Assembly (NCBI GenBank): GCA_021650775.1
Contig: JAHSRM010000019.1
Span: 1 to 41,455 of the forward strand
DNA length: 41,455 nt
DNA from: Candidatus Benthortus lauensis
GTDB taxonomy: Archaea > Thermoproteota > Nitrososphaeria_A > Caldarchaeales > Wolframiiraptoraceae
Direction of reading: 5' to 3'
Positions 1 to 41,455 of this stretch are shown in pieces. Under the pieces are notes generated by a model that was not told where the DNA came from, did no database searches, and was given only the letters and a program-made list of their open reading frames with translations. Position numbers and translations under genes: made by a program. Position 1 is the first letter of the stretch; each line of letters begins with the position of its first letter.

Positions 1-1023
1 GACCTGGCGGCTCTGTGCAGGGAGGCGGCCATGAAGTCCATCAGGAGGATACTCCCAAGCATAGACTTCAGCGAGGAGAAGATCTCGCCCGAGATACTTG
101 ATAACCTGGTCGTGACGATGAAGGACTTCCTCGACGCATTCAAGGAGATTACGCCCACGGCCCTCAGGGAGGTTGAGATAGAGGTTCCAAGCGTCAGGTG
201 GGAGGATGTCGGCGGACTCAACGACATAAAGCAGAAGCTAATCGAGGCCGTTGAATGGCCCCTCAAGTATCCGGAGAAGTTCGAGAAGTTCGGCATCAAG
301 CCTCCCAAAGGAATCCTGCTATACGGGCCTCCAGGATGCGGGAAGACCCTCCTAGCGAAAGCCATAGCGACCGAGAGCGAGGCGAACTTCATCTCCGTCA
401 AGGGACCCGAGATATTCAACAAGTGGGTCGGTGAGTCCGAGAAGGCGATAAGGGAGATATTCAGGAAGGCGAGGCAGGCGTCGCCCTGCATAGTCTTCTT
501 CGACGAGATAGAGTCCGTCATCCCGAGGAAGGATGCCGTGGACGACTCCTCAGGCGTGACAAACAGGGTTGCGAGCCAACTGCTGGCCGAGATAGATGGA
601 ATCGAGGACCTCTCCGACGTGATAGTGATTGGTGCAACCAACCGGCCCGACATAATCGACCCAGCCGCCCTGAGACCCGGCAGATTCGACAGGCTAATCT
701 ACGTCCCGCCCCCGGACGAGAAGGCGAGGCTCCAGATACTCAAGATATACACCAAGAAGATGCCCCTGGCCCCGGAGGTCGATTTGAAGGAGATTGCAGC
801 CAGAACCGAGATGTATTCTGGAGCAGATCTGGCGGCTCTGTGCAGGGAGGCGGCCCTAGCAGCCCTCAGGAGGAACATTGACTCGGAGTATGTTACTAGG
901 AGGGACTTCGAGGAGGCGTTCAAGCTGGTTAAGCCGAGCCTCTCACCCCAGATGCTCAAGGAGTATGAGAAGATGGGAGAGGTGCTGAGATACACTGAGA
1001 AGCCCCTGACCATGATTGGGTGA
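1..1023 (+). CDS. CDC48/VCP-like AAA ATPase, C-terminal part (5' end outside window)
   Basis: Frame is open from base 1 (DLAALCREAAMKSIRR...). Walker A GPPGCGKT, Walker B IVFFDEIES, SRH GATNRPDIIDPAALRPGRFDR, second DLAALCREAALAALRR. Confidence 0.93.
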   Translation, partial: DLAALCREAAMKSIRRILPSIDFSEEKISPEILDNLVVTMKDFLDAFKEITPTALREVEIEVPSVRWEDVGGLNDIKQKLIEAVEWPLKYPEKFEKFGIKPPKGILLYGPPGCGKTLLAKAIATESEANFISVKGPEIFNKWVGESEKAIREIFRKARQASPCIVFFDEIESVIPRKDAVDDSSGVTNRVASQLLAEIDGIEDLSDVIVIGATNRPDIIDPAALRPGRFDRLIYVPPPDEKARLQILKIYTKKMPLAPEVDLKEIAARTEMYSGADLAALCREAALAALRRNIDSEYVTRRDFEEAFKLVKPSLSPQMLKEYEKMGEVLRYTEKPLTMIG

Positions 1024-1276
1024 CCTTGCCTTGGGCCGTAGGATGGTTAAGCTCGGCGGGGAGATCTATAGCAGGATTATAGAGACCCTTGAGAGGATGG
1101 GTGGGAAGGCGTTGGAGCAGAACCTCCTCGAGGAGCTTAAGAAGAAGAGGGATGTGGAGCTAAGTCTACCAGAGCTGAGGCATATACTGATGAAGCTGGA
1201 GATACATGATAAGGTCAGGGTCCTGAGCCTGGATGAGGAGAGAAAGGTGGTGGAGCTGGTTAAGCGTAGGTCCTAG
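1016..1276 (+). CDS. Small conserved-type hypothetical protein, possible winged-helix fold; ATG at 1043 is an alternative start
   Basis: 86-aa ORF overlapping the AAA ATPase stop, charged helical composition; the 1016 start would be TTG. Confidence 0.55.
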   Translation: MGDLALGRRMVKLGGEIYSRIIETLERMGGKALEQNLLEELKKKRDVELSLPELRHILMKLEIHDKVRVLSLDEERKVVELVKRRS

Positions 1277-2307
1277 AGCCAGGCATCGAGGCTCGTTACA
1301 CCCTTCTGCCTCTTGTAGGCCGCCCTAAGCTCCCCCAAGGCCTTCTCAACCCTCTCCTCAGAGAAGTCGTGCTCGCCGCATAGCATATCCTTCACACCAT
1401 CGTAGTCAGGCTCCCTCCACTCAACTACATACTCGTCGGTAACCTTGGGCTTAAGGAAGGCCTCACGAACCTCCTCGGGAGACTTCTCCAAGCTCTTGCC
1501 CAGATGTCTTAAGGCGGCCTCGGCGCTCCCATACTGCTTGACGAGCTTCAGGGCTGTCTTCGGCCCAACCCCCTTCACGCCCTCGCAGTAATCCGTCCCC
1601 ACGAGGATGGCTATGTCTATGAGCTGCTCCCTAGTTATTCCAAGCTCCTCTAGGAGCCTGTCCAAGTAGATTACCTCTGGAACCACCTCGACATACTCCC
1701 TCCTACCCGGAAGCTTCCTCCGACCCACAATCGAGAGGTTTCTCACGAGCCTCGGCGAGCCGAAGAGAAGCGAGTCCATATCCTGGCTTGCGGACGCATA
1801 TGCATCGCCCTTAGAGGCAAGGTGGGCGGCCTGGGCCTCACCCTCACTCGGAGCCTGGACCACGGGTATACCCATCAGCTGGAGAAGCCTCTTGGAGCTC
1901 TCTACTATGTATTGGTTTAGTGTCGCGGCTTGCTGCGCGTATTTCCTGGCCTCCTCCAGCCTCCCCTCTCTAAGCGCCCGTTCATAGAGTTCCGCGGCCT
2001 CGCTCCTACGCTCCTCCCTCCTCTCAACCGTCTCCCTCTTAAGCTCCGGGGGTCTGCCATCATAGACGTAGATGGGCTTGAGCCCGGCCTTAAGGAAGTT
2101 AATCGTCCTGAAGAACATGCCGCTGAGGTGGCTGGTAATCCTACCCCTGTGGTCCATTAGGGGCCTACCGTCAGGCCCACGGATAACCGTGATGAACTGG
2201 TAGAGGATGTTGTATGCGTCGAATGCTATGGCCTTGCCGGTCAGGTCCTCGAGCCTAATCCTCTCAACAGCCCTCTCGGGGATTATGTCCCCAAGCTTAA
2301 CCCCCAT
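1273..2307 (-). CDS. fen: Flap endonuclease FEN1
   Basis: MGVKLGDIIPERAV...AFDAYNILYQF...YVYDGRPPELK...PSEGEAQAAHLASKG...ILVGTDYCEGVKGVGPKTALKL. Family start is the internal Met at 2307, not the ORF Met at 2361. Confidence 0.96.
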   Translation of the reverse strand: MGVKLGDIIPERAVERIRLEDLTGKAIAFDAYNILYQFITVIRGPDGRPLMDHRGRITSHLSGMFFRTINFLKAGLKPIYVYDGRPPELKRETVERREERRSEAAELYERALREGRLEEARKYAQQAATLNQYIVESSKRLLQLMGIPVVQAPSEGEAQAAHLASKGDAYASASQDMDSLLFGSPRLVRNLSIVGRRKLPGRREYVEVVPEVIYLDRLLEELGITREQLIDIAILVGTDYCEGVKGVGPKTALKLVKQYGSAEAALRHLGKSLEKSPEEVREAFLKPKVTDEYVVEWREPDYDGVKDMLCGEHDFSEERVEKALGELRAAYKRQKGVTSLDAWL

Positions 2308-2359
2308 GAGACCCTCACCCGAGACATCGCCTAAGAAGTAGATAAAGCTACCCTCCCAC

Positions 2360-3610
2360 ATGGATAGAGTTTTATCCCCCAGAGTGAATCTTCCAAGGTG
2401 GTTCGGCTTGGACTACCTACTGGATGAGGAGAAGAGACTGTATAGGAAGGGTGTCAGGGAGTTTCTGGAGCGTGAGCTTGAGCCGCACTCCGAGAGGATT
2501 GACAGGGAGGGACGTATCCCGAGGGAGGTGGTGAGGAGGCTCGGCGAATACGGGCTGCTCGGAATCACGTTATCGGAGGAGTATGGGGGAGCTGGCGTGG
2601 ACTATCTTACGGCAGCCTTGGTAGCAGAGGAGATAGGTAGGGCCGACATAAGCCTGGCAACCGCAGTCTATTACCTGCTCCAGGCGAGTTGGGGCAAGAT
2701 TCTGGAGAAGTTTGGGAGAAGGGAGGTTAGGGACGAGTTTCTCCCAAGGATAGTTAGGGGTGAGTGGTTCATAGGGATAGCCTCGACAGAGCCGCATGGA
2801 GGCTCGGATGTAGCTAACCTGAGGACCATGGTCTCGTTCACGGGCGATAGGTTCAGGGTCAGGGGAGAGAAGATGTTTATCAGCGGTGTGAGGGAGGCAG
2901 GGGAGATGGGCGGGGGCTTCATAACCATAATGAGGCATGAGCCAGGCGGAGGGCATAGGGGATTAACCGCCGCCGTAACGACCCTGGATAAGGAGGGCGT
3001 GGAGACAGGGCTGATAGAGAATATGGGCAGGACAGGAATATCGACCGGATACATCAGGTATAATGACGCTGAATACCCAATCCAATACCTTCTCGGAAAC
3101 CCTGGAGACGGGTTCTACATAGCCATGGAGGGATTCAACCTGGCCCGACCCCTGGTGGCCGCAGCATGTATAGGAGCGGCGGAGAAAGCCCTGGAACTCG
3201 GTATAAGGTTCCTCAAGGAGAGGACGGCCTTTGGAAGACCTCTGGCGAAGTTCGAGGCCCTCCAATTCGAGGCCGTCGAGGACCACGTAAGATTGGGTAT
3301 GGCCCGGGACCTGGTGTATAAGGCTGCGTGGATGCTTGACGAGCACTATGGGAAGGGGAAGTTTAGTGTGGGTGAGGTGAACAAGTATGCTGCTGCGGCC
3401 AAGTGGGTGGCGGCCGAGACCGCCTACCAGGTCTTCACCCACGTTATGATGTGGCATGGGGCTCTGGGCTATTCGAGGGAGCTTCCCTTGGAGAGGGGGC
3501 TTAGGGGTGTTATGTCGTATCTGGTGGGGGCGGAGGGTGCGATAAACGTGATGAAGCTTATCGTTGGGAGGGAGCTGTTCGGCAGGGAATACATGCCTAC
3601 CAAGAGTTGA
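2360..3610 (+). CDS. Acyl-CoA dehydrogenase family protein
   Basis: 416 aa; GITLSEEYGGAGVDYLTAALVAEEIGRAD, ASTEPHGGSDVANLRT, RTAFGRPLAKFEALQF, GALGYSRELPLER. Confidence 0.93.
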   Translation: MDRVLSPRVNLPRWFGLDYLLDEEKRLYRKGVREFLERELEPHSERIDREGRIPREVVRRLGEYGLLGITLSEEYGGAGVDYLTAALVAEEIGRADISLATAVYYLLQASWGKILEKFGRREVRDEFLPRIVRGEWFIGIASTEPHGGSDVANLRTMVSFTGDRFRVRGEKMFISGVREAGEMGGGFITIMRHEPGGGHRGLTAAVTTLDKEGVETGLIENMGRTGISTGYIRYNDAEYPIQYLLGNPGDGFYIAMEGFNLARPLVAAACIGAAEKALELGIRFLKERTAFGRPLAKFEALQFEAVEDHVRLGMARDLVYKAAWMLDEHYGKGKFSVGEVNKYAAAAKWVAAETAYQVFTHVMMWHGALGYSRELPLERGLRGVMSYLVGAEGAINVMKLIVGRELFGREYMPTKS

Positions 3611-3616
3611 GGATGG

Positions 3617-4630
3617 CTATGATGCGACCTCCATGTCTATCGCCCACGTGTATGTTCTGGGAGCGGTCTCCATCACCCTCCTTACACCGAGGAGCCTGAG
3701 GTCCCTCCGAGCCTTCTCGGCAATCCTCCCAATCTCCTTAAACGCCTCCTCCGAGTCCACGCCATTCCAATAGAGATGGATTACCGTCCCAGCCCTACTC
3801 CTCCTCAAGGCTATCGGGAGATACTTGAGCGAGTCCCTTGGAAGATCCATTATGATTCTGTCGAACGTCTCGTCCAGCCTCTTGAGGATGTCGCCCACGT
3901 TCCCCCAGATTGCCTTGACCCTGCCCTCCACCCTGTTCAGCCTTATGTTCTCTACTAGGTATCTGTAGGCCTCCGGGTTGAGTTCTATCGCTAGAACCTC
4001 CACGTCCGGCTGGAGCCTGGCTATCAGTATGCTGAATGGCCCGACTCCTGCGAACATGTCCAGCACCTTCTCGCCTGGTTTGACCATCCTCGCCACCCTG
4101 AGTCTCTCGCCGCTCATCCTTGGGTTGAAGAACATCTTGGCCAGGTCCAGCTTGTAGGTGCATCCATGCTCCCTGTGGGTTGTCTCGGTGGCCCCTGAGC
4201 CCGCTATGACCCTCAGCTCCCTTACACGGAATACCCCCCTCGTCCCCCCCTTGGCGAGAACGGTCCTGACCCTTGGGTGAAGCCTCATGAGAGCCTCGCC
4301 CACAGCCCTCTCATAGCCCCTAAGCTCCCTCGGAAGCTCTATCACCGCAACCTCCCCGACCACATCATACGAGGAGGGAACCTTCCCGAGAAGCTCCATG
4401 GGAATCACTCCCTCCAAGGCCTCCCTGAGGGTCCTGGGGCCCGCCGCCCGCTCCTCGAACTCCTCCTCCAAGACCTCGCCCAACCCCTCCCCACCGGTCA
4501 CCGGGAAATAGACGTATCCATCCCTCTCGAAGGGCTTGTAGCGTGGGTCTAGTAGCCCCTCCCTGGCCAGCCTCCGCCTAACCTCCTCGGCATCATCCCT
4601 CCGAACCCTCACGCAAGGCCTCCTAACCAA
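3617..4630 (-). CDS. Trm5-type tRNA (guanine37-N1)-methyltransferase / TYW2-like class I methyltransferase
   Basis: 337 aa; [65 protein letters not shown]. Confidence 0.88.
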
Positions 4631-4684
4631 GCCCGGTTATCCTTGGTAGAGGTTTTCTATTAGGGTGCCGCCTATATCCGGGGG

Positions 4685-4957
4685 ATGGGGGCGAGGGAGG
4701 CTCTGGAGAGGGCCGTGGAGGAGTATAACAGGTATAGGAGGCCTGAGGCCGTTGCCAGGCTTCTAAGGGTCGAGGGAGACGAGGCCCTCCTAGAGTTCAC
4801 GGGAAGCTTCTGCGAGACCTGCGGCGTGTATGACTGGCTGGAGGACTTCGTCTATGAGGTGAGGGGCCTTAACCTGGGCTTGGACGCCGAGATAGAGGCC
4901 TGCCGTAGGCTCTCAGACGACGCCTTCCTGGTCAAGATTAGGCTGAGGCAGGCCTAG
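4685..4957 (+). CDS. Hypothetical protein (archaeal small protein with FCETCGVYDW motif)
   Basis: 90-aa ORF with ATG and host-like codon usage; fills the gap between flanking genes. Confidence 0.7.
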   Translation: MGAREALERAVEEYNRYRRPEAVARLLRVEGDEALLEFTGSFCETCGVYDWLEDFVYEVRGLNLGLDAEIEACRRLSDDAFLVKIRLRQA

Positions 4958-5020
4958 GGGCCTTCAGTTGGTTTATTAGATGGCTCCGGGAAGGGGTGGG
5001 CGTTAGAGAGTGGGTTAGGG

Positions 5021-6541
5021 TTGAAGGAGGCCCCTGTTCTCCCAGACCTGTCGGCAATCCAGCTCAAGGCAGCCGCATACCTAGTCAGGGCTGGGAAGGT
5101 CTCGGGCAAGGTCCTGATACACCGCCGCCTCCTCGAGGAGATCGAGTCCCAGGCCTCTGGAGGTGATGTGGTGGCGGTCGAGGGGCTGAACGAGCTTAGG
5201 AGCGCATGCGGGGAGAGGGGGCTGGAGCTGGAGTATGTGGGCGAGGCCGGGGAGGGGAAGGCCTCGAGGCTCATGATACTCGAGGACGCCTCCAGGAGGG
5301 GTGCCAAGATACTTACCTGCGACCCCGTGACAGCCAGGATGGCCGAGTCCATGGGAATCGAGCTAATCTATGAGCTTCCTCCACCCCCATTCACCATAAA
5401 GGAGCTCTTCGGAGACGATGTGATGAGTGTCCACCTGAAGGAGGGGCTTCCACCGAGGGTTAAGAGGGGTGTCCCAGGTAGGTGGAGGTTCGAGGACGTC
5501 AGGGAGGAGCCGCTTAGGAGGGAGGAGATAGAGCTTGTGATAGCCCACCTCATGAGGGAGGCATACGAGAGCTTCGGCTCAGACGCCTTCCTAGAGATAG
5601 ATGAACCGGGTGTGAGGATATTCCAGTTAAGGCAGTATAGGGTGGTGGTCACCAGGCCCCCCTTCTCCGACGGATTCGAGCTTACGGTCGTGAGGCCCAT
5701 AGTTAAGCGGAGCCTAAGGGACTACTATCTCCCAGGAGAGGTCCTGGATAGGCTTGAGACCCAGGCCGAGGGAATCCTGATAGCGGGGCCGCCTGGGATG
5801 GGTAAATCGACCTTCGCCCAAGCCTTGGCTGAGCACTACAAGGAGCTGAACAAGGTGGTCAAGACGATTGAGAGCCCGAGGGACCTCTCGGTCTCAGCCG
5901 ACATAACCCAATACTCCAAGTCGGCTGCCAAGGGAAGCGAGCTACACGACGTCCTACTCCTAAGCCGCCCAGACTACACCATCTTCGACGAGATACGTGG
6001 ACCCGAGGACTTCGACCTATTCATAGACCTGAGGCTCGCAGGCATAGGGATGGTCGGGGTAATCCATGCAACGACCCCGATAGACGCTATACAGAGGATA
6101 GCCAACAAGGTGGATGTAGGAGTCCTCCCATCGATAATAGACACGGTGATCTTCATGGATAAGGGCGAGGTCTCGGAGATCTATGTCCTCGAGATGACGG
6201 TCAAGGTTCCTGCGGGGCTGAGGAGGGCGGACCTGGCCAGGCCCACAGTCATAGTCAGGGACTTCATGTCAGGTGAGCCAAGATACGAGCTATACGTCTT
6301 CGGGGAGAGAACCTTCGTCGTCCCAGTCAAGAAGGAGGAGGCAGAGGCAAGGGTCCCAGAGAGGAAGATAGCCCAGCTCCTCCAGAAACACATACCCGAC
6401 TTCAGCATAGAGGCGGAGGGAAACCTCGTCAGAATCTTCATACCAGAACGCTACTACCGAACCTACATCAAGAAAGTCCAGAACAAGCTCCTAAAACTCG
6501 CCAGAAGATACAGCCTAAACCTCCAAGCCTTCCCAAGATAA
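5021..6541 (+). CDS. PIN-domain ATPase (PilT-like P-loop ATPase with N-terminal PIN and C-terminal KH-like region)
   Basis: 506 aa, TTG start; N-terminal PVLPDLSAI...ILTCDPVTARMAESMGIEL; Walker A ILIAGPPGMGKSTFAQALAEH; YTIFDEIRGPEDFDLFIDLRLAGIGMVGVIHAT. Confidence 0.88.
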   Translation: MKEAPVLPDLSAIQLKAAAYLVRAGKVSGKVLIHRRLLEEIESQASGGDVVAVEGLNELRSACGERGLELEYVGEAGEGKASRLMILEDASRRGAKILTCDPVTARMAESMGIELIYELPPPPFTIKELFGDDVMSVHLKEGLPPRVKRGVPGRWRFEDVREEPLRREEIELVIAHLMREAYESFGSDAFLEIDEPGVRIFQLRQYRVVVTRPPFSDGFELTVVRPIVKRSLRDYYLPGEVLDRLETQAEGILIAGPPGMGKSTFAQALAEHYKELNKVVKTIESPRDLSVSADITQYSKSAAKGSELHDVLLLSRPDYTIFDEIRGPEDFDLFIDLRLAGIGMVGVIHATTPIDAIQRIANKVDVGVLPSIIDTVIFMDKGEVSEIYVLEMTVKVPAGLRRADLARPTVIVRDFMSGEPRYELYVFGERTFVVPVKKEEAEARVPERKIAQLLQKHIPDFSIEAEGNLVRIFIPERYYRTYIKKVQNKLLKLARRYSLNLQAFPR

Positions 6542-6574
6542 AGAGAAAAATAGACCGAAGCCCCTCCTTTTTAC

Positions 6575-6632
6575 GGCGATGATGTATTCCGCCTTCTGAT
6601 TGGTGATGAGCGGTGAATACCGCTGAGCTAAC
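6575..6632 (+). ncRNA. Candidate C/D-box sRNA
   Basis: C-like ATGATGT 6579-6585, D' CTGA 6596-6599, C' GTGATGA 6603-6609, D CTGA 6623-6626; guide intervals 10 and 13 nt, D'-C' gap 3 nt; short flanking stem GGC/GCT; A-rich aaaaatag about 30 bp upstream. Confidence 0.6.
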
Positions 6633-6662
6633 ATCCTTATTTTATGTGGGTGTCTTGGAGGG

Positions 6663-7211
6663 TTGATGGATTTTGGGGGGTGGCTGGGTAGGAGGACCCT
6701 GATTGTGGGTGAGGCTGGGTCTGGTAAGACGAGGGTTCTGGCATCCTTCCTCGACTACCTGTTGGAGAGGGTTCCCTCCAGGGAGATAACGGTCATCGAC
6801 ATGGCTCCCAGGCGTGTCAAGGGGGTGGGAGGCCTCCTGGAAGACTACACGCCAAGCGTCTGGAGGGTGAGGTATCTGCGTCCATGGAAGATTACTCCCC
6901 CACGGCTCACGGGCAGAACATCCGAGGAAGTTAAGAGGTATGCGTGGGAGAACAGGGAGGCCCTCGAACCCCTCCTAGAAGAGTATCTATCCAAGCCGAC
7001 CCCAACCCTACTAATCAACGACATAACAATATACCTCCACGCAGGAAGCACCGAAAGAATCAAGCAGATGATTACACACGCCAGCACCTTCGCAGCCACC
7101 GCCTACAAGGGTATTAGGCTACAGGATGACAAAGGCTCCAGCATATCCCGCAGGGAAAGGGAGGAGCTGGAGAGGCTTGTAGAGCTTATGGACCAGGTGG
7201 TCGAGGTCTAA
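6663..7211 (+). CDS. Small P-loop NTPase of unknown function
   Basis: 182 aa; Walker A LIVGEAGSGKTRVLASFL; PTLLINDITIYLHAG possible Walker B. Confidence 0.8.
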   Translation: MMDFGGWLGRRTLIVGEAGSGKTRVLASFLDYLLERVPSREITVIDMAPRRVKGVGGLLEDYTPSVWRVRYLRPWKITPPRLTGRTSEEVKRYAWENREALEPLLEEYLSKPTPTLLINDITIYLHAGSTERIKQMITHASTFAATAYKGIRLQDDKGSSISRREREELERLVELMDQVVEV

Positions 7212-7219
7212 CATCCGCC

Positions 7220-8572
7220 TTATTTCAGGGTCTTTAGGAGCTGCTCTATCTTTGTGATTACCTCCATGGGGTTTCTTCCGAGGACCACGGCCATAGGCTC
7301 CTTCCCCCAGTCTCCCGTATGGTATATCAGGTCAGGAACCTTTCCCTCGTTCCTCTTTATGGCTGCCTCGGTTCCCCAAGGTATGGTGGCCCCCTCCCTT
7401 GACTTCACCTCAGGCGGCTCCTCCCTCCTATCATAGCTACTCACACTCCATCCAAGCCTCCTAGCGGCCTCCACCACATCCTCCCCATACCGTATGTTCA
7501 TGGCGGACCTCATATCGGGGTCAAACCTCATGGCTGTTAGGACTGCTTTGGCTACGTGGCGTGAGGCTCCGAACCATGGGCATGAGGAGGCCCTGGCCCT
7601 ATCATCCAGCCTAACTATCCTCCCTGGAACACCCGCAACATGCTCCAGCCCCGAGGCACCCTCTATCGCATATACCAGGTTGGACTGGGACTCTGGTATG
7701 AGGTTGACTAATCCCTCCAGCCCCTCAACCCTCCTCAAGGCATCTCTCATCACCTCCAAGACCCTAAGCTTCCTAGACTCCTCGACAACCCTGCCCGTGG
7801 GATTAACAGGTCCATGCCCTTTCCCTAGGGGGAGGCCATACCTTATGGCGTCGTAGACGAACTGCTTGGCGACCTCCACAGCCTCGGGTATCCCCTTACC
7901 CTTGGCCAGCTCGGCCGCTATGGCAGATGCGAAGGTGCATCCAGTCCCGTGGGTGTTCCTCGAATCGATTCTCGGGGAGACATACTCCCTGAACTCGCCG
8001 TCCATGTAGAGGACATCGACCACCCTCTCGCCCTCAAGGTGACCTCCCTTAACCACCACAGCCCTGGGGCCGAGCGAGGCTATGGCCTCCGCAGCCCTCC
8101 TCTGGCCCTCCAAGTCCCTGACCCTAACACCTGACAAAGCCTCTGCCTCCCGTGCATTAGGGGTAACCACCGTGGCCATGGGTAGGAGCCTCTCCATCAG
8201 GGTCTTCCTGGCATCCTCCCTAAGGAGGGGTGCACCGCTCTTAGCCACCATAACCGGGTCCACCACCAAGGGCGCCTCAACACCCTCAAGCTCCTCGGCC
8301 ACGGCCTCGATGATCTCCGACGTGTGGAGCATCCCGGTCTTAACCGCATCCACCCCAATATCCCCTACAACCACCCGAATCTGCTCCCTAACCAACTCCA
8401 CGGGAACATCATGAACCATCGTAACCCCCACAGTATTCTGGGCAGTAATCGCTGTAACAGCACTCATCCCATGAACCCCAAGGGCCGCAAAAGCCTTCAA
8501 GTCAGCCTGAATCCCCGCACCACCCCCAGAATCCGAGCCAGCCACAGTCAAAGCCCTAGCAACCATCAACAA
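7220..8572 (-). CDS. thiDN: Bifunctional hydroxymethylpyrimidine (phosphate) kinase / ThiN-type thiamine-phosphate synthase
   Basis: 450 aa; ALTVAGSDSGGGAGIQADLKAFAALGVHG, VVDPVMVAKSGAPLL, NTHGTGCTFASAIAAELAKG; C-terminal ThiN-like NLVYAIEGASGLEHVAGVPGRIVRL...IPWGTEAAI. Start may be the Met at 8566. Confidence 0.95.
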   Translation of the reverse strand: MLMVARALTVAGSDSGGGAGIQADLKAFAALGVHGMSAVTAITAQNTVGVTMVHDVPVELVREQIRVVVGDIGVDAVKTGMLHTSEIIEAVAEELEGVEAPLVVDPVMVAKSGAPLLREDARKTLMERLLPMATVVTPNAREAEALSGVRVRDLEGQRRAAEAIASLGPRAVVVKGGHLEGERVVDVLYMDGEFREYVSPRIDSRNTHGTGCTFASAIAAELAKGKGIPEAVEVAKQFVYDAIRYGLPLGKGHGPVNPTGRVVEESRKLRVLEVMRDALRRVEGLEGLVNLIPESQSNLVYAIEGASGLEHVAGVPGRIVRLDDRARASSCPWFGASRHVAKAVLTAMRFDPDMRSAMNIRYGEDVVEAARRLGWSVSSYDRREEPPEVKSREGATIPWGTEAAIKRNEGKVPDLIYHTGDWGKEPMAVVLGRNPMEVITKIEQLLKTLK

Positions 8573-8627
8573 AACCCCAAAGAAAACACCCTAAAAACCC
8601 CTACCCACGGCAACCACCAAAAATAAG

Positions 8628-8737
8628 TTTAAATAGAAGCGAACATCCCTTAAATACGAATCCCCGGAAAGGGGCTTGAACCAACCCACCAGAAAAAGAA
8701 TGCCCAGAAAGGGCCTAAAACCTACAAAAACAATACC
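8628..8737 (+). promoter_or_regulatory. CRISPR leader with TATA-like elements (8628-8635, 8650-8656) and two repeat-like hairpins
   Basis: A/T-rich start tttaaata, then GAATCCCCGGAAAGGGGCTTGAAC at 8658 and GAATGCCCAGAAAGGGCCTAAAAC at 8698, directly before the first repeat. Orientation fits the archaeal rule that repeats end in TTGAAAG with the leader upstream. Confidence 0.7.
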
Positions 8738-9826
8738 GAATCTCAAAGAGAGAGTTGAAAGCCAAGCTGAGTAACGTGGAGTGAACCCTATTTCCCGAAA
8801 CTCTATTGAATCTCAAAGAGAGAGTTGAAAGACTTGGATTATTCTCACGCACATGAACTTGAATACGCCTAAGAGAATCTCAAAGAGAGAGTTGAAAGTC
8901 GCAGGAATATTGATAACTCCTTTAATCGCCGAAACCGTTGAATGAATCTCAAAGAGAGAGTTGAAAGATGCTTATTATTTCCGCGAGCCACTTGTTTTCT
9001 GGTGGGAGAATCTCAAAGAGAGAGTTGAAAGGAAACTTTATCCGCTACTTGAACCTCGTTTACGGGGAGCCATGAATCTCAAAGAGAGAGTTGAAAGTCC
9101 ATAGTTTTTCGTAGAGGCCTACTCCTGCTGCTGCTACTGAATCTCAAAGAGAGAGTTGAAAGTCACCAACCAGCTTAACATAATTATACAGCGTCTTAGG
9201 CTTGAGAATCTCAAAGAGAGAGTTGAAAGATGTCTACCTTTATTGGGAGCTTCCACGTCCCGTGCTGAATCTCAAAGAGAGAGTTGAAAGTTATCCTCGA
9301 TTAAAAGATTGGCTCCGAGAATCCGTACGCCTGAATCTCAAAGAGAGAGTTGAAAGTCATTCAAGGCGGAGCGATAGATTTTCACATATAGGTCTTGAAT
9401 CTCAAAGAGAGAGTTGAAAGTTTACTGAAATATTCCACTCTAACAAAAGTGGAAATTGCCAGACACTTACGAATCTCAAAGAGAGAGTTGAAAGACGAAT
9501 CCGGCGTATGGGGCCTTGGCCTCGGCCACTATCTTGAATCTCAAAGAGAGAGTTGAAAGAGTAAACAGTGTCAACCCGAATCCTCGTCACCGTCAAGGTC
9601 CGAATCTCAAAGAGAGAGTTGAAAGCAGTATATCCACGAGTTCCCTCCATGATGATATGAATGACTGAATCTCAAAGAGAGAGTTGAAAGTTATCTCTAC
9701 ATCGACGCTGTATGTCTTGGTTGGGCTGAGAGCGAATCTCAAAGAGAGAGTTGAAAGCAAACCAAAAAAATTATGGGAAGTTATGGAGGCCACCTCCTGA
9801 ATCTCAAAGAGAGAGAGAGTTGAAAG
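8738..9826 (+). CRISPR. CRISPR array: 17 repeats of GAATCTCAAAGAGAGAGTTGAAAG, 16 spacers of 37-50 bp
   Basis: Repeats start at 8738, 8808, 8875, 8944, 9008, 9074, 9139, 9206, 9267, 9333, 9397, 9471, 9536, 9602, 9667, 9734 (all identical 24-mers) and 9799 (28-bp variant). Confidence 0.99.
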
Positions 9827-9863
9827 ATATCCTTATTAGGGATGAGATATATGTTTCTTAGAT

Positions 9864-10739
9864 ATGGAGATATATCCATTGGTTATAAAGGCTGTAACAC
9901 CTATACATGTGGGTGCTGGCGAGGCTGTAGCGGAAGTTGACCAGCCCATCATAAGGGATTCTCTAGGAATACCCTTTATACAGGCTTCAGGTTTAAAAGG
10001 CGCTATTAAGGCTGTGTTACCAGATAATTTAAAGAAATTGCTGGGATCTGATCCTGAGAACCCGGTTAAGGAGCCATCTAAAGTTAAAATATATGATGCA
10101 TATCCAATACTAGTCCCAGCTAGGAGCTTGAGAGGTTTATACTGCTATGTCTCTTCACCCCACCTCTTAAAATGGTTTCTAAATCTAAGGAGCTTCTTAT
10201 CAATCAGTAATAAGGATGGCTATGATTTTAGTGATGTCTTAAATCAAGTGGAGGAAGGCTCTGCATTGTTAATACATAAGGATATGTTTGACTTAGGAAG
10301 TATAAGCGGTAATTTTGAGGGTAAAGTAATGTTTAATGAGGAGTTCTTTACAATTAAGGAGGGTAACATCGACAAATTAAGGAACTTTCTTACTGATGTG
10401 ATTGGAATGAGCGATGAGGTGGATAGGGTGGCTATCATAAGTGACGATAAGATTGTGGGGATAGTTAATAAGAGTCTTATTAGGATTACCAGGGTGAGGC
10501 TGGAAAAAGAAGCGAAGAGAGTTGAATCTGGCGGCCTATGGACAGAGGAATATATTCCTAAAGATACATACTTCCTCTCATATGTAGGATGCTATTTAGA
10601 CGATCATAATAATGTGAAGGATATGCTTAACGAGTTGAATGGCAAGCTTCTTTTCGTGGGTGGTTTGGAGACTATAGGTAGGGGGCTAGTCCATCTTAAG
10701 ATTTTTGGTTGGGGTAGGGGTGGTAGGCATGGAGGTTAA
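9864..10739 (+). CDS. cmr4: Type III-B RAMP protein Cmr4 (backbone subunit)
   Basis: TPIHVGAGEAVAEVDQPIIRDSLGIPFIQASGLKGAIKA, IYDAYPILVPARSLRGLYCYVSSP; Asp26 lies where the catalytic Asp of Cmr4 is expected. Confidence 0.9.
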   Translation: MEIYPLVIKAVTPIHVGAGEAVAEVDQPIIRDSLGIPFIQASGLKGAIKAVLPDNLKKLLGSDPENPVKEPSKVKIYDAYPILVPARSLRGLYCYVSSPHLLKWFLNLRSFLSISNKDGYDFSDVLNQVEEGSALLIHKDMFDLGSISGNFEGKVMFNEEFFTIKEGNIDKLRNFLTDVIGMSDEVDRVAIISDDKIVGIVNKSLIRITRVRLEKEAKRVESGGLWTEEYIPKDTYFLSYVGCYLDDHNNVKDMLNELNGKLLFVGGLETIGRGLVHLKIFGWGRGGRHGG

Positions 10740-11235
10740 GGAGAAGGATATCCTTTCTGCTATTGAAAATTACGAGAGTATTATTAGCCTAATCAATGTA
10801 GGTGGGTCTGGAGGGACTTCAGATAATAGAAGGAATGCTTTTCTAAGGTCGTTGAGGACTAGGGCTAGGAGCGGGCCTGGCGATATCATGACGAATGGCT
10901 TATCTACACAGCTCCTATTCCTCCTATCCAAGTCTGGGAAGTCAGAGAGTAATGTATATGTTAAGCTTGTAGAAGCCTTAAAGGTTGGAAGTATTGAGGA
11001 GAAGATAATTGGTGATTCGCTTGGATATGCAGCCTATCTATACCTAGTTCTAAAGAGGTGTGTGGAGCTAGGCTTTATAGGTGAGACTGACCTTGGAAAG
11101 CCTATTTCGGCTATAAAGAAGCTTGTGGATAAAGAGCATATCGTGACACCTATTATTATTGGGTATTTAAATGAGATTAAGAAGCTGGCATCAGCGACTA
11201 TTGATGAGAAGGGAAACTATATCCTAAAATCATGA
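10729..11235 (+). CDS. cmr5: Small subunit Cmr5
   Basis: Small helical protein, ATG overlapping the cmr4 stop; position in the operon; RRNAFLRSLRTRARSGPGDIMTNGLSTQLLFLLSKS. ORF-track start at 10705 would be TTG. Confidence 0.75.
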   Translation: MEVKEKDILSAIENYESIISLINVGGSGGTSDNRRNAFLRSLRTRARSGPGDIMTNGLSTQLLFLLSKSGKSESNVYVKLVEALKVGSIEEKIIGDSLGYAAYLYLVLKRCVELGFIGETDLGKPISAIKKLVDKEHIVTPIIIGYLNEIKKLASATIDEKGNYILKS

Positions 11236-11250
11236 TCTAGGGGTGATTAG

Positions 11251-12573
11251 ATGGATTGGACCGATATCATAGATAAAATTGGTGGTGACATAATTGCAGA
11301 GATAGACTTTAGAGTTGACATGATGGTTTTAGGTGGATATCATGGGTATATGGCTAACCCAACAATAGATTATGTTGAGAGGCTTACAGGAAAGCAGATA
11401 AAGGCTTTATGGAGATGGTGGACCAGGACAATAGTCTCAAGGGTTTATGGAGGACGAATTAACTATTCTTTAATAGAGAAAGATAAATTATCCAAACTTG
11501 GATTGGGTGGTGGTGAAAACCAGGACCCCTCATCATACTCTATAGTAATTGAAGCTAAAGATGATTATTCCATTAAGAATGTGTTGCATAGCTCAGATCT
11601 TAGAAGGATTCCTGTGTCCCACTTGCCTAATACCATTAGGTTTATGAATAAGGTCAGACTCAAGATGGGCAACAAAATCAGGGCCGATAAAACTAGTACT
11701 AGATATGCGATAACTATTCAGGGTATAAATAGGAACGAAATGAGAGAATTGATCTTATCAGGCTTAGGGTCCGTATTAGATGAAATGAAGTTTAAATTGT
11801 ATTTATTAAGGAATGGAGGTGGAGGAGATGATGATTTCTCATTATCATCCCTATTCCTATCCCTAATCTTGGGTAGTGTGGGTTGGGCTTCTAATAGGGG
11901 ATTTGGCTCATTGACACCCATAAAAATAGATGTTAAATCTTACAATGTTTCTGAAGAGATAAAAAATATTTGTAGTTATCTCACTAATCCACCTAGAAAT
12001 GATGAATTTAAAAATAAGATATATGATCTTATAGAAAAGAATATTGAATACGTTTCTCGTATTCTAAATAAGCCTGTAGCTGCTATCCGGAATATTCCAA
12101 AGGTACCTACGATAGGTAGGAGAAATGAGAACTTTTTTAGGTTGGATATTTACAATGGATTTAGCGATGCGTGGTCTACTCTGGAGAAAATAGGTGAATG
12201 TTGTTTAAAAGCTACATGGAAGAAGTTGAATGGGAAAGGTATTAGGTATCCTGGTGGAAGATGGCATACATGGATACTTGGGTTACCTAGAAAAGCTAGT
12301 ATAGGAGGAAATGTGACTGGATACATAGGTGTAGATAGAAGACAATCTAGCATATTAATGAAGATGCTCAGATATAATAACAAAATATCTGTCTTAGTAG
12401 TGGGTATTCTCTCTGAAGATTGGAATATAGGTGAGATAAAACACTGTAGCGTTAGCAGGAGACGGGGCAGACGATGCATCCCCATCTCTAATATTAGTGG
12501 TGGAAGTAATTTGACGCAAGTATTTAACGAGGCTTGGAAAAAGATTGGTAAATGCTTTAGGGTTGGGAGTTGA
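11251..12573 (+). CDS. cmr1: RAMP protein Cmr1
   Basis: 440 aa; GGYHGYMANPTIDYVERLTGKQIKALWRWWTRTIVSRVYGG, SVGWASNRGFGSLTPI (glycine-rich loop). Confidence 0.82.
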   Translation: MDWTDIIDKIGGDIIAEIDFRVDMMVLGGYHGYMANPTIDYVERLTGKQIKALWRWWTRTIVSRVYGGRINYSLIEKDKLSKLGLGGGENQDPSSYSIVIEAKDDYSIKNVLHSSDLRRIPVSHLPNTIRFMNKVRLKMGNKIRADKTSTRYAITIQGINRNEMRELILSGLGSVLDEMKFKLYLLRNGGGGDDDFSLSSLFLSLILGSVGWASNRGFGSLTPIKIDVKSYNVSEEIKNICSYLTNPPRNDEFKNKIYDLIEKNIEYVSRILNKPVAAIRNIPKVPTIGRRNENFFRLDIYNGFSDAWSTLEKIGECCLKATWKKLNGKGIRYPGGRWHTWILGLPRKASIGGNVTGYIGVDRRQSSILMKMLRYNNKISVLVVGILSEDWNIGEIKHCSVSRRRGRRCIPISNISGGSNLTQVFNEAWKKIGKCFRVGS

Positions 12574-12576
12574 GAT

Positions 12577-13482
12577 ATGAGTCAGGATATGGAGAATCTA
12601 AAGAGATTGATTAAGCGTTTCATTAGTAGGTGGGCAAGAGATGATAGTATAAATGTTTCATCGTTTATGGTGTCTTTACCGAGTCTATTGAAGGATGAAG
12701 CCGGAAATGATGTGATTGAAGAAATATTTAAGTATATGACTTATCATGATAAAGCTGATGAGTTTAGGTCTTATCTTAAAAGAATGTTTATTGACATGTT
12801 TATGAATAGGTCTAGCATGTGGGTTAAGCCTATAGATCTATATAATATATCTTCCTCTCTCCTAGGTAATTGGAAGATTTATGATATTGAAATTGAGTCT
12901 CTAGAGAAGGTTACTGTCCATTCTGGGTGGGGTGTGTTTAATGTTGTTTTTGAGATTGGTCTAGCCTTTGATACTATACGTAATCTTCCATATATGCCAT
13001 CGTCGACTATTAAGGGCGCTATTAGAAGCGCATATAGAAGGTTGAAGGGGAAGGACGAATTTAGAGACCTTCCTGATGAGAATATTATGTTTGGATCTAC
13101 TGGTAGAATTGGGTCTTTAGCATTTACGGATGCATATCCAATAGACGGTAAGCAGATACTCTATCCCGATATAATTACTCCGCATTATAGACCTGAGACA
13201 GAGTCAGAGTTGGATGTTTCTCCATCGCCTCTTCCACACCTTGTTATAGGTAAGGGTGTTAGATTTAAATTCCTCCTATTCATAAAGCCGGAATATGAGA
13301 AGTATCTCGATGAGATAGATGACATTGAGAATGTTGACATTGAATCTCTAAAGCCTCTTACTAAGGTTTTGCTATATGGTTTTGCAAGGGGTGTGGGTGG
13401 AAGGACATCCTATGGATATTCACGCTTCATCATAAAATCCATAAAAGCTCTAAGAGGTGGTGGAGATGGGGGTTCCGGATGA
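12577..13482 (+). CDS. cmr6: RAMP protein Cmr6
   Basis: 301 aa; VTVHSGWGVFNVVFEIGLAFDTIRNLPYMPSSTIKGAIRSAYRRL, MFGSTGRIGSLAFTDAYPI, PDIITPHY. Confidence 0.87.
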   Translation: MSQDMENLKRLIKRFISRWARDDSINVSSFMVSLPSLLKDEAGNDVIEEIFKYMTYHDKADEFRSYLKRMFIDMFMNRSSMWVKPIDLYNISSSLLGNWKIYDIEIESLEKVTVHSGWGVFNVVFEIGLAFDTIRNLPYMPSSTIKGAIRSAYRRLKGKDEFRDLPDENIMFGSTGRIGSLAFTDAYPIDGKQILYPDIITPHYRPETESELDVSPSPLPHLVIGKGVRFKFLLFIKPEYEKYLDEIDDIENVDIESLKPLTKVLLYGFARGVGGRTSYGYSRFIIKSIKALRGGGDGGSG

Positions 13483-16400
13483 GTATTACCTTGCTAAGCT
13501 TTGGGCTCTATTCCATGACCCACCCGATAAGACGATATCTATAAAGGATCATAGGGATAGAGCTAAGGAGTACTTCAAGCCATTGCTTAAATGTATTGGG
13601 ATGTCGGGGGATACAGTATTTAATGGTGGGATAAAGAGGCTAGTTGATGATGCTGATAGGTTCGCATCCTCAATCGATAGATTTATAACCCATATAGTAT
13701 TAGCTGGAGGTGACTATAGTAAGTACCCCGTTGAGTTGGGTATGCTTAAGAACATATATAATCCCAAGTATGTAGTTCGGTATGACTCCATACCCTCCCT
13801 TCTATTTGTAAAAAGGCGGGTGCATGATGCTATTAATAAGCTATGTAAATCTCTGACCTACCTAGACGAGCTTCTAGGTAAGCATGATCCAAGATACATA
13901 TATCATCTAACCTATGCGCTATATGAACCCCTCATTATAAATGAGGGTGTGCCATCACTTCCAGCCGATACAAGGGTTCCAACTCATACTGTCATGGATC
14001 ATAACTCAGCGGTTGCACAGTCTATAAATATGTTATTTGGTAGAAAGTATGGGAAGGGTAAATATTCAGGCTATCTAGTCTACATATCCATACCAGGAGT
14101 ACATAGGTACATTAGTAAGTCGAGGAAGATGGGTGACCTATGGATCTCAAGCTATCTACTATCAGCACTTGCATGGTATCTAGTCGAAGAATTAGTTATG
14201 GATCTTGGCCCCGACATACTGATACTTCCTACATCTAGGTTCAACCCATTCTACATACATACACTTTACTCCATAATCACTAAGGGTCATCCAGATGATG
14301 AGATAAGGAACATCAAGGAGATATTTAGAGAGTGTTTCAACATAAATATTGAAGTTAAGAGGGAGGATGATAGGATAGAGAGGGAGGAAATATTAATTTA
14401 TGAGCCAGGTGAACCGCCTCTACAAGCCATAATGCCCGCCAATATATCACTGATAATACCATATATTGAGGAGTATCTTGAGAGGAGGTTTGGAAAGAGA
14501 AATCCTAATAGTGATGATATCAAGAAATATTTTGAGGATAGGCTAGAGAGGTTTTGGACCGATTTATGGGACTCAGTTAGAAGTGAGGCCAAGAAAAGGG
14601 ATGATATGCTTTACATATATAAAGTGATATTGGAACGTGGGGACGATCTTCAGAAGAATTATTTTAATAGGTTTAGAGAGAGACCTCCCTTTAACCTTAG
14701 AATAGTCGTTCTTAATATCGAGGAGATGTATGAGAAGTATAGGGTGGAAGGTTTTAAGGAGTATGTTGGTGAAAAGGAGTACGATGAGAAGTATTATGAT
14801 AACCTGTTTTACGACTATCTCTTCAATAGGCTTGGGCTCCTCATGAATAAGCTGAAGCATGTTAGATTGGATGGCTATGCGAATATTGATGTTGAGAAAT
14901 ATACTGAGGAAGCTTATGAAAGGGGCTTGTCATTGACAATATCTATTGACAATAAGGAGGTGGAGGAGAGATATAAACACTGCAGTTTATGTGCGGCTCT
15001 ACCTTCAGTAGTCTGGCTCCCCAATGACTATAATAGAGATAAGATATGGAGGTTAGCAGAGGAATTCAGTATTAGGATTAACAATGAGGATGAGATGAAC
15101 AGATTTATCAGTAATCTGAATGCGTTGATCAAGCCTGGGGAGTCACTCTGCCCATACTGTCTGATCAAGCGTACACTGTCTAGATATGTAAATCCATTAA
15201 TCAAGCTTATATTCGGGATTGAGCTTAAGAAGGGATATAAGATTCCCTCACATACCGAGGTAACCACTATAGAATTTAAACTCTCACTCCTCAATTCCTT
15301 AGAAAATAGTGACAAAATGGATGTTTTCTTAGATAATTTAAAGTCAGATGTATTAGATAAGCAGGTTGAAATCTTTGGGAGGAATATATATCTGGAGACT
15401 ATCTTCAAGCTAAACAGTATATCTATTGATGTATTGAAAAATGTATTTCCGGCGCTGTCAGAAAAATATGATAAGATCTATAAGAGCTTCTATAGAAAGG
15501 TTAACTTAGATCCATTGAAAACGATTATTGAAGGTGATGGAGAGGCCGTCTTCCATGAGAGGTATATAGTTGAGAATGAGGGTAGAAGGGTTGGTATTTG
15601 GAGGGCTATTTTGGATGTTCTGAAGGATGTAGGCGTATCTGCCGAGGGAATAAAACCTATATATTTATATTATGCATGTATAAAGGTCGATGGCGATAAT
15701 GTTGGTAAGCTTCTCTCAGGTAAGGTGGATGTATTTTCGAATATTGGGATCATGGATTATGTTGAGGGATTGGCTGAAGGTGAGATAGCCGATATCATAA
15801 GGAGTATATTAAGAGGTCAGATTAAACATCATTTGGGTGATGTATTAAATTATATGATATCTAATAATCGGATAATAGTTACACCCTCATTCCATAGCTC
15901 AATCTCTAAGTCTATAATGTTGTCGGCTGCTAACGATATGAGGATTGTTAGGGATAACTATGGATTTGTTATATATGCTGGTGGTGATGATCTACTGGCT
16001 ATAACTCCCGTAAGTAGATCTTTACTAATATCCTCATTAGTTAGGAGTAGGTTTTCTGGTTATGATTCTAGGCATGTAGGTTTCCTTGAAATGGGTAATA
16101 ACTATTTCCAGCCTATGTTTGTTACTGGAGGAAGGTCTATCGCCCTTATCTACAGCCACTACCTAACACCACTAAAACCTATTATTGAGGGGGCTGAGAC
16201 AAGTCTGGAGAATTATTCTAAGAGGATGAAGCTGATGCTAAATCAGGATTGCTATAGGGGTTCTGACTCACCTGAAGAGTTACATCCTGAACTGTCTAAG
16301 GACTCGACAACGGTAATCTATAGGGCTAGGTCGGGCCAGCAGCTTCTATCCATGATACCCAATAAACTCTTTGTAGAGGACGAGAATGGCTCTAGGCTTA

Positions 16401-16765
16401 GAATCATATTGGATAAGGTCGCAGACTTTATAAGGGATGCTTATGATAGGATGGATTCTGAAAGACCTATTATATCAGCCTCTCATCTAAATAGGTTTGT
16501 GAGTGATGTCGGCAGGCTAGGTATATACCTAGATAAGTGTAAGCATGAATATCTTAGATCTATAATAACTAATGAATATTTAGGTCAGAATGGTAGAGGG
16601 GAGTTCGTTAGACATTTTGGCATCGACAGAGGTAGACTGTATCTACTTAGATTCTATAAATATGTTGTTAAGGATGCCTATGGACGAACTATATTAGATG
16701 GATACCCACTACTGGAGATCTTTAAAGTTCTTAAGATATTCAAGTCGTCTATGAGGAGTGGGTAA
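13457..16765 (+). CDS. cmr2: Cas10/Cmr2 large subunit with intact GGDD palm motif
   Basis: 1102 aa; N-terminal LAKLWALFHDPPDKT; zinc-ribbon-like CSLC...CPYC; IKVDGDNVGKLLSGK; YGFVIYAGGDDLLAITP. Start GTG 13457 or ATG 13466, overlapping cmr6. Confidence 0.93.
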   Translation: MVEMGVPDEYYLAKLWALFHDPPDKTISIKDHRDRAKEYFKPLLKCIGMSGDTVFNGGIKRLVDDADRFASSIDRFITHIVLAGGDYSKYPVELGMLKNIYNPKYVVRYDSIPSLLFVKRRVHDAINKLCKSLTYLDELLGKHDPRYIYHLTYALYEPLIINEGVPSLPADTRVPTHTVMDHNSAVAQSINMLFGRKYGKGKYSGYLVYISIPGVHRYISKSRKMGDLWISSYLLSALAWYLVEELVMDLGPDILILPTSRFNPFYIHTLYSIITKGHPDDEIRNIKEIFRECFNINIEVKREDDRIEREEILIYEPGEPPLQAIMPANISLIIPYIEEYLERRFGKRNPNSDDIKKYFEDRLERFWTDLWDSVRSEAKKRDDMLYIYKVILERGDDLQKNYFNRFRERPPFNLRIVVLNIEEMYEKYRVEGFKEYVGEKEYDEKYYDNLFYDYLFNRLGLLMNKLKHVRLDGYANIDVEKYTEEAYERGLSLTISIDNKEVEERYKHCSLCAALPSVVWLPNDYNRDKIWRLAEEFSIRINNEDEMNRFISNLNALIKPGESLCPYCLIKRTLSRYVNPLIKLIFGIELKKGYKIPSHTEVTTIEFKLSLLNSLENSDKMDVFLDNLKSDVLDKQVEIFGRNIYLETIFKLNSISIDVLKNVFPALSEKYDKIYKSFYRKVNLDPLKTIIEGDGEAVFHERYIVENEGRRVGIWRAILDVLKDVGVSAEGIKPIYLYYACIKVDGDNVGKLLSGKVDVFSNIGIMDYVEGLAEGEIADIIRSILRGQIKHHLGDVLNYMISNNRIIVTPSFHSSISKSIMLSAANDMRIVRDNYGFVIYAGGDDLLAITPVSRSLLISSLVRSRFSGYDSRHVGFLEMGNNYFQPMFVTGGRSIALIYSHYLTPLKPIIEGAETSLENYSKRMKLMLNQDCYRGSDSPEELHPELSKDSTTVIYRARSGQQLLSMIPNKLFVEDENGSRLRIILDKVADFIRDAYDRMDSERPIISASHLNRFVSDVGRLGIYLDKCKHEYLRSIITNEYLGQNGRGEFVRHFGIDRGRLYLLRFYKYVVKDAYGRTILDGYPLLEIFKVLKIFKSSMRSG

Positions 16766-16768
16766 AAG

Positions 16769-17854
16769 ATGCCTGTGATATCTTTTCTTATAGATCCTGT
16801 AGAGTCTCAAGTCTTCAGGAAACCAGGTGAGTTTAATCCCGATGCTAGATTCCTATTTGGTGTAAGCACGTCATATCCACTACCGCTACCCACTACCGTT
16901 ATAGGTTTGCTTGGTTGGGTTGTAGGCGATAAGCCATCCTCTACTGGCTGGGTTGAGGAGTTTAGAGATGTGTTTAGCGCCTTTAAGAACTTCACTTTTA
17001 GAGGATCTTATCTTTTATGTAGATATGGGAATAAATATGTACCATATGTCTGGTATTCAGATCATGAATACTATGAGGGCTTTGCACCTCTTATAAGGAG
17101 AGATAGAGACGATGTTACACTACTTATGAAGCTTAGCGGGCTCTGTAAAGAGGAAGCTCTTAGCGTTGTGGATGTAAGGAGTATTAAGTCTGTGGGTGTG
17201 CATTTGGAGAGGGGGTATACTGGTATGGATAAGGTGGGTATCGAGGGATACTTATATTTCCAGGAGTATATAGACTATAGATCCCTATTTGGAGAGATGG
17301 GTGCGGATGCTGGCTATATAGCTATGGATATGAAGTTTGAGGATGGGGATGTAAAGAGGATTGAAGAAGGGTTTGGTGATGGAATCGTTAGATATATGGG
17401 TGGTGAGACTAGAAGTGTAGTAGTAAAATATGGTGATAAGACTTTGGATCAGATATTAGCTGGTTCCGAGGAGTTTGAAGGAGAGTTTTCCAAGGGTAAT
17501 GACGTTATATTGTATCTAGCGTCGCCAGCAATAATTAGACCATCAGATGACATAATAAAAAGTCTGGATGATGCTATGAAAGTGGTTTCTGATATGTTTA
17601 AAGATTTGGACTATGTTGATAGTGTTGATATAAAGAGTAGCCATACTAATGTGTATATTGATATCATGGGTGTGGGCTATCATAAATATAGGGGTAGGAA
17701 GCCTGTCTATAGAGTCATAGGTCCAGGATCTAAGGTTCATGTTAAATTGGCTAGGGATGTGGGTCTTGAAGAGATCTACTGGAAGGGTGTAGGCTATGCA
17801 AGTGAGCTAGGGTTTGGTACACTAATACCTATAAAAATTAGGGAGAATGAGTAA
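16769..17854 (+). CDS. cmr3: RAMP protein Cmr3
   Basis: 361 aa; FLIDPVESQVFRKPGEFNPDARFLFGVSTSYPLPLPTTVIGLLGW; C-terminal GYASELGFGTLIPI. Confidence 0.86.
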   Translation: MPVISFLIDPVESQVFRKPGEFNPDARFLFGVSTSYPLPLPTTVIGLLGWVVGDKPSSTGWVEEFRDVFSAFKNFTFRGSYLLCRYGNKYVPYVWYSDHEYYEGFAPLIRRDRDDVTLLMKLSGLCKEEALSVVDVRSIKSVGVHLERGYTGMDKVGIEGYLYFQEYIDYRSLFGEMGADAGYIAMDMKFEDGDVKRIEEGFGDGIVRYMGGETRSVVVKYGDKTLDQILAGSEEFEGEFSKGNDVILYLASPAIIRPSDDIIKSLDDAMKVVSDMFKDLDYVDSVDIKSSHTNVYIDIMGVGYHKYRGRKPVYRVIGPGSKVHVKLARDVGLEEIYWKGVGYASELGFGTLIPIKIRENE

Positions 17855-17945
17855 CACTGGCCTATGAAGCTGAGATAAAAATTTTAGTGCTATTTTTCTC
17901 ACTAAATCTTCATTGTTTTGCAGCTGATAAATGTATTATGTCAAT

Positions 17946-17969
17946 GAATCTCAAAGAGGGAATTGAAAG
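17946..17969 (+). repeat. Solitary CRISPR-repeat copy (GAATCTCAAAGAGGGAATTGAAAG, 22/24 identical to array repeat)
   Basis: Direct comparison with the array consensus; differs at positions 14 and 17 only; same orientation as the array. Confidence 0.95.
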
Positions 17970-19270
17970 GTTTTCTGTAGTATGTCTTCTAGGTTTGGTC
18001 TTCCTGTTTCTTTTAGTTCGTATCTTACTTTTGTGTAGGGTTTGTTTATTTTGATTAGTTTTGCTAGGTTTATTGGTGTTCCTAGGATTATTGTGTCGCA
18101 TTCTGCGTTATTTATTGTTTCCTCTAGTTCTCTTATCTGTCTTTTTCCGTATCCCATGGCTGGGAGTACGGGTCCTATGTGCTTGTATTTTTGGTAGGTT
18201 TCCTTGATTGAGCCGACTGCGTAGGGTCTTGGGTCTATTATCTCTTTTGCTCCGTGTTCTTTTGCGGCTATGAATCCTAGGGAGAAGCTCATTCCTCCGT
18301 GGGTTACTGTTGGCCCGTCCTCGACTACTAGGACTCTTTTGCCCCTGATTAGCTCCGGGTTTGTTACGTGGATTCTTGAGGTTGCCCTGATTATTAGGGC
18401 TTTGCTGTTGAGTCTGCGGATGTTCTCCTCTATCTTCCTTACGTTGCTGGGTTCGGCGTCCTCTATCTTTGTGATTACTACTGCGTCGGCCATCCTGACG
18501 TTTACCTCGCCTGGGAATGCATCTGCCTCCTGGCCTGGTCTGAGTGCGTCTGCCACTGTTATCATGAGGGTTGGCTTGTAGAAGGGCATGTCGTTGTTCC
18601 CGCCGTCCCATATTATTACGTCTGCGTCCTTGGATGCTGCCTCGAGGACCTTGGCGTAGTCTATGCCTGCGTAGACCTTGTTCCCCATCTCTAGGTGGGG
18701 CTCGTATTCCTCCCTCTCCTCTATCGTGCACTCGTATCTGTCTAGGTCTTCCAGGGACTTGAACTCCTGGACCACGTGTTTGAGGGAGCCATAGGGCATG
18801 GGATGTCTTACCACGTTGAACCTTACGCCGTGTTGCCTGAGTATCTGGGCGACCCTCCTGGCCACCATGCTCTTCCCTGCGCCTGTCCTGACGGCGGTTA
18901 CGGCGATTACGGGTATGGGTGGTTTGAGCATGGTTGAGTTAGGTCCGAGTAGCATGAAGTCTGCTCCTGCGGCTAGGACGGCTGAGGCCTTGTGCATGAC
19001 CTCCTCGTGGGTTAGGTCGCTGTAGGCTAGGACGACTAGGTCCACCCCCTTCTCCCTTATGAGCTCGGGCAGCATGTCCTCCGGGTAGATGGGTATCCCC
19101 TCCGGGTATCTTGGGCCCGCTAGCTCGGGTGGGTAGACCCTGCCCTCTATTCCGGGTATCTGGGCGGCCGTGAAGGCCACCACCTCGTATTCTGGGCTGT
19201 CCCTGAAGTAGACGTTGAAGTTGTGGAAGTCCCTTCCAGCCGCACCCATTATGATTACCTTCCTGGGCAT
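17951..19270 (-). CDS. Cyclic 2,3-diphosphoglycerate synthetase-like P-loop protein
   Basis: 439 aa; MPRKVIIMGAAGRDFHNFNVYFRDSPEYEVVAFTAAQIPGI, Walker A-like AVRTGAGKSMVARRVAQIL, DVIIWDGGNNDMPFYKP. Stop codon lies within the solitary CRISPR repeat. Confidence 0.88.
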   Translation of the reverse strand: MPRKVIIMGAAGRDFHNFNVYFRDSPEYEVVAFTAAQIPGIEGRVYPPELAGPRYPEGIPIYPEDMLPELIREKGVDLVVLAYSDLTHEEVMHKASAVLAAGADFMLLGPNSTMLKPPIPVIAVTAVRTGAGKSMVARRVAQILRQHGVRFNVVRHPMPYGSLKHVVQEFKSLEDLDRYECTIEEREEYEPHLEMGNKVYAGIDYAKVLEAASKDADVIIWDGGNNDMPFYKPTLMITVADALRPGQEADAFPGEVNVRMADAVVITKIEDAEPSNVRKIEENIRRLNSKALIIRATSRIHVTNPELIRGKRVLVVEDGPTVTHGGMSFSLGFIAAKEHGAKEIIDPRPYAVGSIKETYQKYKHIGPVLPAMGYGKRQIRELEETINNAECDTIILGTPINLAKLIKINKPYTKVRYELKETGRPNLEDILQKTFQFPL

Positions 19271-19282
19271 CTCTGCTCACCT

Positions 19283-19311
19283 ATAAGCGGGTTATAATCA
19301 TGGTTATATTG
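19283..19311 (+). promoter_or_regulatory. thiW operator/promoter: ATAAGCGGGTTAT - 6 nt - GGTTATATTG
   Basis: Same elements at identical spacing upstream of ykoE (36409-36437, 13-mer inverted); 25 nt before the thiW ATG. Confidence 0.75.
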
Positions 19312-19336
19312 GCAAGGGGAGCCAGGTCCTCCGGGT

Positions 19337-19921
19337 ATGATGGAGGTAGGCGTGGCTAAAAGGGTTGCCTTCCTAGCCCTCTTCACCGCCCTGGGAGTGA
19401 TGATAGCGCCATTCTTCTGGTTCCAGTTCCTGGCCACCAAGGCTTTCCCGGGCCAGCACCTGGTCAATGGGCTTGCGGGCGTGATTATTGGGCCGTGGTG
19501 GGCGGGGCTTGCGGCGGTCTTCATAGGAGTTATAAGGAATATGCTGGGCATAGGGACCGTCTACGCCTTCCCCGGGGGGATTCCTGGGGCTATAGTGGTG
19601 GGGCTGGCATACAAGCTTACCAGAAGGTCTAGGAACAGGCTCATCCGATACTCGGCCGCCCTCCTCGAGCCTGTAGGGACCGTGATTATAGGCGGGACGC
19701 TCTCGCTCTTCCTGGTCGCACCCTTGATGGGGCATACGAGGCTAACCGACCCCCTGGCCGAGATGGGCCTAGCCTTCCTCCCCATATTCTGGGCTGGGTG
19801 GGCTGCCAGCTCTGTTCCCGGGGCGGTGATAAGCTATGTGGTGCTCCTGGCCCTCGATAGGATGGGCGTCATGCCGCATATAGAGGTGGTTGAGAGGGTT
19901 CAGCGGTCGGCCCAGACATAG
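19337..19921 (+). CDS. thiW: ThiW-like ECF transporter S component (thiamine precursor uptake)
   Basis: 194 aa membrane protein; FFWFQFLATKAFPGQHLVNGLAGVIIGPWWAGLAAVFIGVIRNMLGIGTVYAFPGGIPGAIVVGLAYKL. Confidence 0.87.
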   Translation: MMEVGVAKRVAFLALFTALGVMIAPFFWFQFLATKAFPGQHLVNGLAGVIIGPWWAGLAAVFIGVIRNMLGIGTVYAFPGGIPGAIVVGLAYKLTRRSRNRLIRYSAALLEPVGTVIIGGTLSLFLVAPLMGHTRLTDPLAEMGLAFLPIFWAGWAASSVPGAVISYVVLLALDRMGVMPHIEVVERVQRSAQT

Positions 19922-20328
19922 GCGTCGCTCGTGTAGAAGTTTGCTAGGACGCCGAACCCTATTGAGAGGAAGTATGAGGGTAGGGACGGGAGGCCGAGGA
20001 CATCCACTAGGATGAACAGTGAGCCCAGGGTGGTTAGGAGTCCTAGGAGCCTGGAGAGATGGAAGGCGCCGGCCCTAATCAGTATGTGCATTCCGCCCCT
20101 CCTCTCCCTGAAGGTCCAGAGATGGTTCAGGATGAAGTTATTCACTATGGAGACCTCGGTGGCTATGGCCCCTGCAACTAGGTGATGGGTCGCCAGATAC
20201 TCTGTAAGTATCCAGAAGAGGCCCATATTGACTATGACGCCAACCCCCCCAACCACGTTGAATTTCAGGAAAGTCTTGGATAGAATCCTGCCCTTAACCC
20301 ATGAGATAATCCTCGAGATAATCCCCAT
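19900..20328 (-). CDS. GtrA-family membrane protein
   Basis: 142 aa; FLKFNVVGGVGVIVNMGLFWILTEY...EVSIVNNFILNHLWTFRER. Confidence 0.87.
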   Translation of the reverse strand: MGIISRIISWVKGRILSKTFLKFNVVGGVGVIVNMGLFWILTEYLATHHLVAGAIATEVSIVNNFILNHLWTFRERRGGMHILIRAGAFHLSRLLGLLTTLGSLFILVDVLGLPSLPSYFLSIGFGVLANFYTSDAYVWADR

Positions 20329-20337
20329 GACGCATCA

Positions 20338-21177
20338 TTACTTGGCTAGCTTCTTGAGCTTGGCCAGGTTTGTCGAGAAGTCTCCCTTGGAGTCCACGGG
20401 CGTCTCCAGTATGAATGGTAGGTCTCTTAGGGCTGGGTGGTGGAGGAGCTCCCTGAACCCCTTCGACCCTATCTTACCCAACCCTATGTGCTCATGCCTG
20501 TCTATGTGGCTTCCAAGCCCGCCCTTGGAGTCATTTGCGTGAACCACCTTGAGCTTGTCGAGGCCGATTATGTTGTCGAAGTCCTCGAGGGTCGTGTAGA
20601 CCGCCTCACGTGTCCTCAGGTCATAGCCTGCTGCGAATGCGTGGCATGTGTCGAAGCATATCCCGACCCTGTCCTCATACTCTATGTGGTTCAGGATTCT
20701 CCGTATGTCCTCGAACCTGGAGCCAACGCTGTTCTTCTGCCCAGCCATGTTCTCCAGCAATATGACTACATCGTTCTCCACCTTGGAGAGGGCCGTGTTC
20801 ACGGCCTCGGCCACACGCTTTATCCCCACATCGAGCCCCTTCCCCAGGTGGCTCCCTATATGGACCACAAGGTATCTTAGCCCCAGCCTGCCGGCCCTAT
20901 CCACCTCCTCGATAAGTGAGGCGAGGGACTTCTTGAAGGAGTCGGAGACAGGGGAGGCTATGTTCGGGAGATACGGCATATGGGCCACGGCAACCTCGAA
21001 ACCATGCATCTCCATCTTCCTCCTGAATGCATCCGCCTCCTGGGGCTTGAGGGGCTTAGCCTTCCAGCCCCTGGGATTCCTTGTGAATATCTGGAAGGTC
21101 GTGCACCCTAGCTCCACGGCCCTATCAACGGCCTTATCAAGCGAGCCGGATATCGAGACATGGGCGCCCAGCAGCAT
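20338..21177 (-). CDS. nfo: Endonuclease IV (AP endonuclease)
   Basis: 279 aa; LLGAHVSISGSLDKAVDRAVELGCTTFQIFTRNPRGWK, VGICFDTCHAFAAGYDLRT, VVHANDSKGGLGSHIDRHEHIGLGKIG. Confidence 0.96.
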   Translation of the reverse strand: MLLGAHVSISGSLDKAVDRAVELGCTTFQIFTRNPRGWKAKPLKPQEADAFRRKMEMHGFEVAVAHMPYLPNIASPVSDSFKKSLASLIEEVDRAGRLGLRYLVVHIGSHLGKGLDVGIKRVAEAVNTALSKVENDVVILLENMAGQKNSVGSRFEDIRRILNHIEYEDRVGICFDTCHAFAAGYDLRTREAVYTTLEDFDNIIGLDKLKVVHANDSKGGLGSHIDRHEHIGLGKIGSKGFRELLHHPALRDLPFILETPVDSKGDFSTNLAKLKKLAK

Positions 21178-21253
21178 CGGTCTCGGCGTCTCTCATTAGG
21201 GTTCCACGCTTTAAATCTTTAACCCCCGTGGGCTGCCCCGGGTAATCGTGGAG

Positions 21254-23338
21254 TTATTCCGTGAGAAGCCTGTATAGGTTCTCGGGGCTTGTAGTCGGCT
21301 CCTCGCATCTATAGTTCCTGCAGACGTAGGCCGTAGGCCTCCCATCCCTCATCCCCATCTCCCTGGCATAGGGGATTAGCTCGGTTACCTCGTGGCCAGG
21401 CTCAGGTATCAGGGCCACAACCTTGTTGGGGTGGTAAACCCTTCTGACGGCTCCTAGCATCTCCCGTGTCCCCGGATCCCCTGGTTCTCCTACAATTATT
21501 ATCTCGTATGTTGGCCCCAGTGCGTAGTCGAGGGCCGAGGCTAGGTGGACTAGTCCCTCAGGGGTCCTCCACATGGGTTCGGAGAATGCCTTGAGGGTCT
21601 TCTCAGCCATCTCCATATACTTGGGTTCGCCTGTGAGGTGGTGCAGCCCGATTAGTAGGTGGGTTGCCACGGAGTTTCCAGAGGGGTAGGCGGAGTCGTA
21701 TGCATCCCTCCTCCTGACCAGGACCTCCTCATGCTCCCTAGACGTGAAGTAGAATCCCCCGCTCTCAGGGTCCCAGAAGAGCTCAATCATCTTCTCCGCA
21801 AGCCTTATGGACCATCTGAGGTAATGGGGCTTGAAGGAGGCCTGATAGAGTTCCAAGAGACCCCACCCCATAAATGCGTAGTCGTCCAGGAACCCTGGTA
21901 TCGAGGCCTCCCCATCCCTGAACCTGTGGAGCAGCCCGCCGTCATCCACCATGTTGCCAAGGATGAACCCCGCAGCCTTCTCAGCCGCCTCAAGCATCTC
22001 CGCCATACCTAGGGCCTGATACGCCTTCGAGAGGGCTCCTATCGTCAGCCCATTCCAGTCTGCCAGAATCTTGTCATCCTTGCTCGGCCTAACCCTGTTC
22101 TCCCTAGCCTCGAATAGTATGTCCCTAATCTCCCTGAGTTTTCTCCGAAGCTCCTCGATTGTTAGCCCGAGTTCTCGGGCGAGCTCGTCCAGGGGCCTCT
22201 TCACGTGGAGTATGTTTTTCCCCGAGAGTCTGCCGGTTGATTCCTCGACGAAGTTTCCCTCCTCCTTTAGGCCATAGACCTTTACGGCTATCTCGTATAG
22301 CCCTCTTCCCAAGATGTCCCTCACCTCCTCCAGCCTCCAGAGATAGTATCTCCCCTCCTCTCCCTCGCTCTCCGCATCCTCGGCCGAGTAGAACCCTCCC
22401 CCAGGCGCCATCATGTCCCTAGCCAGGTATTCGAATATCTCGGAGGCTGTCTCACGGTAGAGTTGGCTGCCTGTCGCCTGATAGGCCTCCGTGTATGCTA
22501 TTAGGGCTGCTGCCTGGTCGTAGAGCATCTTCTCGAAGTGGGGGAGAATCCAGTATGCATCGGTTGAGTATCTGTGAAGCCCGTATCCCAGGTGGTCGTA
22601 TATCCCACCCATCCTAATCGCCGTAAGCATCTTCTCAGCCATCATCAGGGCGGCCTTCTCCCCATGCCTCTTCCAATACCTTAGAAGGAAGGAGACCCTG
22701 TGAAGCGACGGGAACTTGGGGGCGGAGCCGAATCCACCGTTCCTCCAGTCGAATGCCTGGAAGAGCGACTCATACACACGGTCCAACAGGTCTTCCCCGA
22801 GCTCGTAGGTCTTCTCAGGTTTTCTTGCGGTAATCTTGGAGAGGAGGGACGCCACCTGGTCGGCTGACCTCAGGAGCTCCTTCCTCCTCTTCCTCCACAT
22901 CTCTCCAACAGTCTGGATTAGCTCCCTCATACCCATCATCCCCATCCTGCTCTCCTTCGGAATGTAGGTGGCTGCGAAGAACGGCTTCTTGTCCGGAGTC
23001 ATGATTACGTTGAGGGGCCATCCACCGCTCCCGGTCATCATCTGGCAGACCAGCATGTATGTGGAGTCTATGTCGGGCCTCTCCTCCCTATCCACCTTGA
23101 CGCACACAAACGTCTCATTCATCATCCTAGCTATCTCGGGGTCCTCGAAGGACTCCCTCTCCATCACATGGCACCAGTGGCAGGTGGAGTAGCCTATTGA
23201 GAGGAAGATTGGCTTGTCCTCCCTCCTCGCCTTCTCGAAAGCCTCCTCACACCACGGATACCAGTCCACCGGGTTGTAGGCATGCTGGAGCAGATAAGGG
23301 CTCTTCTCCCTTATCAACCTGTTCGGCTTCCTATTCAT
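21254..23338 (-). CDS. Thioredoxin-like domain protein (DUF255/YyaL/SSP411 family)
   Basis: 694 aa; [69 protein letters not shown]. Confidence 0.95.
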
Positions 23339-23397
23339 CAGGGGAGCCTCCGCATCCAGGCCATCAACTCATGAAATAAAGATTTAGAGCCAACTCA

Positions 23398-24807
23398 ATG
23401 GCTTGGTTTAGGTCAGGGAGGATTATTAGATGGTTTGGGAGGTATCTTGGTGTGTATAGGGTTGAGAGGGACTATTTGGGGGAGGTTGAGGTCCCGTGGG
23501 ATGCCTACTGGGGTGCGTGGACCCAAAGGGGTTTGAGGCTCTATAAGGCTGCTCCAGCCTATCCCGAGGTCTTCATAAAGTCCTACGTGATGGTCAAGAT
23601 GGCTGCGGCGTTAGCAAACATGGAGCTGGGAGTCCTGGATAGGGAGAGGGGGGAGGCCATAGTCAAGGCATGCGGGGAGATACTTGGGGGGAAGCTGCTC
23701 GACCAGTTTCCGACAAGTCAGATAAACTCCGGGGCAGGAACCATCATGAACATGAACGTGAATGAGGTTATAGCTAATAGGGCCTTGGAGATTATGGGGA
23801 GGAGGCGTGGAGAATACTCGGTAATCCATCCGAACGACCACGTGAATATGAGTCAATCGACTAACGATACCTTCCCAACGGCTCTAAGGGTTGCCTGCCT
23901 ATTGATGTGGAGGCGTGTTAAGCCCCTTTTCATGGACGCTGCAACCACCTTTCAAGACCTATCGAAGAATTATCGCGATGTAGTCAGGATAGGTAAGACC
24001 CACTACCGGAATGCTGTCCCAACAACGTTCGGCAGATTGTTCCGCTCCTACGCCGAGATAATTAGGCGTGGCCTAGAGCACATCGATGAAGCGGCCGAGA
24101 GGCTCGAGGAGGTTCCCCTAGGTGGAACGGCGGTGGGAGCTGGGACAAATGCCCCTAGAGGGTTCAGGGAGAAGGCCGTGAAGAACCTATCCGAGATATC
24201 GGGTCTGAGGCTTAGGGCCATGGAGCCTCCGGAGATAGGTCTCCAGAGCCTGGGAGACTATGAACGATTCTCCAACGCAATCTCTACGTTGGCCTCAGAC
24301 CTAATTAAGATAAACAACGACATCATGTTTATGTCGTTTATTGGGGAGCTGGAGCTGAAGCCCCTACATGGAGGCTCTTCAATAATGCCGGGTAAAATCA
24401 ATCCATCAATCTTCGAGCACGCAAACATGGTGCTTATTCAGGTTCAAGGCTATTCGTCAGCAATCAGGATGGCGTCCCCTCTAGGACACATGGACCTAAA
24501 CGTCTACATGCCGCTTATTGCACGATGCTTGATGGAGTCTTTAATTATGCTTGAGAAGATGCTTCCACCGTATATTGGGGATGGTTTAGGAGGTTTAAGG
24601 CCGGGGAAGCCGGGGTCGGTTTTTAGGAACCCTGCAACAGCGACCTTGCTGAGCGGTAGGTTTGGATACGATAAGGCTGCGGAGATATATTCTTTGGTGG
24701 AGTCGGGTCTCGATATACGTGATGCTGCCTCGAGGATTCTAGGGATAAGCAGGGAGGAGGTGGAGAATATAATTAGGGAAGAGTTGGGTAAGCTTACTCC
24801 TCGATGA
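23398..24807 (+). CDS. Class II fumarate hydratase / aspartate ammonia-lyase family
   Basis: 469 aa; NSGAGTIMNMNVNEVIANRALEIMG, NDHVNMSQSTNDTFPTALRVA, GGTAVGAGTNAP, GGSSIMPGKINPSIFEHANMV. Confidence 0.93.
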   Translation: MAWFRSGRIIRWFGRYLGVYRVERDYLGEVEVPWDAYWGAWTQRGLRLYKAAPAYPEVFIKSYVMVKMAAALANMELGVLDRERGEAIVKACGEILGGKLLDQFPTSQINSGAGTIMNMNVNEVIANRALEIMGRRRGEYSVIHPNDHVNMSQSTNDTFPTALRVACLLMWRRVKPLFMDAATTFQDLSKNYRDVVRIGKTHYRNAVPTTFGRLFRSYAEIIRRGLEHIDEAAERLEEVPLGGTAVGAGTNAPRGFREKAVKNLSEISGLRLRAMEPPEIGLQSLGDYERFSNAISTLASDLIKINNDIMFMSFIGELELKPLHGGSSIMPGKINPSIFEHANMVLIQVQGYSSAIRMASPLGHMDLNVYMPLIARCLMESLIMLEKMLPPYIGDGLGGLRPGKPGSVFRNPATATLLSGRFGYDKAAEIYSLVESGLDIRDAASRILGISREEVENIIREELGKLTPR

Positions 24808-25381
24808 TTAGCACTCCCCTCATACCTAACTCCGCATGCCCGGGCACGGAGCATATATAGTCGAATCTCCCGGGGGACCTGGCTATGAAGGATACTGTGC
24901 CGCTCTCACCCGGCGGAATCCAGCCCATCTCCTCTGTTATTAGCCCGGGTATAAAGAAGTCGTGCGGCACTGTTCCCTCGTTTATGAATGTTATCACCAC
25001 CTTATCGCCCACCTTAACCCTAATCTCCGGGTTGGTTCCGTTAAACGCCCACTCCGCACCTATCATAGTTATATGAACCTCCCTTGTGAAAGTCTCTTCC
25101 TCGCCAGCCTGTAGGGTTCCCTGGATTATCGGGACGCCTATGCCTCCTATCGCCACCAATACAACCAGGCCTATCGTGAGGGAGTGTTTCTTAGACCATC
25201 TGTCAGAGCCTCTAAGGATGCTTGCCGGAAGAAGTATCAGCCCGATTACTAGGAGCAGTAGCGCGAACCCCCTCATCTCCACAAAGGTCTCGGCTATACC
25301 TGAGAATATCGAGAGCCATACACCGCCTATCCCCATCAAAATTAAGAGAACGCTGGGCAGGAAAAGCTCGTTATCCATCAC
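24794..25381 (-). CDS. Membrane-anchored cupredoxin (type-1 copper-like), three predicted TM segments
   Basis: 195 aa; hydrophobic N-terminal half, then VPHDFFIPG...CSVPGHAELGM with C-x4-H-x4-M spacing. Confidence 0.85.
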   Translation of the reverse strand: MMDNELFLPSVLLILMGIGGVWLSIFSGIAETFVEMRGFALLLLVIGLILLPASILRGSDRWSKKHSLTIGLVVLVAIGGIGVPIIQGTLQAGEEETFTREVHITMIGAEWAFNGTNPEIRVKVGDKVVITFINEGTVPHDFFIPGLITEEMGWIPPGESGTVSFIARSPGRFDYICSVPGHAELGMRGVLIIEE

Positions 25382-26736
25382 TTGGACACCCCCTGAGATG
25401 ACGCAAATCTAAGCAGGTGGAGGAGGAATCCGAATATCATTAGTGATGCGCCAATCTCTATCAATGCTAATTGCTGCTGACCTGCGGTGTATGCTTGGAG
25501 GGCTAGCCCTGCTATTACTAGCTGGAGAATTATTAGGATTATGGCTCCAAGTGTGGCGGCCTTGTCGCTGACCCTAATCTTGAATGTCTGCGGCGTCTCC
25601 CTAGGCCTCTTCTTTCTCTTCTCCTTGACCCATTCGGAGGCAGCCAACGTTAGGGCAAACGCCGCCAGAGTAACTGCTATGAGTGTCCCGTAATATGGTA
25701 GCGGGTCTATCTCCAGCCTCTCCGCAAGCTCTATTGTGGGATCGGGGTTCACGTAGAATCCCCAGACCGTTGTGACTATTATCTGGCCTAATGCGGCCAC
25801 GCCTATCCCGCTGACCCAGGGCCTCTCGCTCCAGTGGACGGCCTTCTTCCTGTCTATGAATGGGATTGCTAGGAAGAGGAGTATGAAGAGGGTGGGGGCC
25901 AGCACGCCTGCAACGAACTTGTCTATGCCGGTTCTAATGAAGGCGTAGAGGCTTGTAAGATACCACTCTGGAACGGTTATCCCCGGCGGCACCTCTGGGG
26001 TAAACTTTGCTCCAAGATCCACCGGGAAGATTCCTGCAGTAACTATTATTCCTCCGGCTATCACGGATATCATGGGTAGGTCTAGGATTAGGTTTCGCGG
26101 GAAGTGGAGGAGCATGAGGATTCCCATTAGGACTGGGATTAGGAAGACGTGAAACACGTAAAATCTTATCACTATGTCGCTGAACCCCGAGCCCATTAAC
26201 AGTTGGGCTAATGTGGGGCCTATGAAGGGTATCGAGTTTGTTAGGGATGCTCCTATGTTTATTGCGAGGACCGCCCTCTCATTCAGTATTAGGTCGTATC
26301 CCGTGTATGCCTCAATCACTGTAAGGACTCCGAGGAGGACGCCTGTAATCCAGATGACCTCGTTCCTCAGCTTGTATTTTCCTGCGAAGAATTGGTAGAA
26401 CATGTGGTAGAGTGCGAGGAAGACCATGGCGTTGGAGGCGTGGTAGTGGATGTTCCTTAGGATGAAGCCGAACTCTATATCGTCGTTTATTGCCTTGACG
26501 CTGTCGTAGGCGGATGTTAGGCTGGGCTTGTAGTAGAACATTAGGAGGACGCCTGTAATCCCCAGGATTATGAAGGTTATGAAGGTGAGCATCCCGAGGA
26601 ACCCGTGGGGGTTAAGGAACCTCTTAGGCTGGAAGAACCGGATGCCCATGAATATCGTCCGCTCTAGCCTCGAGAGGGTCCACTCATAGGCCTCGACAAT
26701 CCTGCTTTTCTTAGCTTCCTGCTGCTTCTTTGCCAT
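25378..26736 (-). CDS. Cytochrome b of a bc-type complex
   Basis: 452 aa; NIHYHASNAMVFLALYHMFYQF, PEWY Qo motif (GITVPEWYLTSLYAF), multiple TM helices. Confidence 0.93.
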   Translation of the reverse strand: MAKKQQEAKKSRIVEAYEWTLSRLERTIFMGIRFFQPKRFLNPHGFLGMLTFITFIILGITGVLLMFYYKPSLTSAYDSVKAINDDIEFGFILRNIHYHASNAMVFLALYHMFYQFFAGKYKLRNEVIWITGVLLGVLTVIEAYTGYDLILNERAVLAINIGASLTNSIPFIGPTLAQLLMGSGFSDIVIRFYVFHVFLIPVLMGILMLLHFPRNLILDLPMISVIAGGIIVTAGIFPVDLGAKFTPEVPPGITVPEWYLTSLYAFIRTGIDKFVAGVLAPTLFILLFLAIPFIDRKKAVHWSERPWVSGIGVAALGQIIVTTVWGFYVNPDPTIELAERLEIDPLPYYGTLIAVTLAAFALTLAASEWVKEKRKKRPRETPQTFKIRVSDKAATLGAIILIILQLVIAGLALQAYTAGQQQLALIEIGASLMIFGFLLHLLRFASSQGVSK

Positions 26737-27232
26737 ACCCTATTACCCCCACAACCCCAACCGCATAGATATCTCCATTCTCATCTACCTCCAACTTAAC
26801 CTCTGGGAGGGTTTTGTTAGGCTGGGCGGCCGCAGGACCCTTAAACGCAACCCCGGTCTCAGGGTCGTATATGCTTCCATGGCAGGGGCACTCGATCTGC
26901 AATCTCTCGGGCTTGTAGTCTACCAGGCACCATAGGTGGACGCAGACCATGCTGTATGCCTTTAGGGTTCCGTCGGGGAGCTTGATTAGAAGGAACTTCC
27001 TGAATGGGTCCTTATCCTTCTCGGGGTCTCCGGTAATGGGATATGTGAAGACGAGCCTATTGTTGGGAGGGAGGTCGTTTATGTTGGCTATCTTCTGCCT
27101 AATCGACCCGGCTGAGCCCCTTGACCTGAGGTAGCGGACTATCTCGGAAAATGGGGAGATGGCGAGCAGGCCCGAGACTGCGGCGAGAATCGTCTGGATA
27201 AATGAGCGTCTGCTCTTCCTCTCCTCCGTCAT
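26711..27232 (-). CDS. Rieske iron-sulfur protein, Tat-like N terminus
   Basis: 173 aa; RRSFIQTILAAVSGLLA, CVHLWC...CPCHGSIYDPETG. Confidence 0.93.
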   Translation of the reverse strand: MTEERKSRRSFIQTILAAVSGLLAISPFSEIVRYLRSRGSAGSIRQKIANINDLPPNNRLVFTYPITGDPEKDKDPFRKFLLIKLPDGTLKAYSMVCVHLWCLVDYKPERLQIECPCHGSIYDPETGVAFKGPAAAQPNKTLPEVKLEVDENGDIYAVGVVGVIGYGKEAAGS

Positions 27233-27313
27233 TCCGGGTTCAAGTGAGCCGAGAGGCTAGCGATTATATAAGGATTTAACCAAACATGCATGGAGGGGGT
27301 TTTGAGGGGAATT

Positions 27314-27526
27314 TCATCTTCTTGATGCTTGCCTAAACCAGGGCTCCTCCTTGGGGAGGAGACTCTTCAAGAACTCCCTAGCCTTCTCACCGTCTTCCGT
27401 TACTAATAGTATTCTTGCTTCTTCGAGTGAGGTGGTTGAGCCGCATCTGAAGCATCGGTATGCCTTGTTGGCCGTGGTTATCTGGAGTTTCCCACAGTTC
27501 GGGCACTTGACCACCTTGTATCTCAT
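27314..27526 (-). CDS. Small zinc-ribbon protein
   Basis: 70 aa; CPNCGKLQ...YRCFRCG. Confidence 0.8.
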   Translation of the reverse strand: MRYKVVKCPNCGKLQITTANKAYRCFRCGSTTSLEEARILLVTEDGEKAREFLKSLLPKEEPWFRQASRR

Positions 27527-28581
27527 ATCACTCTTCTCAGGGATTCCAGTATCCTGTGGGGTGGAAGCCCCTGCTCGACTCCGAATGCTATGGCCGTCAG
27601 GTTATATATCTCCTCCTCCCTAAGCCTGATTAAACCATATATCACCGATAGCTTGAATATGTCTTGGAGGAAGGTTTTGCGGCTAACCTCCATCGAGTAT
27701 TCCCTGAACCTCTCCTCCAGATGTAGTGCGAGTTCATGGAAGGACTGGGTGGGGGCCGCCGTGATCAGCCTTCTGTAGGGCGTCTCCCTCAAAGCCTCTA
27801 GGACTGCCTGCGGTGTCTCGGCCTCCAGCATCCGGGAGACCAGCTCCCCGGTAATCTCCACGCCCTCCTCAAGGATTAGTCTCCTGGCCTCGGCTGCGGT
27901 AAGCTCCCACGACTTAGACCTAACGATGGCAGACGCTATGTAGCCGTCTATCTCTGCTGCCATGGCCTTTCTGAGGGGCTTCCTCTCGGCCCTAGGTGTG
28001 TTCTTTAGACCCTGTAGGAGCTCCCTGTAGAATGCTCCGTCCAGAACAGTGTCGAAGACCAGCAGGTCCTCCTCCCTCTCGTATAGCTTCACGGACTCCT
28101 CGGCGTATCTTCCCAGAGGCGTGTTGGCCAGGGACTCGGCCGCCGACTCCAGGGTCGCCTCGGCCAGAGCCCGTATTATTATGTCTCTTAGCCTGAGGTG
28201 CTCCTCGGCTCTAAGCGTCATGGCCCTCATAATCTCGTCCTGGGTCCTCCCAAGTGCCTTCCCCTTCAAGACGTGCTTTAGGTTCCTGTATAGGTGTCGG
28301 CGGAAGTATTGCTCGAGGGCTCCGGGCCTATCGGCCTCCCTTATGAGCCTATACTCGTCGTCTATCGTGCATGACCTGACGAGTTTCTCGAACTCGAGGG
28401 AGTCCAGCCTCTCCCCCTCCTCCCTTATGCATGCACCGTATCGGGTCGGCCTCAGCCTCTCCAGTATCTCGGGGATTGTTCTGGAGGAGGCCAGTTCCTC
28501 GTAGACTCTATGGGGTAGTAGGAAGCCCTTTAGGGCGTATGCCTTTGAGACCGAGTATAGTTTCCCAGCCCTGCTCAACAC
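27523..28581 (-). CDS. A/V-type ATP synthase subunit C (AC39-like)
   Basis: 352 aa helical protein, Y-R-R-repeat character (e.g. EQYFRRHLYRNLKHVLKGKALG, DTVLDGAFYRELLQGLKNT), next to a coiled-coil subunit. Confidence 0.8.
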   Translation of the reverse strand: MLSRAGKLYSVSKAYALKGFLLPHRVYEELASSRTIPEILERLRPTRYGACIREEGERLDSLEFEKLVRSCTIDDEYRLIREADRPGALEQYFRRHLYRNLKHVLKGKALGRTQDEIMRAMTLRAEEHLRLRDIIIRALAEATLESAAESLANTPLGRYAEESVKLYEREEDLLVFDTVLDGAFYRELLQGLKNTPRAERKPLRKAMAAEIDGYIASAIVRSKSWELTAAEARRLILEEGVEITGELVSRMLEAETPQAVLEALRETPYRRLITAAPTQSFHELALHLEERFREYSMEVSRKTFLQDIFKLSVIYGLIRLREEEIYNLTAIAFGVEQGLPPHRILESLRRVI

Positions 28582-28585
28582 ATGT

Positions 28586-28960
28586 TCACCGTCTTCCTAG
28601 GAGTATTCCCATGATTAGCTCGACGGCCTCATCCCTCCTGGCGTTCATCCTCTCCCTCATCTCCTCCGCCCTCCTCCTCGCCTCATCTAGGAGCCTCTCA
28701 GCCTCCTCCTCCGCCTCCCTCCTAACAGCCTCCAGCCTACCCTCAACCTCCTCCCTCACCATGCGGAGGACCTCATCCCCAATCCTAGAGCACTCGGACT
28801 CAGCCCTCTCCACAAGCCTCCTCCTAACCTCCTCGGCGAAGCCAACAAGAGCATCAAACTCCTCCTCAAGCCTCCTAAGCCTCTCCACAGCACCCGACAA
28901 ATCCAGGCCAGCCAACCCAGAACCCCAGCCACACCACACAGAAATAAAATAAAAACCCAT
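28586..28960 (-). CDS. A/V-type ATP synthase coiled-coil stalk subunit (H/G-like); true start probably downstream of 28960
   Basis: [26 protein letters not shown]...EAVRREAEEEAERLLDEARRRAEEMRERM; first about 18 residues look non-coding. Confidence 0.65.
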   Translation of the reverse strand: MGFYFISVWCGWGSGLAGLDLSGAVERLRRLEEEFDALVGFAEEVRRRLVERAESECSRIGDEVLRMVREEVEGRLEAVRREAEEEAERLLDEARRRAEEMRERMNARRDEAVELIMGILLGRR

Positions 28961-29005
28961 CCCCCAAAACCCCTAAAAACACCCGAGACAAACACAGAGA
29001 CGAGA

Positions 29006-29124
29006 AGCCCGGTCGTCTAGCGGCCAAACAAGCCTGGTCAGAACGGGCTACGGATCCCGGGCTTTGGATCCTTGGCCGCAGGAGGAGAGACCCGGGGACC
29101 TGGGTTCGAATCCCAGCCGGGCTA
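29006..29124 (+). tRNA. tRNA-Gln(TTG) with two introns (29028-29051 D-arm; 29068-29089 at 37/38)
   Basis: Spliced 73-nt AGCCCGGTCGTCTAGCGGCCAAGGATCCCGGGCTTTGGACCCGGGGACCTGGGTTCGAATCCCAGCCGGGCTA folds as a full cloverleaf; intron 2 has a bulge-helix-bulge (CTTT/GGAG central helix, bulges GGA and AGA, inner TCCT/AGGA). Confidence 0.92.
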
Positions 29125-29171
29125 CATCTTCTTCCCTTTTCTCTTGCTAAAGGGTTTATGGGACGGTTTAC

Positions 29172-29900
29172 TTGAATGGTTTGGGGTTCTTGGGGGTGGA
29201 TGTGGTTAAGGATTATGTTGATGAGATGTATGGTTGGGTTCCATCCGAGTATAGGTCTAGGGTTGTTATTCCCAGGTCTCCCCTGATCTTGGAGGCTCTT
29301 AGCGTGGCGAGGGATAAGGATTCGAGTCAGATAGCGTTCCGGAAGGCTTTGGTCAGGATTGGCAGGTTCCTGGCATACGAGGTCTCCAAGGAGCTTCCTG
29401 TGGAGGAGTATTGGGTTGAGACGCCGCTGGGGAGGGCTAGGGGGTTCAGGGTCGCCAGTGACATAGTTATAGTGGAGGTTCTGAGGGCTGCGATACCCTT
29501 CGTCGAGGGGATGCTCAAGGTCCTCAAGGACGCCGGGGTGGGGATAGTGAGCGCAAGCAGGGGGCCTGCCCCAGAGTTCAGGATAGAGGTGAACTACGCC
29601 AAGATTCCATCGATAGATGACAGGATAGTGATAATAGCGGACCCCATGCTCGCCACAGGGAACACCCTCCTAGAGGTAACCGAAAGGGTTCTAAGAGAGG
29701 GCAGGCCGAGTAGAATGATATTCGCCACCGTTGTGGCATGCCCGCCCGGGATAAGGAAGGTCCTTGGAAGATACGGGGAGGCCAGGCTCTACACCGCTGC
29801 GGTGGACCCCGAGCTAAACCAGAAGGGATACATAGTCCCGGGGCTAGGTGATGCGGGGGACCGGTGCTTCGGCCCAGACCACCCCCACCCAATAAGATAG
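29172..29900 (+). CDS. upp: Uracil phosphoribosyltransferase
   Basis: 242 aa; VIVEVLRAAIPFVEGMLKVL, IIADPMLATGNTLLEVTERVL, YIVPGLGDAGDRCFG. Exact start uncertain (TTG 29172 or a later codon). Confidence 0.92.
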   Translation: MNGLGFLGVDVVKDYVDEMYGWVPSEYRSRVVIPRSPLILEALSVARDKDSSQIAFRKALVRIGRFLAYEVSKELPVEEYWVETPLGRARGFRVASDIVIVEVLRAAIPFVEGMLKVLKDAGVGIVSASRGPAPEFRIEVNYAKIPSIDDRIVIIADPMLATGNTLLEVTERVLREGRPSRMIFATVVACPPGIRKVLGRYGEARLYTAAVDPELNQKGYIVPGLGDAGDRCFGPDHPHPIR

Positions 29901-29947
29901 CGTTTTAGGAAAACCGTTAATACGAATCGCCTCTCCGATGCGGCGGC

Positions 29948-31522
29948 ATGAGGCCAGGGTTCCGTTCAGGCCTGATAGCTGGAGCCCTGGCTCTATTGGT
30001 TAGCTTTCTCGCCAGGGTCTTCCTCGGCTGGGTCTACTTACCCGAGCTGGGCGCCCAGACATTCTACTCGATTATCCCCGGGTGGCTGGAGTCCACGCTT
30101 ATACAGGCTATGGGGGAGCTGGGGAAATACTCGGCCGTTCTGGGAGCCACGCTCGTCAACCTAGCCCTATTCGGGTTCATAGGACTTGTCTCGGAGCATC
30201 TGGCCGGCAGGCCTACTTGGTGGAGGGCCCTGGCGATGACCGGTCTCTCATACTTGGTCTTGGCGGGAGTCCAGCTCATCCTCATCGGGTTCAACCAGAT
30301 ATATCGGGGAGGGGTCCTGGCACCCTCGCTCCACCTCCTCCTCCCAGCCTCAGCCTACGCATTGACCCTCACATGGCTGACGAGGCCTACCATAGTCTCC
30401 TGCCCCACTCCAACCACCCGCCCAAAAATACTCCACCGTAGGAGGCTGTTAATCAAGTCGGCTGCGGCTGGGGCGGTAGCCACGGCACTACTCCTCTACG
30501 GGCTGGACCTACTATTCAAGAACAGGGAGGCCGGGGGACTCGGCGGAGGGAGGGTCGAGGCATCGGGTGATATCTTCTCAAGCAGCACGCTGAGGCCGCT
30601 CATAGAGAACGAGGTTACCCCCACCGACCTCTTCTACAGGGTGGACATAAACTTCCTCACACCCAAGGTCGATGCATCCACATGGAGTCTTAGGATTCAT
30701 GGGCTGGTGAAGAGGGAGCTCAGCCTCAGCTACCCTGAGATAATATCCCTCCCAGCCGTTGAGGAGTATGCCACCCTCGAATGCGTGAGCAACACGGTGG
30801 ACGGAGACCTAATCAGCACCGCCAAGTGGCGGGGGGTCAGGCTCAAGACGCTGCTGGAGATGGCCGGCCTTGAGGAGGGAGCCGACTACATAGTCTTCAG
30901 ATGCAGGGATGGATACGATGTGGGGATACCTCTTGAGAGGGGGCTGATGGACGCATGCATACTGGCATACGAGATGAATGGCGAGCCGCTTCCACCCGAG
31001 CATGGGTTCCCGCTGAGAGCCATAGTCCCAGGACTCTACGGCATGATGAACGCTAAATGGATAGAGGAGATAGAGGTTGTGGGCAAGGAGTATAAAGGGT
31101 TCTGGCAGAGGAAGGGCTGGACCAATAAGGCAGAATACAAGACTCGCTCCATGATAGTCATCCCAGGCGACGCACCCGTCAGGAGGAGGTTCAGGGGGCT
31201 GGGCGAGGCCACGAGGGAGATACCGAGGGACAAGACAATCATAGCTGGCATAGCCTTCGCAGGCGATAGGGGGATAGAGAAGGTCGAGGTAAGCGTGGAC
31301 GGTGGAAAGACCTGGGAGAAGGCGAGCATAAAGGACCCCCTCTCCAACCTTACATGGGTAATCTGGGCGGCGGAATGGACCCCAACCCAAACCGGCCCCC
31401 ACAAGATAATCGTGAGGGCAACCGACGGCAAGGGGAGAGTCCAGGAGGCCAGGGTAACCCCACCCTTCCCCGAGGGAGCGACAGGGTATCACGTCCTGGA
31501 GATAAAGGTAATCGAGAAATAG
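29948..31522 (+). CDS. Sulfite oxidase/YedY-type molybdopterin oxidoreductase with N-terminal TM domain
   Basis: 524 aa; N-terminal TM segments, RRRLLIKSAAAGAVATALLL, then TLECVSNTVDGDLISTAKWRGVRLKTLLEMAG, GFPLRAIVPGLYGMMNAKWIEEIEVV. Confidence 0.92.
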   Translation: MRPGFRSGLIAGALALLVSFLARVFLGWVYLPELGAQTFYSIIPGWLESTLIQAMGELGKYSAVLGATLVNLALFGFIGLVSEHLAGRPTWWRALAMTGLSYLVLAGVQLILIGFNQIYRGGVLAPSLHLLLPASAYALTLTWLTRPTIVSCPTPTTRPKILHRRRLLIKSAAAGAVATALLLYGLDLLFKNREAGGLGGGRVEASGDIFSSSTLRPLIENEVTPTDLFYRVDINFLTPKVDASTWSLRIHGLVKRELSLSYPEIISLPAVEEYATLECVSNTVDGDLISTAKWRGVRLKTLLEMAGLEEGADYIVFRCRDGYDVGIPLERGLMDACILAYEMNGEPLPPEHGFPLRAIVPGLYGMMNAKWIEEIEVVGKEYKGFWQRKGWTNKAEYKTRSMIVIPGDAPVRRRFRGLGEATREIPRDKTIIAGIAFAGDRGIEKVEVSVDGGKTWEKASIKDPLSNLTWVIWAAEWTPTQTGPHKIIVRATDGKGRVQEARVTPPFPEGATGYHVLEIKVIEK

Positions 31523-31544
31523 CCCCCACATCCTATAAGCCTGC

Positions 31545-32627
31545 GTGGGCCAGGTATTCGCCGAGGCAGAGGGTTCGAGGGAGGCCGAGAAAATAAGGGA
31601 GAACACCACGGAGGATATAGTGGTAAGACACGGGGTGATAACGCCGGATAGGATAATCCTGCACAACTACCCCATAAGCAGTCCAACCACGCTATTCAAC
31701 CCAAGCATAATCTACAACCCCGAGGAAGAATCCCTTACAATCTATGCACGCATAATATTCGGATACTACATGTATGTGAGCAGCATAGTAGAGTTCAGCA
31801 TCCCGTTATCGGACTTGACGAGCAAGACCATAAACACCCACAAATACACAGGGAACATAGTCGTCTATCCCTCGGTTAAGCATGATGTGTGGGGGGCCGA
31901 GGACCCGAGGGTTTACAGGTTTAACGATGCCTTGGCCATGACCTATGTTGGGAGGACCATTAACTACTTTAACCCTGCCATAAGGAGGAACAGGACCATA
32001 CCCATAACCGCATTCTACGACGAGTCCCGTAAGACTTGGTCCAAGAGATTCGTCTTCAGCCTCTCTAAGGAGTTCGGCGAGGTAATAAGCAACAAGGACG
32101 CATTCCTCCACGAGTCTCCCGACGGCTCACTCTACCTCCTACATAGACCCCACATGGCCGACGAAACCTACCACCTGCTCGCCAGCACCCTCAACGACAG
32201 GGTCAGGATTAGGTTAGGAGGGCTGGAGGAGGTCGTGGTAGATAATGGAGTGGAGGTTCTGAGGCCCACGGGGTTTGAGGGGAAGCTAGGCTGGGCCGCA
32301 CCCCTACTCAAGAGGAAGGATAGACTGATAACCCTGATACATGCCACAGACAAGGACGACGTAGTCTACCGTGTGTTCGCAGCCGAGATAACACTCAGGA
32401 GAGACGAGGTAGCCGTCGAGGCCGTTACGCCCCGATACATAATGGAGCCCAGCACGCCCTACGAGATTATGGGTGAGAGGCCCATGGTGGTGTTCCCCTG
32501 CGGGGCCGCAAAGATAACGGATGACCTATACGCTGTGTCTTACGGTGCCTCTGATTACATGGTTGGGGTGGGGACACTGTCCCTCAACCGCCTCCTCTCA
32601 GAACTCGATAAAGGGAGAATCTATTAG
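31545..32627 (+). CDS. GH130-like glycosidase/phosphorylase-fold protein
   Basis: 360 aa; NPSIIYNPEEESLTIYARII, VWGAEDPRVYRFNDALAMTYVGR, GASDYMVGVGTLSLNRLL. Confidence 0.75.
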   Translation: MGQVFAEAEGSREAEKIRENTTEDIVVRHGVITPDRIILHNYPISSPTTLFNPSIIYNPEEESLTIYARIIFGYYMYVSSIVEFSIPLSDLTSKTINTHKYTGNIVVYPSVKHDVWGAEDPRVYRFNDALAMTYVGRTINYFNPAIRRNRTIPITAFYDESRKTWSKRFVFSLSKEFGEVISNKDAFLHESPDGSLYLLHRPHMADETYHLLASTLNDRVRIRLGGLEEVVVDNGVEVLRPTGFEGKLGWAAPLLKRKDRLITLIHATDKDDVVYRVFAAEITLRRDEVAVEAVTPRYIMEPSTPYEIMGERPMVVFPCGAAKITDDLYAVSYGASDYMVGVGTLSLNRLLSELDKGRIY

Positions 32628-32674
32628 GAGAAGGTATCTCCTGCCTCCCACGTGATAAGATTTAGCCTAAAGTT

Positions 32675-33853
32675 TCATGAGACCTTACGTATCCCTAGGA
32701 TTAGGGCCGCTATCTCAAACCCTATACTTACCTGGATTATCAGGTGCGTTAGGTTTAGCTGGTATAGGTAGGAGTAGATTAATGCGCCGAGGACCATGGA
32801 GGCGTGGAAGGACGTGGAGAATAATCCGTATCCGAATGCTCTTGACCTGTATGGGAGGTAGTCTGCCACCGCAGCCCTCATAACGGTCTCGGCCGAGCTC
32901 ATGGAGAGGCCCCATAGGATTGCGGCGGCGTATAGCCCCGTTCTACCTCCGTGGAGGAAGAGTAGAGGGGTGATGGGCAGGGTTGTTAGAGGCTGGATTA
33001 GGAGGGTCTTCCTGCCCACCCTATCGTAGATGGCTCCCAGGGGTATGGCGAGCAGAGCATCCGACATCATGGCGACGAGGTAGATGAGCGGGACCTCTGC
33101 TGGAACCAGGACACGTAGGCCGACCTGGGTCTGGAGATAGTGGGAGACTATGGCCCAGTGGATAAGCCCAACGCCTGTTAGCGATGCGAATGCGAGGAAG
33201 CCCCTGAACCCCCCGCTTATCCTCGGCCTCTCACCAATCCTAAGCGAGGCCCTCGGGGTTGGGTAGAGCCTGTATGCCAGGAGGAGGATTATGGGGGATA
33301 GTATCCCTGGAGCTATGAGTGATGCGAAGGCGGCCCTGTAGGACTCTATCACCTGCTCTCCGCCCATGAATATAACCGAGGAGACCATGAGGGGTCCGAG
33401 TATAGCTCCTACTTGGTCGAGGAGTTCGTGGAGACCGAATCCCTTGCCCTTCCCAATATCCTCCGATACCTCCGAGAGGACCGTGTCCCTTACAGGCGCC
33501 CTGACACCCTTCCCGAACCTCTCAACATAGTATAGCAAGATGACTTGGGGCCATTCCCCGGCCATGGATAGGAGGGGTAGCGATAGCACCGAGGAGTATC
33601 CGAGTATGAGGATTGACCAGTAGAGCCTCGGAGACGGGTGCCTGTGAGCCACGTATCCCCCAACCATCCTAGAGAAGACGGCCACCATCTCCCCAGCCGC
33701 CAGAACGCCTAGAACCAGGGCAGGTGCGCCTAGGAGGTTCAGGTATGCTCCGCTAACAGACCTTGCCCCCTCATAGACCATGTCGGCGAAGAGTGAGACG
33801 AGCCCCAGGGCCAGGATGACGCCCAGCAGCCTCCACCGCAATTCTTTCATCAA
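32675..33853 (-). CDS. Major facilitator superfamily transporter
   Basis: 392 aa polytopic protein; RFGKGVRAPVRDTVLSE, GAIYDRVGRKTLLIQP. Confidence 0.88.
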   Translation of the reverse strand: MMKELRWRLLGVILALGLVSLFADMVYEGARSVSGAYLNLLGAPALVLGVLAAGEMVAVFSRMVGGYVAHRHPSPRLYWSILILGYSSVLSLPLLSMAGEWPQVILLYYVERFGKGVRAPVRDTVLSEVSEDIGKGKGFGLHELLDQVGAILGPLMVSSVIFMGGEQVIESYRAAFASLIAPGILSPIILLLAYRLYPTPRASLRIGERPRISGGFRGFLAFASLTGVGLIHWAIVSHYLQTQVGLRVLVPAEVPLIYLVAMMSDALLAIPLGAIYDRVGRKTLLIQPLTTLPITPLLFLHGGRTGLYAAAILWGLSMSSAETVMRAAVADYLPYRSRAFGYGLFSTSFHASMVLGALIYSYLYQLNLTHLIIQVSIGFEIAALILGIRKVS

Positions 33854-33885
33854 GGGGTAGCGTGGATGTGTTATTAAGGGATTGG

Positions 33886-34581
33886 CTAGGTGAATGAGAT
33901 TACGGCCAATACTAGGGCTACCAGGGGCGGGATTAGGTCCCCCATCTTTAGGTCTATGTTCCTCCAGCTCCGCCTCTTATGGGGGTTGAACCTCCTCGCC
34001 TCCAAGGCCACCTGCATGTCCTCAGCCTTCCTGGCCGCCAGCTGGATTAGTATGTGGGAGATTAGGGGGAGGCGTGGAACCACGTGGAGCGGCGTCTTGA
34101 GGAGACCTCTTGACCTAAGTGATTGTAGTATTTCCTGGAGGTCTCTCAGCATTCCTTGGAGCATATTGTATGCCAGGGCCATCGTGTAGGCGATGATAAC
34201 CGGGAGACCTATCCTCCCCAAGGTGTCGGCGAACTCCCATGGGTCGGACGAGTAGGCGTAGAGTATCGAGCCCGAGACCGCGGCCTCCACCCTAAACAGG
34301 ACTAGAAGCAGCACCTCTATTCTCCCGGAGCCGGCCACCAGGTATGCGAATAATCCGAGGCCTAGGGCCATGGGTAGGAAGGCTGCGAGGAACCCGAGGA
34401 CACGCCTTACCCCCGAGACCTTGGACGCCATGATGCTGGATGCCGTGAATATTATGGCTGTATCTATCCAGTCATGTATCATGGTTATCGTGCTTATGAG
34501 TATGAGTAGGTATGCTGTGGAGGCTATGGGGTGGATTAGGCTCGCCCTACTCCACGAGACCTCTCCTCGGCTCACCCTCAT
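33886..34581 (-). CDS. ECF transporter transmembrane component (EcfT/YkoC-like)
   Basis: 231 aa; polytopic, LEARRFNPHKRRSWRNIDLKMGDLI; adjacent to ATPase and S component. Confidence 0.82.
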   Translation of the reverse strand: MRVSRGEVSWSRASLIHPIASTAYLLILISTITMIHDWIDTAIIFTASSIMASKVSGVRRVLGFLAAFLPMALGLGLFAYLVAGSGRIEVLLLVLFRVEAAVSGSILYAYSSDPWEFADTLGRIGLPVIIAYTMALAYNMLQGMLRDLQEILQSLRSRGLLKTPLHVVPRLPLISHILIQLAARKAEDMQVALEARRFNPHKRRSWRNIDLKMGDLIPPLVALVLAVISFT

Positions 34582-35854
34582 AGACTATCTTACCCCCTCT
34601 CAGGACCATGCATCTATCGGCGAACGCCTCGGTGAAGCGTTCATCATGGGTTGCTATGAGTATGGCCGAGCCCTCCTCCGCAGCCTTCACGAGAGCCTCA
34701 CCAACCCTCTCGGTAAACCTTCTGTCAAGCCCGTGAGTCGGCTCATCCACGGCCAGCAACCTGGGTCTCAGGGCCAGGCCTAAGGCTATCGCAGCGAGAC
34801 GCTTCTCACCCAGGCTCAGACTATACGTCGGCTTATCCAGAAGATACTCCGCCCCCAGGGGCCTAACCGCCTCCTCGGGTAGGTTCGAGATTTCCAAGTC
34901 CTCCCTCGGCGTCCTCCCAACCAGCTGGAGGATGGGGTTCTGGTGGATGTATGCCGCTATGCCTGGGGATGGTCTCCCGCCATCTAGTAGTATTGTCCCT
35001 GAGCTGGGTTTGAGGAGGCCTGAGACGAGTTTCAGGAGGGTCGATTTACCCGCACCATTCCTCCCCATAACCGCAACCATCTCCGAGCCCCTGACGGAGA
35101 ACGATACACCTCTGAGGACATCCCCGCCGCCAGGATACCTGAATGATAGGCCCCGGACCCTCAGGACCTCTCCTCCACCCGCCCGCCTACTCCTCCCAGC
35201 CTCCAGCCCGCCGTCCCATAGGCTCTCCTCAGGACCGAGGCTGACCACCTTGTCCGGTGTTAGGCCCTCGGGCCTCTTCTCATAGGATGCTATGATGACG
35301 CCGATTCCCCCCTGCCTCAGCTCTTCTATCAGGCTTGTTATCTGGCGTCTTGTAGGCGGGTCTATTGTCGCCAGGATGTTGTCTAGGAGGAGGATTCCCG
35401 GCTGGAGGGCTAGTGCGGAGGCCAGGGCTAGGCGATACTTCATCCCTATGCTTAGGCTCCCGACCCTCCACCACATCCTATCTCCCAGCCCCACCGCCTC
35501 TATGGCCGATGAGGCACGTCTCCACACCTCTTGCCGTGGGAGGCCGAGGTTCTCTGGGCCGAAGGCAGCCTCGTCTATCACCCTTGAGGTGAGTAGGTAG
35601 CCCTCAACCTCGTCTGGAACATATGCGGAGGTTGTCTCGGAACGGAGTTCTCCCTCGTGGGGTATGAGGCCGTCTACTGCGAGGAGGATGCTCGTCTTCC
35701 CTGAGCCGCTTCCGCCTGCGAGGACCGCCAGCTCTCCCTCACGTAGCTCCAGCTCTATCTCGGGGCTCCTCCACCCCTCCCTCCTAGCCCTGAACCTCCT
35801 TAGCCTGAGCAACGGGCCAGCCACGTAGACCCCCTGCTTCCACAACCCTATCAA
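34547..35854 (-). CDS. Tandem ECF ATPase (fused EcfA1-EcfA2 / YkoD-like)
   Basis: 435 aa with two NBDs: GGSGSGKTSIL...SIGMKYRLALASALALQPGILLLDNI and GRNGAGKSTLLKLVSG...SLGEKRLAAIALGLALRPRLLAVDEPTHGLD. Confidence 0.92.
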   Translation of the reverse strand: MIGLWKQGVYVAGPLLRLRRFRARREGWRSPEIELELREGELAVLAGGSGSGKTSILLAVDGLIPHEGELRSETTSAYVPDEVEGYLLTSRVIDEAAFGPENLGLPRQEVWRRASSAIEAVGLGDRMWWRVGSLSIGMKYRLALASALALQPGILLLDNILATIDPPTRRQITSLIEELRQGGIGVIIASYEKRPEGLTPDKVVSLGPEESLWDGGLEAGRSRRAGGGEVLRVRGLSFRYPGGGDVLRGVSFSVRGSEMVAVMGRNGAGKSTLLKLVSGLLKPSSGTILLDGGRPSPGIAAYIHQNPILQLVGRTPREDLEISNLPEEAVRPLGAEYLLDKPTYSLSLGEKRLAAIALGLALRPRLLAVDEPTHGLDRRFTERVGEALVKAAEEGSAILIATHDERFTEAFADRCMVLRGGKIVYEGEPRRGLVE

Positions 35855-36380
35855 CCACGGCCTTTACCAGCAACCCGCCTAAGACCACGCCGCTAATAAG
35901 CATGGAGGCGATTATCGCAAGGTGGAGCTCGGGCGGGTATCCTGGGTCCCTGCACGCTGGGTAGAATGGTGAGACCAGGCAGTCGAAGGGGTAGGATGCG
36001 ATTACGGGGAGCGCTCCTGCGAGGGCCATGGTCCCCCACCCCCATCTCCTGTATCTCCCGAGGGCGAAGGCAAGCTCGCTCATTATCCCCTGGGCTGGGC
36101 CATAGTAGTAGAGTAGGATGCTGTAAGGGCTTACGAGAAGTAGCTCAACTATCGCAGCCACAGTCTCGCCTATGAATGCGGCCCCCCTCCTCCTCAGCAC
36201 GTAGGCTGGAAGCGTCCCACCGATATACCACATGCCATAGATTAGCCCGATGCCAATGTGGCCTCCGGCCAGGAAGGCGAGGGGTGCGACCAGGTGGCTC
36301 CATGCGGCGAAGATGACTCCCGAGACGACCGAGAAGGCTGCCAGACCCGTGATAACCCTTACGGTGCCTATCGACGCCAT
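35784..36380 (-). CDS. ykoE: YkoE-like ECF S component (thiamine/HMP uptake)
   Basis: 198 aa; GHIGIGLIYGMWYIGGTLPAYVLRRRGAAFIGETVAAIVELLLVSPYSILLYYYGPAQGIMSELAFAL. Confidence 0.82.
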   Translation of the reverse strand: MASIGTVRVITGLAAFSVVSGVIFAAWSHLVAPLAFLAGGHIGIGLIYGMWYIGGTLPAYVLRRRGAAFIGETVAAIVELLLVSPYSILLYYYGPAQGIMSELAFALGRYRRWGWGTMALAGALPVIASYPFDCLVSPFYPACRDPGYPPELHLAIIASMLISGVVLGGLLVKAVVDRVVEAGGLRGWPVAQAKEVQG

Positions 36381-36408
36381 CTCCTCCAGGTGCCTGGGCC
36401 TGCAGTGT

Positions 36409-36437
36409 CAATATAACCCCTTCCATAAGCGGGTTAT
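36409..36437 (-). promoter_or_regulatory. ykoE operator/promoter: ATAACCCGCTTAT - 6 nt - GGTTATATTG
   Basis: 13-mer is the exact reverse complement of the thiW-upstream 13-mer; following 10-mer identical, same 6-nt gap. Confidence 0.75.
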
Positions 36438-36490
36438 TCTGGGAAGCTATATAAGGTGGGTGCGGTGGGTGGAGACAGCGGGGGCCAGAG

Positions 36491-36937
36491 TTGGCTAGGA
36501 TGCATGCTAGGAAGAGGGGGAAGTCAGGGTCTAAGAGGCCGATTAGCAAGGTTCCCCCCTCGTGGCTCAAGCTGACGCCTGAGGAGGTCGAGGGACTCGT
36601 GGTCAAGTATGCCAAGGAGGGCTATCCACCGAGCATGATAGGGGTAATCCTCAGGGACAAGCACGGGGTCCCCCTCGTCAAGCAAGTCACGGGCAAGAGC
36701 ATCAAGCAGATACTGAAGGAGAACGGCCTCCTGCCCCAGATACCCGAGGACCTGGCGAACCTAATCGAGAGGGCTAGGAGGATGAGGGCCCACCTGGAGA
36801 AGCATAAGAGCGACCGCTATAACCGCCACCGCCTCCAGCTGGTCGAGGCCAAGATACACCGCCTAGTCAAATACTACAAGAGGGTGGGGGAGCTGCCGCC
36901 GGACTGGAAGCCAACCCTCGTCTACGAATACAGATAG
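36491..36937 (+). CDS. rps15: 30S ribosomal protein S15 (S13e)
   Basis: 148 aa; [17 protein letters not shown]...[27 protein letters not shown]...[32 protein letters not shown] start; TATA-like ctatataagg at about 36448. Confidence 0.97.
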
Positions 36938-36976
36938 CTCGGTAATCTTATTAACCCCTCACAACGAATCTCATAC

Positions 36977-37339
36977 GTGGTTTACGAAATAATCTTCGGG
37001 ACAACCGCCCTATTCGTCCAGATTATCGGAGGGTTCTTCCTCCTTAGGGCCTACTCTCTGGCCAAAGCACGTGGAATCAACCTGAGGTTTCTGCTCCCCC
37101 TCCTGCTCGGCCCCACAGGCGAGAGAGGTGTTCTTAAAGTCAGGGTTCACACATTCGAGCTGATAGTTGCGGCGGGAGTATTCTTCACGCTGGCCGTCTT
37201 GTTTGATTTTCTTGAGCAGGTCTCACCAATACCACCCCTCATAGCCTTGGTATTCATGTTTTTCACGGCTCTCTCCATGGCCGTGGCCATGTATGAGGTC
37301 CAGAGGGTTGTGGCGAGCATACCTAAGGAGGAAGCCTAG
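36977..37339 (+). CDS. Small membrane protein, unknown function
   Basis: 120 aa, about three hydrophobic segments, between S15 and DHH genes. Confidence 0.7.
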   Translation: MVYEIIFGTTALFVQIIGGFFLLRAYSLAKARGINLRFLLPLLLGPTGERGVLKVRVHTFELIVAAGVFFTLAVLFDFLEQVSPIPPLIALVFMFFTALSMAVAMYEVQRVVASIPKEEA

Positions 37340-37369
37340 ATTCAATAGCTCCCTTTCAATCGATGCTGG

Positions 37370-38815
37370 TTGGGGGCCTTGGGATTGGACATAAGATACC
37401 AGGCATTCATAGAGGAGGCCGGGGAGGCGGCCGAGAGGATTAGGGAGCTTATCTCGGAGGGCAGGTTCTTCTCGGTCTTCTGCCATAATGACGCCGATGG
37501 GCTGTCCTCGGGTGCGATAGCCTCGGTCATGCTCCTCAGGGAGGGGGCGAGGTTCTCCACCAGGGCCGTTAGAGGGATAGAGGAGATACTGGACTCCCTC
37601 CCCAAGCTCCCCGAAGACTCCGCCATCATAATAACCGACATGGGAAGCGGGTATCTGAGTGAGTTGAGGGGCGCTGTCGGCGGAAGACCCCTCATAATAC
37701 TCGACCATCATGAACCTGTCGGAGAACCGGATGAATCATGGATACACGTGAATCCCCATAATCATGGAATCGAGGGGGCAAACGAGGTAAGCGGGGCAGG
37801 TGTAACCTACTTCGTGGCAAGGGCCCTCAACGAGTCGAATAGGAGCTACTCACCCATAGCTGTGGTCGGCGCCTTGGGGGACCTCCAAGACAAGTCGGAT
37901 GGACGCTCCCTCCACGGATTGAATAGCCTGATTGTCGAGGATGCGGTTAAGCTGGGCCTCCTAGAGGTCTCCGACGACCTCCTACTCTACGGGAGGAGCT
38001 ACCGCCCCCTCCACATAGCCCTCGCAAGCACCACAAGCCCATTCATCCCCGGCATATCCGGGAGCGAGTCCAGGGCCGTGGGCTTCCTCTCCAGCCTCGG
38101 GATAAAGTTCAAGGAGGATGATAGGTGGAGGGTGTTGGCGGAGCTCAGCGAGGAGGAGAAGAAGCAGCTATACAACGGGTTGATGAAGTATCTCGCCTCC
38201 CTCGGCCTCCCACCAAGCATAGCCAAGGAGCTGGTCGGGAAGGTCTATGAGCTGAGGATGGAGGAGAAGTGGACCTACCTGAGGGATGCAAGGGAGTTCG
38301 CCTCACTTCTCAACGCATGCGGCAAGACGGGTAAGGAGTGGCTTGGAATCTCGGTGGCCATGGGAGCACGTGGGGAGACTCTCGAGGAGGCTCAGAGAAC
38401 CCTCGAGGAGTATAGGGTGAGGCTGGCCCAGGCCATGGACTACGTCATGAGGGAGGAGAACCGCCAGGAGCTGAGGCACATAGTCGCCATAGACGGCGGA
38501 GACGTGATAGATGAGCGGATGATAAGCTCCGTGGCCTCGATAATCTCCTCATCAAACCTCCTAGGGGAGGACAAACCCCTCATAGCCATGGCCTCTGGGG
38601 ACGACATGGTGAAGGTCTCTGCCAGGGCGAGCAAGAAGCTAGTGGAGATGGGCCTGGACCTGGGGGAGGTCATGAGTAGGGCGGCTCAAGCGGTGGGAGG
38701 CAGGGGAGGGGGGCACAACATAGCGGCTGGAGCCGAGATACCCAAGGCCAAGAAGGCCCTCTTCCTACTTGAGGTGGATAGGATTGTCGGAGAGGAGCTC
38801 GGAGGTAAGGTCTGA
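37370..38815 (+). CDS. DHH-family phosphoesterase (archaeal RecJ-like/GAN)
   Basis: 481 aa; FCHNDADGLSSGAIASVML, IIITDMGSG, IILDHHEP, GGRGGGHNIAAGAEIP. Confidence 0.94.
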   Translation: MGALGLDIRYQAFIEEAGEAAERIRELISEGRFFSVFCHNDADGLSSGAIASVMLLREGARFSTRAVRGIEEILDSLPKLPEDSAIIITDMGSGYLSELRGAVGGRPLIILDHHEPVGEPDESWIHVNPHNHGIEGANEVSGAGVTYFVARALNESNRSYSPIAVVGALGDLQDKSDGRSLHGLNSLIVEDAVKLGLLEVSDDLLLYGRSYRPLHIALASTTSPFIPGISGSESRAVGFLSSLGIKFKEDDRWRVLAELSEEEKKQLYNGLMKYLASLGLPPSIAKELVGKVYELRMEEKWTYLRDAREFASLLNACGKTGKEWLGISVAMGARGETLEEAQRTLEEYRVRLAQAMDYVMREENRQELRHIVAIDGGDVIDERMISSVASIISSSNLLGEDKPLIAMASGDDMVKVSARASKKLVEMGLDLGEVMSRAAQAVGGRGGGHNIAAGAEIPKAKKALFLLEVDRIVGEELGGKV

Positions 38816-39047
38816 GGCTGATTTAATCCTCTCCTTCGGCGACGTGGGGGAGGCCGAGATAGCGGAGAAGTCCGTCAAGCCCGATAACCTCCCGTTACCA
38901 CGGGGCCTGAGGATAGAGATGGAGCGGAGCGGTGAGACTGTCAAGGTCCATATAGAGTGTGAGAGAACCCTGGCCTCCCTGCTCACGACCATAGACGACC
39001 TACTCGCCATGATGCTCCTGGCCCTCAGGGTCTCCCGAGAAATTTAA
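38769..39047 (+). CDS. pcc1: KEOPS subunit Pcc1-like protein
   Basis: 92 aa; LPLPRGLRIEMERSGETVKVHIECERTLASLLTTIDDLLAMMLLAL; typical neighbourhood after S15 and RecJ-like genes. Confidence 0.8.
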   Translation: MRWIGLSERSSEVRSEADLILSFGDVGEAEIAEKSVKPDNLPLPRGLRIEMERSGETVKVHIECERTLASLLTTIDDLLAMMLLALRVSREI

Positions 39048-39495
39048 GACCACAGAGGCTATACCTCTCAACCTCACCCCAATCCAAGGGGCTGGGGAAC
39101 CTGAGACCACATGGACACCTCTCAGGCCTGCCGAGGTTCCTCCAGATTACATCCAGCATCTTCTCCGGAATCCTGAGCCCTATCTCCCAGGTTATCCTGC
39201 AGGCCTCCTTTACGGGGACCCCCAGCCTGGTTAGAGCCGACTCCATGACCCCGTGCCTCCAGAGTATGCTAGCCACGGTCTCCCTCCCCCTGTCCGTCAG
39301 CCTTACGCCAGCCCGCTCGGAGACCACGAGCCTCTTCCTCTCCAGCTTCCTCACCATAAGGCTAACAGTGGATTTGGAGACGTTTAGGGTTCTCATAATC
39401 TCCATGTTCCTCGCATACCCCTTATCACGTGAGTTTAGGAAGATTGATAGGAGGTAGTCGGCCTCCCTCTTGTTAAGCTCCTCAACCACGCTCAT
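39025..39495 (-). CDS. DtxR/MntR-family metal-dependent transcriptional regulator
   Basis: 156 aa; winged HTH LNVSKSTVSLMVRKLERKRLVVSERAGVRLTDRGRETVASILWRHGVMESALTRLGVP; C-terminal CPCG. Confidence 0.85.
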   Translation of the reverse strand: MSVVEELNKREADYLLSIFLNSRDKGYARNMEIMRTLNVSKSTVSLMVRKLERKRLVVSERAGVRLTDRGRETVASILWRHGVMESALTRLGVPVKEACRITWEIGLRIPEKMLDVIWRNLGRPERCPCGLRFPSPLDWGEVERYSLCGLKFLGRP

Positions 39496-40291
39496 ACATC
39501 AACATCCCTATAATCACCGAGACCGATACCACCCCGACGCCGCCGCTCGGAGGAACACCCAGAACCCTTGCCAGGAAGTATCCTAGGAGAATCACGGCCA
39601 GGGAGGAAGAATAAGCCACCACGGTATGACCCCTACCAATCCTAAGAGCCAGGGCGCCTGGAACGGCTAGGACGACGTGGGTGACCAGGACTCCTATGGT
39701 TGATGAGAGGACGGCCGAGGCAGCCGAGACAAGCGAGTAGAACAGGTATCTATAGAATCTGACGTTCAGCCCAAGGGACCTCGCACCCTCCTCGTCGAAT
39801 GCAATGTATCTGAATTCTTTCATGGTGAGGTGTATGGTGGGGGCCACTATTATCAGGGCTATCGCCGCCATCGTTATGTCCCACTCGGTAGCTATCGCCG
39901 AGACCCCCATGACGTATCCCCATGCGGTTGATATGGCTGTGCTTGAGACATGGCTAGCCAGATAGCTGAAGACTATAGTTATGGTTGTTGCCGTCGCAAC
40001 CGAGAGAGCCGTGGCCACATCCTCCGACATCCCCTTCTCGACAAGCTCCGCAGTAAGTATCGAGAACCCCACGGCCGTGAGCGCAGCTATCAGGGGAATG
40101 GGTAGACCTAGCCTTAGAACCGTGTTTAGGTAGACTCCCAGTATCGCTCCCCCGAGTATTGAGTGGAGGAGGGTTAAAGCGAACATCACGCTCCTCGACA
40201 TAACTATCGGGAGGCTTATCGAGCCCACTATTCCTCCGCTGAGGGCCGCCAGTAGGTATGCTAAGGCGAGGAGCTCAACCATGGTCCTCAC
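39482..40291 (-). CDS. Metal ABC transporter permease (ZnuB/MntB-like)
   Basis: 269 aa polytopic protein; SLGLNVRFYRYLFYSLVSAASAVLSSTIGVLVTHVVLAVPGALALRIGRGH. Confidence 0.88.
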   Translation of the reverse strand: MRTMVELLALAYLLAALSGGIVGSISLPIVMSRSVMFALTLLHSILGGAILGVYLNTVLRLGLPIPLIAALTAVGFSILTAELVEKGMSEDVATALSVATATTITIVFSYLASHVSSTAISTAWGYVMGVSAIATEWDITMAAIALIIVAPTIHLTMKEFRYIAFDEEGARSLGLNVRFYRYLFYSLVSAASAVLSSTIGVLVTHVVLAVPGALALRIGRGHTVVAYSSSLAVILLGYFLARVLGVPPSGGVGVVSVSVIIGMLMYERG

Positions 40292-41042
40292 CTATGATGA
40301 CTCCTGCGGGAAGCTCTGTGGCACCTGGGTAAGCCTTCCTGAGAATATCTATCCTGAGGACGTCCTCGGCCTTCCCGAATGCGTAGACCCTCTTGTTCAG
40401 GAGGATTATCGTGGGCTGGAAGGCTATGCAGGGGCTTATCTCGTGGGCGACCATCAGTATATCCACCCCCATCTCCGTGTGAAGCCTGTTCAGGAGCTCA
40501 GCTATCTCACACTTTATGTCGAAGTCGAGCATGGAGAAGGGCTCGTCGAGTAGGAGTATCCTGGGCTTCCTGATTAGGGCTCTGGCTATCAGGGCTCTCT
40601 GCCTCTGGCCTCCGCTAAGCTCCCTGAAGGGCTTCCTCCCCATGCCTCTCAGCCCAACCATCTCTAATGTTTCCTCCACACGGCTCCTAACCCTCGGGGT
40701 GAGTATCCTAGGCGGACCTACCTTAGCTAGGACCCCCATGGCCACCACCTCCTCCACAGTTATCGGGACGTGGAGATTCACGTTGATTACCTGGGGAACG
40801 TATCCAGCTATTTGGAGAACCTTTCCGGGAGACCTCGCCGGGTCGATTCCATAGATGTTTATCCTCCCCGAGCTGGGCCTGACCATCCCCATGATTGCCC
40901 TCAGGAGGGTTGTCTTCCCGGCGCCATTCGGCCCCATAACAACCGTGAAGAAGGGTGAGCTTAGCTTGAAGGAAACCCTGTCCAAGGCCATCTGCCCATT
41001 AAAGATGACCGAGACCTCTTCTGCCTCCACACCCTCACCCAA
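40275..41042 (-). CDS. Metal ABC transporter ATP-binding protein (ZnuC-like)
   Basis: 255 aa; GPNGAGKTTLLRAIMG, LSGGQRQRALIARALIRKPRILLLDEPFSMLD. Confidence 0.95.
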   Translation of the reverse strand: MGEGVEAEEVSVIFNGQMALDRVSFKLSSPFFTVVMGPNGAGKTTLLRAIMGMVRPSSGRINIYGIDPARSPGKVLQIAGYVPQVINVNLHVPITVEEVVAMGVLAKVGPPRILTPRVRSRVEETLEMVGLRGMGRKPFRELSGGQRQRALIARALIRKPRILLLDEPFSMLDFDIKCEIAELLNRLHTEMGVDILMVAHEISPCIAFQPTIILLNKRVYAFGKAEDVLRIDILRKAYPGATELPAGVIIGEDHG

Positions 41043-41455
41043 CCTTCCTCAACCTCCTGTAGAAGAGGATGAGCAGTATGATGAGTATCGTGTTTGCCGT
41101 TAGGGAGACTGCGAGCAAGCTGGTTCCCGAGAACCCTCCAGCCCTAGTCCTTGGAGACACGTCGATTAGCTTTAGCGCTGTCGTTAGGGTGATTAGGTGG
41201 GGTTTATCGGCCAGCCTCAGGATGGGGACGACAACGTATCGCATATCCTCCCTATCCAATAATTGGAGGAGGCTCCGATGCCTCTCGGCGGCAAGGTCGC
41301 TTACAACCAGAATGTATCCCTCCTCGGCGTATCCGAGAAGCCTCCCAACATCCGACTCAGACGGCTCCACATCAGGCTCGGGAAGCATAATCCACTCGAC
41401 CTCGACCCCCAGGTCCCTCATAACGTAATGGAGTATGGGTGTCAGCAGGATTACC
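41035..41455 (-). CDS. Metal ABC transporter substrate-binding protein, C-terminal part with TM anchor (5' end outside window)
   Basis: Frame stays open to the window edge (VILLTPILHYVMRDLGVEVEWIMLPEPDVEPSESDV...); C-terminal TM LLAVSLTANTILIILLILFYRRLRK; operon position. Confidence 0.65.
   Translation of the reverse strand, partial: VILLTPILHYVMRDLGVEVEWIMLPEPDVEPSESDVGRLLGYAEEGYILVVSDLAAERHRSLLQLLDREDMRYVVVPILRLADKPHLITLTTALKLIDVSPRTRAGGFSGTSLLAVSLTANTILIILLILFYRRLRKVG

Follow-up and report, generated by a model that had tools for sequence, protein, structure and literature searches.

Genes and repeats at the locus

The window (the whole stretch of 41,455 nucleotides that was analysed) carries a CRISPR array and a cmr operon set among host genes, one of which, a cDPGS-like gene, takes its last codons from a solitary CRISPR repeat. 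The name cDPGS was given by the first-pass annotation of this DNA; Pfam returned only a sub-threshold match to a CobW/HypB P-loop. The features discussed here are listed below, with stop codons marked by asterisks.

5021-6541, plus strand: gene for a T2SSE-type ATPase, conserved in position and bordering the rearranged block on the left
6646-6666, plus strand: displaced native tail of cDPGS, VGVLEG*, its TGA overlapping the ATG of the AAA gene (TGATG)
6663-7211, plus strand: AAA_16-like gene (AAA), inverted and on the far side of ThiDN
7220-8572, minus strand: ThiDN (bifunctional HMP kinase / ThiN), flanking the island on the left
8625-8737 (limits approximate), plus strand: CRISPR leader
8738-9826, plus strand: CRISPR array with 16 identical repeats GAATCTCAAAGAGAGAGTTGAAAG, 16 spacers and a 17th, terminal copy
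8738-9757: the 16 ordinary repeats of that array
9799-9826, plus strand: terminal array copy, with a 4-nt GAGA insertion
9864-17854, plus strand: type III-B operon cmr4-cmr5-cmr1-cmr6-cmr2(cas10)-cmr3, GC 37-42%
17946-17969, plus strand: solitary CRISPR repeat GAATCTCAAAGAGGGAATTGAAAG, whose minus-strand reading gives the last five codons and the stop of cDPGS
17951-19270, minus strand: cDPGS-like gene, 439 aa, its native C-terminal tail replaced from codon 435
19337-19921, plus strand: thiW, conserved right flank, adjoining the 5' end of cDPGS

The operon was assigned to type III-B (Cmr) on the recognition of all six genes, cmr1 and cmr3 weakly. Its genes have a GC content of 37-42%, as against 52-61% in the host flanking genes examined, and a GC3 of 0.33-0.42, as against 0.60-0.76 in host genes. 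The closest relatives of Cmr4 among 398 sampled genomes of the phylum were 34-43% identical (33-37% within the class). By composition the operon is foreign to the locus, and the distance of its Cmr4 relatives likewise argues against vertical descent at this site. The island of low GC comprises leader, array and cmr. The first-pass annotation described cmr as bracketed by direct CRISPR repeats; this holds for cmr alone but not for the island as a whole, where no repeat lies between the leader and ThiDN.

Two further arrays were located in the genome (112 contigs), on contigs C15 and C111. Both have the repeat GAATCTCAAAGAGAGAATTGAAAG, and their leaders resemble that of the window's array when compared by eye. 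No convincing match of spacers to the cDPGS/cmr region was found in the sequence searched. The C15 array closes with a degenerate repeat (L069 2232-2255), and a convergent csx1/csm6 gene (L069 739-2220) has its 3' end about 12 nt away. In the window, the terminal repeat with the GAGA insertion ends only 37 nt before cmr4 (9799-9863), and given this gap the array and cmr may share one transcript.

The solitary repeat as coding sequence

The solitary repeat lies 91 nt past the end of cmr3, in the sense of cmr. It matches the 16 repeats of the window's array at 22 of 24 positions, in the same orientation and 8.1 kb past the last array copy (9799-9826), all as the first-pass annotation had it. No match was expected in dinucleotide shuffles, which rules out chance as its origin, and its resemblance to the arrays of the host identifies it as a CRISPR repeat derived from them. 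The window's array is not its closest match, contrary to the earlier description: the C15 and C111 repeats differ from it by a single base (23/24). The handle of the solitary repeat is ATTGAAAG, that of the window's array GTTGAAAG; the former is the 3' end of nearly all the relatives' repeats listed, among which the latter occurs only in the window's array. The solitary repeat thus keeps the older form of the handle, and the G variant of the array is derived. Since the C15 and C111 repeats are also closer, the present array's repeat was rejected as its nearest source. This variant of the repeat occurs once in the genome, with no recognisable spacer-like remnant or second degenerate repeat beside it. 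A conserved element of cmr operons was ruled out as well, as the other cmr loci fetched have no solitary repeat at the operon edge.

The minus-strand codons of the repeat are TTT CAA TTC CCT CTT TGA, which translate as FQFPL*, and the 439-aa reading frame of cDPGS ends inside it, as first proposed. The same proposal had an array repeat read FQLSL* in this frame. The ordinary copies do so, but the nearest, terminal copy reads FQLSLSLRFRRWPP*; swapped whole for the solitary repeat, this facing copy would lengthen the protein and give it that ending.

The gene itself changes in composition towards the island. GC3 in cDPGS falls steeply, from about 0.60-0.75 to 0.25 over the last 120 codons (17954-18310), and the stretch of codons ~320-439 has the lowest GC3 of 676 host-gene windows in the window. 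A mild dip towards the island was also observed in codons 1-60 of ThiDN. The fall in cDPGS may reflect a 3' end brought in with the incoming DNA, or local drift beside the island. A recent low-GC donor among the species of the sister genus, g5, was rejected, as identity to g5 does not rise in this segment.

Ancestral gene order and the displaced tail

In all five species of g5 the order is T2SSE(+), ThiDN(-), AAA(-), cDPGS(-), thiW(+), with AAA directly downstream of cDPGS and neither array nor cmr at the locus (0/5). ThiDN and AAA are also neighbours on one strand in the members of g2, g3 and g4 of the family whose loci were read, although no cDPGS was found in these. A tree of cDPGS residues 1-320 placed the window protein beside g5 with full support. 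In the window, AAA is found on the plus strand, left of ThiDN, and the low-GC island occupies its former place. Taken together, g5 order and the ThiDN-AAA adjacency in g2, g3 and g4 indicate that the window's order is derived, and that the ancestor shared with g5 had ThiDN-AAA-cDPGS. Relocation of AAA requires a translocation or two inversions. No remnant of a CRISPR repeat, within 6 mismatches, was found at the other breakpoints of this move.

The first-pass annotation suggested asking whether homology of cDPGS stops at the edge of the repeat, and alignment bore this out. The g5 proteins end in LEDIFRQYGILKS, LEDVLRRFGLLKS, LEDVLRTAGVLRG, LEDVLRIYGILKS and LEDVLRNMGILKS, with a tail consensus of RxxG[ILV]L[KR][SG]; the window protein ends in LEDILQKTFQFPL, that is, KT followed by FQFPL, and loses this tail exactly at the repeat edge. 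Protein length is the same in g5 and the window. Replacement becomes clear with a change of G to F, in the first codon that falls wholly within the repeat. Among the 24 other cDPGS loci whose end could be read, no FQFPL ending was found; orthologues with such an ending and no CRISPR nearby had been named as the finding that would refute the first-pass interpretation.

The missing tail was located elsewhere on the same contig. The peptide VGVLEG* abuts the start of AAA, as the g5 tail does, and when scored against the g5 tails it ranked first among the 2485 hexamers that are preceded by or run into a stop in the sense of the scan (stop-preceded hexamers), both strands of the window counted; 8 of 5000 shuffles of the stretch reached its score. 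Nothing comparable was found beside AAA in relatives without cDPGS. From the score and the overlap with the AAA start we conclude that the native tail of cDPGS travelled with AAA. Comparison of the two ends (KT and FQFPL* at the repeat, VGVLEG* at 6646-6666) places a rearrangement breakpoint at the CRISPR repeat: cDPGS was broken no more than about 3 nt from the edge of the repeat, a codon-level estimate that assumes no indel in the two variable preceding codons. The C terminus that the solitary repeat provides instead has the same length. Contrary to what had been supposed, the landing was not seamless: the native tail was torn off with AAA and now lies, still attached to it, inverted beyond ThiDN.

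Origin of the arrangement

The locus is a well-preserved rearrangement scar, not a demonstrated insertion-and-excision site. We lean towards an explanation in which the solitary repeat is the orphaned terminal repeat of the neighbouring array, cut off by the insertion of cmr and lying on a rearrangement breakpoint. Relative to the ThiDN-AAA-cDPGS ancestor, cDPGS has been cut after codon 434, and its last five codons have stayed with AAA, which is now inverted beyond ThiDN. The island of leader, array and cmr occupies the gap, its last repeat abutting the cut and giving cDPGS its FQFPL and stop. On the proposed reconstruction, the array formerly ended with the solitary repeat, and insertion of the low-GC cmr operon between the last two repeats later stranded the outer one. 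It would have persisted on account of its position in a convergent 3' region and of the harmless C terminus, of the right length, that it encodes.

An ancestral handle and a closer resemblance to the other arrays are as expected of an old trailer repeat, and the terminal repeat of the C15 array, likewise degenerate, is near the 3' end of a convergent gene. Against the orphaned repeat stand the fall in GC3, which reaches some 350 nt into cDPGS and is not accounted for, the lack of a spacer-like remnant and the lack of CRISPR repeats at the other AAA breakpoints. The two-step order is further weakened in that no genome was found with an array and terminal repeat but no cmr at this site.

In the first-pass annotation, recombination between repeats was thought able to add or excise the module without breaking the host reading frame. 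In its fuller form, a circular cmr module with a repeat of its own entered an array repeat next to cDPGS through homologous recombination, which left a direct repeat on either side, and could depart in the same way. We regard this as unlikely. Cmr does have a foreign composition and is flanked by direct repeats of like orientation, and recombination between CRISPR repeats within loci has been inferred in Sulfolobales (PMC4390879). A crossover within the 13-nt block shared by the two repeats would leave FQFPL* intact, so that excision by this route is possible in principle, though not demonstrated. However, uninterrupted identity between the solitary and array repeats is at most these 13 nt, the facing array copy has the 4-nt insertion, the handle bases differ, and no excised or circular form was seen; the other cmr loci fetched, without a solitary repeat at the operon edge, also argue against it. 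Occupied and empty sites that both carry the repeat were not found. The empty sites of g5, which lack both array and cmr, also lack a repeat, and their native tail and AAA are in place. Neither a fusion of array and cDPGS, for which the first-pass annotation had suggested looking in related genomes without cmr, nor an excised cmr was found.

The fall in GC3 over the last 120 codons of cDPGS, lowest of all host-gene windows, counts in favour of an island that came with its right flank. A donor with cmr, solitary repeat and a low-GC cDPGS 3' end would then have recombined within cDPGS, and the join of repeat and cDPGS would be older than this genome. We judge this distinctly unlikely: the displaced tail and AAA share the high GC of the host, which places the tearing in this lineage, and a tree of cDPGS codons 321-432, though poorly resolved, placed the segment with no clearly different closest relatives. 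A functional repeat is more doubtful still. Cas6 would cut the 3' end of the cmr transcript at the repeat, trimming the mRNA and releasing a crRNA-like RNA (handle AUUGAAAG plus cDPGS antisense) that could regulate cDPGS. The canonical handle in the sense of cmr, 91 nt past cmr3 and followed by cDPGS antisense sequence, would suit such a role, and the genome has cas1 and a cas6-like gene elsewhere, the latter a sub-threshold match. No second repeat is present to end a crRNA, however, no Rfam match was obtained, and the element is missing from the other cmr loci fetched; no promoter-like site was seen either, in a bacterial scan that is uninformative for archaea. An assembly artefact, with the contig joined at a CRISPR repeat, seems very improbable, even in a draft of 112 contigs with CRISPR repeats common to several of them. 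The solitary variant is single in the genome, the low GC continues past it inside the open cDPGS frame, and the native tail was found independently, detached with AAA elsewhere on the contig.

CRISPR-Cas functional modules are reportedly exchangeable, as described by Garrett and colleagues in 2011 and Almendros and colleagues in 2014. As in those cases, the locus acquired a whole type III effector operon, compositionally foreign, next to an array. It differs in that the module stops at one repeat, which is joined in frame to a metabolic gene at a documented breakpoint, the exchange itself being unobserved. DeBoy and colleagues are said to have associated large inversions with CRISPR loci in Thermotogales in 2006. 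There, too, a rearrangement breakpoint coincides with CRISPR sequence, whereas the present rearrangement is small and local, moved one gene and has no inverted repeat pair at its breakpoints. There are published accounts of cas-module exchange, of CRISPR-associated rearrangements and of lone repeat units (PMC4390879, PMC1896005, PMC8616872, PMC10651486). Solitary repeat units and Racr RNA anti-CRISPRs (PMC8616872, PMC10651486) are also lone repeats resembling host arrays, but the present one is chromosomal, at a cmr operon with host genes on both sides, and no viral context or promoter was recognised for it (the promoter scan being bacterial only). Like CreTA and the crRNA-like regulatory RNAs of cas loci (PMC10097628), it is a repeat close to cas genes from which a guide-like RNA could arise; unlike them, it has no recognised toxin gene or second repeat, and the other cmr loci fetched do not share it. 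In the part of the literature covered, we found no description of a CRISPR repeat that encodes the end of a metabolic protein while the native end is kept elsewhere.

The arrival and departure of cas effector modules have mostly been deduced from where they are present or absent. At this locus one contig holds the two halves of the torn gene, so the breakpoint can be fixed to about one codon from a CRISPR repeat that now serves as protein-coding sequence in a metabolic gene, at a site where excision is directly testable. More speculatively, and with rather little confidence, CRISPR repeats with a built-in stop in one frame might be tolerated joints for moving cas effector operons beside host genes, both marking the joint and giving the host protein its new end; lone repeats in convergent 3' regions of this family would then be scars of repeated gain and loss.

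Apparently true solitary repeats also occur in two further genera of the family, at L199 position 1501 and L208 position 1501; the 3 kb fetched held no other repeat within 6 mismatches. The one in L199 lies in a convergent gap beside a gene that by eye resembles TATA-binding protein. Two further loci, L210 (position 1137) and L215 (position 1501), belong to different genera and agree at 98% over a shared stretch of 1072 bases; the identity ends shortly after a gene and is followed in each by a solitary repeat, in opposite orientations.
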